From: Geodermatophilus telluris
Lineage (GTDB): Bacteria > Actinomycetota > Actinomycetes > Mycobacteriales > Geodermatophilaceae
Assembly (NCBI RefSeq): GCF_900102745.1
Contig: NZ_FMZF01000001.1
Span: 744,001 to 808,000, forward strand
Direction of reading: 5' to 3'
Length of the DNA stretch: 64,000 nt
Shown here: piece after piece, positions 1 through 64,000 of the stretch
Layout: every line of letters begins with the position of its first letter
How positions within the stretch are numbered: the first letter of the stretch is position 1
Program-made: the position numbers and the translations under genes
Notes under the pieces: model-generated
Databases searched by the model: none
Told to the model about the DNA's origin: nothing
What the model saw: only the letters and a program-made list of their open reading frames with translations

Positions 1-591
1 GACGGCGAAGTGCGCCGACTCGCCGCGCACCACCCACTGCGTCCACGCCCCGGCGAAGCACTCGGCCTGCGTCTCGGCGACGATCGAGGGGTCCTCGAGG
101 CCGGCGTGCGCCTGGACGGCGTGCGCGATCTCGTGCGCCACGATCTCGGCCACCACGAAGGGCCCGTAGTCCTCCGCCAGCCCCGTCATCCACGCCCGGT
201 CGTAGACCACGAGGTCCTCGTCGGGGCAGTAGTAGGCGTTGTCGGCCAGGTCCTCGACGTCGTCGGAGAAGCAGGGGCCCTCCGGCAGGTCGGCGGGGTC
301 GGTCTCGGCGGGGTCGATGGACCAGAACCCGCCGTCGACCGGGCCGAACGGGCCGCCGAACACCTCGGGGTAGGTGGCGTCCCAGTAGCTGAGCACGTCG
401 GCGAGCGCGTTGCGGGCGATCCGGTCGGTCTCGTCGCCCTCCTCGGCCAGGTGCACGGTGAGGTCGGCGTCGGTGGCGTCGGTGCGCACGCCGCCGGCCG
501 GGCTCGCGACACCGACGACCACGGTGCTGCAGCCGGTCGCGGTGAGCGCGAGGGTGAGCAGCGCCGCGGCGGCGGGGGGACGGACGCGCAC
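1..591 (-). CDS. Putative zinc metallopeptidase lipoprotein (C-terminus beyond window)
   Basis: The frame runs from a GTG at 591, preceded by GAGGGGGA, to the window edge, giving 197 residues. The N-terminus has Arg residues, a short hydrophobic stretch and a lipobox ending in Cys21, so it is probably a membrane-anchored lipoprotein. Residues 153-157 read HEIAH, followed by A-V-Q, which is the HExxH zinc-binding helix of putative neutral zinc metallopeptidases. Downstream E-T-Q-A-E-C could hold the third zinc ligand, as in that family. Substrate unknown. The 3' end is not visible. Confidence 0.72.
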   Translation of the reverse strand, partial: MRVRPPAAAALLTLALTATGCSTVVVGVASPAGGVRTDATDADLTVHLAEEGDETDRIARNALADVLSYWDATYPEVFGGPFGPVDGGFWSIDPAETDPADLPEGPCFSDDVEDLADNAYYCPDEDLVVYDRAWMTGLAEDYGPFVVAEIVAHEIAHAVQAHAGLEDPSIVAETQAECFAGAWTQWVVRGESAHFAV

Positions 592-691
592 GGCTCCCCC
601 TCGGGTCGGGCGGACGGCGCGGTCGGCGTCCGGGTCGCAGGACGGGAGGCTGCCCCGGCGCCGCCGCCCGGTCAACGGGGGCGCGCCCCGC

Positions 692-1639
692 TCAGGCCAG
701 GCAGTACACGACGCAGCCGCTGGCCGCGCCCCCGAGGGGGTGCACCACGAAGCCACGCACCCGCAGCAGGTCGAGCAGCGCCGCGTTGAGCACCTGCTGG
801 ACGTCGACGTCGGCGTCCGCGCCGTGCACCTGGTCGACGCTCATCCGGTCGTGCTGGCGCCAGCCGGCCACCACGCCACCGAGCCCCGGCTCGACCGCGA
901 GGCACACCCCGCCCAGGGCACCGCGGGGGCCCGTGGCGTCCCACAGCGGCAGGCCGGACTCGGCGAGCGCGGCGGTGACCTCGACCAGGAGGGTGACCAT
1001 CGGGTCGTCGTCGTCGAGGTCGGCATCCCACTCCTCGGGCAGCCGGTCGAGCTGCTCGCCGAGGTGGGCCAGCCACGCGGAGTCCTGCGCGGAGACCCGC
1101 CGGAGCACCGTGCCGTCGGCGCGCAGCGTGCCGTGCAAGGCACGGGCGGACCCGTCCAGGTCGGCGGCCAGCGCCGCGCACAGGGCGTCGGTGCGGGCGG
1201 GGAACGGCCCGGCCACCGCGTACAGCCCCGGCCGGTCCTCCGACCCGTCGACCAGCCACCACGCCGTCGCGCCCTCGGTGCCGGCGACGCGCCGGCCGGC
1301 CGGGTGCGCGGCCACGCCCACCGCGGTCCGCCCCGCCGGGAGGGCCTGGCCGCCCCCGTCGGTCCGCGCCGCGTCGCCGGCCGCCGCAGCGGCGGCCGGA
1401 CCCGCACCACCGGCCGGACCCGCCGGGCCGGTGGGGGCCGGCCGGCCCGCACCGGCGGCCGGGCCGGCGCCGGAGCGGGCGCCGGCCGGCGACCGCACGG
1501 CGTTCCGCTCGAACTCGTAGCGGGCCGTCGAGCTGCGACCGAGGACGACGACCAGCCCGGCCAGCACCAGGAACCCCACGACGGCGACCACCGGCCACAC
1601 GACCAGCTCGACGAGCCCCGCCGGCACCACCGGGGTCAC
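692..1639 (-). CDS. Membrane-anchored protein, paralogue of the gene at 1872-2501
   Basis: No known function recognised. From GTG 1639 the product is 315 residues. An N-terminal hydrophobic helix (about residues 8-35) precedes a Gly/Ala/Pro-rich linker and a C-terminal domain starting near W-W-L-V. The last 200 residues closely match the neighbour encoded at 1872-2501: both share A-W-L-A-H-L-G, the stretch V-T-A-A-L-A-E-S-G-L-P-L-W-D-A-T-G and the motif W-R-Q-H-D-R-M-S-V-D-Q-V-H-G-A. The start overlaps the stop of the 1636-1875 gene as GTGA. Earlier in-frame GTG codons (two and one codon upstream) are alternatives. Expected topology is one membrane helix with the conserved domain on one side. 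Confidence 0.62.
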   Translation of the reverse strand: MTPVVPAGLVELVVWPVVAVVGFLVLAGLVVVLGRSSTARYEFERNAVRSPAGARSGAGPAAGAGRPAPTGPAGPAGGAGPAAAAAAGDAARTDGGGQALPAGRTAVGVAAHPAGRRVAGTEGATAWWLVDGSEDRPGLYAVAGPFPARTDALCAALAADLDGSARALHGTLRADGTVLRRVSAQDSAWLAHLGEQLDRLPEEWDADLDDDDPMVTLLVEVTAALAESGLPLWDATGPRGALGGVCLAVEPGLGGVVAGWRQHDRMSVDQVHGADADVDVQQVLNAALLDLLRVRGFVVHPLGGAASGCVVYCLA

Positions 1640-1875
1640 CACGCGCACCAGGAGCGCTGCGGGCCGGCACCCCAGCCGGCGGCCCGGTGCACCCACGTCC
1701 GGACCCGGCCGAGCGGGTCGGCGGGGCGGTGGTCGGACGCCGGAGCGTCGCCGGCGGGGTCGAGGCCGAGGAGGTCGAGCAGGTCGACCAGGGCCAGGCC
1801 GTCCAGGGGCAGGCCGTCCTCGTTCGCGGTGGCCGGGCGGCGCGCCAGGAGGGAGGGGGCGCTCACGCCGGTCAC
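1636..1875 (-). CDS. Small protein between two paralogues
   Basis: This 79-residue frame starts at a GTG sharing GTGA with the stop of the upstream gene (1872-2501) and ends in a TGA sharing GTGA with the downstream gene. The two 4-base overlaps are the main evidence that it is translated. The product has a Leu/Asp-rich stretch (G-L-A-L-V-D-L-L-D-L-L-G) in the first half and a Trp-rich, basic C-terminus. No family recognised. It could instead be a non-coding remnant of a third domain. Confidence 0.45.
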   Translation of the reverse strand: MTGVSAPSLLARRPATANEDGLPLDGLALVDLLDLLGLDPAGDAPASDHRPADPLGRVRTWVHRAAGWGAGPQRSWCAW

Positions 1876-2501
1876 GCCCCGCCGCGGACGACGCAGCCGC
1901 CGGCCACGCCACCCAGGGTCTCGACGTCGAACCCGCGCACCAGCAGCACGTCGCCCAGCGCGGTGTTCATCACCCGCTGCACGACGGCGTCGGTCTCCGC
2001 GCCGTGCACCTGGTCCACGCTCATCCGGTCGTGCTGGCGCCAGCTGACCACCACGCCGTCCAGCGCGGTCTCCACGGCCAGGCAGGCCCCGCCCAGCGCG
2101 CTGCCGGCGCCGGTCGCGTCCCACAGCGGCAGGCCGGACTCGGCGAGCGCGGCGGTGACCTCGACCAGCAGCGTGGTCAGCGGGTCGTCCTCGGCCAGGG
2201 CGCCGGCGCCGTCCTCGGGCAGCCGGTCGAGCTGGTCGCCGAGGTGGGCCAGCCACGCCAGGTCCTCCGGCGAGGGCCGGCGGTGCAGGCCGCCGTCGGC
2301 GCGGCGCACGCCGTACACCGGTCGCACCGGCTCGTCGTCGTCGCCGCGCAGGGCGGCGGCGAAGCCGGCGCCGGAGCGGTCCGGGAACGGGCCGGCGACG
2401 AGGCGGTCGGGGCCGTCCTGGCCCTCGACCACCAGCCACCAGCCCAGGCGCACCTCGTTGTCGAGGCGCAGTCCACTGCTGCGGAGTGCCACGTGATCCA
2501 C
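1872..2501 (-). CDS. Uncharacterised soluble protein, paralogue of 692-1639
   Basis: From GTG 2501 this gives 209 residues with no signal peptide or membrane helix. It aligns over nearly its full length with the C-terminal domain of the product of 692-1639, including W-L-A-H-L-G, L-L-V-E-V-T-A-A-L-A-E-S-G-L and W-R-Q-H-D-R-M-S-V-D-Q-V-H-G. The conserved Trp, His, Arg and Asp residues suggest one shared fold, but I cannot name it. It is the first gene of a three-gene unit with 4-base overlaps. An AAGGACGGG stretch upstream of the start may act as ribosome binding site. Confidence 0.65.
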   Translation of the reverse strand: MDHVALRSSGLRLDNEVRLGWWLVVEGQDGPDRLVAGPFPDRSGAGFAAALRGDDDEPVRPVYGVRRADGGLHRRPSPEDLAWLAHLGDQLDRLPEDGAGALAEDDPLTTLLVEVTAALAESGLPLWDATGAGSALGGACLAVETALDGVVVSWRQHDRMSVDQVHGAETDAVVQRVMNTALGDVLLVRGFDVETLGGVAGGCVVRGGA

Positions 2502-2914
2502 CGTTCATCCCGTCCTTGGGGCCGCCGTAGGGGAAGTGCGGCGGCACCCGCCACCGCCGGTGAGGGCGGCGCGAGTGAGGGAAGTGTGGAGTCCGGCGGG
2601 GTCCGCGGGACGCGCCGCGGCACCCGCTGGGACGGCACGTGTTCGTATCGTTGTGGAGCCGCTCCCCCAGGTCGGTGACCTGCCCCTGGAAACGCCCACA
2701 TGTCGACCAGGACGGCCCGGTCCGAGCGTGCAGGTCTGCCGAGAGGCGCCGCTGACCTCGGCGGACCCCGCCGCGACGGCGCGCCGCGGCCGGGAGGACC
2801 TGCGGCGCCGTCCGCGACGCGCTGGCGGCGGTCGGTGCTCCCGGAGTAGAAACGGCACCTGTCCGGGGGCCGGTGCCGGCGGACCCCGGCCCGGCGAGAG
2901 GTGGCGCGGGCATC
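2502..2914. other. Divergent intergenic region without a convincing gene
   Basis: These 413 bases separate the leftward unknown operon from rightward zwf. Open frames here show no protein-like composition. The region should hold the promoters of both units. A GAGAGGTGG ribosome binding site lies about 10 bases before the zwf GTG. I see no strong hairpin or repeat. Confidence 0.5.
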
Positions 2915-4405
2915 GTGAACGCGGAACAGGAGCGCCGGGCACCGGCGGGGGTCCTCGTCATCTTCGGCGCCTCGGGCGACCTCACCGCCCGCAAACTGCT
3001 GCCGGCGCTCGAGCAGCTGGCCGACCAGGGCGCGCTGACCCCCGAGGTCGTGCTGGTCGGGGTGGCCCGGACGCCGATGTCCGACGGCGAGTTCCGCGAC
3101 TACTGCCGGCAGCGCGCGCCCGGTGACGGCGGCGAGCGGTGGCACGCGCTCACCGAGACCGCCCGCTACGTCGCCGGGGGCTACGACGACCCGGCCACCT
3201 ACGCCCGGCTGGCGGAGGTGCTCGAGGAGTGCGACCGCGCCCACGGCACCGCCGGCAACCGCGTCTACTACTTCTCCACCCCGCCGCGGCTGTTCGGCCC
3301 GATCGCGCTGAGCCTGGGCAAGGCGGGGCTGAGCCGGCCGGACGACGGCGAGTCGGTGCGCGCCGTCATCGAGAAGCCCTTCGGCTGGGACGAGGACAGC
3401 GCGCGGGAGCTGTACGCCGACCTGACCACGGCCTTCAGCGAGGAGCAGATCTTCCGGATCGACCACTACCTGGCGAAGGAGACGGTGCAGAACCTGCTCG
3501 CACTGCGCTTCGCCAACTCGATCTTCGAGCCGATCTGGAACCGCACGTGGGTCGACAACGTGCAGATCACCGTCGCGGAGACCCTCGGCGTCGGCGAGCG
3601 CGGTGGCTTCTACGAGACCACCGGCGCGATGCGCGACATCGTGCAGAACCACGTGCTGCAGGTGCTCTCGCTGTTCCTCATGGAGCCGCCGACGTCGTTC
3701 CACCCCGAGGCGATCCGGGACGAGAAGGTCAAGCTGCTGCGCGCGATCCGGCCGCTGGACGAGGAGGCCGAGATCGCCGCCAACGCCGTCCGCGGCCAGT
3801 ACACCCGCGGCGGCACGCGCGAGGACCTGATGGCCGGCTACCGGGAGGAGCCGGGGGTCGACCCGCTGAGCTCCACCGAGACGTTCGTGGCGATGCGGCT
3901 CGACATCGACAACTGGCGCTGGACCGGCGTCCCCGTCTACGTGCGCACCGGCAAGCGGCTGCCCGCGCGGGTCACCGAGGTGGTCATGCAGTTCCACCAG
4001 CCGCCGCAGCTGCCGCTGTTCCCGGGGCCGTCCTCCGAGCTGGAGCCCGACGCGCTCGTCGTCCGCGTGCAGCCCGACGAGGGGCTGAGCCTGCGCTTCG
4101 GCGCCAAGGTGCCCGGCCACGCGTTCCGCGTGCAGAAGGCGTCGATGGACTTCTCCTACAGCAGCTTCACCGAGCAGTCCCCCGACGCCTACGAGCGGGT
4201 CATCCTCGACGCGCTGGTCGGTGACCCGACGCTGTTCATCCGCGCCGACGAGGTGGGCCGGTCCTGGCGGATCGTCGACCCGGTGCTGCGGTTCTGGGCC
4301 CAGGACGACCGGCCGATCCCGCTGTACCAGGCGGCCACCTGGGGCCCGCCCGAGGCGAACGCCCTGGTCACCCGCGACGGCCGCAACTGGCGCCTGTCGT
4401 CCTGA
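2915..4405 (+). CDS. zwf: Glucose-6-phosphate 1-dehydrogenase
   Basis: Oxidises glucose 6-phosphate to 6-phosphogluconolactone with NADP(+), the first step of the oxidative pentose phosphate pathway. The GTG at 2915 follows GAGAGGTGG and gives 496 residues, the usual family length. The nucleotide-binding motif G-A-S-G-D-L is at residues 18-23, E-K-P-F-G at 153-157 and the substrate-binding R-I-D-H-Y-L-A-K-E at 181-189. The family pattern is usually R-I-D-H-Y-L-G-K-E, so the Gly to Ala change is a small variation. It stands alone here, not with tal, tkt or gnd, and converges on the kinase gene with 13 bases between stops. Confidence 0.96.
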   Translation: MNAEQERRAPAGVLVIFGASGDLTARKLLPALEQLADQGALTPEVVLVGVARTPMSDGEFRDYCRQRAPGDGGERWHALTETARYVAGGYDDPATYARLAEVLEECDRAHGTAGNRVYYFSTPPRLFGPIALSLGKAGLSRPDDGESVRAVIEKPFGWDEDSARELYADLTTAFSEEQIFRIDHYLAKETVQNLLALRFANSIFEPIWNRTWVDNVQITVAETLGVGERGGFYETTGAMRDIVQNHVLQVLSLFLMEPPTSFHPEAIRDEKVKLLRAIRPLDEEAEIAANAVRGQYTRGGTREDLMAGYREEPGVDPLSSTETFVAMRLDIDNWRWTGVPVYVRTGKRLPARVTEVVMQFHQPPQLPLFPGPSSELEPDALVVRVQPDEGLSLRFGAKVPGHAFRVQKASMDFSYSSFTEQSPDAYERVILDALVGDPTLFIRADEVGRSWRIVDPVLRFWAQDDRPIPLYQAATWGPPEANALVTRDGRNWRLSS

Positions 4406-4418
4406 CCGGTCGCCCCGG

Positions 4419-5888
4419 TCAGTCGTCCCCGCCGCCGACCCCGAGGGCGGCGCGCACGTCGTCGAGGGCGGCCGCGAGGGCGGCCGCGCCGTCGGCGGTG
4501 AGGCGGTCACGGCGCTGGAGGTCGTCGAGCCGCTCCTCGAGGTCGCCGACCTCCCGGCCGGCCTTCTCGGCGTCCCCGCGGGCCACCGCCTCCTCGATGT
4601 CGCGGACGCGGCGGTCGACGTCGCGGAGTCCCTGCTCGGTCAGGGCGCCGGAGGTGGTGGCGCCGTCGACGGTGGCGCGCAGGCCCGCGAGGGCGGTCGG
4701 CACCGGGTCGGCGGCCGGCGCCGGCGCCGGCGCCGGCGTGGGCGTGGGCGCCGGGGTCGTCGGCACGACGGACGAGGTCGGGGCCGGCGCGGGAGCGGGG
4801 GTGCTGGCCACGGCGGTGGTCGGGGCCGCGGTGGTGGTCGTGGGGGCGGCGGCCGGCGTCGCCGGGTCCTCCCCGGAGCCGGCCAGCACGGCCGCCCCGG
4901 CCACCGCGAGCACCGCGATCCCCCCGCCGAGGGCGGCGAGCAGGCGCCGCGGCCGTCGCCGCGGGGCGTCGCCGGCCGCGGGACCGGCGACGGTGGGCAG
5001 CACCAGCGTCGCGGAGCTCCCCGGGCCGGCCGCGGCGGGGAGGGCCCCGGCTGTGGCACCGGCGAGGGCGCCGGCGACCGCCGCGGCGGACGGCCGGGCG
5101 GCGGGGTCCTTGTCGAGCATCCGGGCCAGCAGGCGGTCGAGCGCGGCGGGGGTCTCCGGCCGCAGGGACGCCGCGGACGGCGCCGGCGCGTGCAGGTGCT
5201 GGGCGAGCACCGCCGCGCCGTCGGCGTCGAAGGGCGGTCGGCCGGTGAGCAGGGTGAACAGGGTCGCCCCGAGTCCGTAGAGGTCGGCCGCGGGCCCGGC
5301 CGGCGCACCCGCGATGACCTCCGGTGCCAGGAACGGCATGCTGCCCATGACCAGCCCGGTGCCGGTCAGCGAGGTGCTGGTGGCGTCGGTGAGCCGGGCG
5401 ATGCCGAGGTCCAGCAGCAGGCACGACCCGTCGGCGGCCAGCGCCAGGTTGGCCGGCTTCACGTCCCGGTGCACGATGCCGGCCCCGTGCGCGGCGGCCA
5501 GCGCCTCGGCGACCTGCCGGCCGTAGCGGGCGACGTCGTCCACCGGCAGCGGCCCGTCGCGGCCGACCAGGGTCAGCAGGTCGGGGCCGGGGAGCAGCGG
5601 CATCACCAGCCAGGCCGCGCTGGCGTCGACGCCGAAGTCGAAGACGCTGACGACGAACGGGTGCTCGAGGGCGGCCAGTGTCTGCGCCTCGCGACGGAAG
5701 CGGGCCGTCCCGGCGGTGTCGGCGACGGTGAGGTCGAGCACCTTGACCGCGACCCGGCGGCCGAGGACGGCGTCGGTGGCGGCGTAGACCGTGCCCATGC
5801 CGCCGCGTCCGAGCACGCTGTCGAGGCGGTACCGCCCGCCCAGCGTCCGCGCGTCCACCCGCACTCCCGTCGTCCCCGGCACGTCCAT
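4419..5888 (-). CDS. Transmembrane Ser/Thr protein kinase (PknB-like)
   Basis: A 489-residue eukaryotic-type kinase. The catalytic domain spans about residues 18-275: glycine loop L-G-R-G-G-M-G (26-32), ATP-binding Lys49, catalytic H-R-D (140-142) with Asn147, D-L-G in place of D-F-G (160-162) and A-P-E (188-190). All key residues are present, so it should be active. A Pro/Ala/Thr-rich linker leads to one membrane helix (about 316-336), an external Thr/Pro-rich stretch and a charged helical C-terminal segment that may form a coiled coil. No PASTA repeats are seen, so the external signal is probably not muropeptide. A CATGCT box lies 8 bases before the ATG. Confidence 0.93.
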   Translation of the reverse strand: MDVPGTTGVRVDARTLGGRYRLDSVLGRGGMGTVYAATDAVLGRRVAVKVLDLTVADTAGTARFRREAQTLAALEHPFVVSVFDFGVDASAAWLVMPLLPGPDLLTLVGRDGPLPVDDVARYGRQVAEALAAAHGAGIVHRDVKPANLALAADGSCLLLDLGIARLTDATSTSLTGTGLVMGSMPFLAPEVIAGAPAGPAADLYGLGATLFTLLTGRPPFDADGAAVLAQHLHAPAPSAASLRPETPAALDRLLARMLDKDPAARPSAAAVAGALAGATAGALPAAAGPGSSATLVLPTVAGPAAGDAPRRRPRRLLAALGGGIAVLAVAGAAVLAGSGEDPATPAAAPTTTTAAPTTAVASTPAPAPAPTSSVVPTTPAPTPTPAPAPAPAADPVPTALAGLRATVDGATTSGALTEQGLRDVDRRVRDIEEAVARGDAEKAGREVGDLEERLDDLQRRDRLTADGAAALAAALDDVRAALGVGGGDD

Positions 5889-5954
5889 CGGCTCCGAGCA
5901 TGCCTGCCGCGGACGGCGGACCGCCGGACGCAGCGCCGGTGCGCGTCCGGGCGC

Positions 5955-6803
5955 TCAGACCTCCAGGACCGCGCCCCGGTCGGTCGGCCGGCCCACGCCG
6001 CGGCCCAGCGGCGTCTTCTCGCCGGCCTCGACGGCCAGCGGGAGGCGGTTCTCGGCGGGGGGCGTCGGGCAGGTGGCCAGGTCGGTGTAGGCGCAGGGCA
6101 GGTTGGCCGCCCGGTTGAGGTCGACGAGCACGGAGCCGTCGGCGTCCGGCGGGGGCAGCTGCAGCGACCGGAAGGCGTAGGTGGTGCGGCCGGAGGTCTC
6201 GTCGGAGAAGAGGACCGACAGGGCGCCGGGGGTGTGGCCGGGGAAGGCGGTGAGCGACAGCTGCCGGCCCTCGAGCTCGAACTCGATCCGCCCGGGGGCG
6301 TCGTAGACGTGCTGCACGCCCTCGAGGACGCCCGGGACCGGCGTCGGCCGCGGCGCGTCGAAGGCGACGAACCGACCCGGCACCGCCCAGCGGGGGTCGG
6401 CGGGGTAGGCGGGGGTGCCCGGGTACCCGAGGCGCAGCGGCGACCGCGGGTCGCGCAGCCGGACGACGTAGCGGCCGCCGCGCTCGGCGACCTCGACGGC
6501 GGTGTCGCCGGAGGTGCTCAGCACGCTCTCGCGGAGGCCCAGGTGGCCGAAGACGTGCTCACCGGTGACCGGGGTCCCGTCGACGACGAGCTGCTCGCCG
6601 TCGGCCAGGGTGACGACGACCCCCTGCTCGCCGGCCGACCAGAGACCCGGCGCGCCGGGCACGGCGGTCGGCTGCTCGTCCAGCCACACCAGCGCGGTGA
6701 CGGCGAGGAAGCCGTGCGGGGAGGCGAGGACGGCCTCCTTCTGCCGGTGCCACTCCTCCCACTCCTGGGCGAAGGTGCCGGTCCCGGGGACGGTGGCGGT
6801 CAT
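5955..6803 (-). CDS. DUF1684 family protein
   Basis: A 282-residue soluble protein. The ATG at 6803 is preceded by GGAGG at good spacing. Family features of DUF1684 are visible: an N-terminal F-A-Q-E-W-E-E-W-H segment, an L-V-W-L-D region, a middle beta-rich part and the C-terminal F-R-S-L-Q-L-P, V-L-V-D-L-N-R-A-A-N-L-P-C-A-Y and C-P-T-P-P-x-E-N-R-L-P motifs. The biochemical role of the family is not established. It is followed (upstream in transcription) by the gamma-carbonic-anhydrase-like gene, 80 bases away, so the two may be cotranscribed. Confidence 0.88.
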   Translation of the reverse strand: MTATVPGTGTFAQEWEEWHRQKEAVLASPHGFLAVTALVWLDEQPTAVPGAPGLWSAGEQGVVVTLADGEQLVVDGTPVTGEHVFGHLGLRESVLSTSGDTAVEVAERGGRYVVRLRDPRSPLRLGYPGTPAYPADPRWAVPGRFVAFDAPRPTPVPGVLEGVQHVYDAPGRIEFELEGRQLSLTAFPGHTPGALSVLFSDETSGRTTYAFRSLQLPPPDADGSVLVDLNRAANLPCAYTDLATCPTPPAENRLPLAVEAGEKTPLGRGVGRPTDRGAVLEV

Positions 6804-6883
6804 GGGGTACCTCCAGGTCGGGTCGTCGGACGGTGGGGCCTGCCGGGGACAACCGGCGGGACGGCGCCCCTCTTCCGCCCGGG

Positions 6884-7414
6884 TCAGACCTCGTCCAGCC
6901 GCTGCACGCCGGCCGCGTGCCGGCGGGCGAGCTCCTGGTAGATCGACGGGTTGCCGTCGACCCACACCGCGGCGCCCTCCGACAGCGGGCCGCGCACGCG
7001 CGCGGGAGCGCCCACGGCGAGCACCTCGTCGGGCACCTCCATGCCCGGCGGCACGAGGCTGCCGGCGCCGACGAGCGCCCGGCGGCCGATGCGGGCGCCG
7101 TCCTGCACGGTGGAGCCGTTGCCGACCAGCGCCTCGGCGCCGATGACGCACCCGTGGACGACGCAGACGTGCCCGATGGTCGCCCCGGGACCGATCTCGG
7201 TGACCGGGTCCTCGCCGCCGTGCAGCACGGAGTTGTCCTGCACGTTGGCCCCGGCGCGGACGACGATCCGGCCGAAGTCGGCGCGCAGCACCGCGCCGTA
7301 CCAGATGGACGCGCCGGCCTCGACGACGACGTCGCCGACCAGCGTCGCCGTGGGCGCCACCCACGCGTCGGGGTGCACCTGGGGGGATCGGCCTTCGAAG
7401 GAGAAGAGCGGCAC
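6884..7414 (-). CDS. Gamma carbonic anhydrase-like protein (left-handed beta-helix)
   Basis: A 176-residue protein made almost wholly of hexapeptide repeats (pattern V/I-G-x-x-A/V), as in the gamma-carbonic anhydrase/YrdA/PaaY group. The zinc ligands are in place: a first His in V-L-H-G-G, then G-H-V-C-V-V-H-G-C. The family hydrates CO2 or acts on CoA-linked substrates; which applies here is not shown. The GTG start has TACGCT 8 bases upstream and no clear ribosome binding site, so it is likely read from a leaderless transcript. Confidence 0.88.
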   Translation of the reverse strand: MPLFSFEGRSPQVHPDAWVAPTATLVGDVVVEAGASIWYGAVLRADFGRIVVRAGANVQDNSVLHGGEDPVTEIGPGATIGHVCVVHGCVIGAEALVGNGSTVQDGARIGRRALVGAGSLVPPGMEVPDEVLAVGAPARVRGPLSEGAAVWVDGNPSIYQELARRHAAGVQRLDEV

Positions 7415-7422
7415 GGTCGGGC

Positions 7423-7428
7423 AGCGTA
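7423..7428 (-). promoter_or_regulatory. Candidate leaderless -10 box (TACGCT)
   Basis: TACGCT lies 8 bases before the GTG of the gamma-carbonic-anhydrase-like gene, with no Shine-Dalgarno sequence between. It matches the box found before other genes in this window. Confidence 0.5.
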
Positions 7429-7560
7429 GGCACGCCGTCGTGAGGGCCAGGACCCGGCAGCCGGCGACCGTGGGCGGCGATGGTCGTCGGCCCTGCGGCG
7501 TGCCGCGACGACAGCGGTCTGCTCGAGCAGGTCCGCAGCCGCCGACGCTCTCGCCGTGAC

Positions 7561-9123
7561 TCAGCCGTCGGTGGGGTCTCCCGTCTGGGGCTCGACGGGA
7601 GCTGCGTCCTCCGCGTCGGCCGTCTGGGTGACGGTGGGCGCGTTGATCGCGAGCGACAGCGCGGCGGCGTCCCCACCGTCGCCGCCATTCCCGCCGTCCT
7701 CGCCGTCCTCACCCGCGCCGCCGTCGCCGCCGGCACCTGCCGCACCGCCGGTCGCACTCGCGGCTCCGGAGGTCGCGTCGCCGGTGGTGGCGGTGTTCGC
7801 GGCCTCGGCGGTCCCCGTGACGGCGACGGCGGTGGCCGTCTGGTCGATGGTGGGGGTGTTCACCGCCGCGGAGACCGCGGTCGCGTCCCCGCCGTCCCCG
7901 CCGTCCCCGCCGTTGCCGGCGCTGGCGTCGAGCTCGATGCTCTGATCACCGTCGCCGCTGTTCGGTGAAAACTGCTGGGTGATCGGGCCGGTGGTGATCG
8001 TGCCGCCGGTGCTGTCGGCGCCCCCGTCGCCCCCGGCTCCGCCGTTGCCGCCAGCAGCCTCCGCGCTGCCCGACGTGGCGTCCCCCGTGGTGGCGGTGTT
8101 CGCGGCCTCGGCGGTCCCCGTGACGGCGACGGCGGTGGCCGTCTGGGTGACGGTGGGGGTGTTCACCGCCAGGGACTCCGCGGTCGCGTCCCCGCCGTCC
8201 CCGCCGTCCCCGCCGTTGCCGGCGCTGGCGTCGAGCACGATGCTCTGGTCGCCGTCGCCACTGTTCGGCCGGTCCCGCTGGGTGATCGGGCCGGTGGTGA
8301 TCGTGCCGCCGGTGCTGTCGGCGCCCCCGTCGCCCCCGTCGCCGCCGTCCCCGCCGGTGGCGGTCACGCCACCTGCCGTCGCGTCGCCCGTGGTGGCGGT
8401 GCTCGTGGCATCGGCGGTCCCCGCGAGGGTGACGGCGGTGGCCGTCTGGGTCACGGTGGGGACGTTCAACGCCAGGGACACCGCGGTCGCGTCCCCGCCG
8501 TCCCCACCGTCCCCGCCGTTGCCGGCGCTGGCGTCGAGCACGATGCTCTGGTCACCGTCGCCACTGTGCGGCAGGTCCTGCTGCATGGTCGGGCCGGTGG
8601 TGATCGTGCCGCCGGTGCTCCCCGTGCCGCCGGCTCCTCCGCTGCCTCCGGCACCGCCGGCGGCGGTCGCGTCACCGGAGGTCGCGTCGCCGGTGGTGGC
8701 GGTGTCCGTGGCCGTCGCGTCCCCGGTGAGGGCGAAGGCAGTCGTCGTCTGGGTGACGGTCGGGACGTTCACCGCCAGGGACACCGCGGTCGCGTCCCCG
8801 CCGCCCCCGCCGGCTCCGCCGTTCCCGGCGCTCGCGTCGTAGACGACGACCTGGTCCCCGTCACCACTGTGCGGGAGATCGAGTTGGATGATCGGCTTTC
8901 GGCTGATCGTCCCGCCGGTGCTGTCCATACCGGCTCCGGTGTCGACGACGACGGTCTGGACGCCCTCGCCGCTGTGCGGCAGGTCCCGCTGGATGACGCG
9001 CGGTGTCGTCGAGCCGGTGGCTCCACCGGGAGGGGCGGCGAGCGCTTGCATCGAGCCGCCGAAGACCAGCGCGCCGGCCAGGAGGGTCGCCGCCGACGCC
9101 CGAACGGCCGTCCGAGAAGCCAT
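7561..9123 (-). CDS. Secreted glycine-rich protein with four 101-residue repeats
   Basis: A 520-residue exported protein of unknown function. The ATG at 9123 follows GGAGGG. A signal peptide (about residues 1-29, ending A-L-A) precedes four tandem units of exactly 101 residues (68-471), each with S-T-G-G-T-I, P-x-S-G-D-G-D-Q, D-A-S-A-G-N-G-G-x-G-G, N-x-P-T-x-x-Q-T and T-A-T-T-G-D-A-T segments. Partial units lie at both ends. Gly/Ala/Thr/Asp richness and the lack of cysteines suggest an extended beta-rich or solenoid surface protein. No sortase motif or membrane anchor is seen, so it is probably released or assembled outside the cell. Confidence 0.8.
   Translation of the reverse strand: MASRTAVRASAATLLAGALVFGGSMQALAAPPGGATGSTTPRVIQRDLPHSGEGVQTVVVDTGAGMDSTGGTISRKPIIQLDLPHSGDGDQVVVYDASAGNGGAGGGGGDATAVSLAVNVPTVTQTTTAFALTGDATATDTATTGDATSGDATAAGGAGGSGGAGGTGSTGGTITTGPTMQQDLPHSGDGDQSIVLDASAGNGGDGGDGGDATAVSLALNVPTVTQTATAVTLAGTADATSTATTGDATAGGVTATGGDGGDGGDGGADSTGGTITTGPITQRDRPNSGDGDQSIVLDASAGNGGDGGDGGDATAESLAVNTPTVTQTATAVAVTGTAEAANTATTGDATSGSAEAAGGNGGAGGDGGADSTGGTITTGPITQQFSPNSGDGDQSIELDASAGNGGDGGDGGDATAVSAAVNTPTIDQTATAVAVTGTAEAANTATTGDATSGAASATGGAAGAGGDGGAGEDGEDGGNGGDGGDAAALSLAINAPTVTQTADAEDAAPVEPQTGDPTDG
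7711..8922 (-). repeat. Four tandem 303-bp repeats inside a coding region
   Basis: The period is exactly 303 bases (101 codons) and four full copies fit 1212 bases. Neighbouring copies share long identical stretches, for example those beginning at 7981 and 8284, and differ mostly in short patches. This points to recent duplication or gene conversion. Confidence 0.85.
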
Positions 9124-9353
9124 GATCCGCCCTCCGTCGTGCACGTCCTGCGAGGAGGACCCGGCCCACGGCCGGCGAGACACGCCCCTGATGAGCGCGC
9201 CGGTGGCGCGTAGCGGTGACCGTAGGGGCGACGACGAGGAGGCCGACAGGGACCAAGTGCCCGGCATGACCGAAGGCCGCGCTGGTGTGGACCCGTTGCA
9301 GACCGTGGGGATGCAGGTCGTCCCTCGGGGTGCAGAGTGCCGACCCGCACGTC

Positions 9354-9387
9354 CACGGTGGGCCCCGTGGGGATCGAACCCACAACC
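9354..9387. repeat. Duplicated tRNA-Lys 3' end (candidate att site, distal copy)
   Basis: These 34 bases are identical to 10297-10330, which covers the last 29 bases of tRNA-Lys plus 5 bases downstream. A few further bases (GCGGAT) match with one deletion. D and anticodon arms are absent, so this is not a second tRNA. Confidence 0.75.
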
Positions 9388-9703
9388 GCGGATGAAGGTC
9401 TCGTCGGACGTGACAGGCAGTGGCGCCGGACTCTCCCGTCAACCGTGACCGTGGCACACCGCCACGGGCTGGGACCGAGCGGACCGACGGGCGGTTCGAC
9501 TGTCGCAGCCGCACGAGGACGGTCACGGTCCGCTGTGAGCTGGACACCCGCCACCGCCACGGCGGTTGAGCCGCCAGCAGCGACGACAGGGGCGACCTCC
9601 GCCTGCTCGGCCTCGCTCGCGCGAGGGACGCGCCGCCGGTGCAGGACCCATACGGTCCCTGGTCGACCGCCGCAGGACAGGACTCAGCTCTGAGGGAGCA
9701 CCG

Positions 9704-9970
9704 GTGACCGCACGTCGCGCCATGGCCCTACTGGGGCTTGCCGCTGTCTTGACGGCGACGGTCTTCGTGGCTGTACCGGTACAGGCCGTCACCGCGAGCG
9801 GAGGCTCGAGCTGCGGGACCGTGTTCGGCGGAAGCGAGACGATCTACGTACAGGCTTGCATGCAGGCCCGTGTCGAGCGGTGGCTGTACGTCGTGCCCAT
9901 GACTCTCGCTGGGTTGGTCGCCTTCACCTACGGCGTCGCGGGTCGACGCCCGCGCCGGTCGGTCAACTGA
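9704..9970 (+). CDS. Small membrane protein inside the tRNA-flanked segment
   Basis: The GTG at 9704 follows GAGGGAGC at good spacing and gives 88 residues. An N-terminal hydrophobic helix (about residues 7-28), a loop with two Cys residues and a second helix (about 65-82) end in a basic R-R-P-R-R tail. No family recognised. The stop is two bases before the ATG of the next small gene, so the two are probably cotranscribed. Confidence 0.6.
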   Translation: MTARRAMALLGLAAVLTATVFVAVPVQAVTASGGSSCGTVFGGSETIYVQACMQARVERWLYVVPMTLAGLVAFTYGVAGRRPRRSVN

Positions 9971-9972
9971 GC

Positions 9973-10167
9973 ATGAGGGGCGCCGTGCGAGAGCTCATCG
10001 CCATCGGCTTGATCGCGTTCGCGCTGACAGCGTGCGCCGAGGAGTCGTCGCCGGCGAGCAGGTACCAGGAGGAGCAGGAGTTCCTCGATGAGTACCTCCG
10101 CTGCACTGACGCTGAGACGGGCGCGATCATCGAAGACCGCCACGACGACTGCCACCTGGACGGCTGA
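9973..10167 (+). CDS. Small lipoprotein inside the tRNA-flanked segment
   Basis: A 64-residue product whose N-terminus has a hydrophobic helix ending in the lipobox L-T-A-C, followed by an acidic Glu/Asp-rich tail with two more Cys residues. It starts two bases after the previous stop. No family recognised. Composition is typical of a small exported lipoprotein, and codon use is less GC-biased than in neighbouring genes. Confidence 0.58.
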   Translation: MRGAVRELIAIGLIAFALTACAEESSPASRYQEEQEFLDEYLRCTDAETGAIIEDRHDDCHLDG

Positions 10168-10296
10168 GTCGCGAAGCACCATCGTCGTGGGCTCGTCCCG
10201 CTGGGTCGTCCCGACGATGACGGATGTGCCGCGGGGAGCTCACCGGTGACCGGAGGCGACGCGACAACCGGCCGCCCAGCAGGACGTGCTGCTCAG

Positions 10297-10330
10297 CACG
10301 GTGGGCCCCGTGGGGATCGAACCCACAACC
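10297..10330. repeat. tRNA-Lys 3' end repeat (candidate att site, tRNA copy)
   Basis: Identical over 34 bases to 9354-9387. This copy lies within and just past the 3' end of the intact tRNA-Lys gene. Confidence 0.75.
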
Positions 10331-10374
10331 CGCGGATTAAAAGTCCGCTGCTCTGCCAGTTGAGCTAGAGGCCC
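10302..10374 (-). tRNA. tRNA-Lys (anticodon UUU)
   Basis: The 73 bases fold into a full cloverleaf: acceptor 5' GGGCCTC pairs with 3' GGGGCCC, the anticodon stem GCGGA/TCCGC holds the loop CTTTTAA, and the T arm is GTGGG-TTCGATC-CCCAC. CCA is not encoded. Its 3' end is duplicated at 9354-9387. Confidence 0.97.
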
Positions 10375-10449
10375 GCGCCGTCGAGTCTCCCAGACCGGCC
10401 GAGGTCACCGCCCGCGGCGAGCCGCCCGGCGCCGGTCGGCACGGCGTCC

Positions 10450-10572
10450 TCACAGCACGTCGAAGGCCACCAGCAGGAGCAGGGTCAGCAGGGCCGAGAC
10501 CAGGAGGCTGCCGAGGCAGCCGAGCCGGCTGGAGAAGAGGAAGAACACCGACCGGGGGTGCCCCCGGCCCAC
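10450..10572 (-). CDS. Small single-pass membrane protein (40 residues)
   Basis: A short gene of 40 residues. The GTG at 10572 has GGAGGG nine bases upstream. After a short polar start it reads F-F-L-F-S-S-R-L-G-C-L-G-S-L-L-V, then a Leu-rich helix. I recall similar tiny membrane proteins in actinobacteria, without known function. A second in-frame GTG at 10548 would give 32 residues but lacks a good ribosome binding site. Confidence 0.6.
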   Translation of the reverse strand: MGRGHPRSVFFLFSSRLGCLGSLLVSALLTLLLLVAFDVL

Positions 10573-10759
10573 CGGCCGGAACCCTCCGTCACCGGAGAAC
10601 CGCCCGACCGGAGAGGAGCACCCGATCAGGCGATCGCCACGGGCACGCCCGGCTACGTAGCGTCATCGTCAGCGCGGCGGACCACCGCCCGCGCGCCAGA
10701 CCCCGGTCCGGCCGCCCGATCCCCCCGGGTGGCCGGACCGGTTCCACGTCGGGGGCCGC

Positions 10760-11626
10760 TCAGCAGGCCCGGTCGACCAGTGCCGCGAGCTCGTCCCGGT
10801 CCGCCTGGTCCATCGGCAGGTCCACCGGCACCTCGTCGTCGTCCCCCACCTGCAGGCCGAGCAGGAACAGGTAGGGCTGCTTGGCCTCGGCGAGGGCGTG
10901 CGGGTCGCAGCGGGCCATCGTGAAGCGCAGCCCGACCTCCAGGGTCGACTCCCCCGCAGCCAGCGTCCGGGGCAGGTCGGCGTCGGCGGAGTAGTGCACG
11001 TTGCCCTCCAGCCGCGTCACGGTCACCGGCCGGTCGTCGTCGCCGGCGCGGGTGAGGGTCAGCGTCCCGGTCACCGCGTCCCCGTCCGGGGTCAGGCCGC
11101 GCACGTCGGCCGCCGCGACGGCGAGGACGGTCCGCGCCGCGCACTCCTCGTCGTGGATCCGGGTCAGCACCTCGGCCGACAGCGGCACCCGCAGCTGCTC
11201 GGTGCGCCCGTCGGGGCGGACGACGGTCAGCCGGGCCGCCGCGGGCTCGGCCGCCCACCCGCAGTCGGCCTCGCCGTACGGCGCGGGGACGTCGAAGGTC
11301 CGGCCGGGCGGGACCTCGACGTCGACCGGCCGGTCGGGCAGCGGCGCGAAGCCGGGCGACTCGAGGGCCACCGAGGTGACGGTGAACGGCTCGGCGCCGG
11401 TGCCGGTGACGGTCACCTGCACCTGGCCGCCGACGGCCTCGTCGGTGCGCCACTGCCGCACCTCGGCCTCGATCCCGGGGACGGCGGGCACCGACGGGCC
11501 GGTCGGCAGCGCCGGGCCGCTGGAGGGCGCCGAGGCGGTCGGGGGTGCCGGGGCGGGCGCGGTGCCGGAGGCCTCGGAGCACGCGGCGCACAGCAGGACG
11601 GCGAGCACCACCGCCGTCCGCCGCAT
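10760..11626 (-). CDS. Secreted lipoprotein, uncharacterised
   Basis: The ATG at 11626 gives 288 residues with a signal peptide ending in the lipobox L-C-A-A-C (Cys about residue 15), a Pro/Ala/Ser-rich linker and a beta-rich domain. Within it are V-T-V-T-G-T-G-A-E-P-F-T-V, typical of Ig-like or DUF4352-like beta sandwiches, and several single Cys residues (C-G-W, E-E-C, R-C-D, final Cys) that could pair. No family named with confidence. TACGCT lies 8 bases before the start. The end of the upstream Rieske gene is 28 bases away. Confidence 0.72.
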   Translation of the reverse strand: MRRTAVVLAVLLCAACSEASGTAPAPAPPTASAPSSGPALPTGPSVPAVPGIEAEVRQWRTDEAVGGQVQVTVTGTGAEPFTVTSVALESPGFAPLPDRPVDVEVPPGRTFDVPAPYGEADCGWAAEPAAARLTVVRPDGRTEQLRVPLSAEVLTRIHDEECAARTVLAVAAADVRGLTPDGDAVTGTLTLTRAGDDDRPVTVTRLEGNVHYSADADLPRTLAAGESTLEVGLRFTMARCDPHALAEAKQPYLFLLGLQVGDDDEVPVDLPMDQADRDELAALVDRAC

Positions 11627-11634
11627 GCCGCGGC

Positions 11635-11640
11635 AGCGTA
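11635..11640 (-). promoter_or_regulatory. Candidate leaderless -10 box (TACGCT)
   Basis: TACGCT lies 8 bases before the ATG of the lipoprotein gene at 10760-11626, within the 28-base gap behind the Rieske gene. No ribosome binding site is seen. Confidence 0.48.
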
Positions 11641-11654
11641 GGCGCTCGCGGCGG

Positions 11655-12536
11655 CTACTGGTGCCGGCTGGGCAGCCGCGCCATGACGCGGCCGGCCTCC
11701 ATCCGGACCTCGAGCTTCTCCTGCGGGTTGGCCGCCGGCCCGCGCCGCGGCTCGCCGCTGTCCAGGTCGAAGGCCGAGTCGTGCCACGGGCAGACGAGGC
11801 AGGTGTGCCCGCGGACCTCCTCGACGCTGCCCTCGTACAGCGGCCCGGCCAGGTGCGAGCAGGCGCCGACGAAGACGTCGACCCGCCCACCGCGGCGGAC
11901 GACGGCCAGCGGGGCGGCCACCCCGCTGCCTCCTGCGGTGCGCAGCGCCGGCCGGCCCTCGGGCAGGTCGTCGAGCGGGCCGAGGTCGATCCAGTCCGAC
12001 GTCAGCGAGCGGGCCGCCGTCGCCGCGTGCGAGGCGCCCGAGGACTGCGCGTAGGACATGTGCCCGCCGACGGCGGCCGAGCCGGTGGCGATCCCCAGCC
12101 CGGCGTAGGCCAGGACCCGGCCGAGGGTGCCGCGCCCCTGCGCGCGGGCCACGAGCGAGCCGACGTAGAGCCCCAGGGCCACGGTGTTGGACACCGCGTG
12201 CAGCGCGCCGAGCCGGCGGACGCCGATCTCCTGCTCCGACCAGTCCGCCGCCCCGGCCATCGCGGCGGGCACCGAGACGGCGACCCCGGTGCCGATGAGC
12301 ACGGTCGCGGCCGGCCGCAGCGGCGGGATGGCGTCGAGCAGGCCGGCCGAGGCCCAGCTGCCGACGGGCACCTGCACGAGGACGGGGTGCAGCGGGTGGC
12401 CGAGCCACGTCCCGTGCAGGGCGTCCTTGACCACCCCCGGCTTGAGCACCGCCTGCACGCCCTTGCGGGCCGACTCGATGGCCCGGTCGAAGGTGTTGAC
12501 GTCCGCGAGTCGGTCGAGGATCCCCATCAGGCTCAT
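11655..12536 (-). CDS. DUF2231 membrane domain fused to a Rieske [2Fe-2S] domain
   Basis: A 293-residue fusion. Residues about 40-165 form a DUF2231-type membrane domain with four hydrophobic helices and the motif G-H-P-L-H-P (46-51). Residues about 185-290 form a Rieske domain with cluster ligands C226-x-H228 and C249-x-x-H252. The protein probably passes electrons between a membrane component and a soluble partner. Redox partner and substrate are not shown by the context. The ATG lies at 12536. A second Met four codons in is an alternative start. Confidence 0.9.
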   Translation of the reverse strand: MSLMGILDRLADVNTFDRAIESARKGVQAVLKPGVVKDALHGTWLGHPLHPVLVQVPVGSWASAGLLDAIPPLRPAATVLIGTGVAVSVPAAMAGAADWSEQEIGVRRLGALHAVSNTVALGLYVGSLVARAQGRGTLGRVLAYAGLGIATGSAAVGGHMSYAQSSGASHAATAARSLTSDWIDLGPLDDLPEGRPALRTAGGSGVAAPLAVVRRGGRVDVFVGACSHLAGPLYEGSVEEVRGHTCLVCPWHDSAFDLDSGEPRRGPAANPQEKLEVRMEAGRVMARLPSRHQ

Positions 12537-12716
12537 GCGCGGCCCCTACCCGCCCGGAGCAGCGGTGATGCCGCCGGGACGTGGTGGATCACACACCCTC
12601 CGTGCCGACTGTCAGCGAGTACACAGTTCGCCGACGGGGAAGTGTCAGCGACCGGCGAGAAACTGCTCGCCGACCGGTCGGAGAAGCGAGACGCTGGACG
12701 CCTGGAGGGAGTTGCC

Positions 12717-13184
12717 GTGACCTGCCCGTCGCTGTCCCGCCCCGTGGCGGTCGCCGATCTCGTCGGCGACCTCGCCGCGCGCGTGCGCTCGGACGACGGA
12801 GTCGGCCAGTTCTCCCGGTTCGTCCTGGTCGGCGGGTTCTCCAGCGCCGTCTACGGCGTGCTGTTCGTCCTGCTCCGCGGGCTGGGCGAGGTGCCCGCCA
12901 ACCTGGTCGGCGCGGCGCTGTCGTCGGTGCTGGCCAACGAGCTGCACCGCCGGCTGACCTTCCGCGCCGGTGAGCGCGTGAGCTGGTTCGCCGCGCAGTG
13001 GGAGGGCGGCGCGCTCGCCCTCGCCGGGATGCTCGCGACCAGCCTGGCGCTCACCTGGTTCAACTCCACGGTCGCCGATCCCCCCGTCGTCGCCGAGATG
13101 CTGGTCATCGCCGCGGTGACCGCGACGATCGGCACGCTGCGGTTCCTGGCGCTGCGCTGGGTCTTCCGCCCGCGCCCCGTCTGA
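12717..13184 (+). CDS. GtrA-like membrane protein
   Basis: A 155-residue protein with four predicted helices, matching the GtrA/DPMS-associated family: Q-F-S-R-F-V-L-V-G-G near residue 30, a conserved N-E-L-H-R-R-L-T-F-R after helix 2 and F-L-A-L-R-W-V-F-R at the end. GtrA proteins are thought to help move lipid-linked sugars across the membrane or assist glycosyltransferases. GTG 12717 follows GGAGGGA at six bases. No glycosyltransferase is adjacent, so the partner is unknown. Confidence 0.85.
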   Translation: MTCPSLSRPVAVADLVGDLAARVRSDDGVGQFSRFVLVGGFSSAVYGVLFVLLRGLGEVPANLVGAALSSVLANELHRRLTFRAGERVSWFAAQWEGGALALAGMLATSLALTWFNSTVADPPVVAEMLVIAAVTATIGTLRFLALRWVFRPRPV

Positions 13185-13287
13185 GTCCCCCGACCGGGTT
13201 TACGACCTCTGGAACACGAGCACCCAGGGATGTGTTGTTGAACTCGCAACGACCCGTCCCGTTCGTGTTTCGGAAATCGAGGACCCC

Positions 13288-13890
13288 GTGACCAAGATCG
13301 CCGTCGTCTACTACTCGTCCACCGGCAACGTCCACCAGCTCGCCGCCGCCGTGGCCCAGGGTGCGGAGGAGGCCGGGGCCGAGGTGCGCCTGCGCCGGGT
13401 GCCCGAGCTCGCGCCGGAGGAGGCCATCGCTTCCAACCCGCTGTGGCGCGCCCACGTCGACGCCACCGCGGGCGAGGTCCAGGAGGCCACCCCGGCCGAC
13501 CTGGAGTGGGCCGACGGCTACGCCCTCGGCACGCCCACCCGCTTCGGCACGCCCGCCGCGCAGATGAAGCAGTTCATCGACACCCTCGGCGGCCTGTGGT
13601 TCACCGGCAAGCTGGCCAACAAGGGCGCCACCGCCTTCACCAGCGCGCAGAACGTCCACGGCGGCAACGAGACGACGATCCTCACGCTGTTCAACGTCTT
13701 CTCGCACTTCGGCGCGGTCATCGTCCCGCCCGGCTACACCGACCCGCTGCTGTTCGAGGCCGGCGGCAACCCCTACGGCACCTCGAACGCCTCGGGCGGC
13801 AAGTCGGCGACCGCCAGCGAGGCCGAGCTGGCTGCCGCCCGCTACCAGGGCCGCCGGCTGGCCGAGGTCTCGGCGAAGCTCGCCGCCTGA
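13288..13890 (+). CDS. wrbA: NAD(P)H:quinone oxidoreductase WrbA
   Basis: A 200-residue flavodoxin-fold enzyme that reduces quinones with two electrons using FMN, protecting against redox cycling. The FMN phosphate loop Y-Y-S-S-T-G-N is at residues 8-14. Further family signatures are G-T-P-T-R-F-G-T-P-A-A-Q-M-K, W-F-T-G-K-L and G-G-N-E-T-T. Length matches the family. The GTG start follows GAGGA. A dispersed hairpin repeat lies 50 bases after its stop. Confidence 0.95.
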   Translation: MTKIAVVYYSSTGNVHQLAAAVAQGAEEAGAEVRLRRVPELAPEEAIASNPLWRAHVDATAGEVQEATPADLEWADGYALGTPTRFGTPAAQMKQFIDTLGGLWFTGKLANKGATAFTSAQNVHGGNETTILTLFNVFSHFGAVIVPPGYTDPLLFEAGGNPYGTSNASGGKSATASEAELAAARYQGRRLAEVSAKLAA

Positions 13891-13940
13891 CCTCCGGCCG
13901 GCCGCGCCATACGCCGCGCGGCACGCCGCGCGATGAGGGC

Positions 13941-13996
13941 GGCCTCCCTGCAGGGTCCCGCCGCGAGCTCGCGAGTGGCGGGGGGCAGGGAGGTCC
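13941..13996 (+). repeat. Dispersed intergenic hairpin repeat, copy A
   Basis: The arms GGCCTCCCTGC and GCAGGGAGGTCC flank a loop with CGCGAGCTCGCGAG. It matches 52649-52703 and, in reverse, 38770-38825. It sits after the wrbA stop and could end transcription. Confidence 0.65.
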
Positions 13997-14009
13997 TTCG
14001 ACTGATCCC

Positions 14010-14051
14010 AGCGCGTCCCACCCGACGTCCCACGGTCGGGTGGGACGCGCT
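14010..14051. terminator. Hairpin with 17-bp perfect arms
   Basis: Arms at 14010-14026 and 14035-14051 (AGCGCGTCCCACCCGAC and its complement) enclose an 8-base loop. No T-run follows, as is usual in such GC-rich genomes. It lies between wrbA and the next gene. The following 14047-14074 segment recurs exactly at 52709-52736. Confidence 0.6.
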
Positions 14052-14086
14052 GCGGTGCGGGAGGACGCGCCGGGCGCCCCGGTCAC

Positions 14087-14092
14087 TAGCCT
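14087..14092 (+). promoter_or_regulatory. Candidate leaderless -10 box (TAGCCT)
   Basis: TAGCCT is followed by CGTC and two consecutive GTG codons. The second GTG (14100) is 7 bases away, as in other genes here. Confidence 0.5.
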
Positions 14093-14099
14093 CGTCGTG

Positions 14100-15596
14100 G
14101 TGAGCGAGCCGACGGCGTCCCCGGTCCCCGGCCGCGGGCGCCGGTGGGTCCGCGCCGCCGGCCGCTGGGCGTCCCGCCTGCTCGTCGCGGTGGGTGGCGC
14201 GCTGGTCGGCATCCTGCTCATCGGCCGGGTCGAGGCGCCGATCGGCCCCTTCGACGCCTCGCTGTCCTTCACCCCCACCGGCGGCGGCGCCACGGTCGAG
14301 GTGCCGCCGCTCGGGTCGCTCGCCGTCGACGCCTACGACGGCCCGCTCGGTCTCGACGTCCAGCTGCGCCGGGTGGACGAGGCCCGCATCCAGGCGCTGG
14401 TCTCCGACCCCGTGCGGCTCGACGGCCTGGTCGACCGCGTGAGCGACGACCTGCGCGCCGCCGTCGTCCGGCTGGCCTGGACGACGGCCGCGGCCGGCGT
14501 CGGTGGCGCCGTGCTGACCTCGCTGCTCGTCTTCCGCCGGCGCCGCGAGCCGCTCGTGGCCGCCGGCGCCTCGGTCCTGCTGCTCGCCGGCACCGCCGGG
14601 CTCGGCGCGGCCACCTGGCGCCCCGAGGCGCTCTCCCAGCCCACCTACACCGGGCTGCTGGTCAACGCGACCAGCCTCATCGGCAGCGCCGAGGACATCG
14701 TGGCTCGCTTCAGCGCCTACCGGGCCTCGCTGGAGGACCTCGTCACCAACGTGGGCACGCTGTACTCGACGCTGTCGGCCCTGCCGGCGCCCGGCGGGCC
14801 CACCGACACCGTCGCCCTGCTGCACGTCTCCGACATCCACCTCAACCCGGCCGGCTTCGACCTCGTCCGGCAGGTGGCCGACCAGTTCGGCGTCGACGCC
14901 GTGCTCGACACCGGCGACATCACCGACTGGGGCAGCGAGCCGGAGAACCAGCTCATCTCCTCGATCGGGCAGCTCGGCGTGCCCTACGTCTACGTCCGCG
15001 GCAACCACGACTCGGCGATCACCGCGGGCCTGGTGGCCGCCCAGCCCAACGCCACGGTCCTGGACGACTCCGCGACGACCGTCGCCGGGCTGACCGTCGT
15101 CGGCGCCCGCGACCCCCGCTTCACCCCCGACAAGGACGCCACCGGCGACACCGAGTCGCTGGAGCAGACCGGCGAGGACCTCGCCGAGCTCGCCGAGGAG
15201 CAGCCCGAGCCGCCGGCCCTGGCGATGGTGCACGACCCGAAGCAGGCGCCCCCGCTGGACGGCGTGGTGCCGCTCGTGCTGGCCGGGCACACGCACGACC
15301 GGGAGGTGGAGACCCTCGACGGCGGGACGCTGCTCATGGTGCAGGGGTCCACCGGCGGCGCCGGGCTGCGCGGGCTGCAGGGTGAGTACCCCGAGCCGCT
15401 CACCTGCACGGTGCTCTACCTCGACCCGGAGGACGGCGCGCTGGTCGCCTACGACGACATCACGCTCGGCGGCCTCGGCGAGACCGAGGCCACCATCGTG
15501 CGCACCGTCGTCCCGGAGGAGACCACCCCCGAGGACGCCGGCACCGACGGCGACGGCACCGACGGCGACGGGGCGCCCGCCTCCCCGACCGGCTGA
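14100..15596 (+). CDS. Membrane-bound metallophosphoesterase
   Basis: A 498-residue protein with an N-terminal membrane helix (about residues 20-40), two more helices near 120-175 and a calcineurin-type phosphoesterase domain from about 235 to 440. Metal-binding motifs are visible: S-D-I-H (DxH), T-G-D-I-T-D-W (GD), R-G-N-H-D (GNH-D), M-V-H-D and G-H-T-H-D. The C-terminus is a long acidic Asp/Gly-rich tail. The catalytic domain probably faces the outside or the membrane surface. Substrate unknown. GTG 14100 is chosen by its distance from TAGCCT; GTG 14097 is the alternative. Confidence 0.9.
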   Translation: MSEPTASPVPGRGRRWVRAAGRWASRLLVAVGGALVGILLIGRVEAPIGPFDASLSFTPTGGGATVEVPPLGSLAVDAYDGPLGLDVQLRRVDEARIQALVSDPVRLDGLVDRVSDDLRAAVVRLAWTTAAAGVGGAVLTSLLVFRRRREPLVAAGASVLLLAGTAGLGAATWRPEALSQPTYTGLLVNATSLIGSAEDIVARFSAYRASLEDLVTNVGTLYSTLSALPAPGGPTDTVALLHVSDIHLNPAGFDLVRQVADQFGVDAVLDTGDITDWGSEPENQLISSIGQLGVPYVYVRGNHDSAITAGLVAAQPNATVLDDSATTVAGLTVVGARDPRFTPDKDATGDTESLEQTGEDLAELAEEQPEPPALAMVHDPKQAPPLDGVVPLVLAGHTHDREVETLDGGTLLMVQGSTGGAGLRGLQGEYPEPLTCTVLYLDPEDGALVAYDDITLGGLGETEATIVRTVVPEETTPEDAGTDGDGTDGDGAPASPTG

Positions 15597-15607
15597 GCGG
15601 ACCGCCC

Positions 15608-15613
15608 TACCCT
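15608..15613 (+). promoter_or_regulatory. Candidate leaderless -10 box (TACCCT)
   Basis: TACCCT lies 7 bases before the ATG at 15621, with no ribosome binding site between. It starts 11 bases after the previous stop. Confidence 0.45.
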
Positions 15614-15620
15614 CGCGGCC

Positions 15621-15953
15621 ATGGCCACGACGACGCGCACCACCCGCCTGACCGCCGGCCTGCTGGCCGGGGGCATCGCCCTCGTGCCGCTGGCCGGCTG
15701 CTCGTTCACCTCGCAGAACTTCTCCTGCAGCGCCTCCTCCTGCACCGTCACGCTCGACGGGCAGGGGTCGGAGGTCGAGATCCTCGGCACCACGGTGGCC
15801 CTCGGCGGCGTGCAGGACGGCCGCGCGACCATCAGCGTGGGTGGCGCGAGCGTGTCCTGCGGTCAGGGCGAGAGCGTCACCGCCGGGCCCCTCGCCCTGG
15901 AGTGCACGAGCGTCTCCGGCGACTCCGTCGAGCTGCGGGCCACGCTCAACTAG
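15621..15953 (+). CDS. Small secreted lipoprotein
   Basis: A 110-residue product with a signal peptide and lipobox L-A-G-C (Cys27). The mature part is Ser/Thr/Gly-rich with regular short beta-like segments and four further Cys residues (C-S-A, S-C-T, S-C-G, E-C-T) that could form two disulfides. No family recognised. It converges on the next gene with 12 bases between the stops. Confidence 0.7.
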   Translation: MATTTRTTRLTAGLLAGGIALVPLAGCSFTSQNFSCSASSCTVTLDGQGSEVEILGTTVALGGVQDGRATISVGGASVSCGQGESVTAGPLALECTSVSGDSVELRATLN

Positions 15954-15965
15954 GCCGCACCGTCG

Positions 15966-16607
15966 TCAGGGCTGGTCGGCGACCTCGACGACCAGCCGCG
16001 ACGGGTCCTCGAGCAGGTACACCCGGAACGGGGCCTCCGAGCGCGTGCCGACGAAGGCGACCGTCGTCCCCTCGTAGGTCGCGTCGAACACCACCTCGGT
16101 CACCGTCCGCGTCCCCTCCCCCGGCAGCGGGTCGGCGCTCGCGTACTCCTCGGCGCCGGTGTCGTACGGGTAGCCGGCGCCGGTGACGGTGACCTGCAGG
16201 ACGGCGTCCCCGGCGACCGCGACCGGCTCGCCGCTGCCCTGCGACGACGCCGCGTCGACGTAGCGCACGTCCCAGCCCGGCGTCCCGGTGCCCTCGACCT
16301 CGAGCACCACCCGGTCGAAGCCGTCGTGCCGGCCGGTGCGGATGTCGGTGACCGTCACGCGGGCGTCGGCCGACGCCTCGGCGGTGTCGGGCGCGGTGTC
16401 GGCCGGGAAGGCGCCGTCCGCGGCAGGAGCGGTGGTCACGGCGGGCGGGGCCGAGGAGGAGCCGGCCGACGACGAGGACCCCGCGGACGCCGATGACGAC
16501 GCGGCGCCCGACGACGACGCGGTGCTCGGCTGCTGCTGGGCGCACCCGGTGAGCAGGACCGCCGCCGCGAGGACGGCACCGGCGGGGAGGGAGGTGCGGC
16601 GCTTCAC
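15966..16607 (-). CDS. Lipoprotein with AMIN-like domain
   Basis: From GTG 16607 the product is 213 residues with lipobox L-L-T-G-C, a long Ser/Ala-rich low-complexity linker and a C-terminal domain of about 125 residues. That domain has R-x-G-x-H-D-G-F-D-R-V-V-L-E-V, G-x-P-G-W-x-V-R-Y-V and a final F-R-V-Y-L-L-x-D-P-S-R-L-V-V-E-V, a pattern I associate with AMIN-like domains of actinobacterial surface lipoproteins. Such domains are thought to bind cell-wall components. Function here is inferred only from this likeness. Confidence 0.78.
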   Translation of the reverse strand: MKRRTSLPAGAVLAAAVLLTGCAQQQPSTASSSGAASSSASAGSSSSAGSSSAPPAVTTAPAADGAFPADTAPDTAEASADARVTVTDIRTGRHDGFDRVVLEVEGTGTPGWDVRYVDAASSQGSGEPVAVAGDAVLQVTVTGAGYPYDTGAEEYASADPLPGEGTRTVTEVVFDATYEGTTVAFVGTRSEAPFRVYLLEDPSRLVVEVADQP

Positions 16608-16727
16608 CGCGACAGCGTCGCAGCCGCCGGCTCCCGCGCGCGGCACCCGCAAGCCGTGTCGCGCCACCCCGGACGGGCGGCACCCCCGTGGAGGGAGGGG
16701 TGTGCGAGACCCGCCCGCGGTGCCGTG

Positions 16728-16733
16728 TAGAGT
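16728..16733 (+). promoter_or_regulatory. Candidate -10 box of the tRNA cluster (TAGAGT)
   Basis: TAGAGT lies 24 bases before the tRNA-Glu gene, the first of three tRNAs read in the same direction. Confidence 0.4.
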
Positions 16734-16757
16734 CCTCCGTGCCCCCGGCGAACACGA

Positions 16758-16830
16758 GCCCCCATCGTCTAGCGGTCCAGGACGCCGCCCTTTCAAGGCG
16801 GTAGCACGGGTTCGAACCCCGTTGGGGGCA
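16758..16830 (+). tRNA. tRNA-Glu (anticodon UUC)
   Basis: A 73-base cloverleaf: acceptor GCCCCCA pairs with TGGGGGC, the anticodon loop is CTTTCAA, and the T loop is TTCGAAC. CCA is not encoded. Confidence 0.97.
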
Positions 16831-16854
16831 CGCACCACCAGCACCACACAGCAA

Positions 16855-16928
16855 GGCCCTGTAGCGCAGTTGGTTAGCGCGCCGCCCTGTCACGGCGGAG
16901 GTCGCGGGTTCGAGTCCCGTCAGGGTCG
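16855..16928 (+). tRNA. tRNA-Asp (anticodon GUC)
   Basis: A 74-base cloverleaf: acceptor GGCCCTG pairs with CAGGGTC, the anticodon loop is CTGTCAC, and the T loop is TTCGAGT. It lies 24 bases after tRNA-Glu. Confidence 0.97.
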
Positions 16929-16954
16929 CTTGCCCGGTGGAACGTCACCGGGAG

Positions 16955-17028
16955 GGGCAGGTAGCTCAGTCGGTACGAGCGCTCGCCTGAAAAGCGAGAG
17001 GTCGGCGGTTCGACCCCGCCCCTGCCCA
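16955..17028 (+). tRNA. tRNA-Phe (anticodon GAA)
   Basis: A 74-base cloverleaf: acceptor GGGCAGG pairs with CCTGCCC, the anticodon loop is CTGAAAA, and the T stem is GGCGG/CCGCC. It is the third of the cluster. Confidence 0.97.
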
Positions 17029-17051
17029 CACACTCCCCCGGACGGTGCCCG

Positions 17052-17516
17052 GTGAGGCTGCACCGCCGCGACCCGGCCGCCGACGCGGCCCTCGCCGTCC
17101 GGCTCCTCGCCCTCCAGCGCGCCGCCTACGCCGTCGAGGCACGGCTGATCGGCGACGACCGCATCCCCGCGCTGCACGAGGACCTCGCCGCGCTCCGCGG
17201 CGCGGGCCTCTCCTGGCTGGTCGCCGACGACGGCAGCGGGACCGTCACCGGCGCCGTCGGCTGGCGCGTGACGGCGCACGGCCTCGACGTCGACCGGCTG
17301 GTGGTCGACCCGGCGCACGCGCGGGAGGGCACCGGGCGGGCGCTGCTGGCCGCCGTCCTGGCCGAGGCCGCGGGGATCCCGGTGACCGTCTCCACCGGCC
17401 GGGCCAACACCCCCGCCCGCCGGCTCTACGCGGGGGCCGGCTTCCGGGAGACCGCGGAGCGGGAGGTGCTGCCCGGCCTGTGGGTGGTCGACGCCGTCCA
17501 CGAGGAGCCGGGCTAG
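17052..17516 (+). CDS. GNAT family N-acetyltransferase
   Basis: A 154-residue acyltransferase-fold protein. The acetyl-CoA binding region reads V-D-R-L-V-V-D-P-A-H-A-R-E-G-T-G-R-A-L-L (motif A), followed by N-T-P-A-R-R-L-Y-A-G-A-G-F (motif B). Substrate unknown. The GTG start is 23 bases after tRNA-Phe. Its TAG stop overlaps the stop of the glycosyltransferase gene on the other strand, so the two are tail to tail. Confidence 0.88.
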   Translation: MRLHRRDPAADAALAVRLLALQRAAYAVEARLIGDDRIPALHEDLAALRGAGLSWLVADDGSGTVTGAVGWRVTAHGLDVDRLVVDPAHAREGTGRALLAAVLAEAAGIPVTVSTGRANTPARRLYAGAGFRETAEREVLPGLWVVDAVHEEPG

Positions 17517-18508
17517 ACGCCGACCACCCGGTCGGCCACCACCTGCTGGTACACCTGCGCGTGCACGGCCCGCACCGCGGCGAGCTGCTCGGCGCGCCAC
17601 GCGCGGTCGGCCGGCCGCGGCATCGGCCGGGTCAGGGCCGCGCCCACGGCCGCGGTGAGCGACACCGGGTCGAGGCCGTGCTCCTCGTCGTCGCCGTAGA
17701 GCACGACGTCGGACCACTGGTCGGCGAACCAACCGCAGCCGGGCGCGACCACGCGGGTGCCGACGTCGCGGCAGACCTCCAGGTCGCGCGAGTGGGTGCC
17801 GCACCGCTCGGGCAGCACCGCGACGTGCAGCTCCTGCAGCTGCTGCGCCCAGCGCGCCGGGTCGCGGGGGACCACCTCGAGCCCCTCGGCGACCGCCAGG
17901 TCGGGGTCGGGGGGCAGGTGCTCCCCCGGCCCGAGGAACACCCGAAGCCGCCCGCCGCCGGACACCGCGCCGGACAGCGCCGCGCGGACCAGGGCGGCCG
18001 GGTCGGTCGCCGTCCCGGCGTCGCCGAGCGCCAGGCCGACGAGGCCGCGCTCGGCGCCGCCGTCGGGGTCGGGCCGCACCAGCGACGGGTGGGCGACCGC
18101 GATCGCCGTCCGGCCGAAGCGCTCGGCGATCTCGTCGGCGGCACCGGGCGTCAGGGTGAGGACGACCTCGGCGGTGGCCAGCAGCGCCCGCAGGTGCGCG
18201 TCGTGGCGCGTCGAGCCGGGGGCGCGCAGCTGGTGCACGGTCACCACGAGCGGGGTGCCGGTGCGCCGCAGCGCCTCCGTCCAGCAGACGACCTCGTCCT
18301 CGGGCAGGTGGCCGAAGCCGCTGTGCACGTGGACGACGTCGACCTGCGCGGCGTTCGCGGTCAGGTAGGCCGGGTCCAGCCACGGGCTGCGGTCGTGCGC
18401 CGGCCCGACGCGGGCCACCTCGGGAGGCAGCACCGCGTCCACGTAGGGGTCGGTGTGCGGCACCGTCACGACGCGCAGTCGTGGCGACGACGGAAGTGCG
18501 GGGACCAC
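17513..18508 (-). CDS. Glycosyltransferase-like protein (GT-B type)
   Basis: From GTG 18508 the product is 331 residues. V-D-V-V-H-V-H-S-G-F-G-H and L-V-V-T-V-H-Q-L are typical of the N-terminal half of GT4-like enzymes. The middle has L-L-A-T-A-E-V-V-L-T-L-T and R-L-R-V-F-L-G-P-G. The C-terminal half has L-H-V-A-V-L-P-E-R-C-G-T-H-S and R-V-V-A-P-G-C-G-W-F. AGGAGGA lies 12 bases upstream. An in-frame GTG at 18520 directly abuts it, so the start is uncertain. Donor and acceptor sugars cannot be told. Confidence 0.72.
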   Translation of the reverse strand: MVPALPSSPRLRVVTVPHTDPYVDAVLPPEVARVGPAHDRSPWLDPAYLTANAAQVDVVHVHSGFGHLPEDEVVCWTEALRRTGTPLVVTVHQLRAPGSTRHDAHLRALLATAEVVLTLTPGAADEIAERFGRTAIAVAHPSLVRPDPDGGAERGLVGLALGDAGTATDPAALVRAALSGAVSGGGRLRVFLGPGEHLPPDPDLAVAEGLEVVPRDPARWAQQLQELHVAVLPERCGTHSRDLEVCRDVGTRVVAPGCGWFADQWSDVVLYGDDEEHGLDPVSLTAAVGAALTRPMPRPADRAWRAEQLAAVRAVHAQVYQQVVADRVVGV

Positions 18509-18650
18509 GCGTGCGAGCACTCCTCCTGCGGTCGAGCACTGCGACGGCAGGGGCGGTGCTCCTCGACGAACTCCGTGGGTTCCGGTACCCCGATCCCGTG
18601 CCACACAACCGTCTGCGTCCCCACCGGGTGGCGCGGGTCGCACGAAGGGG

Positions 18651-19325
18651 TCAGCGGCGGCCCTCGCGCGCGGCGGCGTAGGCGGGCGCGCGGAAGCGGG
18701 CCATCGGCCCGTCGGCGAGCAGCCCCGGCGGCGGGTTGCGGACGGCGTCGAAGCGGACGTCGGGGTCGAGCCCGTCCACCACCGCACCGAGGGTCAGCCG
18801 CGCGAACGGCACCCACTCCCCCGCCGCCCCGCGCGCGACGAGCAGCCGGAAGACCGTCCCGGGCGCCCGCTCGGCGACCGGCCCGGGGTCGGAGGGCACC
18901 CGCCGCGGCCCGTCCGGCACGGCGGCCAGCCGCAGCGTCCCGGCCGGCGAGCGGTAGCCCATCAGCGAGCCGTAGGCGGTCACCGCGTCGACGCGCGGCA
19001 CCGGCAGGAAGCGGGTCCGGCGGCCCCGGCCCGCCGAGGACAGCAGCAGGTCCACCGGCCGGTCGCCGGTGGGCAGGCGCACCGCGAGGCCGAGGAGGTC
19101 GGGCAGCGGCGCGGGCAGGCCCGCGCCCCGCGAGAGCCGGACGACGGCCGGCTCGCGGGCCGGCCCGGTCAGCCACCGCACGCCCCAGTCGGGACCGCCG
19201 GAGCGCTCGAGGACGGCGTCGAGGACCGCGCCGCGCGGGTGCATCGGCTTGCCCTGCCGCCGCCGGGCCAGGGTGCCCAGGGGCACCGCCGCCAGTCGGC
19301 CGGCCAGCCTCGCTGCGTCCTGCAC
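18651..19325 (-). CDS. Uncharacterised protein, last gene of the split-dikinase operon
   Basis: From GTG 19325, with GGGAGG at good spacing, the product is 224 residues. It has no signal peptide or helices. Visible landmarks are G-K-P-M-H-P-R-G-A-V near residue 30, P-D-L-L-G-L-A-V-R-L-P near 80, R-F-L-P-V-P-R and a C-terminal P-x-x-P-A-Y-A-A-A-R. The arrangement loosely recalls small catalase-superfamily proteins, but the haem ligand cannot be assigned, so I do not claim it. It begins 44 bases after the MFS stop and is probably cotranscribed. Confidence 0.6.
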   Translation of the reverse strand: MQDAARLAGRLAAVPLGTLARRRQGKPMHPRGAVLDAVLERSGGPDWGVRWLTGPAREPAVVRLSRGAGLPAPLPDLLGLAVRLPTGDRPVDLLLSSAGRGRRTRFLPVPRVDAVTAYGSLMGYRSPAGTLRLAAVPDGPRRVPSDPGPVAERAPGTVFRLLVARGAAGEWVPFARLTLGAVVDGLDPDVRFDAVRNPPPGLLADGPMARFRAPAYAAAREGRR

Positions 19326-19369
19326 TGCGTCCTCCCACCGGTACGGGTCCGTCCGCACCGGGCGGGGCC

Positions 19370-20716
19370 CTACCCGGACGGCGGCTGCGGCACCCGGGCC
19401 GGGCGCGTGGGCAGCGCCACCGCGGCGGCCGCCGACAGCGCGCCGCCGACGGCGACCAGCACGAAGGCCGGCGCTCCGGACCCGCCGGCGACCAGCGCGG
19501 GCAGCAGGCTCGTGCCGGCGATGCTGCCGACGTACCGGCAGGTCGACCACACGCCCGAGGCGAGGCCGGCCCGCTCGGGCGGCAGCGCCTCCAGGCCCGC
19601 CACCTGGACGGCGGCCGCCGCGAGGCCCTGGCCCACGCCGCAGCCGGCGAGCAGCACGCCGGCCAGCAGCGGCTCCGCGCCAGGGTCGGTCCCGACCAGC
19701 CCGGCGCCGGCCACGGCCACCAGGACCCCGCCGAGCACGGCCGGGCGGCGCCGGCCCCACCGGTCGGCGAGCTGCCCGCCGCCCAGCGCCGTGACGCTCG
19801 CGCCGACCAGCAGGCACAGCAGCAGCGGGACCGCCGCGGCGCTGCCCACCAGCAGGGGGACGACGAGCAGCGCGGTGTACAGCGCGGCGTTGCCGGTGGC
19901 GACCGCGAGGCCCGCCGCGGCCACCGTGCGGATCCCGAGGACGCGGACGTCGAGCACCGGCGCCGCGGTGGCGCGCTCGTGCGCGGCGAACCAGGCACCC
20001 CCGGCCGCCACCAGGACCGCACCGGCGGCCAGGACCGCTGCCGGCAGGGAGCCCGCCCGGCCGAGCAGGACGGCGCCGCCGCCGAGCACGGCGACCAGCA
20101 GCAGAGCGCCGGTGAGGTCGAAGGGGGTGCGCGTCGCCGGGCCGCGCGCCTCCTCCGGCAGGGCCCGGGCGGCCACCAGCAGCGCCGCGACCGCGACCGG
20201 CACGGTCACCAGGAAGGCACCGCGCCAGCCGGCCAGCCCGGTGGCCAGCCCGCCCAGCGCCGGGCCGGCGGCGGCCGCGGCGATCGCGGTGGCGCCCACC
20301 GCCCCGAAGGCGCGGCCCCGGCGCTCGGCCGGCACGGCGACCCGCACCGTGGCGGCCGCGTTGACCAGCGCGAGCGCCCCGCACGCGGCCTGCACGCAGC
20401 GGAGGACGACCAGGACGGCCAGGTCGGGCGACGCCGCGGCCAGCAGCGCCGCCACCCCCGAGGCCGCCGTCCCGGCCAGGCAGCTGCGCCGCCGGCCCCA
20501 CCGGTCGCCGAGCGCGCCGGCCACCGGCTGGCAGGCCGCCGTCACCACCAGGTAGGCGGTGACCAGCGCGACCACGCCAGCCGTGCCGGCCTCCAGGGCC
20601 GCGCCGATCCGCGGCAGGGCGACGGCGACCGATGTCGAGCCCAGCGGCACCAGGGCCGTCACCAGGCAGGCGCCGAGGACGACGCCGCGGGCGCCCGGCC
20701 GGGCCGGCGCGCTCAC
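19370..20716 (-). CDS. MFS exporter (DHA2-like)
   Basis: A 448-residue protein with about 14 hydrophobic helices and the MFS loop motif G-A-L-G-D-R-W-G-R-R-R between helices 2 and 3, repeated as G-Q-L-A-D-R-W-G-R-R-R in the second half. The first helix has L-G-S-T-S-V-A-V-A-L-P-R-I, typical of drug:proton antiporters. GTG 20716 overlaps the previous stop as GTGA. It follows the two phosphotransfer genes, so export of the same compound or its modified form is a reasonable guess. Confidence 0.88.
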   Translation of the reverse strand: MSAPARPGARGVVLGACLVTALVPLGSTSVAVALPRIGAALEAGTAGVVALVTAYLVVTAACQPVAGALGDRWGRRRSCLAGTAASGVAALLAAASPDLAVLVVLRCVQAACGALALVNAAATVRVAVPAERRGRAFGAVGATAIAAAAAGPALGGLATGLAGWRGAFLVTVPVAVAALLVAARALPEEARGPATRTPFDLTGALLLVAVLGGGAVLLGRAGSLPAAVLAAGAVLVAAGGAWFAAHERATAAPVLDVRVLGIRTVAAAGLAVATGNAALYTALLVVPLLVGSAAAVPLLLCLLVGASVTALGGGQLADRWGRRRPAVLGGVLVAVAGAGLVGTDPGAEPLLAGVLLAGCGVGQGLAAAAVQVAGLEALPPERAGLASGVWSTCRYVGSIAGTSLLPALVAGGSGAPAFVLVAVGGALSAAAAVALPTRPARVPQPPSG

Positions 20717-21528
20717 ACCAGGGTGGTGATCGGCCGCCGCTGCAGGAGGACCGGGGCGCCGCCGGGGATGGCCCACTCGACGTCGCTCGGGTCGCCGAAC
20801 AGCGCGTCGCAGCGGTGGGCGAGGTCGGCGAGCGCGGCCAGGTCGGCGTCGGTCAGGCAGGGCCGGCGCGCGCGGCCGCCGTCGACCGCCACGGTGGCGG
20901 TGCCGCCGCCGGGACGGGGGACGACGGCGCGGTCCTTGACGCCGACCACCGACTCCAGCAGCCGCCCGTCCGGGTCGAGCCGGAACAGGTCGGGCGTGAC
21001 CAGCCCCTCCACCACCGCCTCCCCGAGTGCCCAGCTGGCCTCCACCACGAGCTGGTCGGCGCCGGTGACCGGGTCGCGGGAGAACAGCACCCCGGCGACG
21101 GTCGGCGTCACCAGGCACTGCAGCACGACGCCGCAGCCGGCCGCCCCGGGGTCGCCGCGGGCCTGCCGGTAGGCCAGCGCCGACGGCGCGCACGCCGAGC
21201 CGGCCACCCGCAGCACCGCCGCGACCGCCTCCCCGGGGTCGGCCACGTTGAGCACGGTCAGGTGCTGGCCGGCGAAGCTGGACCGGGCGCCGTCCTCACC
21301 GACCGCCGAGGACCGCACCGCGAGGGGCCCGCCGAGGGCGGCCGCCGCGTCCCGGACCACCGCGCGCGCGGCGGCGTCCTCGGCGGCGCGGGCGACGAGG
21401 TCGGCGGGCAGCGCGGTCCCGGCGGGCACCGGCAGCCCGGCGCGCGCCGCCACCCCGAGGGAGACCGCTTTGGCGCCGTAGACGTCGGCGTCCGCGACCT
21501 CCGCCAGGGGCAGCGGCCCGGCGGTCAC
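20713..21528 (-). CDS. PEP synthase/PPDK-type ATP-binding subunit (stand-alone)
   Basis: A 271-residue protein matching the ATP-grasp N-terminal domain of PEP synthase and rifampin phosphotransferase: G-A-K-A-V-S-L-G near the start, L-A-V-R-S-S-A-V-G-E-D and S-F-A-G-Q-H in the first third, G-V-L-F-S-R-D-P-V-T-G and A-S-W-A-L-G-E in the middle, and V-L-L-Q-R-R-P-I-T at the end. Helical and phosphohistidine domains are missing. They are encoded just upstream (21525-23258), with a GTGA overlap between the genes. It should bind ATP and phosphorylate the partner's histidine. Confidence 0.85.
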   Translation of the reverse strand: MTAGPLPLAEVADADVYGAKAVSLGVAARAGLPVPAGTALPADLVARAAEDAAARAVVRDAAAALGGPLAVRSSAVGEDGARSSFAGQHLTVLNVADPGEAVAAVLRVAGSACAPSALAYRQARGDPGAAGCGVVLQCLVTPTVAGVLFSRDPVTGADQLVVEASWALGEAVVEGLVTPDLFRLDPDGRLLESVVGVKDRAVVPRPGGGTATVAVDGGRARRPCLTDADLAALADLAHRCDALFGDPSDVEWAIPGGAPVLLQRRPITTLV

Positions 21529-23258
21529 CGGACCGTGACCGTGCCGGTGGTGCCGTCGACGAGCACCCGGGCGCCATCGGGCACGACCCGGGTGGCGTCC
21601 TGGCAGCCGACGACCGCGGGGATGCCGAACTCGCGCGCCACGATCGCGGCGTGCGAGAGCAGGCCGCCGCGGTCGGTGACGATCGCGGCCAGGCGCGGCA
21701 GCACCAGGTTGAACGCCGGGCCGGTGTTGGTCGCGACCAGGACGTCGCCGGGCTGCACCCGGCCGAGCTCGTGCGAGCCGGCCAGCACGCGGGCGGTGCC
21801 CTCGACCACGCCGGCGCTGACGGCGGTGCCGCGGACGGTGCGGTCGGAGCCGGCGCGCGCGGCGTCCCGGAGCACGGCACCCACGACGAACCCGATCGCG
21901 TCGTGGATCCGGGCGGCCGCGGGCGGCAGCCACTCCGAGGGCAGCGGCGGGCCCGGCGGGGGGCCGAACAGCGGCGGCATGTCCCGGTAGTCGGCGGTCC
22001 GCCGCCACCGGACGCGCTCGGCCACCTCGTCGGCCGTGGGCCCGGCGCCGCCGAGCAGCAGCGCGTCGACCTCCGCCGGGGCCAGGTCGACGGCGTGGTC
22101 GGCCTCGGCGAGCAGGCCGTGCGCAGTGAGCCGGCGGCCCACCTCCAGCAGCGCCCGGCGGGCCGCGCTGCCCTGCAGCCGGTCGCCGTACACAGCGCGC
22201 TCGTCGCGCAGCCGGTAGACCAGCCGGGCCTCGCCGAGCAGGTCGTCGAAGAGCGCGCGGTGCTCCTCGGGGACGGCGGCCCGCACGCGTGCGACGGCTG
22301 CCTCCGCACCGGGGACCGCGGCCGCCCGGGACGCGCCCAGCGCGGCGCGGACGCGGTCGACCACCAGGCCGGGCGCCTCGAGCGAGCCGGGCTCGGCCAC
22401 CGCGTCCTCCCCGTCGAGGGGCATCGCGGCGAGCGCGGACAGCCAGCGGTCGGCGCGGGCGCCGACCTCGCCCTCCCGGCGCAGCAGGCGGCTGAGCACC
22501 TCGTCGGCCGCGACGTCGTCGGCGAGGACCAGGTCCCGGGCCTCCCCGTCGTCGGCGAGCGCGGCCACCAGCGCGGCCAGCTCCTCCGGAGCGCCCTCGC
22601 TCACCGGGCTGGCCCCGGCGAGGCAGGCCAGCACGTCGGCCGGCGGCAGGCCGGTCCACCGCACCGTGTGGACGACGAGGTCACCGACCGGCAGCATCGC
22701 CGCGGCGTTGTGCCGGTGGTGCTGCAGGTGCCCCTCGGCCAGGGCCTGGGCGCAGTGGTCGACGTGCTCGGCGAGCCCGGCGTCGTCCAGCTCGGCCAGG
22801 TCGACGGCGGTGAGCGCGCGGTGCAGCCGCAGCAGCGCCGGCTTGACGGACTCGTCCCACAGCCGCAGGTCGGCGCGCCAGCGCCGCTCGGCGAGCACCG
22901 CCTCGGCGGTGGCCATCCGCTCGGCCAGTGCGGGCACGGTGGTGAGCAGCTGCCGGAACACCGGCTCGGGTGGCGGGCCGGCGGCGTCCGGGGGTGCGCC
23001 GACAGCGCGCAGCCGCTGGTAGACGAACCCGCCCACGACGGTGGTGTCCAGGCACTCGAGGACGCTGCCGTAGCGGGCCAGCGTGTCGACGAACCCGGCC
23101 ATGGCCGGCTCGGGGAAGACGGCCGGGTCGGCGCTGAACGCGCACAGCGGCCGGGCGACGTGGCTGGCGTCGAGCAGCCAGGTGCCGGGACCCGGCGCGC
23201 TCCACCGGGCCGCGCCGGCCGGGGCGGTACCGACCGCGTCCGTGCCGCTCTCCGCCAT
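21525..23258 (-). CDS. PEP-utilising phosphohistidine (swivel) subunit with substrate domain
   Basis: A 577-residue protein. Its C-terminal 90 residues are the PEP-utiliser mobile domain with G-G-L-L-S-H-A-A-I-V-A-R-E-F-G-I-P-A-V; the catalytic His is residue 536. The preceding 450 residues are helical and resemble the middle substrate domain of rifampin phosphotransferase-type dikinases. The ATP-binding domain is absent and is supplied by the next gene. ATG 23258 follows GGGGAGG. It leads a four-gene operon with an MFS exporter. Whether it phosphorylates a drug or a metabolite is open. Confidence 0.8.
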   Translation of the reverse strand: MAESGTDAVGTAPAGAARWSAPGPGTWLLDASHVARPLCAFSADPAVFPEPAMAGFVDTLARYGSVLECLDTTVVGGFVYQRLRAVGAPPDAAGPPPEPVFRQLLTTVPALAERMATAEAVLAERRWRADLRLWDESVKPALLRLHRALTAVDLAELDDAGLAEHVDHCAQALAEGHLQHHRHNAAAMLPVGDLVVHTVRWTGLPPADVLACLAGASPVSEGAPEELAALVAALADDGEARDLVLADDVAADEVLSRLLRREGEVGARADRWLSALAAMPLDGEDAVAEPGSLEAPGLVVDRVRAALGASRAAAVPGAEAAVARVRAAVPEEHRALFDDLLGEARLVYRLRDERAVYGDRLQGSAARRALLEVGRRLTAHGLLAEADHAVDLAPAEVDALLLGGAGPTADEVAERVRWRRTADYRDMPPLFGPPPGPPLPSEWLPPAAARIHDAIGFVVGAVLRDAARAGSDRTVRGTAVSAGVVEGTARVLAGSHELGRVQPGDVLVATNTGPAFNLVLPRLAAIVTDRGGLLSHAAIVAREFGIPAVVGCQDATRVVPDGARVLVDGTTGTVTVR

Positions 23259-23461
23259 GGCAGCCTCCCCGGGTCGCTCCGTTGGCCGAGCAACCTAGGA
23301 CCCGGCGGACAGCCGCCCCAGGGTCCAAGGGCTCCGGCTGCTCCTGCCGACAGCGGCCCCCCGCGACACGCCGTCGACGGGCGACACCTGCCCGAGTCGG
23401 CCGCCAGGGTCCGTCGTCTTCTGCCCTGGGAACGGACCGTTCCACTACTTAACGTGAGGGA

Positions 23462-23662
23462 GTGCTCACGACGCTCCTGGTCATCGGCGGGGTCCTCGCC
23501 GGACTCCTGGTCCTGCTCGCCCTGATCGTGTCGCTGAGCGCCCGGCCCGCGACCCGCCCGGGCAACCGGGCCGCCGACTGGCGCGCCGACGCCGGCCGCA
23601 AGCACCCCGACGCGTGGTCGCCGCTGACCGGCACCGCCACCGAGGAGATGCGCGCGGTCTGA
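23462..23662 (+). CDS. Small membrane-anchored protein
   Basis: A 66-residue product: one N-terminal membrane helix (residues 2-27), then a basic and polar tail with R-A-A-D-W-R-A-D-A-G-R-K-H-P-D. GTG 23462 follows GAGGGA. No family recognised. It stands alone between two leftward operons. Confidence 0.6.
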   Translation: MLTTLLVIGGVLAGLLVLLALIVSLSARPATRPGNRAADWRADAGRKHPDAWSPLTGTATEEMRAV

Positions 23663-23732
23663 CCGCCCCCTGACACCGGCGTCCCGGCGGCTGCGGGCAG
23701 CGCGCCGCCGGGACAGCCCGGACCCCTGCCGG

Positions 23733-25241
23733 TCAGCGCAGCGGCCGCCCCCACTCGGTCTCCGAGCGCAGCACCGGCTTGAGCACCTTGCCCCCGGGGT
23801 TGCGCGGCAGCACCGCCGGCCGCACGGACACGAACTGCGGCACCTTGAAGTCGGCCAGGTGCGCGCGGGCGTGGGCCAGCACGGCGTCGACGTCGAGCTC
23901 GGTGCCCGGCAGCGGCACCAGGACGGCACCCACCTTCTCGCCCATGACCGGGTCGGGGACGCCGACCACCGCGACCTCGAAGACCCCCGGCGCGGCGGCC
24001 AGCGCGTTCTCCACCTCGACGCAGTACACGTTCTCGCCGCCGCGGTTGATCATGTCCTTGGCCCGGTCGACGACGTAGGTGAAGCCCTCCTCGTCGATGC
24101 GCGCGAGGTCGCCGGTGTGCAGCCAGCCGTCGACGAAGGTCTGCGCCGTCGCCTCCGGCTTGTCCCAGTAGCCCTGGACCACGTTGGCACCGCGGACGAG
24201 CAGCTCCCCCACCCCGGTCCCCGGGTCGGGGTCGGCCACCCGCAGGTCGACCACGGGTGCGGGGAAGCCGACCGAGTCGGCGTGGGTGTCGGCGTACTCG
24301 TGCGGCAGGAACGTGGAGATCGACGAGGTCTCCGACAGGCCGAAGCCGTTGCCCACCCGCGCCGACGGGAAGGCCGCCTTGATCCGCTGCACGAGGTCGG
24401 GCGCGATCGGCGCCCCGCCGTAGGTGGCGAACCGGACCCCGCTGACGTCGACGTCGGCGAAGCCGGCCTGGCTGATCGCCAGCCAGAACACCGCCGGCAC
24501 GGAGGTGACGACCGCGACCCGCTCCTCGGGGACCGCCCGTAGGAACCGGCCCACCTCGAACGCCGGCATGACCACCGCGGCCGCCCCGCCCTGCAGCGCC
24601 ACCAGCAGCTGGCTGTTGCAGCCGGTGACGTGGAACAGCGGCACGCTGATCAGGTTGCGCAGCGACGGGTCGTGACCGGAGAGCCCGACCACCCGGCGGG
24701 CGGTCTCGGTGTTGCTGAGGAAGTTCTCGTGGCTGGTCATCGCGCCCTTGGGGAAGCCCGTCGTCCCCGAGGTGTAGAAGACCGCCGCGAGGTCGGCGCG
24801 CTGCAGGTCGTCGGTGACGTGCGGCTCGCCGTCGGGCAGCGGGGCGCCCGGGGCGAGCACCACCCGGGCGCCGCTGTCGTCGACGACGTACTGCGCCTCG
24901 GCGTCGGTGAACCGGGTGTTCACCGGCACCGCGACCGCCCCGGCCATCAGGGTCCCGACGAAGGCGAGCACCCAGTCGGCGCCGTTGCCGAGCCGGATCG
25001 CCACCCGGTCGCCGCGCCGCACGCCCGCCGCGCGCAGCCCGCCCGAGACCCGGGCGGCGGCGTCCCACAGCTCCTGGAAGGTCAGCCGGGGCCCGTCGAG
25101 CTCGACGACGGCCTCGCCGCCGGGGTCGCGCTCCACCGAGGTGCGCAGCATCGCCACCACGGAGTCGGGCAGGTCGGTGTAGTGCTTGACCCCGGCGGCG
25201 TCGCGCTCGACACCGCTCTCGTCGAACGGGTGGATCGCCAT
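23733..25241 (-). CDS. Acyl-CoA ligase (class I adenylate-forming enzyme)
   Basis: A 502-residue enzyme that activates a carboxylic acid as acyl-AMP and passes it to CoA. Motifs are complete: Y-T-S-G-T-T-G-F-P-K-G (P-loop-like A3), Y-G-G-A-P and G-F-G-L-S-E-T-S (A5), G-W-L-H-T-G-D-L (A7), D-R-A-K-D-M-I-N-R-G-G-E-N-V (A8) and the C-terminal catalytic Lys in G-G-K-V-L-K-P. The ATG shares its A with the stop of the phosphotriesterase-family gene, so the hydrolase may open a ring or ester whose acid this ligase then activates. Confidence 0.93.
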   Translation of the reverse strand: MAIHPFDESGVERDAAGVKHYTDLPDSVVAMLRTSVERDPGGEAVVELDGPRLTFQELWDAAARVSGGLRAAGVRRGDRVAIRLGNGADWVLAFVGTLMAGAVAVPVNTRFTDAEAQYVVDDSGARVVLAPGAPLPDGEPHVTDDLQRADLAAVFYTSGTTGFPKGAMTSHENFLSNTETARRVVGLSGHDPSLRNLISVPLFHVTGCNSQLLVALQGGAAAVVMPAFEVGRFLRAVPEERVAVVTSVPAVFWLAISQAGFADVDVSGVRFATYGGAPIAPDLVQRIKAAFPSARVGNGFGLSETSSISTFLPHEYADTHADSVGFPAPVVDLRVADPDPGTGVGELLVRGANVVQGYWDKPEATAQTFVDGWLHTGDLARIDEEGFTYVVDRAKDMINRGGENVYCVEVENALAAAPGVFEVAVVGVPDPVMGEKVGAVLVPLPGTELDVDAVLAHARAHLADFKVPQFVSVRPAVLPRNPGGKVLKPVLRSETEWGRPLR

Positions 25242-26227
25242 CAGTACGTCCCGACGTTCTCGAAGTACCGGCGCGGGTTGTCCACCAGCATCGTGGTGAT
25301 CTGCTCCTCGGTCACCCCGTGCTCGCGCAGGTAGGGCAGCACGTCGTCGTGGATGTGCGTGTAGTGCCACTGCGGCAGCAGGTCCATCACGCCGGGTGCC
25401 AGCCAGTCGATGTAGCAGGAGGCGTCCTGCGAGAGCACCATCCGCTCGGCGTGGCCACGGCGGCACATCTCCACGACCGTGTCGGCGCGGGCCTCGAAGG
25501 TGGTCTCGAGGTTGATGCCGAAGCGGTCCATGCCGAGGACGAACCCGGCGTCGGCCAGCTGCGACAGGTGGTCGACGTCGGTGGTGTCGCCGCTGTGGCC
25601 GAGGACGACGCGGCCCGGGTCGACGCCCTCGTCGCCGAGCACCTCCTGCACCTGGAGCCCGGTGTGGCTGCCCGGGTGGGTGTGCACGGTGATCGGCACG
25701 CCGGTGGCGCGGTGCGCCTTCGCGACGGCGCGCATGACCCGCTCGACGCCGGCGGTCATCCCCTGCTGGTCGATCGCGCACTTGAGGAAGGCGGCCCGCA
25801 CCCCGGTGCCGGCGATGCCGTCCTCGATGTCGCCGACGAACATGTCGACCATCGGGTCGGGGACCTCGGCGCCGACGGCCGCGTTGAGCGCCGGGCCGCG
25901 GTGGTGGAAGAAGAACGGGACGTCGTCGTAGGTGTAGCAGCCGGTGGCGACGACGATGTTGAGGTCGACCTGCTCGGCGATGCGCTGGATCCGCGGGACG
26001 TAGCGGCCCAGGCCGATCACGGTGGGGTCGACGATGGTCCGGACGCCGGTCGCGGCCAGCTCCCGCAGCTTCTGCACCGCGTCGGCGACCCGGTCGTCCT
26101 CGCTGCCCCACTCGTCGGGGTAGTTCTGCTGCACGTCGGCGGTGAGCACGAAGACGTGCTCGTGCATGAGCGTCGGGCCGAGCTCGGCGGTGTCGACGGG
26201 GCCTCGGACGGTCTGCACCTGCGGCAC
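25241..26227 (-). CDS. Phosphotriesterase-family metal hydrolase (lactonase-like)
   Basis: A 328-residue TIM-barrel hydrolase. The metal site is visible: H-E-H after strand 1 (L-M-H-E-H-V), a Lys likely carboxylated in A-F-L-K-C-A, His residues in T-V-H-T-H-P-G and L-G-H-S-G-D, and a later Asp. Members split phosphotriesters, lactones or related esters; the natural substrate is more often a lactone. GTG 26227 follows AGGAGGA. It is cotranscribed with the acyl-CoA ligase (TGATG overlap). Confidence 0.88.
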   Translation of the reverse strand: MPQVQTVRGPVDTAELGPTLMHEHVFVLTADVQQNYPDEWGSEDDRVADAVQKLRELAATGVRTIVDPTVIGLGRYVPRIQRIAEQVDLNIVVATGCYTYDDVPFFFHHRGPALNAAVGAEVPDPMVDMFVGDIEDGIAGTGVRAAFLKCAIDQQGMTAGVERVMRAVAKAHRATGVPITVHTHPGSHTGLQVQEVLGDEGVDPGRVVLGHSGDTTDVDHLSQLADAGFVLGMDRFGINLETTFEARADTVVEMCRRGHAERMVLSQDASCYIDWLAPGVMDLLPQWHYTHIHDDVLPYLREHGVTEEQITTMLVDNPRRYFENVGTY

Positions 26228-26369
26228 GGGCGGGTCCTCCTGATCAGGGATGCAACACGGAGGGCAGACGTTAACGCTCCTGTGACCCGCGCCACGAGCG
26301 GGTCGGCCGTCTCGGGTGCACTTCTGCGGAGTCGCCCCGTGCACGTCCGCGGACGTGCACCGTCGCGGG

Positions 26370-27890
26370 TCAGGCCACGAGCTCGGCGGCGCGCTCGCCG
26401 ACGAGGACGGCGGTCGCGGCCGGCCCGCGGGTGGGCACCTCGGGCAGCACGGAGAGGTCGGTCACCCGCAGCCCCGCCACGCCGCGCACCCGCAGGTGCT
26501 GGTCGACGACGGCGCCCGGGTCGCCGTCGGGGCCCATGCGGGCGCTGCCGGCCAGGTGCTGGGCGGTGGCCAGGTGCGCGGCCACCCAGGCGTCCAGGGC
26601 CCGGTCGTCGGCGAGGACGGCGTCGCCCGGGTCGGGGCGGCCGGCCACCAGCGGGGCGAGCGCCCGGGTGCGCAGCAGCGCGGCGGCCAGCCGGACCGCC
26701 TCGCGCAGCCGCCGCCGGTCGGCCGCCGTCGCCAGGTAGCCGTGCCGGACCCGGGGCGGGACGGCGGGGTCGGCGCTCGCCAGGGTGAGCTCCCCCCGGC
26801 CCTCCTGGCGGTACAGCCCGGCGGCCAGCGACAGCGTGCGGTGGTCCCCGCCGCCGCCCGGCACCACCCGGCCCCAGGGCCGCAGCCACGGCAGCACCTC
26901 CAGGTCGCCGGGCACGGCGGAGCCCTCCGACGTGGCGTTCAGGCAGCTGTGCAGCGGCAGCGGCCAGTCGCCGTCGGGCAGGCCGGGGACCGGCGTCCAG
27001 GGCAGGTACACCAGCGGGTGGTCGGACAGGCCGGCGCCGACGCCGGGCGCGTCGACGACGACGTCGACGCCGTGCGCCCGCAGCGCCCGGGCCGGGCCGA
27101 CGCCCGACAGCAGCAGCAGGTGCGGGGAGCCGATCGCGCCCGCGGCGAGCACCACCTCGTCGGCCGGCAGCCGCCCGGCGTCGGTGTCCAGCCCGACGGC
27201 GCGGCCGTGCTCGACCAGCACCCGCCGCACCCGCACGCCGCCGCGCACGGTCAGGCCCGGGTGCCCGCGTCGCGGCGAGAGGTAGGCCATCGCGGTGTTG
27301 ACCCGCACGCCGTCGCGCACGGTGAACGGCACCGGGCCCCAGCCGGGCGGGCCGCCGGCGTTCTTGTCCGGCTCGTCGAGCACGCCGAGCTCGGCGGCCG
27401 CGGCGGCGAGGGCGTCGGTCAGCGGCGAGCCGGCGGTCGGGCGGCTGACGGGGAGCGGCCCGTCGGCGCCGTGGCCCGGCCGGTCGCCGTACTGCCGGTC
27501 GGCCTCGAGCCGGCACCAGGCGGGCAGGGTGGCCGGGAGGCTCCACAGCCCGTTGCCCGCCGCGGCCCAGCCGGCGTGGTCGGCGGGCGTCGCGCGGACG
27601 AAGTAGCCGCCGTTGACCGCGCTCGACCCGCCCACCCCGCGCCCGCGCGGCAGCGGCGCGCGCACGCCGGGGGCGAGCTCACCGGTCAGCGACCAGTTCG
27701 CCGGGTGCCCCGGGAGGGTGGCCCGCAGCGTCGTGGCGTCGCGCAGGTCGGCCGGGAAGTCGACGGGCCGGGCGTGGTCGGCACCGGCCTCGAGCAGCAG
27801 CACGCGCCGGCCGGCGTCGGCGAGCCGGGCGGCCAGCGCGCAGCCGGCGGACCCGGCGCCCACCACCACGACGTCCCAGCCGGGGGTCAC
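26370..27890 (-). CDS. GMC family FAD oxidoreductase (MftG-like)
   Basis: A 506-residue flavoenzyme with FAD-binding V-V-V-G-A-G-S-A-G-C at the N-terminus, L-L-L-E-A-G-A-D, the GMC signature region G-R-G-V-G-G-S-S-A-V-N-G and the C-terminal H-L-A-G-S-A-R-M-G. The usual final N-A-P-T segment is replaced by G-P-A-A-T-A, a form I associate with mycofactocin-linked GMC enzymes (MftG). No mycofactocin biosynthesis genes lie in the window, so this is tentative. It probably oxidises an alcohol to an aldehyde. GTGA overlap with the ligase upstream. Confidence 0.85.
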   Translation of the reverse strand: MTPGWDVVVVGAGSAGCALAARLADAGRRVLLLEAGADHARPVDFPADLRDATTLRATLPGHPANWSLTGELAPGVRAPLPRGRGVGGSSAVNGGYFVRATPADHAGWAAAGNGLWSLPATLPAWCRLEADRQYGDRPGHGADGPLPVSRPTAGSPLTDALAAAAAELGVLDEPDKNAGGPPGWGPVPFTVRDGVRVNTAMAYLSPRRGHPGLTVRGGVRVRRVLVEHGRAVGLDTDAGRLPADEVVLAAGAIGSPHLLLLSGVGPARALRAHGVDVVVDAPGVGAGLSDHPLVYLPWTPVPGLPDGDWPLPLHSCLNATSEGSAVPGDLEVLPWLRPWGRVVPGGGGDHRTLSLAAGLYRQEGRGELTLASADPAVPPRVRHGYLATAADRRRLREAVRLAAALLRTRALAPLVAGRPDPGDAVLADDRALDAWVAAHLATAQHLAGSARMGPDGDPGAVVDQHLRVRGVAGLRVTDLSVLPEVPTRGPAATAVLVGERAAELVA

Positions 27891-29194
27891 AGCCCCAGCG
27901 CCCCCGGCAGGTCCAGCCGGCGCACCTTGCCGGTGGAGGTGCGCGGCAGCTCGGCCACCGGGTGCAGGCTCTTGGGCCGCTTCGCCGGGGCCAGGCGCTC
28001 GCGGGCCCAGGCGGCGAGCTCCGCGGGGTCGGCGTCGCCGACGAAGGCCGCGACCACCCGCTGCCCCCAGTCGTCGTCGGGGACGCCGACCACCGCGCTC
28101 TCCACCACGCCGGGGTGCGCGTCGAGCACGGCCTCCACCTCGGCCGGGTAGACGTTGACCCCGCCGGAGATGACCAGGTCCTCGCGCCGGCCGTCGAGCC
28201 ACACGGTGCCGTCGTCGTCCACCCGGCCGAGGTCGCCCACGGTGACCCGGTCGCCGCGCCAGGCGGCCGCGGTCTTCTCCGGTGCGCGCCAGTACTCGAA
28301 GCGCGCCCACCGGGGCACCGCGCACCACAGCTGGCCGGCCTCGTCGGTCTCCAGCCGCCGCGCGGGCCGCGCGCGGCCGACCGAGCCGGGGTGCGCCAGC
28401 CAGTCCTCCGGCGAGCAGACGGTGAACTGCGCCTCGGTGGAGCCGTAGAACTCCCACACGCTGCCCTCCGGGGCCGCGGCGAGCACCGCCCGCTTGAGCG
28501 GCTCGGGGCAGGGCGCGCCGGCGTGCACCAGCCGGCGGAAGGAACTCCAGTCCACCCGGCCGTGCGCCAGCAGCCGCTGCAGGTGTGTGGGCACGCAGAA
28601 GGTCGTCGTCGGCCGCGCGGTACCGATCACCGCGGCCGCGCGGGCGGCGTCGAACGGCCCCGGGAGCAGCACCTCCCCGCCGGCCAGCAGCGTGTGGACG
28701 GCGAAGCGCAGCGGCGCGGAGTGGTGCAGCGGGGACAGCACCAGGTGCCGGTCGGCCGGGCCGAAGCCCCACAGCGCGATCTCCTCCGCGGCCAGAGCCC
28801 GGGCGTCGTCCTCGGCGAGCACCCCCGACCACACGCCCTTGCGCCGGCCGGTGGTGCCCGAGGTGTAGTGCACCGGCCGGGCCAGCGGCACGTCGGCGAG
28901 GTCGGCCGCGGCGTCCCCGGTGAGCAGCCGGGCGGGGTCGGCACCGACGTCGAGGGCCGGGTCGGCGTCCTCCGCCAGGGCCGCCCGCTCGGCCGCCGGC
29001 AGCGCGGGGTCGAGGACGACGGGAACCACCCCGGTGCGCAGCGCACCCAGGACGACGGCGAGCAGCGCCGGGGAGGCGGCGGCCGAGACCAGCAGCCGGT
29101 CGCCCGACCGCAGCCCGGCCGCCCGCAGCGCCGCCGCGGCCCGCCGCTGGTCGGCCTCGCTGTCGGCCGCCCGGACGACGGGCACGTCCGTCAC
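27887..29194 (-). CDS. AMP-dependent ligase, short form
   Basis: A 435-residue adenylate-forming enzyme, shorter than the usual 500 because the N-terminal subdomain is compact. Motifs: H-Y-T-S-G-T-T-G-R-R-K-G-V, E-F-Y-G-S-T-E-A-Q, G-D-L-G-R-V-D-D-D-G, R-E-D-L-V-I-S-G-G-V-N-V-Y-P-A-E-V-E and the catalytic Lys in S-T-G-K-V-R-R. It likely makes an acyl-CoA. It starts 7 bases after the MBL gene and overlaps the GMC gene by GTGA, so the three form one operon. Confidence 0.9.
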   Translation of the reverse strand: MTDVPVVRAADSEADQRRAAAALRAAGLRSGDRLLVSAAASPALLAVVLGALRTGVVPVVLDPALPAAERAALAEDADPALDVGADPARLLTGDAAADLADVPLARPVHYTSGTTGRRKGVWSGVLAEDDARALAAEEIALWGFGPADRHLVLSPLHHSAPLRFAVHTLLAGGEVLLPGPFDAARAAAVIGTARPTTTFCVPTHLQRLLAHGRVDWSSFRRLVHAGAPCPEPLKRAVLAAAPEGSVWEFYGSTEAQFTVCSPEDWLAHPGSVGRARPARRLETDEAGQLWCAVPRWARFEYWRAPEKTAAAWRGDRVTVGDLGRVDDDGTVWLDGRREDLVISGGVNVYPAEVEAVLDAHPGVVESAVVGVPDDDWGQRVVAAFVGDADPAELAAWARERLAPAKRPKSLHPVAELPRTSTGKVRRLDLPGALGL

Positions 29195-29201
29195 GCCGGG
29201 C

Positions 29202-30068
29202 TCACGGCAGCGCGACCCGGTCGCCGTCGAGCCGCACGTGCCCCTCGGCGGCCAGCTTGGCCAGCGTGGCGCGCGTCGACTGGGCGGCGGCCGGCCACAG
29301 CTCCCGCGGCACCTCGGCGTAGACGTCGGCCACCAGCGCGTCGACCGTGCCGGCGCCGCGCACCATCGCCGCGAGCAGCTGCGCCTCCCGGAACGCGCGG
29401 TGGGCGAGGTAGAAGTCGAGGACGGCGGTCGGGTCCTCGGTCAGCTCCGGCCCGTGCCCGCAGTACAGCGCGCTGGGGCCCAGGTCGTGCACCCGGCGCA
29501 GCGACTCCAGGTAGGCCACCACGTCACCCTCGGGGTGGGTGACCACCGACGTGCCGCGGCCCAGCACGTGGTCGCCGACCAGCACCGCGCCCGACTCCAG
29601 CCGGAAGGCCAGGTGGTCGTGGGTGTGCCCGGGCGTCGGGACGACGTCCAGCGTGGTGCCGGCCAGCCGCAGCCGCTCCCCCGGCTCGAGCACCCGCCCG
29701 CCCGGCCCGGCCACCGCCGTGTCGGCGGCCGCGACCGGGGCGCCGAAGCGGGCGCCCCACGGCTGCGCGGCCTCGGCGTGGTCGCCGTGGTGGTGGGTGA
29801 CCAGGACGGCGGCGCAGCGCGCGCCCCGGGCGGCCAGCACCTGCTCCACCGCGGCGAGGTGGGCGGGGTCGTCGGGGCCGGGGTCGACCAGGACCGCCTG
29901 GCCGCTGCCGGGCGCGCCGACGACGTAGGTGTTGGTCCCGTCGAGGGTCATGCCGGACGGGTTGGGCGCGAGCACCCGCGTGACCAGCGGCTCGAGGTCC
30001 GCCGTCCGCGCCATCTCGCCGGGCGCGGGCAGGGCCCAGCTGGTGCGCGGATCGGCCGGGGCGTGCAC
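29202..30068 (-). CDS. MBL-fold metallo-hydrolase
   Basis: A 288-residue metallo-beta-lactamase-fold hydrolase with the dinuclear metal motif T-H-H-H-G-D-H, then T-P-G-H-T-H-D-H, G-D-H-V-L and Y-C-G-H-G-P, and a C-terminal helical region as in LACTB2-like enzymes. It may hydrolyse a thioester made by the ligase. GTG 30068 is chosen because TACGGT lies 7 bases upstream; an earlier in-frame GTG at 30077 overlaps that box. First gene of the operon with the ligase and GMC oxidoreductase. Confidence 0.88.
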   Translation of the reverse strand: MHAPADPRTSWALPAPGEMARTADLEPLVTRVLAPNPSGMTLDGTNTYVVGAPGSGQAVLVDPGPDDPAHLAAVEQVLAARGARCAAVLVTHHHGDHAEAAQPWGARFGAPVAAADTAVAGPGGRVLEPGERLRLAGTTLDVVPTPGHTHDHLAFRLESGAVLVGDHVLGRGTSVVTHPEGDVVAYLESLRRVHDLGPSALYCGHGPELTEDPTAVLDFYLAHRAFREAQLLAAMVRGAGTVDALVADVYAEVPRELWPAAAQSTRATLAKLAAEGHVRLDGDRVALP

Positions 30069-30075
30069 ACCCGGC

Positions 30076-30081
30076 ACCGTA
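30076..30081 (-). promoter_or_regulatory. Candidate leaderless -10 box (TACGGT)
   Basis: TACGGT lies 7 bases before GTG 30068 of the MBL gene and drives the MBL-ligase-GMC operon if correct. Confidence 0.45.
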
Positions 30082-30115
30082 GCCGCGCGCCGGGGCGGGC
30101 CGCCCGCCCGGCGGC

Positions 30116-30121
30116 TAGCCT
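30116..30121 (+). promoter_or_regulatory. Candidate leaderless -10 box (TAGCCT)
   Basis: TAGCCT lies 6 bases before the ATG at 30128, with no ribosome binding site. Confidence 0.5.
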
Positions 30122-30127
30122 CGCCGC

Positions 30128-30652
30128 ATGCGCTCCCTCTGGTCGAGGTCCCGTCCCGTGCTGGTCGCCGCGGCAGCCACCGTCGCGCTCACCGCCTGCG
30201 GCGGCGGCGACGGGGGCAGCGAGGAGGCCGCGGAGTCCACCAGCGCCGAGACGAGCTCGAGCGCGGCGTCGTCCACCGGCGCGAGCAGCAGCGCACCCAG
30301 CGACGACCCGGCCGTCGCTCAGTTCTGCACCCAGTCCGCCCAGTTCGAGGAGCTGGGCAACCAGCTGACCGCGGCCACCCCCGAGCAGCTGCCCGGCCTG
30401 CTCCAGCAGGCCGCGGGCGCCTTCGACGCCGTCCAGCCGCCGGCCGAGATCGCCGGTCCCTGGACGACGGTCGGCGACGCCGTCCAGGCGTTCTCCGACA
30501 CCGCCAACTCCGTGGACGCCACCACCCCCGAGGGCCAGCAGCAGCTGCAGGCCGCGGCGCAGCAGTTCCTCACGGTGGCCAGCGGACCCGACGGCACCGC
30601 GGTGCAGGAGTTCAGCCAGCAGAACTGCGGCTCGGCCACGCCGACCTCCTGA
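30128..30652 (+). CDS. Secreted lipoprotein, uncharacterised
   Basis: A 174-residue product with a signal peptide and lipobox L-T-A-C (Cys24), a Ser/Ala/Glu-rich linker of about 35 residues and a helical domain with Q-F-C-T-Q-S, L-P-G-L-L-Q-Q-A-A and, near the end, Q-Q-N-C-G. The two Cys residues at each end of the domain may pair. No family recognised. The start is set by TAGCCT six bases upstream. Confidence 0.75.
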   Translation: MRSLWSRSRPVLVAAAATVALTACGGGDGGSEEAAESTSAETSSSAASSTGASSSAPSDDPAVAQFCTQSAQFEELGNQLTAATPEQLPGLLQQAAGAFDAVQPPAEIAGPWTTVGDAVQAFSDTANSVDATTPEGQQQLQAAAQQFLTVASGPDGTAVQEFSQQNCGSATPTS

Positions 30653-30657
30653 GACAG

Positions 30658-30712
30658 GCACGCGACGGCGGCCCGCCACCCCTCCCGGGGGCGGCGGGCC
30701 GCCGTCGCGTGC
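30658..30712. terminator. Bidirectional hairpin terminator
   Basis: Perfect 20-base arms (30658-30677 and 30693-30712, starting GCACGCGACGGCGG) enclose a 15-base loop. It lies exactly between the stops of two convergent genes, so it probably serves both. Confidence 0.85.
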
Positions 30713-30718
30713 GCGTCC

Positions 30719-32089
30719 TCAGCAGCCGCTGATGCTCACGCCGCGGGCGCGCAGCCACGGCACCGGGTCGACCTGACCGCCGTACATGGCGCCCGACGGG
30801 TGCACCTCGAAGTGCAGGTGCGGCCCGGTCGACTGGCCGCGGTTGCCCACCTCGGCGATCAGCTCGCCGGCGTCGACCCGGTCACCGGTGTCCACGTACT
30901 CGGCGTTGACGTGCCCGTAGACGGTGATCGCGCCGTCGTTGCCGCGGATGTAGACGGCCGTGCCGAAGCCGGTGGCCGGGCCGGTGCGGACGACGGTGCC
31001 CGACGTGGCCGCGTAGATCGGCGTCCCGATGGGCGCGGCGATGTCGACGCCGCCGTGCAGGGTGCCCCAGCGGGAGCCGAAGCAGCTCGACGTGCGGCCC
31101 GAGGTCGGCTTGACGTAGCCGTAGCCGCCGGAGACCGGCCCGTCGGCGTCCTCCGACGAGGACGAGGAGGACGACGCGTTCGCGGTCGCGGCGCGGGCGG
31201 CGGCGCGGGCGGCGGCCGCGGCGGCGGCGGCCTCCTCCGCGGCACGGGCCGCGGCCGCGGCCGCGGCGGCCTCCTCGGCGGCCTTCTGCCGCTGCCACTC
31301 CTGGTACGCGTCGCGGGCGCCCTGCAGCTCGAGCAGCTGGATCTGGGCGGCCTGCAGCTGGGCGTCGAGGTCGGCCTTGTGCGCGCTGGCCGCCTCCACG
31401 GCGCCCTGCTGCGCGGCCACCTGCGCGTCGGCGGCGTCCTTGGCGGCGGCGGCCTGCTCCTCGGCGGCGGCCATCTCGTCGCGGGTGACGCGGGCGGCGG
31501 ACTCGGCGTTGGCCTGCCGGACGCGGGCCACCTCGACCTCCTCGAGCACGTCGACCTGGGTGTCGGCGACGTACTCCAGCAGCGCGGCCCGCTGCACCAG
31601 CTCGCCGGGGCCGGCGGAGTCCAGCAGCGCGGACGCGGTGGCCAGGGCCGGGTCGTTGACGTACCTGTCGCGGGCGAAGCCGGCGATCCGGTCGATCGCG
31701 GCGTCGACGGCCTCGGTCGCGGCCTGCAGGTCGGCGGCGGCCTGGGCTGCGGCCGCCTGGGCCTGGGCGAGGGCCTCCTCCGCGGCCAGGTAGGCGGTGC
31801 CGGCGGCCTCGGCCTGGACGGCGAGGCGCTCGAGCTCGGTCTGCGCGACGGCGAGCTCGGCCTGCAGCCGGCCCACCTCCGCCGCGGCGGCGTCCTGCGC
31901 GGCCTGCGCGTCGGCGAGCTCGCCGTCGCTCGGGTTGACCGGAGGGGCGGGGACGGCCAGGGCCGGGCCCGCGGCGCCCACCAGCAGGGTGGCGGCGAGC
32001 AGGCCGACGAGTGCGCCGCGCACGCCCCGGCGCCCGCGGGCAGCGGAGGCGGTGCCGGGCGTACGCCGGCCGGATCGGCCCTGCGACAT
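30719..32089 (-). CDS. Secreted M23 peptidase with coiled coil (peptidoglycan hydrolase or activator)
   Basis: A 456-residue protein: a signal peptide (about residues 1-45), a long Ala/Glu/Gln-rich coiled coil (about 55-305), a Ser-rich linker and a C-terminal LytM/M23 domain (about 335-450). Zinc ligands are intact: H-G-G-V-D and H-L-H-F-E-V-H. The domain order is that of cell-division hydrolases or activators such as RipC- and EnvC-like proteins. The coiled coil may bind a division-site partner such as FtsX. It cleaves peptide crosslinks of peptidoglycan if active. Confidence 0.92.
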   Translation of the reverse strand: MSQGRSGRRTPGTASAARGRRGVRGALVGLLAATLLVGAAGPALAVPAPPVNPSDGELADAQAAQDAAAAEVGRLQAELAVAQTELERLAVQAEAAGTAYLAAEEALAQAQAAAAQAAADLQAATEAVDAAIDRIAGFARDRYVNDPALATASALLDSAGPGELVQRAALLEYVADTQVDVLEEVEVARVRQANAESAARVTRDEMAAAEEQAAAAKDAADAQVAAQQGAVEAASAHKADLDAQLQAAQIQLLELQGARDAYQEWQRQKAAEEAAAAAAAARAAEEAAAAAAAARAAARAATANASSSSSSSEDADGPVSGGYGYVKPTSGRTSSCFGSRWGTLHGGVDIAAPIGTPIYAATSGTVVRTGPATGFGTAVYIRGNDGAITVYGHVNAEYVDTGDRVDAGELIAEVGNRGQSTGPHLHFEVHPSGAMYGGQVDPVPWLRARGVSISGC

Positions 32090-32299
32090 GGATCGCTCCC
32101 TGGGGACGAGGGGTGGCGGGGGCCGGTGCAGCGTCGCACCGGTGACGGCGTGTCACGCGGGCAACACGCGCCTCCGTCGTCACTCCGTGACCACGGGACC
32201 CGCGTCCCCCATCCGTCACACCAGTTGTCGTCACCCGGAGGGGGGACCTTGAGCGGTCGGCGGGTGTTTCCCGCGTCACGGCCGTCCCGGACGCGTGTC

Positions 32300-32305
32300 T
32301 AGGCT
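32300..32305 (+). promoter_or_regulatory. Candidate leaderless -10 box (TAGGCT)
   Basis: TAGGCT lies 8 bases before GTG 32314 of the dehydrogenase gene. Confidence 0.5.
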
Positions 32306-32313
32306 CACCCACC

Positions 32314-33381
32314 GTGGTGGAGGTCTTCGGGTCCGGTGCCGAACAGGTGGTCTTCTGCTCCGACCCCGGGTCGGGGCTGCGGGCGGTGATCGCGATCCAC
32401 TCGACGGCGCTGGGGCCCGCCCTCGGCGGCACGCGCTTCCACCCCTACGCCAGCGAGGACGACGCGGTCGCCGACGCGCTGCGGCTGGCCCGCGCGATGT
32501 CCTACAAGAACAGCCTGGCCGGGCTCGACCTCGGCGGCGGCAAGGCCGTCGTCATCGGCGACCCGCGCACCGACAAGACCGAGCCGCTGCTGCGGGCCTA
32601 CGGCCGGTTCGTCGAGTCGCTGGGCGGGCGCTACCTGACCGCCTGCGACGTGGGCACCGCCAACGCCGACCTCGACGTCGTCGCCCGGGAGACCCGCTTC
32701 GCCCACGGCCGCTCCGAGGTGCTCGGTGGGTGCGGCGACTCCTCCGTGCTGACCGCCTTCGGCGTCTTCCAGGGGATGCGGGCCGCCGCCTCGCACCGGT
32801 GGGGGTCGCCCACGCTGGCCGGGCGGACCGTCGCCGTCGCCGGCGTCGGCAAGGTGGGCAGCTGGCTGGTCGACCGGCTGGTGTCCGACGGCGCCGACGT
32901 GGTGGTCACCGACGTCGACCAGGCCGCCGTCGAGCGGGTGCTGGCCCGCCACCCCGGCGTCGACGCCGTGGCCGACACCGCGACGCTGGTGCGCACGCCG
33001 GCCGACGTCTACGCGCCCTGCGCCCTCGGCGGCGCGCTCGACGACGACACCGTCGACGTGCTGCAGGCCGAGGTGGTCTGCGGCGGCGCGAACAACCAGC
33101 TCGCCCACGCGGGCGTCGCCGACGCGCTCGTGGCCCGCGGCGTCCTCTACGCGCCCGACTACCTGGTCAACGCCGGGGGCGTGATCCAGGTCGAGGACGA
33201 GCGGCACGGCTTCTCCTTCCCGCGGGCCGAGGCCCGGGCGGCGGGCATCTACGACACCGCGCTGCGGGTGTTCGAGACGGCCGCGGCCGAGGGCGTCTCC
33301 CCCGCCGTGGCCGCCGACCGGCTCGCCGAGCAGCGCATCGCCGCGGTCGGGCGGCTGGCCACCATCCGCCTGCCCCGCTGA
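32314..33381 (+). CDS. vdh: Valine/leucine-type amino acid dehydrogenase
   Basis: A 355-residue Glu/Leu/Phe/Val dehydrogenase that deaminates a branched-chain amino acid with NAD(+). The active site is visible: G-G-T-R at 38-41, S-Y-K-N with Lys65, and G-G-G-K-A with catalytic Lys77. The dinucleotide-binding motif G-V-G-K-V-G lies near residue 180, and N-A-G-G-V is present late. Length and sequence fit Streptomyces Vdh best, but leucine or phenylalanine specificity cannot be excluded. The symbol reflects this likeness. The promoter region is shared with the M23 gene. Confidence 0.88.
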
Positions 33382-33557
33382 GCGGCCCGCCGACGCCCGC
33401 GGGACCACGGTCGGGGGACGGCGGGGGGAGGACCCGTGCCCGCCGTGCGTCCGTGTCGTAAGCTCGGTCCAGACACAGTCACTCAGTCGGGGTCGCCACG
33501 CGGGCCGTCCAGCCCGTGAGCTGGGCTCCCGTTCTCCGTTATGAGGGGGTCGAGCCG

Positions 33558-33776
33558 ATGGGGCGCGGCCGAGCGAAGGCCAAGCAGACGCGCGTGGCCC
33601 GTGAGCTCAAGTACAGCTCACCCAACACCGACCTCTCCGCGCTGCAGCGCGAGCTGGCCGGTTCTCCGTCGACGTACACCGCTCCGGCGGCCAAGGACGA
33701 CGACGAGGACGACGACGACTACACCGACCGTTGGGCGGACGACGACGCCGACGACGACTGGGCGGCCAGTCGCTGA
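33558..33776 (+). CDS. DUF3073 family protein
   Basis: A 72-residue basic-then-acidic protein: G-R-G-R-A-K-A-K-Q-T-R-V-A-R-E-L-K-Y at the N-terminus and a long Asp/Glu-rich C-terminus. This is the actinobacterial DUF3073 family, function unknown. ATG 33558 follows GAGGGGG. The charged layout suggests nucleic-acid or ribosome association, which is inference. The gene sits tail to tail with purM, as is common in actinobacteria. Confidence 0.9.
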   Translation: MGRGRAKAKQTRVARELKYSSPNTDLSALQRELAGSPSTYTAPAAKDDDEDDDDYTDRWADDDADDDWAASR

Positions 33777-33798
33777 CCTGCGACTGGCCGCAGCGGTC

Positions 33799-33850
33799 CC
33801 GGACCGACGCCGCGCCGTCGTCCCTCCCGGGGGACGGCGGCGCGGTCCGG
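33799..33850. terminator. Imperfect hairpin terminator
   Basis: Outer arms CCGGACCG and CGGTCCGG with GC-rich inner pairing lie between the convergent DUF3073 and purM genes. Confidence 0.6.
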
Positions 33851-33865
33851 CGTGCCCGCGGTGAG

Positions 33866-33925
33866 GTGCGTCCTACCTGACCGCGGTGCGTCCCACCTGA
33901 CCGCAGCGCGTCCCACCTGACCGCC
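33866..33925. repeat. Three tandem 20-bp repeats
   Basis: Three copies of a 20-base unit (core GCGTCCCACCTGACCGC, with one base change in the first) stand head to tail, followed by TGCGGTAGGACGCGC in partial inverse. The unit resembles the 14010-14051 hairpin arm. Confidence 0.75.
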
Positions 33926-33981
33926 CACGGTGCGGTAGGACGCGCGACGATCAGGTCACCTGGTCGTCGCGCGGGCCCCGC

Positions 33982-35046
33982 TCAGCGGTAGGAGCCCACC
34001 AGGCGGGCGCCGGTCCCGGTGCCGACCGTGCCGGCCACCCACGCGGGCACCCCGCGGGCGGTGAGCAGGCCGACCGCCCGGTCGGCGTCCGCGGCCGCCA
34101 CGACGGCGACCATGCCGACGCCGCAGTTGAACGCCCGCTCGGACTCCGCCCGCGGCACGCCGTGCGCCTCCAGCAGGTGCACCGCCGCGGGCAGCGCCCA
34201 GGTGCCGCGGTCGAGCACGGCCTCGAGGCCCTCGGGGACCACCCGGGCGGTGTTGCCGGCCAGGCCGCCGCCGGTGATGTGCGCGAACGCGTGCACGCCG
34301 TCGACGCCGAGCTCGGCGACCAGCGCGAGGCAGTCGAGGGCGTAGACGCGGGTGGGCTCGAGGAGCACGTCGCCCAGCGGCCGGTCCAGCTCGGACGGCG
34401 TGGCGGCGAGGTCCAGCCCGGCGGCGGCGACCACGCGGCGCACCAGCGAGTAGCCGTTGGAGTGGAACCCGGACGACGCCATCGCGACGACGGCGTCGCC
34501 CTCGCGGACCCGCTCGGGGCCCAGCACCGCGTCGGCCTCGACCACGCCCACCGCGGTGGCGGCCAGGTCGTACTCGTCGGCGTCCATGAGGTCGCCGTGC
34601 TCGGCGGTCTCCCCGCCGACCAGCGCCGCGCCGGCCTGCTCGCAGCCGGCCGCGATGCCGGTGACGATCGCCGCGACGCGCTCGGGGACGACCTTCCCGC
34701 ACGCCACGTAGTCCTGCAGGAACAGCGGCTCGGCGCCGCAGGCCACCAGGTCGTCGACGACCATCGCGACCAGGTCGACGCCCACCGTGTCGTGCCGGTC
34801 CAGCTGCCGGGCCAGGGCGATCTTGGTGCCGACGCCGTCGGTGGAGGAGGCCAGCAGCGGCCGCCGGTAGCGGCTGGTGTCGAGGGCGAACAGCCCGGCG
34901 AAGCCGCCCAGGCCGCCCACCACCTCCGGCCGGCGGGTGCGCTCGACGGCCGTCCGCATCAGCGTGACGGCCCGCTCGCCGGCGTCGATGTCGACGCCGG
35001 ACGCCGCGTAGGTGAACCCGCCGGCGCCCCCGGACGGCCGGGTCAC
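33982..35046 (-). CDS. purM: Phosphoribosylformylglycinamidine cyclo-ligase (AIR synthetase)
   Basis: A 354-residue enzyme closing the imidazole ring: FGAM + ATP to AIR, step 5 of purine synthesis. Family motifs: S-S-T-D-G-V-G-T-K, D-D-L-V-A-C-G-A-E-P, V-G-G-E-T-A-E, S-S-G-F-H-S-N-G-Y-S and H-I-T-G-G-G-L. GTG 35046 overlaps the purF stop as GTGA, so purF-purM form an operon, the usual order. Confidence 0.96.
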   Translation of the reverse strand: MTRPSGGAGGFTYAASGVDIDAGERAVTLMRTAVERTRRPEVVGGLGGFAGLFALDTSRYRRPLLASSTDGVGTKIALARQLDRHDTVGVDLVAMVVDDLVACGAEPLFLQDYVACGKVVPERVAAIVTGIAAGCEQAGAALVGGETAEHGDLMDADEYDLAATAVGVVEADAVLGPERVREGDAVVAMASSGFHSNGYSLVRRVVAAAGLDLAATPSELDRPLGDVLLEPTRVYALDCLALVAELGVDGVHAFAHITGGGLAGNTARVVPEGLEAVLDRGTWALPAAVHLLEAHGVPRAESERAFNCGVGMVAVVAAADADRAVGLLTARGVPAWVAGTVGTGTGARLVGSYR

Positions 35047-36611
35047 GGACGGCGGAGCGCGTCGTCGGCGCCGCCGGGCACCGAGGGGCTGCCGGCCTGC
35101 TGGCCGGTCCAGCCGCTGACCGCCCGGTCCGCCTCCGACACCTTCGGCATCGGGGTGCGGCCGATGCCCTCGAGGAGGTGCTTGCCCAGCACCCCGGACT
35201 CGCCCAGGGCGATCGGGTACTCGCCGGTGAAGCAGGCGGTGCACAGCCGGCTGGCCGGCTGCTCGGTGGCCGCGACGAGGCCCTGCTCGGAGACGTAGGC
35301 GAGCGAGTCGGCGTTGATCGAGGCCCGCACGCCGTCGACGTCGAGGCCGTTGGCGATCAGCTCGGCGCGGCTGGCGAAGTCGATGCCGTAGAAGCACGGC
35401 CACTTCACCGGCGGTGAGGAGATGCGGACGTGCACCTCGACCGCGCCGGCCTCCCGCAGCATCCGGATCAGCGCCCGCTGGGTGTTGCCGCGCACGATGG
35501 AGTCGTCGACGACGACCAGCCGCTTGCCGCGGATGACGTCGCGCAGCGGGTTGAGCTTGAGCCGGATGCCCAGCTGCCGGATGGTCTGCGACGGCTGGAT
35601 GAACGTGCGCCCGACGTAGGAGTTCTTGACCAGGCCCAGGCCGTAGGGGATGCCGCTGGCCTCGGCGTACCCGACCGCGGCCGGGGTGCCCGACTCCGGC
35701 ACCGGGATGACCAGGTCGGCGTCGGCCGGGTGCTCCTTCGCCAGCCGCCGGCCGATCTCGACGCGGGCGGCGTGCACGCCGCGGCCGCCGATCGTGGTGT
35801 CGGGGCGGGCGAGGTAGACGTACTCGAACACGCAGCCCTTGGGCTCCGCGGCGGCGAAGTGCTGGCTGCGCAGGCCGTTCTCGTCGATGGCCAGCAGCTC
35901 GCCGGGCTCGACCTCGCGGACGACGGAGGCGCCGACGATGTCCAGGGCCGCGGTCTCGCTGGCCACGACCCAGCCCCGCTCGAGCCGGCCGAGGACCAGC
36001 GGGCGCACGCCCTGCGGGTCGCGGGCGGCGTAGAGCGTGTCCTCGTCCATGAACGTCAGGCTGAACGCGCCGCGCAGCTGCGGCAGCACCTCCATGGCCG
36101 CCGCCTCGACGCTCATGTCCGGGCGCGCGGCGATGAGCGAGGTGACCAGGTCGGAGTCGGTGCTCGCGCTGAACGCGCCGGGGACGCCGGCGTCGGCGGC
36201 CCGGCTGGCGAGCTCCGCGGTGTTCACCAGGTTGCCGTTGTGGCACAGCGCCAGCCCCGTGCCGGCGTCGGTGGTCCGGAACGTCGGCTGGGCGTTCTCC
36301 CAGGTGGAGGAGCCGGTGGTCGAGTAGCGGGTGTGCCCGACGGCGAGGTGGCCGCGCAGGCTGCCCAGGGTCGACTCGTCGAACACCTGGCTGACCAGGC
36401 CGAGGTCCTTGTAGACGACCACCGAGGCGCCGTCGGACACGGCGATGCCGGCCGCCTCCTGACCGCGGTGCTGGAGGGCGTAGAGACCGAAGTAGGTCAG
36501 CTTCGCGACCTCCTCCCCCGGCGCCCAGACACCGAAGACGCCGCAGGCGTCCTGGGGGCCGGGAGCAGAGGGGTCGAGGGCGTGCGTCAGCCGTCCGTCA
36601 CCGCGAGGCAC
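35043..36611 (-). CDS. purF: Amidophosphoribosyltransferase
   Basis: Makes phosphoribosylamine from PRPP and glutamine, the committed step of purine synthesis. The 522-residue product carries a 22-residue propeptide before the catalytic Cys23 (D-A-C-G-V-F-G), which must be cleaved. The PRPP loop V-V-V-D-D-S-I-V-R-G-N-T lies in the C-terminal half. Late Cys residues (W-P-C-F, L-C-T-A-C-F) fit the Fe-S cluster of this class. GTG 36611 is chosen for its place 6 bases after TACGCT and the normal propeptide length. Confidence 0.96.
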   Translation of the reverse strand: MPRGDGRLTHALDPSAPGPQDACGVFGVWAPGEEVAKLTYFGLYALQHRGQEAAGIAVSDGASVVVYKDLGLVSQVFDESTLGSLRGHLAVGHTRYSTTGSSTWENAQPTFRTTDAGTGLALCHNGNLVNTAELASRAADAGVPGAFSASTDSDLVTSLIAARPDMSVEAAAMEVLPQLRGAFSLTFMDEDTLYAARDPQGVRPLVLGRLERGWVVASETAALDIVGASVVREVEPGELLAIDENGLRSQHFAAAEPKGCVFEYVYLARPDTTIGGRGVHAARVEIGRRLAKEHPADADLVIPVPESGTPAAVGYAEASGIPYGLGLVKNSYVGRTFIQPSQTIRQLGIRLKLNPLRDVIRGKRLVVVDDSIVRGNTQRALIRMLREAGAVEVHVRISSPPVKWPCFYGIDFASRAELIANGLDVDGVRASINADSLAYVSEQGLVAATEQPASRLCTACFTGEYPIALGESGVLGKHLLEGIGRTPMPKVSEADRAVSGWTGQQAGSPSVPGGADDALRRP

Positions 36612-36617
36612 CTCCCG

Positions 36618-36623
36618 AGCGTA
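36618..36623 (-). promoter_or_regulatory. Candidate leaderless -10 box (TACGCT) of purF
   Basis: TACGCT lies 6 bases before GTG 36611. The GGGAG between box and start overlaps the codon too closely to work as a ribosome binding site. Confidence 0.45.
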
Positions 36624-36712
36624 CCGGCGTCGCGCGCCGGGCCGGGGTGGCGCCCGACACCCCGGCCCGTCGTCCCGGAACGGTCCCCACGCCTGCCGGA
36701 ACCCGGACCGGG

Positions 36713-36735
36713 GTACGGGCGTTGGGCACCCGTAC
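36713..36735. promoter_or_regulatory. Inverted repeat in the purF divergent promoter region
   Basis: GTACGGG and CCCGTAC, 9 bases apart, lie between divergent purF and the small gene at 36752. The size fits an operator for a dimeric regulator. No regulator is identified. Confidence 0.35.
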
Positions 36736-36751
36736 GTCGAGAGGAGCCGAC

Positions 36752-37051
36752 ATGCCCAGCGACCGGCCCGACCCCCAGGAGTTCCTGGAGATGGCCCAGC
36801 GCATGCTGCGCGGGCTGTTCGACCAGCCGCGCGGCGGGGACGACGCGCGCGACGACCCGTGGGCACGGGCGACGCAGGAGCGCCGTCGCGAGCCCAGCCC
36901 GGAGGAGCGGCGGGAGAACCTCACGTTCGCCCTGGCCACGCGCGCCGTCGAGGCGCTCGAGGACCTCGCGCTCAACGTCGCCGCGATCCGCCAGCGCCTG
37001 GAGCGCACCGCGCCGGCGGAGGAGACCCGGGACGACGCCGACCGGGAGTGA
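36752..37051 (+). CDS. Small conserved helical protein, uncharacterised
   Basis: A 99-residue soluble, highly charged protein. ATG 36752 follows GAGAGGAG. The N-terminus reads P-Q-E-F-L-E-M-A-Q-R-M-L-R-G-L-F, the middle is Asp/Arg-rich, and a C-terminal helix with heptad-like Leu/Ala spacing (L-E-D-L-A-L-N-V-A-A-I-R-Q-R-L-E) may form a coiled coil. No family name recalled. It converges on the MBL gene with 6 bases between stops. Confidence 0.65.
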   Translation: MPSDRPDPQEFLEMAQRMLRGLFDQPRGGDDARDDPWARATQERRREPSPEERRENLTFALATRAVEALEDLALNVAAIRQRLERTAPAEETRDDADRE

Positions 37052-37057
37052 CCCCGC

Positions 37058-37666
37058 TCAGGACACGGTGCTGATCTCGGCGGAGACGCGGGTGTCCTCG
37101 CCGTGGCCGGTGTGCACCACCGTGTCGCCGTGCAGGGTCAGCAGCTTGCTGCGGATGGACCGCACGATCGTGGGGTGGTCGCTGAAGCTGCGGCCGGTGG
37201 CGCCGGGCCCGCCGTGGAAGAGCGTGTCACCGGTGAAGACGGCGGCCAGGTCGGGAGCGTGCAGGCAGGTGCTGCCGGGGCTGTGACCGGGGGTGTGCAG
37301 CGCGGTCAGCGAGGTCCCGGCGACGCGGAAGCGGGTGCCCTCGGCGAGGTCCTCGTCCGGCCGCGCCTCGGCGTGGACCATCTCCCAGAGCATCCGGTCG
37401 GCGGGGTGGAACCAGATCGGCGCGCCGGTGGCCTCGCGCAGGTCGACCGCGGCGGTGACGTGGTCGTTGTGCCCGTGGGTGAGCACGATCGCGGTCACCC
37501 GGCGGCCGCCGACCGCCTCGAGGATCGGCTCGGCGCGGTGGGGGGCGTCGACGACGAGGACCTCGTCGTCGTCGCCGACCAGCCAGACGTTGTTGTCGAC
37601 GTCGAAGTCCTGCCCGTCGAGGCTGAACACCCCGGAGACGACGGCCTTCTCGATGCGGGCGGCCAT
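37058..37666 (-). CDS. MBL-fold hydrolase of the mycothiol formaldehyde pathway
   Basis: A 202-residue metallo-beta-lactamase-fold enzyme with T-H-G-H-N-D-H, H-T-P-G-H-S-P-G, G-D-T-L-F and H-T-G-H-G-E. In mycobacteria the same kind of gene sits next to mscR, and it has been proposed to cleave S-formylmycothiol or related thioesters, like glyoxalase II. The ATG shares one base with the mscR stop (TGATG), so the pair is cotranscribed and the role is well supported by context. Confidence 0.88.
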   Translation of the reverse strand: MAARIEKAVVSGVFSLDGQDFDVDNNVWLVGDDDEVLVVDAPHRAEPILEAVGGRRVTAIVLTHGHNDHVTAAVDLREATGAPIWFHPADRMLWEMVHAEARPDEDLAEGTRFRVAGTSLTALHTPGHSPGSTCLHAPDLAAVFTGDTLFHGGPGATGRSFSDHPTIVRSIRSKLLTLHGDTVVHTGHGEDTRVSAEISTVS

Positions 37667-38751
37667 CAGAGGACGACCACGCTGCGCAGCACGTCGCCCC
37701 GGTGCATCTTCTCGAACGCCGTCTCGACGTCGTCGAGGCCGATGGTCTCGGTGACGAAGTCGTCGAGGGGGAAGCGGCCCTGCCGGTGCAGGTCGGCCAG
37801 CATCGGGAAGTCGCGGGAGGGCAGGCAGTCGCCGTACCAACTCGACTTGAGCGCCCCGCCGCGGCCGAACAGCTCGATCATCGGCAGGGTCAGCTGCATC
37901 TCCGGCGTCGGCACCCCCACCAGCACCACCCGGCCGGCGAGGTCGCGGGCGTGGAAGGCCTGGGTGAACACCTCCGGGCGGCCGACGGCGTCGATGGCGA
38001 CGTCCACACCGAACCCGCCCGTGAACCCCCGGATCGCCTCGACCGGGTCGGTCTCGCGGGAGTTGACGGTGTGGGTGGCGCCGAACTGCCGCGCCCAGGC
38101 CAGCTTCCGGTCGTCGACGTCGACGGCGACGATCGTGGTCGCCCCGGCCAGCCTCGCCCCGGCGATCGCGGCGTCGCCGACCCCGCCGCAGCCGAACACC
38201 GCCACCGACTCGCCGCGCTGCACGCCGCCGGTGTTGATCGCCGCCCCGACGCCGGCCATCACGCCGCAGCCGAGCAGCCCGGCGGCCGTCGCCGGGGTCT
38301 GCGGGTCGACCTTCGTGCACTGCCCGGAGTGCACCAGGGTCTTCTCGGCGAACGCGCCGATCCCGAGCGCGGGGGAGAGCTCGGTGCCGTCGGCCAGGGT
38401 CATCTTCTGCGCGGCGTTGTGCGTGGCGAAGCAGTACTGCGGCTGGCCCTTGCGGCAGGCGCGGCACTGCCCGCACACGGCCCGCCAGTTCAGGACCACG
38501 AAGTCGCCGACGGCGACGTCGGTGACGCCCTCACCGACCGCCGAGACGGTCCCGGCGGCCTCGTGGCCGAGCAGGAACGGGAACTCGTCGTTGATGCCGC
38601 CCTCGCGGTAGTGCAGGTCGGTGTGGCAGACGCCGCACGCCTGCACGTCCACGACGGCCTCGCCCGGGCCCGGATCGGGCACCAGCACCGTCTCCACGGT
38701 CACCGGTGCTCCCTTGCCGCGGGCGACGACGCCCCTCACTTCGTAGGCCAT
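37666..38751 (-). CDS. mscR: S-(hydroxymethyl)mycothiol dehydrogenase
   Basis: A 361-residue zinc alcohol dehydrogenase that oxidises the formaldehyde-mycothiol adduct with NAD(+); it also reduces S-nitrosomycothiol in mycobacteria. Catalytic zinc ligands: Cys39 or Cys42 in A-C-G-V-C-H-T-D and His63-Glu64. Structural zinc: Cys93, 96, 99 and 107 (C-G-Q-C-R-A-C ... C). The nucleotide motif G-C-G-G-V-G-D is present. It indicates that the organism makes mycothiol. The ATG is 6 bases after TAGGCT. Confidence 0.93.
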
Positions 38752-38757
38752 GACGGG

Positions 38758-38763
38758 AGCCTA
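38758..38763 (-). promoter_or_regulatory. Candidate leaderless -10 box (TAGGCT) of mscR
   Basis: TAGGCT lies 6 bases before the mscR ATG, with no ribosome binding site. Confidence 0.52.
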
Positions 38764-38769
38764 GAGAAA

Positions 38770-38825
38770 GGACCCTCCTGCTCCCCAACGCTCGCCAGCT
38801 CGCGCCGGGCCCCTGCAGGAGGGCC
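38770..38825 (-). repeat. Dispersed intergenic hairpin repeat, copy C (inverted)
   Basis: In reverse it reads GGCCCTCCTGCAGGGG... to ...AGCAGGAGGGTCC and matches copies A and B with few changes. Here it lies between divergent genes, just upstream of the mscR promoter box, so it cannot be a simple terminator. Confidence 0.68.
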
Positions 38826-38994
38826 GAAGCGTCGTGCGGCATGCGATGACGGGCAACGATTCGGTCACGCCGTCCCCCGGACGGGCTGCTCACCGCGCGG
38901 GACGTCGGGGGCGGACGTACCGTTCCCGCTGGTCCGTGACCTCGCACACAGACCTGTCCGGGGGGAACCCGTCGTCGTGACCGGAGGTCCGTCA

Positions 38995-40410
38995 GTGGCA
39001 GTACCGAGCTTCCTCGCCCGGGAGCGCATCGTGGCGCGACCGGGCTTCAACCGCTGGCTCATCCCGCCGGCCGCGCTGGCGGTGCACCTGTGCATCGGCC
39101 AGGCGTACGCGACGAGCGTCTACAAGTCCGCGCTCGTCTCGCACTTCGACGCGAGCCTGACCGCGATCGGCATCATCTTCTCGATCGCGATCGTCATGCT
39201 CGGCGTCTCGGCCGCGCTGTTCGGCACCTGGGTGGACCGCAACGGTCCCCGGGCGGCGATGTTCACGTCCGCCGTCTTCTGGGTGGCCGGCTTCGTCGTC
39301 GGCGGGCTGGGCATCGAGACCGGCCAGCTGTGGCTGCTGTACTTCGGCTACGGCGTCCTGGGCGGGATCGGCCTGGGCATCGGCTACATCTCGCCGGTGT
39401 CCACGCTGATCAAGTGGTTCCCCGACCGCCCGGGCCTGGCCACCGGCATGGCGATCATGGGCTTCGGTGGCGGTGCGCTCATCGCCTCGCCGCTGTCGCG
39501 CCAGCTGATGAACTTCTACGACCCGGCCTACGACGGCACGGCCGGCACCGTCCCCAACGGCGACGCCGTCGCGGCGCTGTTCTTCACCCTCGCCGCGATC
39601 TACCTGGTCTTCATGATGTTCGGCGCCTTCATCGTGCGGGTGCCCGCCGACGACTGGAGGCCGGCCGGCTTCGACCCGTCGTCGGTCAAGCAGAAGGCGC
39701 TGGTCACCACGGAGAGCGTCTCGGCGGCCAACGCCATCAAGACGCCGCAGTTCTGGCTGGTGTGGACGGCGCTGTTCTGCAACGTGACCGCCGGCATCGG
39801 CATCCTCGAGCAGGCCGCGCCGATGATCCAGGACTTCTTCCGCACGAACGGGACCTCCACCGTCGCGGCCGCCACCGCCGCCGGCTTCGTCGGTCTGCTG
39901 TCGCTGTTCAACATGGGCGGCCGGTTCGCGTGGTCGACGACGTCGGACTACATCGGGCGCAAGCCGATCTACATGGTCTACCTCGGCGTCGGCGCCGTCC
40001 TCTACGTCCTGCTGGCCACCGTCGGCAGCAGCGCCACCTGGCTGTTCGTGCTGCTCGCCGCGCTGATCATCAGCTTCTACGGCGGCGGGTTCGCCACCGT
40101 CCCGGCCTACCTGCGCGACCTGTTCGGCACCTACCAGGTGGGCGCCATCCACGGCCGGCTGCTGACCGCGTGGTCGGCCGCCGGGGTGGCCGGGCCGCTG
40201 ATCATCAACGGGGTCCTCGACACCCAGGGCACCCCGGGTGAGCTGGTCGCGGCGAACTACCGCCCGGCGCTGTTCATCATGGTCGGCCTGCTGGTGATCG
40301 GCTTCGTCGCCAACCTGATGGTCCGCCCCGTGTCCAGCCGGTGGCACGAGCCGAAGGCCACCACCCCCGCCACCGCCCGCGCCGACGACGAGAGGAGCGC
40401 CGTCCGATGA
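38995..40410 (+). CDS. OFA-family MFS transporter (oxalate/formate antiporter-like)
   Basis: A 471-residue protein with 12 predicted helices. OFA-type features: G-Q-A-Y-A-T-S-V-Y in helix 1, G-T-W-V-D-R-N-G-P-R in the first cytoplasmic loop, G-G-I-G-L-G-I-G-Y-I-S-P-V and W-F-P-D-R-P-G-L-A-T-G in helices 4 to 5, and G-R-F-A-W-S-T-T-S-D-Y-I-G-R-K in the second half. The family moves small carboxylates such as oxalate and formate; the substrate here is not shown. GTG 38995 follows GGAGGT. It overlaps the small-subunit gene by ATGA. Confidence 0.9.
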   Translation: MAVPSFLARERIVARPGFNRWLIPPAALAVHLCIGQAYATSVYKSALVSHFDASLTAIGIIFSIAIVMLGVSAALFGTWVDRNGPRAAMFTSAVFWVAGFVVGGLGIETGQLWLLYFGYGVLGGIGLGIGYISPVSTLIKWFPDRPGLATGMAIMGFGGGALIASPLSRQLMNFYDPAYDGTAGTVPNGDAVAALFFTLAAIYLVFMMFGAFIVRVPADDWRPAGFDPSSVKQKALVTTESVSAANAIKTPQFWLVWTALFCNVTAGIGILEQAAPMIQDFFRTNGTSTVAAATAAGFVGLLSLFNMGGRFAWSTTSDYIGRKPIYMVYLGVGAVLYVLLATVGSSATWLFVLLAALIISFYGGGFATVPAYLRDLFGTYQVGAIHGRLLTAWSAAGVAGPLIINGVLDTQGTPGELVAANYRPALFIMVGLLVIGFVANLMVRPVSSRWHEPKATTPATARADDERSAVR

Positions 40411-40550
40411 GCCACTCCTTCTCCGACGACCGGCCGTCCACGCACACCCCGGTGGGGCTGATCGCCGTCGCCTGGGCCCTGGTGGGCGTCCCGCTGGTCT
40501 ACGGGCTCTACAACACCATCAAGGCCGCCAGCGCCCTCTTCGGCGGCTGA
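40407..40550 (+). CDS. MFS transporter small subunit
   Basis: A 47-residue single-helix membrane protein: a polar N-terminus, then V-G-L-I-A-V-A-W-A-L-V-G-V-P-L-V-Y-G-L-Y-N-T. Such proteins accompany OFA-type MFS transporters and are annotated as their small subunit. The start overlaps the transporter stop as ATGA, which supports a tight functional link. How it helps the transporter is not known. Confidence 0.85.
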   Translation: MSHSFSDDRPSTHTPVGLIAVAWALVGVPLVYGLYNTIKAASALFGG

Positions 40551-40563
40551 CCCGCACCACGCG

Positions 40564-40601
40564 ACAGCGCCCCCGTCCGGTCCTCCGGGCGGGGGCGCTG
40601 T
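40564..40601 (+). terminator. Hairpin terminator after the transporter operon
   Basis: Arms ACAGCGCCCCCG and CGGGGGCGCTGT flank a short loop, 13 bases after the small-subunit stop and before the end of the convergent purL operon. Confidence 0.75.
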
Positions 40602-40617
40602 GCTGTGCCGACCGTGG

Positions 40618-41001
40618 TCATCGCAGGGGGCTCAGCGGGAGGTGTGGGCTCAGGTCGGCGCGGTTGCCGCTGGCACTGACCGCACCGGCCGCCACCGCCT
40701 CGGCCCAGCGCAGCTCCCCCGCCGCCAGCCGCAGCCACGTGGCGGCGTCGGTCTCGACGACGTTGGGCGGGGTCCCGCGGGTGTGCCGCGGGCCGGGCAC
40801 CAGCTGGACGGCGACGTGCGGCGGCACCCGCAGCTCCACCGACCGGCCGGGCACCTGCTGGGCCAGCCAGCGGGCACTGGTCCTGACGGCCGCGCCCAGC
40901 ACCGACCGCGGCGGCTGCTCGGCCGCGCCGGCCAGCCACGGGCGGACGGCGTCGACGGCGGCGCGCAGCTCCTCGGCGGGGATCGGCTGCTGGGCGGGCA
41001 T
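40618..41001 (-). CDS. Sterol carrier (SCP2-like) family protein
   Basis: A 127-residue soluble protein. [28 protein letters not shown] and [12 protein letters not shown] form the SCP2-like beta/alpha core with a hydrophobic cleft. It begins 13 bases after the purL stop and is the last gene of purS-purQ-purL. The same neighbour is common in actinobacteria. Any role in purine synthesis is unproven. Confidence 0.8.
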
Positions 41002-41014
41002 CAGCGGGTGGGCG

Positions 41015-43296
<2,282 letters not shown>

Positions 43297-43300
<4 letters not shown>

Positions 43301-43968
43301 GCGCCGACGACCGCCGTCAGCACGCTGGTGAAGAAGCCGAGGCCGTCGGTGCTCGGGCCGGTGAGGTCCTCGACGGCGTGCTCCGGGTGCGGCATGAGCC
43401 CGACCACCCGGCCGTCGTCGCTGGTGACCCCGGCGACGTCGCGCAGGCTGCCGTTGGGGTTGCCCCCGACGTAGCGGACGGCGACCCGGCCCTCGCCCTC
43501 CAGCCGCTCGAGCTCGGCCGGGGCCGCGACGTAGCGGCCCTCGCCGTTCTTGACGGGGACGACGATCGTCTGTCCCTCGGCGTAGCTGCCGGTCCAGGCG
43601 GTGTCGGCGCGCTCGATCCGCAGCTGCTGGTCGCGGTTGCGGAAGTGCAGGTGGCTGTTGCGGGTGAGCGCGCCGGGCAGCAGGCCGGCCTCGCAGAGCA
43701 CCTGGAAGCCGTTGCAGATGCCCAGCACCGGCATGCCCTGGCGCGCGCGGTCGACGACGTCCTGCACCAGCGGCGCGCGGGCGGCGATGGCGCCGGCGCG
43801 CAGGTAGTCGCCGTAGGAGAACCCGCCGGGCAGGACGACGGCGTCGACGTCGCGCAGGTCGTGGTCGGCGTGCCACAGGGCGACCGGCTCCGCGCCGGCC
43901 AGGCGCACCGCGCGGACGGCGTCGACGTCGTCCAGGGAGCCCGGGAAGGTGATGACACCGATGCGCAC
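43297..43968 (-). CDS. purQ: Phosphoribosylformylglycinamidine synthase, glutaminase PurQ
   Basis: A 223-residue class I glutamine amidotransferase feeding ammonia to PurL. The catalytic Cys lies in L-G-I-C-N-G-F-Q, and the His/Glu pair in M-P-H-P-E-H-A. The start region [12 protein letters not shown] is typical. GTG 43968 follows GAAGGA. Eleven bases separate it from purS. Confidence 0.97.
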
Positions 43969-43979
43969 GGGGGTCCTTC

Positions 43980-44219
43980 TCAGTCGGTGGGGAGGTGCAG
44001 CTCGACGTCCTCGATGACCGGGTTGGCCAGCAGCGTCTCGGCGATCTGCTGCAGCTCCGCCTCGTCGGGGGTGCCCTCGACGTCGAGGACGAAGTGCTTG
44101 CCCTGGCGGACGCCGGTCACCTGGGTGTGGCCGAGCCGGCCGAGCGCGCCGAGCACCGCCTGCCCCTGGGGGTCGGAGATCTCCGGCTTGAGGACGACGT
44201 CGACGACCACCTGGGGCAC
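43980..44219 (-). CDS. purS: Phosphoribosylformylglycinamidine synthase, subunit PurS
   Basis: A 79-residue subunit bridging PurQ and Pur[17 protein letters not shown] at the start and [10 protein letters not shown] at the end are family signatures. GTG 44219 is chosen by length, a GGGAG before it and TACGCT 8 bases upstream. It leads the purS-purQ-purL-SCP operon. A pair of palindromes and a nuclease-like gene lie immediately upstream. Confidence 0.94.
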
Positions 44220-44227
44220 GGCTCCCG

Positions 44228-44233
44228 AGCGTA
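44228..44233 (-). promoter_or_regulatory. Candidate -10 box (TACGCT) of the purS operon
   Basis: TACGCT lies 8 bases before GTG 44219. GGGAG between box and start leaves open whether the transcript is leaderless. The palindrome pair begins 56 bases further upstream. Confidence 0.45.
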
Positions 44234-44288
44234 CCGGGCGCCTCGTGGCCGCCGAGATCGGTGATGCCCGCTCCGCCCCCCTCCCTGT

Positions 44289-44348
44289 CGAGATCCCGTG
44301 ATCTCGCACCTCTGGCGCCGACCGGGCGGGCGAGATCGCGTGATCTCG
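44289..44348. repeat. Paired 18-bp palindromes, left boundary of the AbiEi/DUF559 unit
   Basis: Palindromes CGAGATCCCGTGATCTCG (44289-44306) and CGAGATCGCGTGATCTCG (44331-44348) stand 42 bases apart start to start. The second touches the stop codon of the nuclease-like gene. The right boundary has the same pair at the same spacing. Confidence 0.9.
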
Positions 44349-45224
44349 TCACCGGAGGGCCCGGCGGATCTCCGCGACGACCTCGTCCGGGCGGCCGAGC
44401 ACGTCGGACGACGTGAAGCGCAGCACGGTCCAGCCGGCCCCCACCAGGCGGTTCTGCCGGCGCGTGTCGCTGACGAAGACGTCCCGCTCCCGGTGCACGT
44501 CCCCGTCGAACTCGACGAGCAGCCGCTGCTCGGGCCAGGCGAGGTCCGCCCTGCCGAGGAACCCGCCGGCACCGTCCCGGACGACGTACTGCAGCTGAGG
44601 CGCAGGCAGGCCGGCCTCCTGCACCACCCAGCGCAGCACGGACTCCATCGGCGACTCGGCGCGCGGGTCCGCGACCGGGAGCACCTCCTGCGCCCGTGCA
44701 CAGCCGCGACCGGTGGGGCGGCGGGCCAGCTGGCGCTCGAGGTCGGCGCGGGTGCACCACCGGGCGAGGACCTGGTCGGTGACGGCGAGCAGGGCCGCGG
44801 GCTGGAGGACACCCGCGAGATCCCGCCACGTCCGCGCCGGCGCGGTGACGGGTAGTCCCTCCCGATTGACGACCTCGTCGTCCTCCAGCGCGACGCGGTG
44901 GATGCGTCGGTCGCGTCGGCTCTCCGCCCGTCCGGCGGCCGCCACGATGACATCCACCCGTCGGTCATCACGGTCCTCGAGCGGGATCTCGACTCCCCAG
45001 AGGGCGGCTGCGGTGCGGTGGCTGGCGACCGCCTGTGGCGGCGCGGTCAACAACACGGCAGCCAGTCGGGCGCGCGCATCACCGGCCATCGAGACCGGCA
45101 GGTAGGTGTCTCGCGAGAGGTGGAGCACTCCTGGCTGCTGCAGGTGCCGGTCGGTGAACCCCGCGGCGTGGGCGGCGGCCCGCGTGAGGGGACCGGTGAT
45201 GTGGAACCGCGGTCGACGCTGCAC
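44349..45224 (-). CDS. AbiEi-like N-domain plus DUF559 nuclease-like domain
   Basis: A 291-residue protein. Residues about 8-70 resemble the AbiEi-type winged helix ([14 protein letters not shown] ... [10 protein letters not shown]), and residues about 185-291 a DUF559/Vsr-like PD-(D/E)XK nuclease domain. Candidate catalytic residues are Glu194, Asp227 and Glu238-x-Asp240 (L-V-E-F-D-G), followed by [16 protein letters not shown]. No separate toxin gene (AbiEii) is present, so it is not a normal AbiE pair. Flanked on both sides by paired palindromes, it may be a mobile or selfish unit. GTG 45224 is the start. Confidence 0.82.
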
Positions 45225-45279
45225 CCCGGCACCGTGCCGCGCTCGGCAGGTCGCTCGCTCCGGCTGTCCACAGCCCCGT

Positions 45280-45339
45280 CGAGATCGCGTGATCTCGACC
45301 CCCAGAGCGGCATCGGCGAGGCGAGATCACGTGATCTCG
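45280..45339. repeat. Paired 18-bp palindromes, right boundary of the AbiEi/DUF559 unit
   Basis: CGAGATCGCGTGATCTCG (45280-45297) and CGAGATCACGTGATCTCG (45322-45339) are 42 bases apart, exactly as on the left side. The 24-base spacers differ between the two sides. Confidence 0.9.
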
Positions 45340-45355
45340 ACGGAAGGGGGGCCGA

Positions 45356-46123
45356 TCAGAAGCCGGAGACGAGCAGCCGCCACACCGCCTCGGGGGCCTC
45401 CCAGTGGGCGTTGTGCCCGGCGCCCTCGACGAGCACCGCGTCCGGGTCGACCCGCCGCATGGCGTCCGCCCCCACCATCGGGTCGGCCGACCCCGCCGCC
45501 AGCCGCAGCGGCGCCTCCGCCCGCGACAGCACCTGCTCGACCGGGGGGCCGACGGCGCCGAACGCGCGCGGGTCGAAGGCGACGGCGAACCCGCCCTCGG
45601 GGACCTCGCGCACCCCGGCCAGCGCCACCGGGTCCTCGGGCGCCACCAGGCCGGCCAGCCCGGCCAGCCGCAGGTGCCGCTCGGCGGCCTCGGCGGCGGT
45701 GGCGAACACCTGCGCCGGCCGGGCGGCCATCGCGCGGGCCCGCGCGACCTCGTCGTCCGTCCAGTCGATCTTCACGCCCAGCGCGACGACGCGGGACACC
45801 TCGACGCCGTACCAGCCGCCGGCGAGCACCGCGCCGACCACCCCGCCGAAGGAGTGGCCGAGCACGGTCACCCGGGAGGCGCCCGCGGCCAGGGCCGCCA
45901 CGTCGGCGGCGTGCACGCCGTAGCCGTAGGGCGGCTCGGCCGGTGACCGGCCGTGGCCGCGCAGGTCGGGCACCGCCCAGGCACCGGGCCAGTCGCGCTC
46001 GACCAGCGGCAGCAGCCGGCTCCACACCGCGCCGGTGGCGCCCAGTCCGTGCACCAGCAGGAGCAGGTCGCCGCCGGAACCGCCGGAGCGGTACGAGATG
46101 CCGCTACCCATCCGCCCCGCCAT
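45356..46123 (-). CDS. Alpha/beta hydrolase
   Basis: A 255-residue serine hydrolase fold: oxyanion region L-L-V-H-G-L-G-A-T-G, W-A-V-P-D-L-R-G-H-G-R-S, nucleophile elbow G-H-S-F-G-G, an Asp in G-S-A-D-P-M and the catalytic His in G-A-G-H-N-A-H-W. Substrate unknown. The ATG is 8 bases after TACTGT. Its 3' end lies 17 bases from the right palindrome pair. Confidence 0.9.
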   Translation of the reverse strand: MAGRMGSGISYRSGGSGGDLLLLVHGLGATGAVWSRLLPLVERDWPGAWAVPDLRGHGRSPAEPPYGYGVHAADVAALAAGASRVTVLGHSFGGVVGAVLAGGWYGVEVSRVVALGVKIDWTDDEVARARAMAARPAQVFATAAEAAERHLRLAGLAGLVAPEDPVALAGVREVPEGGFAVAFDPRAFGAVGPPVEQVLSRAEAPLRLAAGSADPMVGADAMRRVDPDAVLVEGAGHNAHWEAPEAVWRLLVSGF

Positions 46124-46131
46124 GGCGACGG

Positions 46132-46137
46132 ACAGTA
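46132..46137 (-). promoter_or_regulatory. Candidate leaderless -10 box (TACTGT)
   Basis: TACTGT lies 8 bases before the ATG of the alpha/beta hydrolase gene. Confidence 0.45.
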
Positions 46138-46164
46138 GCGCCGGTCATGCCCGCCGGGGCTGTG

Positions 46165-48750
46165 TCATGTCGTCCCGGTGGTGAAGCTCCACGTCACCGG
46201 GCTCGACGCCAGTGGGTTGCCGGCCAGGTCCGTGATCCCGCCGCCTCCTCCGGTGACCGTGACGGTGTACTGCGTGCTCGGCGCGAGAGGGGCGTCGGGG
46301 TCCAACACCCACTGGTTCGTCGTGCCGTTCCGGCTGACCGCTGCGGTCACGACCTCACCGCTCGTTGTGTTCCTCAAGGAGAAGGTGGCGGCGGTGACGT
46401 TCTGCACCGGCTCGCTGAAGGTCGCCGTGACGTTCGCGGCCAAGCGGACGCCGGTGGCGTTCGTTCCGGGCGATCGCGCCGACACCCGGGGCGCCGGCCC
46501 CGTCAGGAACGACCATGTCTGCGAGGCCAGGGCGTTGCCCGCCGCGTCCCGGACGGCCGCAGGCCCCCCGGTCAGGGCCGCGGTGAACCGCGTGTCCGGA
46601 GCGAGGTCGACGGCGGGGTCGAGCACCCACTGGTTGGTGGTCCCGTTGCGGCTCACCGTGGCGGACACGACCGCTCCGCTCGGATCGGTGAGCGTGAAGG
46701 AGGCCGTGTCCACACCCAGCACGGCTTCACTGAACGTGGCCGTGACGTTGACTGTCGGCGCCACGGCGGTGGCCCCGTCCGCCGGGGAGCGGGTCCGCAC
46801 CGTGGGTGCAACTGTGTCCCCACCACCGGTGGTGAAGTTCCAGGTGGTGGTCGGCAAGGGGTTGCCGGCGGCGTCACGGATGGCGGCCGGACCCCCGGTC
46901 AGCGTCGCCGTGTACGCCGTACCCCTCGCCAGGTCGGCTGCCGGGTTGAGCGTGGCCACCCGGGTGTTGGGGTCGTAGGTGACAGCAGCGGACACCGCTC
47001 CTCGGGTCGCGGCGTTCAGCAGGGTGAAGGTGGTCCCGCTGACGCCTTGCACCGGCTCGTCGAACGTGGCGGTGATGTTGGCGCCGACCGCGACACCGGT
47101 CGCTCCCGCCGCGGGGACGGTCACAGCCGTGGGAGCCGTCGTGTCCGGGGTCCCGGTCGTGAAGCTCCACGTCAGCGGGTCCGGGGAGAGCGGGTTCCCG
47201 GCGAGGTCCCGGATTCCGTCGGGACCGCCGGTCAGGGTGGCGGTGTACGCAGTCGCCGCGCTGAGGTCCGTGGCCGGGTCGAGGACCCACTGGTTGCCCG
47301 TCCCCTGGCTCACCGTGGCCGGTACGACCTGGTCGTCCGGGCCGCGGAGGACGAACGTCGCGTCGGAGACGCCCTGGACGGGCTCGGTGAACGTGGCGGT
47401 GACGGAGACACCCACTGCGACGTCGGTGGCCGATGCGCCGGGGCTGGTCGACGCCGACGGAGGCGTCACGTCCGAGGTCCCTCCCGCCACACCGATCTCC
47501 GCGTGCACGTAGCTCCTGATGCTGTCCGCCGACGCCAGCACCACCAGTCCGGTCTGGTCGGTGACCGGGTCCTTCGCACCCGTGGCGTTGTCGACGGCTG
47601 CAGCGACGTCCACGAAACGCTGCCCACGTCCAGGGGGGAAACTCTGGGCGCCCAGCGGGGACTGCTTGTAGTAGACGTCTCCCCCACCCGTGGGAGCGGT
47701 GGCGAAGAAGTACAGGAGCTGGTTCGTCGCGTCGACCATGATGATCGGTCGCGTCATCCTGTCGGCCACCGTTCCGGCCGAGACGAACGACCAGGTCCCC
47801 GCGCCATCCGGGCCCGGCGTCCGGGTGAGGACACCGACCAGCGGGGCGGCAGGATCCACGGGGTTGGCGAGGTCGGCGGAGGTCTTGACCGCGGCGAACA
47901 CGCGGCCCTGGGGGTCCCCGACGAGCTGCTTGAGGTTGATGTGGTCGTCAGCGGTCAGCGGCCCGGCCAGGGCGTCCTCCACCCGCCACACGCCGTCCGG
48001 CTCGTTGTCCCGGTGGACGGCGAACCGCATCGCACCGGACTCCTGGTCCGACCACATGAGCCCGATGCTGTCGCCGAAGGAGATCAGTGCGGAGAGGTCG
48101 TCGGCGCTGATGACCGTGTCGGGGACGGCGGGCTGGAACCCCGCGGTCCAGCTCGTCCCGCCGGGCCCGTTCGAGTGCGCCACCCACACGCGGGTGGCGC
48201 GGGTGTAGGTGACCCACAGCCGGCCGAGCGAGTCCTGGTCGATGGTCGCCGACTCGGAGCCGCCACCGCTGTTTAGGGTGATCGGGAACCCCGGAGCCAC
48301 CGTCCACGACCGGCTGGCAGAGTCGTACGTGAAGGCGTTGACCTGGAGATTCGAGCCGGTGGCGCGGCTGGCCACGTAGAGCTTGCCATCACGCGCGCTC
48401 CAGAGCGCGTCACCGGTGCTGTTCACGCGCGCGTCGACCTGGGTGCCGGTGTTGCGCCAGGTGTGGTCGGGCATCAGCTCGTGGATGTGGACGAGGCTCC
48501 CACCGGCGTTCACCATGAGCGCCCACCAGGAACCGTCGAGGTACCAGAGCTTGCTCTGCGGCTTGTCCTGACTCGGGCGGGTCACGGAGGCCGAGTAGGT
48601 GTGGTCGACGTAACTGACCGGCGTCCCCGGGACAGCGGACGCGACCGGCGGCCCTGCGAGCTGCCCCAGGACGACGGCTGTGAGGACCGCTAGGACCACG
48701 GACCACCGTGCACGACAGCGGGCGAGCGGTTCGACGGATGCCACGGCCAT
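46165..48750 (-). CDS. Secreted protein: propeller-like N-domain and four Ig-like (Big_5) repeats
   Basis: An 861-residue exported protein. The signal peptide covers about residues 1-39. Residues about 45-425 have repeated beta-strand units with W-Y-L-D-G-S-W-W, L-W-S-A-R-D-G-K-L-Y and G-R-L-W-V-T-Y, as in sialidase-like propellers. Residues about 430-861 are four domains of about 105 residues with V-T-A-T-F-x-E-P-V-Q, N-Q-W-V-L-D-P, Y-T-A-T-L-T-G-G and L-A-G-N-P-L, typical of SbsA-type Ig-like folds. ATG 48750 has GGGAG upstream. No anchor is seen. Base composition looks milder than in the adjacent pur genes, hinting at transfer. Confidence 0.82.
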   Translation of the reverse strand: MAVASVEPLARCRARWSVVLAVLTAVVLGQLAGPPVASAVPGTPVSYVDHTYSASVTRPSQDKPQSKLWYLDGSWWALMVNAGGSLVHIHELMPDHTWRNTGTQVDARVNSTGDALWSARDGKLYVASRATGSNLQVNAFTYDSASRSWTVAPGFPITLNSGGGSESATIDQDSLGRLWVTYTRATRVWVAHSNGPGGTSWTAGFQPAVPDTVISADDLSALISFGDSIGLMWSDQESGAMRFAVHRDNEPDGVWRVEDALAGPLTADDHINLKQLVGDPQGRVFAAVKTSADLANPVDPAAPLVGVLTRTPGPDGAGTWSFVSAGTVADRMTRPIIMVDATNQLLYFFATAPTGGGDVYYKQSPLGAQSFPPGRGQRFVDVAAAVDNATGAKDPVTDQTGLVVLASADSIRSYVHAEIGVAGGTSDVTPPSASTSPGASATDVAVGVSVTATFTEPVQGVSDATFVLRGPDDQVVPATVSQGTGNQWVLDPATDLSAATAYTATLTGGPDGIRDLAGNPLSPDPLTWSFTTGTPDTTAPTAVTVPAAGATGVAVGANITATFDEPVQGVSGTTFTLLNAATRGAVSAAVTYDPNTRVATLNPAADLARGTAYTATLTGGPAAIRDAAGNPLPTTTWNFTTGGGDTVAPTVRTRSPADGATAVAPTVNVTATFSEAVLGVDTASFTLTDPSGAVVSATVSRNGTTNQWVLDPAVDLAPDTRFTAALTGGPAAVRDAAGNALASQTWSFLTGPAPRVSARSPGTNATGVRLAANVTATFSEPVQNVTAATFSLRNTTSGEVVTAAVSRNGTTNQWVLDPDAPLAPSTQYTVTVTGGGGGITDLAGNPLASSPVTWSFTTGTT

Positions 48751-48962
48751 CGGGGACTCCCGGGATTCGGCGTCACGAGCCGACCCCAGTGCTCTGGAGG
48801 TCACCAGCCGGCCCGGTTCTGGTGGCGGGAACGTAGGCGATGCACGATGCGGGTACCAGCGCCTGTCCGCTATCCACACCCTATTTCGCACCCGGTGAGG
48901 ACAGTTTCACCGCACGCGCACGAAACCCGTACGCAGTGTTGTGCCACGGCCACGGTGCGGCG

Positions 48963-49817
48963 TCAGCGGAAGGTGGTGCCCGTCAGCCGCTCGTAGGCGG
49001 CCACGTAGCGCTCGCGCGTGGCCGCGACGACGTCGTCCGGGAGCTCCGGCGGCGGGGAGACGCGGTCCCAGCCCGAGGAGGTGAGCCAGTCGCGGACGTA
49101 CTGCTTGTCGAACGACGGCTGCGCCGCGCCCGGCGACCACGACGACGCCGGCCAGAACCGCGACGAGTCGGGGGTGAGCACCTCGTCGCCGAGCACGAGG
49201 GCACCTCCGGAGAGTCCGAACTCGAACTTGGTGTCGGCCAGCACGATCCCCGCGCCGGCGGCGACCTCCGCCCCGCGCCGGTACAGCGCCAGCGTCAGCT
49301 CGCGCAGCTCCTCGGCGCGGGCGGCGCCGACGAGGGAGACCACGCGCGCGAAGCCGATCGCCTCGTCGTGCTCGCCGACCGCCGCCTTGGTCGACGGCGT
49401 GAACACCGGCTCGGGCAGCCGCGAGCCCTCGACCAGGCCCGGCGGCAGGACGACGTCGAGGATCGCGCCGGTGCGCTCGTACTCCGTGGTGCCCGAGCCC
49501 GACAGGTAGCCCCGGGCCACGCACTCCACCGGCAGCATGTCCAGCCGCCGCACCAGCACCGCCCGGCCGGCGACGTCGGCCGGCACGTCGGTGGCCGACA
49601 GCAGGTGGTGGGTGGCACCGAACGCCGACAGCACCGGCGCGAGCTGCTCGAACCACCACACCGACAGCTGGGTGAGCACCCGCCCCTTGTCCGGGATCGG
49701 CGTGGGCAGCACGTGGTCGTAGGCCGAGATGCGGTCCGAGGCCACCAGCAGCAGCCGGTCGTCGCCGGCGTCGTAGACCTCCCGCACCTTGCCGCGGGCG
49801 ACGAGCGGGAGGTCCAT
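48963..49817 (-). CDS. purC: Phosphoribosylaminoimidazole-succinocarboxamide synthase
   Basis: A 284-residue SAICAR synthetase joining CAIR and aspartate with ATP. Motifs: [33 protein letters not shown] and L-A-D-T-K-F-E-F-G. The start shares one base with the purB stop (TGATG), so purB-purC form an operon. Confidence 0.96.
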
Positions 49818-51124
49818 CAGGTCAGCGCCGCGAGCCGGTCGAACAGCGGGCCGAGCTGCCGCACGTAGCCCTCGGGCCGGCAGATGCCGTCCAGCCGCGC
49901 CTCGTCGAGCGTCACGCCCGAGGCCGCCGCGCGCGCCCGGAGGGTCTCGCGGAAGGGCGTGCCGCTGTTCCAGGTCTCCATCGCCGCCGTCTGCACCAGC
50001 GCGTAGGCGTCCTCGCGGGAGAGCCCGTCCTCGACCAGCTCCAGCAGGACGGCGGAGGTGTAGATCAGCCCGCCGGTGGAGTCGAGGTTGGCGCGCATCC
50101 GCTCGGCGTCGACGACGAGGTTCTCCACCAGCCCCGTGGTCAGGTGCAGCAGGTAGTCGGTGGTGACCGCGGCGTCGGGCAGGAAGACCCGCTCCGTGGA
50201 CGAGTGCGAGATGTCGCGCTCGTGCCACAGCGGGATGCCCTCCATCACCGGGACGACGGCGGCGCGCACCACCCGCGCCAGCCCGGCGATCCGCTCGGAG
50301 CGGATCGGGTTCTTCTTGTGCGGCATCGCGCTGGAGCCCTTCTGGCCCGAGCCGAAGGCCTCCGAGAGCTCCCGCACCTCGGTGCGCTGCCCGTGCCGCA
50401 CCTCGAGCGCGACCGCTTCGCACACCGTCGCGATGACCGCCAGCGCCGCCACCCACTCGCTGATCGAGTCGCGGATGACCACCTGGGTGGAGGCGTCGGC
50501 CGGCCGCAGGTCCAGCGCCCGGGCGACGGCGACCTCCACCGACGGGTCGATGAGCGAGTACGTGCCGACGGCGCCGGAGATGGCGACGACGCCGACGCGC
50601 TCGCGGGCCGCCCGCAGCCGGTCCCGGGAGCGGGCCGCCGCGAACGCCAGGTCGGCGACCCGGTGGCCCCACACGTCGGGCTCGGCGTGCACGCCGTGGG
50701 TGCGGCCGACCTTGATCGTGTCGCGGTGGGCCAGGCCGTGGTCGCGCAGCGCCGTCACCAGCCGGTCGGCCTTGGCCAGCAGCACGTCGGTGGCCTCGGT
50801 GAGCTGCACGGCGAGCGCGGTGTCGAGCAGGTCCGACGAGGTCATGCCGTGGTGCACGTACGCCGCGGCCGACCGGGGCTTGGTGTTGTCCGCCCAGGCG
50901 GTGAGGAAGGCGATGACGTCGTGCTGCGTCGTCTCCTCGATCTCGGCCACGCGCGCGGCGGTCGGCGGCGGGGCGCTGCGCACCGGCTCCACGACGTCGG
51001 CCGGGACCCGCCCGGCGGCCGCGTGCGCCTCCAGCACCAGCGTCTCCACGCGGCACCACAGCTCGTACTTGTGCTCGTCGCTCCAGACCCGGCCCATCTC
51101 GGGGAGCGTGTAGCGCTCGATCAC
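49817..51124 (-). CDS. purB: Adenylosuccinate lyase
   Basis: A 435-residue lyase working twice in purine synthesis: on SAICAR and on adenylosuccinate. The signature loop [11 protein letters not shown], the T-S-S-D segment and [10 protein letters not shown] are intact. GTG 51124 begins [10 protein letters not shown]. Cotranscribed with purC. Confidence 0.96.
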
Positions 51125-51228
51125 GCGGGTACCGCCCGCTCCCGGTCAGCTCGTCCCAGCACGGGGACATCCTCCCGCAGGGCTAGCGTGATCGAGAACG
51201 GGCCCCACCCACCCCGCGGAGGACCACG

Positions 51229-52638
51229 ATGCTGCGACGGGCCAACCACCTGGTCGCCCGGGCGCGCGAACGCATCCGCACCGCGGCCGAGCACGACCCG
51301 CACGCCTGGCCCGAGCGCGACGACGACCGGGCGATCCTCGTGCACGACGACGAGGCCCCGCCGCCGGACGACGACCCCGACGACAGCCCGCCGCTCGGCA
51401 GCCCCGCGCCCGACGCCCCCGACCTCGACGGCCCGCTCGGGCCCGGCGGCGTCAGCGGGCCGCCCGAGGGCGGCCGCCCGCACCGTCCGGCCGAGCGGGG
51501 GCGCCGGCTGCTGGGGCCCGGCCGCGACGTGCCGCACGGCGAGGCCACCGTCCCGGGCGGCCTGCACACCGCGGCGGCGTGGTCCTGGCGGCTGATCGCC
51601 GTCCTCGTGGGGCTGTACGTGCTGCTGTACGTGGCGGCCTACGTCGCCGTCGTCATCGTCCCGGTGCTGGTGGCGCTGCTGCTGGCCGCGCTGCTGCAGC
51701 CGGGGGCGGCCGCGCTCATCCGGCACGGCTGGCTGCGGTCGCTGGCCGCCCTGGTCATGCTGCTCGTGGGGCTGGGTGTGGTCGCCGGGATCATCACGCT
51801 GGTCGTCGCGCAGGTCAGTGCCGGGTTCAGCGACCTCGCCGACCAGGTCACGCAGGGCCTCGACCAGATCCGCGACTTCGTCGTCGAGACCTTCCCGGTC
51901 ACCCAGCGGCAGATCGACGAGGCGCTCACCGCCTTCCAGGACTTCGTCGCCGGCAATCAGGAGGACCTCGCGTCGGGGGCCCTCACCACGGCCGCCACGG
52001 TCGGCGAGGTGTTCACCGGCGTGGCCCTGACGCTGTTCACGCTGTTCTTCTTCCTCAAGGACGGCCGGTCCATCTGGCTGTGGCTGGTGGGCCTGTTCCC
52101 CCGCGACGCCCGCGCCTACGTCGACGAGGCCGCCCGCCGGTCGTGGCGGACGCTGATCTCCTACGTCCGGGCCACCGTCGCCGTCGCGCTGGTCGACGCG
52201 GTCGGCATCGGCATCGGGCTGGCGGTGCTCGGCGTCCCGCTGGTGGTCCCGCTGGCCGCCCTGGTCTTCCTCGGCGCGTTCATCCCGATCATCGGGTCGT
52301 TCCTGGCCGGGTCGGTCGCCGTGCTGGTCGCCCTGGTGGCGGTCGGCCCGATCAAGGCGCTGATCGCGCTGGCCGTCGTGGTGCTGGTCATGCAGCTGGA
52401 GGGGCACGTCCTGCAGCCGCTGCTGCTGGGCAAGGCGGTGCACGTGCACCCGCTGGCCGTCGTCCTCGCCATCGCCGCCGGGCTGCTGGTGGCCGGCATC
52501 TTCGGCGCGCTGATCGCGGTGCCGGTGGTCGCCTGCGCCAACGTGGCCGGCACCTACCTCTCGCGCCGGCACGAGGGTCCGCGGCCGCCGGAGCCGCGTC
52601 CCGAGCAGGCCCGCCCCGCGGTCGGCGTCCGCAGCTGA
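51229..52638 (+). CDS. AI-2E family transporter (PerM-like)
   Basis: A 469-residue membrane protein. A long Asp/Pro/Gly-rich cytoplasmic N-tail (about residues 1-115) precedes eight hydrophobic helices. Family landmarks are the paired helices with V-V-I-V-P-V-L-V-A-L-L-L-A-A-L-L-Q-P, a large loop after helix 3, L-F-F-F-L-K-D-G-R and the C-terminal E-G-H-V-L-Q-P-L-L-L-G-K-A-V-H-V-H-P-L. Members export small molecules or act in ion homeostasis; no substrate is implied here. The long acidic tail is unusual for the family. Confidence 0.9.
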   Translation: MLRRANHLVARARERIRTAAEHDPHAWPERDDDRAILVHDDEAPPPDDDPDDSPPLGSPAPDAPDLDGPLGPGGVSGPPEGGRPHRPAERGRRLLGPGRDVPHGEATVPGGLHTAAAWSWRLIAVLVGLYVLLYVAAYVAVVIVPVLVALLLAALLQPGAAALIRHGWLRSLAALVMLLVGLGVVAGIITLVVAQVSAGFSDLADQVTQGLDQIRDFVVETFPVTQRQIDEALTAFQDFVAGNQEDLASGALTTAATVGEVFTGVALTLFTLFFFLKDGRSIWLWLVGLFPRDARAYVDEAARRSWRTLISYVRATVAVALVDAVGIGIGLAVLGVPLVVPLAALVFLGAFIPIIGSFLAGSVAVLVALVAVGPIKALIALAVVVLVMQLEGHVLQPLLLGKAVHVHPLAVVLAIAAGLLVAGIFGALIAVPVVACANVAGTYLSRRHEGPRPPEPRPEQARPAVGVRS

Positions 52639-52648
52639 GGCGCGCGGC

Positions 52649-52703
52649 GGCCCTCCTGCAGGGGCCCGCCGCGAGCCTGCGAGCGGTGGGGGCAGGAGGG
52701 TCC
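52649..52703 (+). repeat. Dispersed intergenic hairpin repeat, copy B
   Basis: GGCCCTCCTGC pairs with GCAGGAGGGTCC across a loop with CCGCGAGCCTGCGAGCGG. It matches copies A (13941) and C (38770, reversed). It lies between the convergent AI-2E and purD genes. The segment 52709-52736 right after it recurs exactly at 14047-14074. Confidence 0.7.
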
Positions 52704-52747
52704 TCCCGGCGCTGCGGTGCGGGAGGACGCGCCGGGACGGGGTGCGC

Positions 52748-54025
52748 CTACACCTCCGGGACGGCGATCCGGCCCTCGACGGCGGCCAGCGCGATGTCGC
52801 TGCGCCAGTGCGCGCCGGCCAGCCGGACGGCGGCCACCCGCTCGTAGGCGGCCTGCCGCGCGGCGGCGAGGTCGCTCCCGGTCGCGGTCACCGCGAGCAC
52901 CCGCCCGCCGGCCGAGCGGACCGTGCCCTCGGCGTCCACCGCGGTCCCCGCGTGCAGCACGCCCTCGCCGTCGGCGCCGGTCACCGGGTCGCCGGTGCGC
53001 GGCCGCTCGGGGTAGCCGGACGCCGCCACGACGACGGTCACCGCCGCACCCGGGCGCCAGCGCAGCGGCGGGTGGTCGGCGAGCGTGCCGGTGGCCGCGG
53101 CGTGCAGCAGCCCGGCCAGCGGGGTCTCCAGCAGCGGCAGCACCACCTGGGTCTCGGGGTCGCCGAAGCGGGCGTTGAACTCCACCACCCGCACGCCGCG
53201 CGAGGTCAGCGCCAGCCCGGCGTAGAGCAGGCCGGCGAACGGCTCGCCGCGGCGGCGCATCTCGTCCACCGTCGGCTGCAGCACGGTGGCCAGCACCTCC
53301 GCGACCAGCCCGTCCGGCGCCCACGGCAGCGGCGCGTAGGCGCCCATCCCGCCGGTGTTGGGCCCGGCGTCGCCGTCGTCGCGGCGCTTGTGGTCCTGCG
53401 CGGGCAGCAGCGGCAGCACCGTCGTCCCGTCGGTGACGGCGAACAGCGACACCTCGGGCCCGTCCAGGAACTCCTCGACGAGCACCGCCCCGCCGGCGTC
53501 GAGCACCGCCCGCCCGTGGGCGACGGCGGCGTCCCGGTCGGGAGTGACGACGACGCCCTTGCCGGCGGCCAGCCCGTCGTCCTTGACCACGTACGGGGCC
53601 GCACCGCCCAGCTGCCGCGCCTCGTCCAGCGCGGTCTCCAGCTCGGCCGCCCCGCCGACCGGCCAGGAGCGGGCGGTCGGCACGCCGGCCGCGGCCATGA
53701 CGTGCTTGGCGAAGGACTTGCTGCCCTCGATCTGCGCGGCCTGCGCCGACGGGCCGAAGCAGGCGACCCCGGCCTCGCGGACGGCGTCAGCGGCCCCGGC
53801 CACCAGCGGCACCTCCGGGCCGACGACGACCAGGTCGGCGCCCCAGCCGGTGGCCAGCGCGGCCACCGCGACCGGGTCGGCGACCTCGAGCGGCGCGGCC
53901 TCGGCGATCCGCGCCGTGCCCGCGTTGCCCGGCGCGCAGGCCAGCGCGGTCACCGCGGGGTCGGAGGACAGAGCCACGCACAGGGCGTGCTCCCGGGCAC
54001 CGGAGCCGACGACGAGCACGCGCAC
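52748..54025 (-). CDS. purD: Phosphoribosylamine-glycine ligase (GAR synthetase)
   Basis: A 425-residue ATP-grasp enzyme, step 2 of purine synthesis. [12 protein letters not shown] at the N-terminus, [26 protein letters not shown] and [12 protein letters not shown] are diagnostic. GTG 54025 lies 8 bases after TAGGGT. It stands alone rather than in a pur operon. Confidence 0.97.
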
Positions 54026-54033
54026 GGACCGCG

Positions 54034-54039
54034 ACCCTA
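54034..54039 (-). promoter_or_regulatory. Candidate leaderless -10 box (TAGGGT) of purD
   Basis: TAGGGT lies 8 bases before GTG 54025, with no ribosome binding site between. Confidence 0.52.
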
Positions 54040-54136
54040 GACGCCGCGCCGCCGGACGCCACCGAACGCCCCTCCGGGTGGCACGCTCGGACGCGGGCGG
54101 ACGCCCTCCGCACGACCGGCCGAGGGGGATGGGCCG

Positions 54137-54757
54137 ATGTCCCTGTCGTGGACGGTGCCGGGATCCCGGCCGTCGACACCGAGCGGACTCCTGGCCGCGG
54201 GCGCGGCGGTGTGCCTGCTGGCCGGCTGCGCCGCCGCGAGCGGTGGGAGCGGCACCGCCGGTCCCCCGTCCGCGGCGCCCGACTGGCGGGCGGCGACCTA
54301 CCGCGTGACGTGCGACGGGATCGTCCCGGACGGCATCCCGGTGACGCTCACCGACGGGGCCGCGCAGGTGCCGGCGGACGGGAGCCGGCCCCCGTTCTAC
54401 GACCACTACGAGGTCCGGTGGGAGGCCGACGCCCGGGGCGACGTCGACGGGGACGGCGAACCGGACACGGTGGTGCTGCTGCAGTGCTCGCCGCAGCCGT
54501 CCAACGGCATCGTCGAGGAGGTGCAGGTGTTCACCGCGTCCGGTGACCGGCTCGGCCTGCTGCCCAGCCCGCGCACCCTGCGCGAGGGGACGCCCCTGCC
54601 GCCGCTCTACGACCCGGCCGGGCTGTCGGTCCGGGACGGCGACGTCGTCGCCGCGATGCGCGCCTACGCGCCGGGGGACTCCCACGCCAGCGGCCCGTCG
54701 CTGCCCCTCACCGTGCGCTGGCACTGGGACGGGCAGGACTTCGTCCGCGTCCCCTGA
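54137..54757 (+). CDS. Secreted lipoprotein with D-x-D-G-D-G motif
   Basis: A 206-residue lipoprotein: signal peptide with lipobox L-A-G-C, then a beta-rich domain containing D-V-D-G-D-G-E-P-D, a calcium-binding-like loop as in FG-GAP or dockerin-type repeats, and W-x-W-D-G-Q-D-F near the end. Two internal Cys (T-C-D, Q-C-S) may pair. Function unknown. The GGGGAT before ATG 54137 is a weak ribosome binding site. Confidence 0.75.
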
Positions 54758-54772
54758 CCCGGACCGGGCGCC

Positions 54773-55804
54773 TCAGCGCACCCGGTTCGGCTGCGCCCGC
54801 ATCGCCCGGTGCAGCGCCTTCACCCGGGCGTGCTCGGTGGCCCGGGCGCGGGCGTCGGCGCGCAGCAGCTGCCGGTGCGCCTCGGCCTGCAGCTTGCGCC
54901 AGCCCAGCAGCCGCGCCGGGTCGAGCCGGCCGTCGTCGATCGCGGCCGCGACCGCGCAGCCGGGCTCGGTGCGGTGCGCGCAGTCGCGGAACCGGCACTG
55001 CGCGGCGAGCTCGGCGACGTCGGCGTAGGCGGTGTCGACGCCCTCGTCGTCGTAGAGGCCGAGCTCGCGCATGCCGGGCGTGTCCACCAGCAGCCCGCCG
55101 CCGGGCAGCACGTGGAGCGCGCGCGCCGTGGTGGTGTGCCGGCCGCGGCCGTCGGCCGCGCGCACCTCGCGGGTGGGGGCCACCTCGCGGCCGGCCAGCG
55201 CGTTGGCCAGCGACGACTTCCCGACGCCGGAGGGCCCGACCATCGCCGCGGTGCGCCCGGGACCGAGCAGCGCCCGCACCGCGTCCACCCCCTCCCCCGT
55301 GTGCGCGCTGACCGCGAGCACCTGCACGCCGATCGCCTCCTCGGCCACCTCCGCGACGGCCGCCGCGACGTCGTCGCACAGGTCGGCCTTGGTGAGCACC
55401 ACGACCGGGGTCGCCCCGCTCCCCCACGCCACCGCCAGGTAGCGCTCCACCCGGCGGGCGCGGGTCGGGCCGGCCAGCGCGTCGACCACCAGCACCAGGT
55501 CGAGGTTCGCGGCGACCACCTGCGCGGCCGACGTCCGCCCGGCGACGGTGCGGGTGAACGCCGAGCGCCGCGGCAGCAGCGCGACGGCGAGCTCGCCGCG
55601 CAGCGCCACCCAGTCGCCGACCGCCGGTGCGGTCACGCCGTCGGGGTCGTGCAGCGCGGCCGCCGGGTGCACCCGCCGCTCGCCGTCGTCGGCCAGCACG
55701 GTGAGCCGGCCGCGGTCGACCCGGGCCACGCGGGCGGGCTCGGTGCCGGGCGGCAGGTGGTCCAGCAGGTCGGCCGACCAGCCGATGGAGGAGAGATGCG
55801 TCAC
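54773..55804 (-). CDS. rsgA: Ribosome small subunit-dependent GTPase A
   Basis: A 343-residue circularly permuted GTPase that helps 30S ribosome maturation. Motifs appear in permuted order: L-T-K-A-D (G4), V-S-A-H-T-G-E-G (G5), G-P-S-G-V-G-K-S-S (G1) and D-T-P-G-M-R-E (G3). An N-terminal OB-like domain precedes them, and a zinc motif C-R-F-R-D-C-x-H-x-x-E-P-G-C follows. GTG 55804 is chosen. Divergent from the phosphodiesterase gene. Confidence 0.95.
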   Translation of the reverse strand: MTHLSSIGWSADLLDHLPPGTEPARVARVDRGRLTVLADDGERRVHPAAALHDPDGVTAPAVGDWVALRGELAVALLPRRSAFTRTVAGRTSAAQVVAANLDLVLVVDALAGPTRARRVERYLAVAWGSGATPVVVLTKADLCDDVAAAVAEVAEEAIGVQVLAVSAHTGEGVDAVRALLGPGRTAAMVGPSGVGKSSLANALAGREVAPTREVRAADGRGRHTTTARALHVLPGGGLLVDTPGMRELGLYDDEGVDTAYADVAELAAQCRFRDCAHRTEPGCAVAAAIDDGRLDPARLLGWRKLQAEAHRQLLRADARARATEHARVKALHRAMRAQPNRVR

Positions 55805-55909
55805 GTCCCGGATGGTGGCCCGCAGGTCAGCGCGCCGTCTCCCCATTTCTCGGCGACTCGCCAGCCGCCGTTCGCCATCCCGACACCTCGGTCGGGTGTT
55901 CTGGGTGGC

Positions 55910-56953
55910 ATGCACGCGACCGAGTCGCTCGCGACTCACGCAGCGGCCCGTCTCCCCCGCGCGGTCGTCGTCGGGCACCGCGGTGCCTGCGCGTACCGCC
56001 CCGAGCACACGATCGCCAGCTACGAGCTGGCCATCGACATGGGCGCCGACCTCATCGAGCCCGACATCGTCGTCTCGCGGGACGGCGCGCTCGTCGCGCG
56101 GCACGAGAACGAGCTGTCGCGCACCACCGACGTCGCCTCCCGGCCCGAGTTCGCCGACCGGCGCACCACCCGCCGGGTCGGCCGCAAGAAGCGCACCGGC
56201 TGGTTCGCCGAGGACTTCACCCTCGCCGAGCTGCGCACGCTGCGCGCCGTCGAGCGCTTCCCCGGGCTGCGACCCACCAACACCGCCTACGACGGGCAGT
56301 ACGGGGTCCTCACCCTGGAGGAGGTCGTCGAGCTGGCGCGCCGCCGGTCCACCCCGCAGCGGCAGGTGCGCGTGCTGGCCGAGCTGAAGAAGCCCAGCTG
56401 GTCGGCCGAGCGCGGCCAGCCGATGACCGAGCTGGTCGCCGATGAGCTGCGGAGGCTGGACACCGCGCGGCCCGACGGCACCGTGGTCGTGCAGTCCTTC
56501 GACGTCGCGGCGCTGCGCCGGCTGCGGGCCGACCTCGGCGACGACGGCCCGACGATGCTCCAGCTGGTGGACGTCTGCGCCCCCGACGACTCGCTGCTCA
56601 CCAACGCCGGGCTGCGCGCGGTGTCCACCTACGCCCAGGGCATCGCGCCCAGCCGCGACCGCATCCTGCTGCGCGACGCCGACGACGAGCTGACCGGCGT
56701 CTCCGACCTGGTCGACCGCGCGCACTCCGCGGGGCTGCTCGTGGTGCCGTGGTCGCTCGCCGCGGAGAACGCCTTCCTGCCCCGCCACCTGCGGGTCGGG
56801 GACGACCCGGCCGGCATCGGCGACCTGCACGGCGAGGCGCGTCTTCTGCTCGCGCTCGGCGTCGACGGCGTCATCACCGACAACCCCGACGTGGCGGTCG
56901 CCGCCCGCGCCGAGCTCGAGCCGACGCAGCCGGTCCGCCCGGTCGCCGTCTGA
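55910..56953 (+). CDS. Glycerophosphodiester phosphodiesterase family protein
   Basis: A 347-residue TIM-barrel enzyme. V-V-G-H-R-G-A near residue 22, P-E-H-T-I-A-S-Y, I-E-P-D-I-V-x-S-R-D-G and H-E-N-E-L-S are the GDPD metal and catalytic signatures; D-G-V-I-T-D-N-P-D closes the barrel. It releases glycerol 3-phosphate from phospholipid headgroups. Unlike many GlpQ proteins it has no clear signal peptide, so it may act in the cytoplasm. ATG 55910 is used. Confidence 0.92.
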   Translation: MHATESLATHAAARLPRAVVVGHRGACAYRPEHTIASYELAIDMGADLIEPDIVVSRDGALVARHENELSRTTDVASRPEFADRRTTRRVGRKKRTGWFAEDFTLAELRTLRAVERFPGLRPTNTAYDGQYGVLTLEEVVELARRRSTPQRQVRVLAELKKPSWSAERGQPMTELVADELRRLDTARPDGTVVVQSFDVAALRRLRADLGDDGPTMLQLVDVCAPDDSLLTNAGLRAVSTYAQGIAPSRDRILLRDADDELTGVSDLVDRAHSAGLLVVPWSLAAENAFLPRHLRVGDDPAGIGDLHGEARLLLALGVDGVITDNPDVAVAARAELEPTQPVRPVAV

Positions 56954-57001
56954 CCCCCACCCGACGGGCGCCGCCCTGCGAGGCGGCGCGAGGAGTGGGG
57001 G
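56954..57001. terminator. Nested hairpin terminator
   Basis: Outer arms CCCCCAC (56954) and GTGGGGG (56995), inner arms GCGCCGCC and GGCGGCGC. It starts at the phosphodiesterase stop and faces the end of convergent purA. Confidence 0.7.
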
Positions 57002-57084
57002 CCGGAGGCTCCCGCGATCGAGTGCCGGGTGGGGCTCCGCGCAGGTCGGGCACGGCACCTGGCCGCGGTGAGGTCCGGAGGACC

Positions 57085-59053
<1,969 letters not shown>

Positions 59054-59140
59054 GGGGCAACCCGCCGTTCCCCCGGGTCGTGGACACTGGGGGCACCGAG
59101 CCGAGGAGGTCCCCCTGCGCCCGTTCCCGTCCGGGGTGCC

Positions 59141-60190
59141 GTGCCGGTGACCGCCGGCCGCCTGTCCGCCCGCGGGGCACCCCCGCGCCGGCGGCTGCTC
59201 GACCGGCTGATGACCCGGCCCGGCATCGTCCCGGTGCTGGGCCTGGTGGTGGTCGTCGTGCTCTTCGGGGTGCGCGTGCCCGGCCTGCTCAGCGCCGACG
59301 GCCTGGCCGGGGTGCTCGACGCGGCGGCGCTGCTGGGCATCGGCGGCGTGGCGGTCGGGCTGCTGCTGGCCGGCGGCCACTTCGACCTGTCCATCGGCAC
59401 GCTGGCGGTCTCCACCGCGGTCCTGACCGGGGTGCTCGCCGGTCCGGGCGAGTGGGGCACCTGGTCGGCCCTGGGCGTCTCGCTGGCGGCGGCGCTGGGC
59501 GTGGGGCTGCTCAACGGCTGGCTGGTCGTGCGCACCGGGCTGCCGAGCTTCCTGGTCACCCTCGCGACGGCGCTGGTGCTGCAGGGCGTCACGCTGGCCG
59601 GGATGCCGCTGCTGGCCGGGGCGCCGCGGGTCAGCGGCCTGGACGAGGCGCCGGGCTGGGGGGCGGCGGCGGCCCTGTTCGGGTCGACGGCCGAGGTCGG
59701 CGGCGGGGTGTTCCCCGTCGCGCTGCTGTGGTGGGCCGCGCTGACCGCCGGCGCCGGCTGGCTGCTGTGGCGCACCCGCTTCGGCAACCAGGTGCTGGCG
59801 ATGGGCGGCGCCCGCCGGGCGGCCCGCGAGCTGGGTGTGCCGGTGGCGCGCACGACGCTGACCCTCTACGCGCTCACGGCGGCCGCGGCCTGGCTGATCG
59901 GCACGCTGACCCTCGTGCCGGTGGCCAGCGTGGCCGCCACCCCGGCGCTGGCGACCGCGATCGACTTCGTGGTGGTCGCCGTCATCGGCGGCTGCCTGAT
60001 CACCGGGGGTCACGGGTCGATGGCCGGCGCCGCGACGGGTGCGCTGCTCTACGCCGTGGCGCGCCGCGGTGTCGAGCTGTCGGGCTGGGACCCGCGGTGG
60101 TCGCAGGCGCTGCTCGGCGTCCTGCTGCTCGTGGCGCTGGTGGTCGGCGGCGGGGTGCGGGGGCGGCTGCGCGCCGCACCACGCTCGTGA
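59141..60190 (+). CDS. ABC transporter permease (sugar-type, RbsC/BPD_transp_2)
   Basis: A 349-residue membrane protein with about 9 to 10 helices. G-L-L-L-A-G-G-H-F-D-L-S-I-G-T-L-A-V and G-L-P-S-F-L-V-T-L-A-T are RbsC-family signatures, and G-N-Q-V-L-A-M-G-G-A-R-R-A-A-R-E-L-G-V is the ATPase-coupling loop. GTG 59141 is used. The stop overlaps the ATPase start as GTGA. No substrate-binding protein lies nearby. Confidence 0.88.
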   Translation: MPVTAGRLSARGAPPRRRLLDRLMTRPGIVPVLGLVVVVVLFGVRVPGLLSADGLAGVLDAAALLGIGGVAVGLLLAGGHFDLSIGTLAVSTAVLTGVLAGPGEWGTWSALGVSLAAALGVGLLNGWLVVRTGLPSFLVTLATALVLQGVTLAGMPLLAGAPRVSGLDEAPGWGAAAALFGSTAEVGGGVFPVALLWWAALTAGAGWLLWRTRFGNQVLAMGGARRAARELGVPVARTTLTLYALTAAAAWLIGTLTLVPVASVAATPALATAIDFVVVAVIGGCLITGGHGSMAGAATGALLYAVARRGVELSGWDPRWSQALLGVLLLVALVVGGGVRGRLRAAPRS

Positions 60191-60990
60191 GCGCCGTCCC
60201 GCCGGTGCTGGAGCTGCGCGGCCTGACCGTCCGCTTCGGCAGCGTGGCCGCGCTGCACCGGGTCGGCGTCACGCTCGACGGCGGCCGGATCACCTGCGTG
60301 CTCGGGGAGAACGGCTCAGGCAAGTCGACGTTGGTGTCGGTGCTGTCCGGGCTGACGCCGCACGACGAGGGCGAGCTGCTGCTCGACGGGGCGCCGGTGC
60401 GCTTCGGCAGCCCCCGGGCCGCGCGGGCCGCCGGGATCGCCACGGTGTGGCAGGACCTCGCCGTCGTCCCGCTGCTGTCGGTGTGGCGCAACCTCGTGCT
60501 GGGCGCGGAGCCCACGCGGGGCAGGTGGCCGCTGCGCCGGCTCGACGTCGACGCGGCGCGCGAGACCGCCGTGCGGGCGCTGGAGCGGGTCGGCGTCACC
60601 GGCGTCGACCCCGACCAGCCGACCAACTCGCTGCGCCCGGGCGAGCGGCAGAGCCTGGCGATCGCCCGGGCGCTGCACTTCGGCGCCCGCGCGCTGGTGC
60701 TCGACGAGCCGACCGCGCCGATGACGATCGCCCAGCAGACGATCGTGGGGCAGGCGGTGCTGCGGGCGCGGGCCGAGGGCCTGGCCGTCGTCCTGGTGAC
60801 GCACAACCCGCGCTACGCCCACCTCGTGGGCGACCGCTACCTGCTGCTCGCGCGGGGTCAGGTCGCCGGCGACCTGACCCGTGCCGACGTCGACTCCGAC
60901 GACCTGACCCGGCTCATGGCCGGCGGCGAGGAGCTGACCGCGCTCACCGCCCGCCTGCGCGAGCTGCACCCCGAGCTCGGCGAGCGGTGA
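60187..60990 (+). CDS. ABC transporter ATP-binding protein (single domain)
   Basis: A 267-residue ATPase, half the size of fused RbsA-type proteins. Walker A is G-E-N-G-S-G-K-S-T, the Q-loop lies in V-W-Q-D-L, Walker B is A-L-V-L-D-E-P-T and the switch His is in V-T-H-N. The signature motif is L-R-P-G-E-R-Q rather than L-S-G-G-Q, a variant that may slow or alter ATP hydrolysis. It forms a pair with the permease; the solute receptor must be elsewhere. Confidence 0.9.
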   Translation: MSAVPPVLELRGLTVRFGSVAALHRVGVTLDGGRITCVLGENGSGKSTLVSVLSGLTPHDEGELLLDGAPVRFGSPRAARAAGIATVWQDLAVVPLLSVWRNLVLGAEPTRGRWPLRRLDVDAARETAVRALERVGVTGVDPDQPTNSLRPGERQSLAIARALHFGARALVLDEPTAPMTIAQQTIVGQAVLRARAEGLAVVLVTHNPRYAHLVGDRYLLLARGQVAGDLTRADVDSDDLTRLMAGGEELTALTARLRELHPELGER

Positions 60991-61002
60991 GCGGCCGGCG
61001 CG

Positions 61003-61146
61003 TCAGGTGAAGATGCTGACCCCGCCCGGGCCGACGAGCAGGCCGACGATGATCAGCACGATCCCCCAGAGCAGCTGCCTGCGGACGATCGCGAGGACGC
61101 CGGCGACGACGAGGACGACGGCGAGGATCCAGAGCAGGGTGGCCAC
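61003..61146 (-). CDS. GPGG-motif small membrane protein
   Basis: A 47-residue protein with two hydrophobic helices joined by R-R-Q-L-L-W-G and ending G-L-L-V-G-P-G-G-V-S-I-F-T. It fits the GPGG-motif small membrane protein family of actinobacteria, function unknown. GTG 61146 follows AGGAGG. Confidence 0.8.
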   Translation of the reverse strand: MATLLWILAVVLVVAGVLAIVRRQLLWGIVLIIVGLLVGPGGVSIFT

Positions 61147-61237
61147 GTGGCACCTCCTGTGACGGGCACCTGATCTTGGTGCCGAGCAGGGGAAGTGTGG
61201 ACCCGTTCGGGCCGTCGCGCGCGTCCAGCCACCCGGT

Positions 61238-61642
61238 TCAGGGAGCCAGTGACGGATCGCAGTCGTGCAGGAGCTGCGTGCACCGCTGCTGCTCGTCGAC
61301 CTCGCCGATCGCCTCGGCCGCGCGGGCCAGGACGGTGACGCAGCGAAGGAAGCCCCGGTTCGGCTCGTGCGACCACGGCACCGGGCCGTAGCCCTTCCAG
61401 CCGTTCCTGCGCAGCGCGTCCAGGCCGCGGTGGTAGCCGGTGCGGGCGTAGGCGTAGGCCTCGATGGTCCGGCCGCCGTCGAGCGCGCCCTCGGCCAGCG
61501 CCGCCCATGCCGCGCTGGCGCGCGGGTGCCCGGCGGCGACCGCGGCGGGGTCGGCGCCCGCGGCGAGCGCCGCCTCCGCGTCGGGGTCGCCGGGCAGCAG
61601 CGTGGCCGGCGGCTCGCCGAGCAGGTTGTGGGAGTGCGTCAT
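61238..61642 (-). CDS. DUF3151 family protein
   Basis: A 134-residue soluble helical protein. N-L-L-G-E-P-P-A-T-L-L-P, Y-A-Y-A-R-T-G-Y-H-R-G-L-D-x-L-R-R-N-G-W-K-G-Y-G-P-V-P-W and H-E-P-N-R-G-F-L-R are DUF3151 signatures. Function unknown. It starts 5 bases after the aldolase stop, an arrangement frequent in actinobacteria, so it is cotranscribed with fba. Confidence 0.92.
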   Translation of the reverse strand: MTHSHNLLGEPPATLLPGDPDAEAALAAGADPAAVAAGHPRASAAWAALAEGALDGGRTIEAYAYARTGYHRGLDALRRNGWKGYGPVPWSHEPNRGFLRCVTVLARAAEAIGEVDEQQRCTQLLHDCDPSLAP

Positions 61643-61647
61643 CGCCG

Positions 61648-62682
61648 TCAGGCGCCCTGCGACTGGCCGGCCGACAGCAGGTCCTCGCAGGCCTCGACCA
61701 CCCGCGCGGCCATGTTGGTCTCGGCGAGCTTCATGTAGGTGCGCGGGTCGTAGGTCTTCTTGTTGCCGACCTCGCCGTCGACCTTGAGCACGCCGTCGTA
61801 GTTGCTGAACATGTGCCCGGCGATCGGCCGGGTGAAGGCGTACTGGGTGTCGGTGTCGACGTTCATCTTCACCACGCCGTAGGACAGCGCCTCGCGGATC
61901 TCCGACTGCGCCGAGCCCGAGCCGCCGTGGAACACGAAGTTGAAGGGCTTGCTGCCCTCGGCCAGGCCCAGCTCGGAGGTGACGACCTCCTGACCCTGCT
62001 TGAGGACCTCCGGGCGCAGTTTGACGTTGCCGGGCTTGTAGACGCCGTGCACGTTGCCGAAGGTGGCGGCGAGCAGGTAGATGCCCTTCTCGCCCAGGCC
62101 GAGGGTCTTGGCGGTGGCCACGAAGTCGCCGGGGGCGGTGTAGAGCTTGTCGTTGATGTCGTGGCTGACGCCGTCCTCCTCGCCGCCGACGACGCCGATC
62201 TCCAGCTCCAGCACGATCTTGGCCGCGGCGCACTTCTCGATGAGCTCCTCGGCGATCTGCAGGTTCTCGTCGAGGTCGATGGCCGAGCCGTCCCACATGT
62301 GCGACTGGAACAGCGGCGCCTGGCCGGCGTCGACGCGGTCCTTCGATAGCGCGATCAGCGGGCGGACGTAGGCGTCGAGCTTGTCCTTGGGGCAGTGGTC
62401 GGTGTGCAGCGCGACGTTGACCGGGTACTTCTCGGCGACGACGTGCGCGAACTCGGCCAGCGCGACGGCGCCGGTGACCATGTCCTTCACCCGGGTGCCC
62501 GAGCCGAACTCCGCGCCTCCGGTGGAGAACTGGATGATGCCGTCGCTGCCGGCGTCGGCGAAGCCGCGCAGCGCCGCGTTGACCGTCTCCGAGGAGGTGC
62601 AGTTGATCGCCGGGTAGGCGAAGCCGCCCTCCTTGGCCCGGCTGATCATGTCGGCGTAGACCTCGGGGGTCGCGATGGGCAT
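61648..62682 (-). CDS. fba: Fructose-bisphosphate aldolase, class II
   Basis: A 344-residue zinc aldolase of glycolysis and gluconeogenesis. A-L-H-T-D-H-C-P holds zinc His and catalytic Asp; E-L-E-I-G-V-V-G-G-E-E-D, F-G-N-V-H-G and V-F-H-G-G-S-G-S give the remaining metal and phosphate ligands. N-V-D-T-D-T-Q is also present. Full length. GAGGAGAGCC precedes the ATG. Confidence 0.96.
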   Translation of the reverse strand: MPIATPEVYADMISRAKEGGFAYPAINCTSSETVNAALRGFADAGSDGIIQFSTGGAEFGSGTRVKDMVTGAVALAEFAHVVAEKYPVNVALHTDHCPKDKLDAYVRPLIALSKDRVDAGQAPLFQSHMWDGSAIDLDENLQIAEELIEKCAAAKIVLELEIGVVGGEEDGVSHDINDKLYTAPGDFVATAKTLGLGEKGIYLLAATFGNVHGVYKPGNVKLRPEVLKQGQEVVTSELGLAEGSKPFNFVFHGGSGSAQSEIREALSYGVVKMNVDTDTQYAFTRPIAGHMFSNYDGVLKVDGEVGNKKTYDPRTYMKLAETNMAARVVEACEDLLSAGQSQGA

Positions 62683-62755
62683 GCGGGCTCTCCTCGTCGA
62701 TCGGCGCTCGTCGCGGTCAGCATCCCACCTGCGGGGGCCGCGCCGACAGCGGGCG

Positions 62756-64000
62756 TCAGCCCCGGCGGCGGACCACCTTGCCGGGGTTGAGGATGCCGGC
62801 GGGGTCGAGCGCGTCCTTGATCGAGCGGTGCACGTCGACCGACACCGGGCCGATCTCGCGCTCCAGCCAGTCGGCCTTGAGCGTGCCGACGCCGTGCTCG
62901 CCGGTGATCGTGCCGCCGAGCGAGAGGCCGAGCTCGAGGATGGCGTCGAAGGCCTCCAGCGCCCGCGCGCGCTGGTCGGCGTCGGTCGCGTCGAACACGA
63001 TCGTCGGGTGCATGTTGCCGTCGCCGGCGTGCCCCATGACGCCGACGACCAGGCCGTACTGCGAGGAGATCGCGTCGCAGCCGTCGATGAAGGTGGCCAC
63101 CCGGGAGCGGGGCACGGCGACGTCGTCGAGCAGCACGCTGCCCAGCCGCTCGAGCGCCGGCAGCGCGGCCCGGCGGGCGGCGAGCAGCAGGTCGCCCTCG
63201 GCGGGGTCGGCGGTGGAGTGCACGAGGTCGGCGCCGGCGGCCTCGCACAGCCGGGTCAGCTCGGCGATCTCCGCGAGCGCGGCCGCTCCCCCGGCGTCGG
63301 ACCGGGCCACCAGCAGCGCCTGGGCGTCGCGGTCGAGGTCGGCCCGCAGCATGTCGTCGACCGCGCGGATGCAGGTGCGGTCCATGACCTCGAGCATGCT
63401 GGGCACCACGCCGCTGGTGACCACCGACTCGACGACCTGGCCGGTCTGCGCGCTGGTGGCGAAGGTGGCCACCAGGGTGACCGGGTCGGTGGCCGGTGCC
63501 GGGCGCAGCGCCAGCGTCGCCTCGGTGATGACGCCGAGGGTGCCCTCGGAGCCGACGAACAGCCGGGTGAGGTCGTAGCCGGCGACGCCCTTGACGGTGC
63601 GCCGCCCGGTGCGCAGCACCCGCCCGTCGGCCAGCACGACCTCGAGGCCGAGCACGTAGTCGGTGGTGACGCCGTACTTCACGCAGCACAGCCCGCCGGA
63701 GTTCATGGCCAGGTTGCCGCCGAGGGTGCACCAGTCGTAACTGGCCGGGTCCGGCGGGTAGAACAGCCCCGCGGCGGCGACCGCGTCGCGCAGCGCCTTG
63801 TTCACCACGCCGGGCTGGACGACGGCCAGCCGGTCGGCCGCCGACACCTCCAGGACGGCGTCCATGCGGGTCAGCACCACGGTGATCCCGCCGTCGACGG
63901 CGTTGGCCGCGCCCACCAGGCCCGAGCCCGCACCGCGCGGGACCACCGGGATGCCGTGCCGGGAGGCCAGCTCCATCACCGCGACGACGTCGTCGGTGCT
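62756..64000 (-). CDS. FAD-linked oxidase, GlcD/lactate dehydrogenase type (N-terminus beyond window)
   Basis: 415 residues are visible, lacking only the beginning. FAD-binding (PCMH) features: P-V-V-P-R-G-A-G-S-G-L, T-L-G-G-N-L-A-M-N-S-G-G and G-S-E-G-T-L-G-V-I-T. The C-terminal cap has G-H-A-G-D-G-N-M-H-P and G-E-H-G-V-G, which carry the metal and substrate His residues of GlcD and D-lactate dehydrogenases. It likely oxidises a 2-hydroxy acid such as glycolate or D-lactate. GlcE/GlcF partners are not seen. Confidence 0.9.
   Translation of the reverse strand, partial: STDDVVAVMELASRHGIPVVPRGAGSGLVGAANAVDGGITVVLTRMDAVLEVSAADRLAVVQPGVVNKALRDAVAAAGLFYPPDPASYDWCTLGGNLAMNSGGLCCVKYGVTTDYVLGLEVVLADGRVLRTGRRTVKGVAGYDLTRLFVGSEGTLGVITEATLALRPAPATDPVTLVATFATSAQTGQVVESVVTSGVVPSMLEVMDRTCIRAVDDMLRADLDRDAQALLVARSDAGGAAALAEIAELTRLCEAAGADLVHSTADPAEGDLLLAARRAALPALERLGSVLLDDVAVPRSRVATFIDGCDAISSQYGLVVGVMGHAGDGNMHPTIVFDATDADQRARALEAFDAILELGLSLGGTITGEHGVGTLKADWLEREIGPVSVDVHRSIKDALDPAGILNPGKVVRRRG

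Follow-up and report, generated by a model that had tools for sequence, protein, structure and literature searches.

An AbiEi-DUF559 nuclease gene bracketed by dispersed hairpin repeats in Geodermatophilus: a candidate REPIN/RAYT-like system built on an unrelated enzyme

Why should a single nuclease gene be enclosed by matching palindromes, and does the repeat belong to the gene? The question is raised by a window of 64,000 nucleotides from Geodermatophilus telluris (contig NZ_FMZF01000001.1, positions 744,001 to 808,000). From sequence comparison, we put at roughly 60% the probability that nuclease and hairpin repeats are co-adapted parts of a single mobile system that resembles REPIN/RAYT and is built on an unrelated enzyme. 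The features of the locus are as follows.

43980..44237, minus strand: purS (PF02700), neighbour 3' of the unit; found in 25 of 26 genus genomes and used as the reference for comparing the insertion site across species
44289..44348, no strand: 3' inverted repeat (IR) of the unit, palindromes 44289-44306 and 44331-44348, abutting the nuclease stop codon; fold z -4.1; same position in 49/64 homologues
44349..45224, minus strand: AbiEi-DUF559 nuclease gene, 291 aa, GTG start; AbiEi-like part at about residues 3-186, nuclease domain at about 191-291
45266..45273, minus strand: CTGTGGAC motif between the 5' IR and the start codon; TGTGGAC follows the 5' IR in 52/60 units
45280..45339, no strand: 5' IR of the unit, palindromes 45280-45297 and 45322-45339; fold z -7.2; same position in 60/64 homologues
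45356..46123, minus strand: alpha/beta hydrolase gene (PF12697), neighbour 5' of the unit

The sequence-only reading had placed the gene between purS and a hydrolase gene, and profiles confirm both neighbours. It had also described two palindrome pairs flanking the gene, with a start-to-start distance of 42 in both, differing 24-base spacers and a left pair abutting the stop codon at 44349-44351, all of which holds. The four palindromes fit CGAGATCnCGnGATCTCG and give eight strand-matches (four sites, at most three mismatches) against a mean of 0.40, with none of 100 shuffles reaching eight. Within each pair the two palindromes are complementary to each other, and the spacer ends often pair as well; each pair is therefore a single IR of about 60 bp. 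Folded as single-strand DNA, both flanking IRs beat all 200 shuffles. The CTGTGGAC motif, which we take to resemble the core of the actinobacterial DnaA box (TTGTCCACA), has the TGTGGAC form that was absent from the background windows scanned. Farther along the window, a large ORF (46165-48891, minus strand, 908 aa) has several similar C-terminal repeats and may encode a secreted or surface protein.

The encoded protein combines two parts, as had been proposed from the letters. The nuclease domain matches PF04480 (DUF559) in a profile search at E 4e-10, the N-terminal part is matched as AbiEi-like by PADLOC at E 1.5e-14, and the structure model suggests an AbiEi-type inverted-repeat binder fused to a nuclease of the I-Bth0305I/Vsr-type (EDxHD) fold; sequence searches against NCBIfam and PDB matched the nuclease part only. 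E194, D227, H244 and D253 of the nuclease domain are invariant across 32 members, and these are presumably the residues meant by the EDxHD motif name. The remark that the gene lacks a toxin partner is likewise borne out, as no AbiEii nucleotidyltransferase gene adjoins it, the neighbours being purS and the hydrolase gene. The source genome holds seven PF04480 genes, only this one of which sits between these palindrome pairs. It also carries a second AbiEi-DUF559 gene (L143, C4:30368-31216; 36% identity), flanked on either side by inverted repeats of its own that are unrelated to those described here.

The repeat also occurs away from this locus. The source genome contains 28 palindromes, all in 14 pairs with a period of 41-42 and none single, four isolated three-mismatch matches having been set aside. 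The fixed positions are exact in 26/28 palindromes, and the spacers or loops vary. Two of the 14 IRs bracket the DUF559 gene and 12 lie elsewhere, so that a palindrome exclusive to this nuclease gene was rejected; the earlier picture of paired palindromes around a single gene keeps the flanking position, but the pair is one IR, and 12/14 IRs have no such gene beside them. The exact pair pattern recurs in 12/112 family genomes, with spacers of 22-24 among the matches listed in a search that allowed 14-34. Runs of three palindromes with a period of 41-42 bp occur in two genomes (G050, G056).

Most homologues in the family carry such repeats. In the set of 64 (E < 1e-60), an IR, called when 16 of 20 outer bases pair, was found 5' of the gene in 60/64, 3' in 49/64, on both sides in 47 and on either in 62, against 20/212 (5') and 11/212 (3') random windows of the same size. 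Most of the IRs found have their near edge about 50-63 bp ahead of the start codon (5') or 0-20 bp past the stop codon (3'). Its sequence is lineage-specific and falls into types A (GATCnCGnGATC), B (GATCGGCGATC) and C (GATCTGCACA), with D (ACATCGGCGATGT), E (TCTGCGATCTCG) and F (GAACTCGTGG) in further lineages; since the types vary by lineage, a single palindrome common to all DUF559 genes was dismissed. IRs around the same gene resemble each other: in the 57 loci that have both, the arms score 15.6 within a locus against 11.1 between loci (p 4e-26). The comparison shows a gene bracketed by two IRs of about 60 bp, with the same IR dispersed as solo copies. Second-tier genes (L141-L146, L008, L009, L011, L013) were inspected as well and kept outside the 64; L010 and L012 gave no match in that inspection.

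Outside the family the pattern thins. Actinomycetota are rich in relatives of the window protein, with 459 confirmed stretches in one scan, from which the best 80 loci were retained; named relatives come from Geodermatophilus, Blastococcus, Modestobacter and other Geodermatophilaceae. Among 19 non-family relatives drawn from the best 80 of 459, six (Virgisporangium, a Pseudonocardiales MAG, a Nocardioidaceae MAG, Curtobacterium, Arthrobacter and Jiangella) share at least 13 bp between the 5' and 3' flanks, against 9/342 mismatched pairs, and 13 have no shared flanking repeat. Of the four copies that the Arthrobacter genome has of its IR, two lie at the gene and the other two away from it.

Whether the dispersed repeats follow the nuclease was assessed by counting copies by pattern in 112 genomes, those at the nuclease gene itself included, and comparing them with the type at that gene; genomes with at least three copies were termed rich. 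Kinship is ignored in the Fisher p values that follow. For type A, 6/6 unit genomes are rich and no genome is rich without an A unit (p 4e-10). For type B, 13/15 unit genomes are rich and 3 of 16 B-rich genomes lack a B unit (p 2e-12); the corresponding values are 13/15 and 9 of 22 for type C (p 1e-9), and 12/20 and 6 of 18 for type F (p 3e-7). Some unit genomes hold few copies. Typing was partly by eye, with three of the 64 loci (L079, L130, L138) lacking a regex type, some D-like units counted as B and G055 put into the F set. On the 26-genome tree of the genus, independent pairs give 3-0 for A, about 4.4-0 of 6 for B and about 1.8-0 of 3 for C, the others showing no difference; they agree in direction, yet are too few to be significant. 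Across these genomes, IR type and nuclease type are shown to tend to change together, and the proposal that the palindrome tracks DUF559 genes in relatives is sustained, with an IR bracketing most of the 64 homologues. One genome (G057) has 15 C-type repeats and no close nuclease homologue, an orphan repeat population.

The purS site records the history of the unit itself. Upstream of purS, 18 of 25 genomes have the full unit, three have an IR without the gene (G057, G058, G059) and four have neither (G063, G053, G046, G062); because the next neighbour differs in several genomes, the clearest examples are G063 for the empty state and G057 and G059 for an IR alone. Orthologous junctions lacking the gene, empty sites included, thus exist as the sequence-only reading had asked. 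It had also named palindromes that stand at a site where the gene is missing as grounds for abandoning the idea; they are found in three genomes, but since empty sites and type coupling accompany them, they fit solo repeats. In the protein tree of the 18 purS-site units, groups C (99/97), D (100/99) and F (100/100) and, weakly, A (84/81) are recovered; the B units are not one clade, three of five grouping together. Simultaneously, host sisters carry different types (G042/G047 A/B, G045/G064 C/B, G048/G051 C/F), and gene tree and species tree conflict in this genus. A host-clade constraint is rejected for the A, C and D genomes by AU tests (2e-5, 1e-7 and 5e-4) of type groups chosen after the gene tree was known, and at least ten type changes are counted among the 18 units. 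On these trees, purS-site units are shown to have been exchanged between species. Furthermore, 43/64 units lie in one cluster of neighbour genes (purS beside 40) and 21 in nine others, and the spread over ten clusters means that the unit occupies several sites.

Solo repeats of the source genome were followed through 26 genus genomes by way of six coding flanks that adjoin them. For this, 110 loci (30 and 80) were read, with four L030 matches that were weak and a few more left out; 38 IRs were typed out of 114 readable cells, partly by eye. In 32/38 the type matches that of the resident nuclease, four are mismatched and two stand in genomes without a close homologue. Permutation of the labels gives a mean of 7.3 matches and never reaches 32 in 20,000 trials, and with the four A genomes excluded 14/20 match against a mean of 5.0 (0/20,000), kinship being ignored in both. 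Where the A unit is missing (22 genomes), 18/90 readable cells hold a non-A IR at sites picked for A repeats only, and at one site, L032, 13 genomes carry an IR of type A, B, C or F. Comparison of orthologous sites shows solo IRs to have been gained and lost.

The loops refine this picture. At one site they are homologous between same-type IRs (p 2e-5) and not across types (p 0.71), from which solo repeats seem to be passed down for as long as a type persists and to be replaced once the type switches. Inheritance of loops while arms are re-typed was considered; cross-type loops at a site are not homologous. Outer-base pairing, out of 18, is 15, 15, 15 and 16 in the mismatched solo IRs and 14-18 (mean 17.0) in the matching ones, a hint that mismatched copies are decaying; that all of them have decayed was rejected, as 15-16 falls within the range of the matching IRs. 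One genome (G047) has at L027 a hybrid repeat with a left palindrome of type B and a right palindrome of type A, and another (G040) has at L034 a hairpin of a different sequence family (GATCATGGCGTCATGAC...) where A, B, C or D repeats stand elsewhere. At L027 and L032, several IR-less genomes have overlapping stop and start codons (GTGA), and in others the IR lies between stop and start. An insertion sequence or MITE typically leaves a target duplication of constant length. Here an exact 19-bp duplication surrounds the IR at L032 of the source genome, and no general duplication was detected over 110 IRs (3 at score >=10 against 1.5 expected, 2 against 0.2 at >=12).

These data bear on the main rival, a regulator with a regulon across the genome: its AbiEi-like head would shut down the gene's own promoter by way of the 5' IR, the dispersed IRs would serve the host as further operators or as 3'-end elements, and the nuclease domain would be secondary. 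Such an arrangement would suit the AbiEi-type fold of the model, the conserved arms with variable loops and the placement of the 5' IR 53 bp upstream of the nuclease start in the window; in the available parts of the relevant papers, AbiEi and Rv2827c repress their own promoter and the AbiEi family binds inverted repeats there. We nevertheless regard it as unlikely, since a second IR follows the stop codon in 49/64 units, species have exchanged units, and sister species lack an IR at solo sites. Moreover, solo IRs often lie just past stop codons: for 22/35 A-type IRs (five of them flank a unit) a gene 3' end is no more than 40 bp away, by gene calls that are crude around solos and place several IRs 'inside' what are probably over-long ORFs.

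Less probable still is a free-standing homing endonuclease with few sites, for which the hairpins would be incidental boundaries or terminators. The modelled I-Bth0305I-like domain, the full and empty alleles at purS and the discord between gene tree and species tree speak for it, but same-type solo IRs at many unlinked sites track the gene. Ordinary terminator hairpins flanking the gene by chance, though strong and near gene 3' ends, are very improbable given sequence-specific arms (26/28 exact at fixed positions), a copy upstream of the gene, type coupling and insertion at overlapping stop/start codons of neighbouring genes.

The preferred reading, a nuclease co-adapted with its own repeats, finds its closest likeness in REPIN/RAYT systems, where extragenic palindromic doublets are also dispersed and the gene is flanked by its cognate repeat; the available part of one account (PMC3116915) describes several repeat types, each tied to its own gene. 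The earlier analogy with REP/RAYT, taken as a unit of gene and cognate end repeats, is strongly supported by comparison, through bracketing IRs, type tracking and empty and IR-only purS alleles. The copy number sets the present system apart, at about 5-22 in each repeat-rich genome. The enzyme differs, being a Y1 (HUH) transposase there and AbiEi-DUF559 here, and RAYT as the driver was rejected because PF01797 is found in 0/26 genus genomes, with the control positive in 5/14 named genomes. RAYTs are vertically inherited according to the accessible part of PMC8049555, whereas the nuclease gene here is often swapped between species, host clade being rejected for type groups A, C and D in this genus.

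Other systems share single parts. The EDxHD homing endonuclease I-Bth0305I has, by the model, the same EDxHD/Vsr-type catalytic fold, but it is a phage group I homing endonuclease with a different DNA-binding part, where an AbiEi-like one stands here; the portion of the source available mentions no tie to dispersed repeats, and homing of the present nuclease is a prediction. The AbiE type IV toxin-antitoxin system (AbiEi/Rv2827c) has in common the modelled AbiEi-type antitoxin fold, and differs in that here no toxin gene is adjacent, a nuclease domain is fused, and repeats stand also behind the gene and elsewhere. VsrA of Caulobacter shares the DUF559 nuclease domain; in the available part of PMC12907096, cells without the cytosine methyltransferase show a VsrA-dependent SOS response, and neither repeats nor mobility are mentioned. 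In Legionella, DUF559 segments are named as recombination hotspots in the part of PMC12308824 at hand. No description of a nuclease-hairpin link was found in literature on DUF559, AbiEi or REP/MITE repeats, in a search that covered few subscription papers, and the available part of PMC3733652 gave no actinobacterial mention under the terms searched.

The best reading overall is a RAYT-free nuclease-hairpin system, REPIN-like in its architecture and homing-like in its allele swapping, for which we infer binding, cutting and movement as follows. The AbiEi part would bind the IR, probably as two protomers per repeat of about 60 bp, and the I-Bth0305I/Vsr-like domain would cut in or beside IRs or target DNA. 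Repair of the break may then put in or replace intergenic IR copies and on occasion duplicate the target; the gene itself may be swapped or deleted by recombination that runs through the bracketing IRs or through the flanks, leaving full, solo and empty alleles. We propose that the arms are kept intact while the loops drift because the resident nuclease must recognise the arms. Orphan repeat populations, the scattered B units, the want of a constant target duplication and the 13/19 non-family relatives with no shared flanking repeat weigh against this reading. It is tentative, and somewhat short of an even chance, that this represents an undescribed class of bacterial mobile system in several orders of Actinomycetota, in which an AbiEi inverted-repeat binder fused to an EDxHD-type nuclease dimerises on hairpins of about 60 bp, homes to gene ends, re-types the hairpins of its genome and is swapped between species as an allele.

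DUF559 remains a domain of unknown function in Pfam, and if such a class exists, many AbiEi-DUF559 genes of unknown function would be drivers of systems of this kind. If the present reading holds, there would be a second, enzymatically unrelated REPIN/RAYT-like lifestyle, in which nuclease specificity and sites across the genome switch together, and the questions asked of REP sequences, namely how repeats are maintained, how specificity changes and whether they serve the nuclease or the host, would become testable here.
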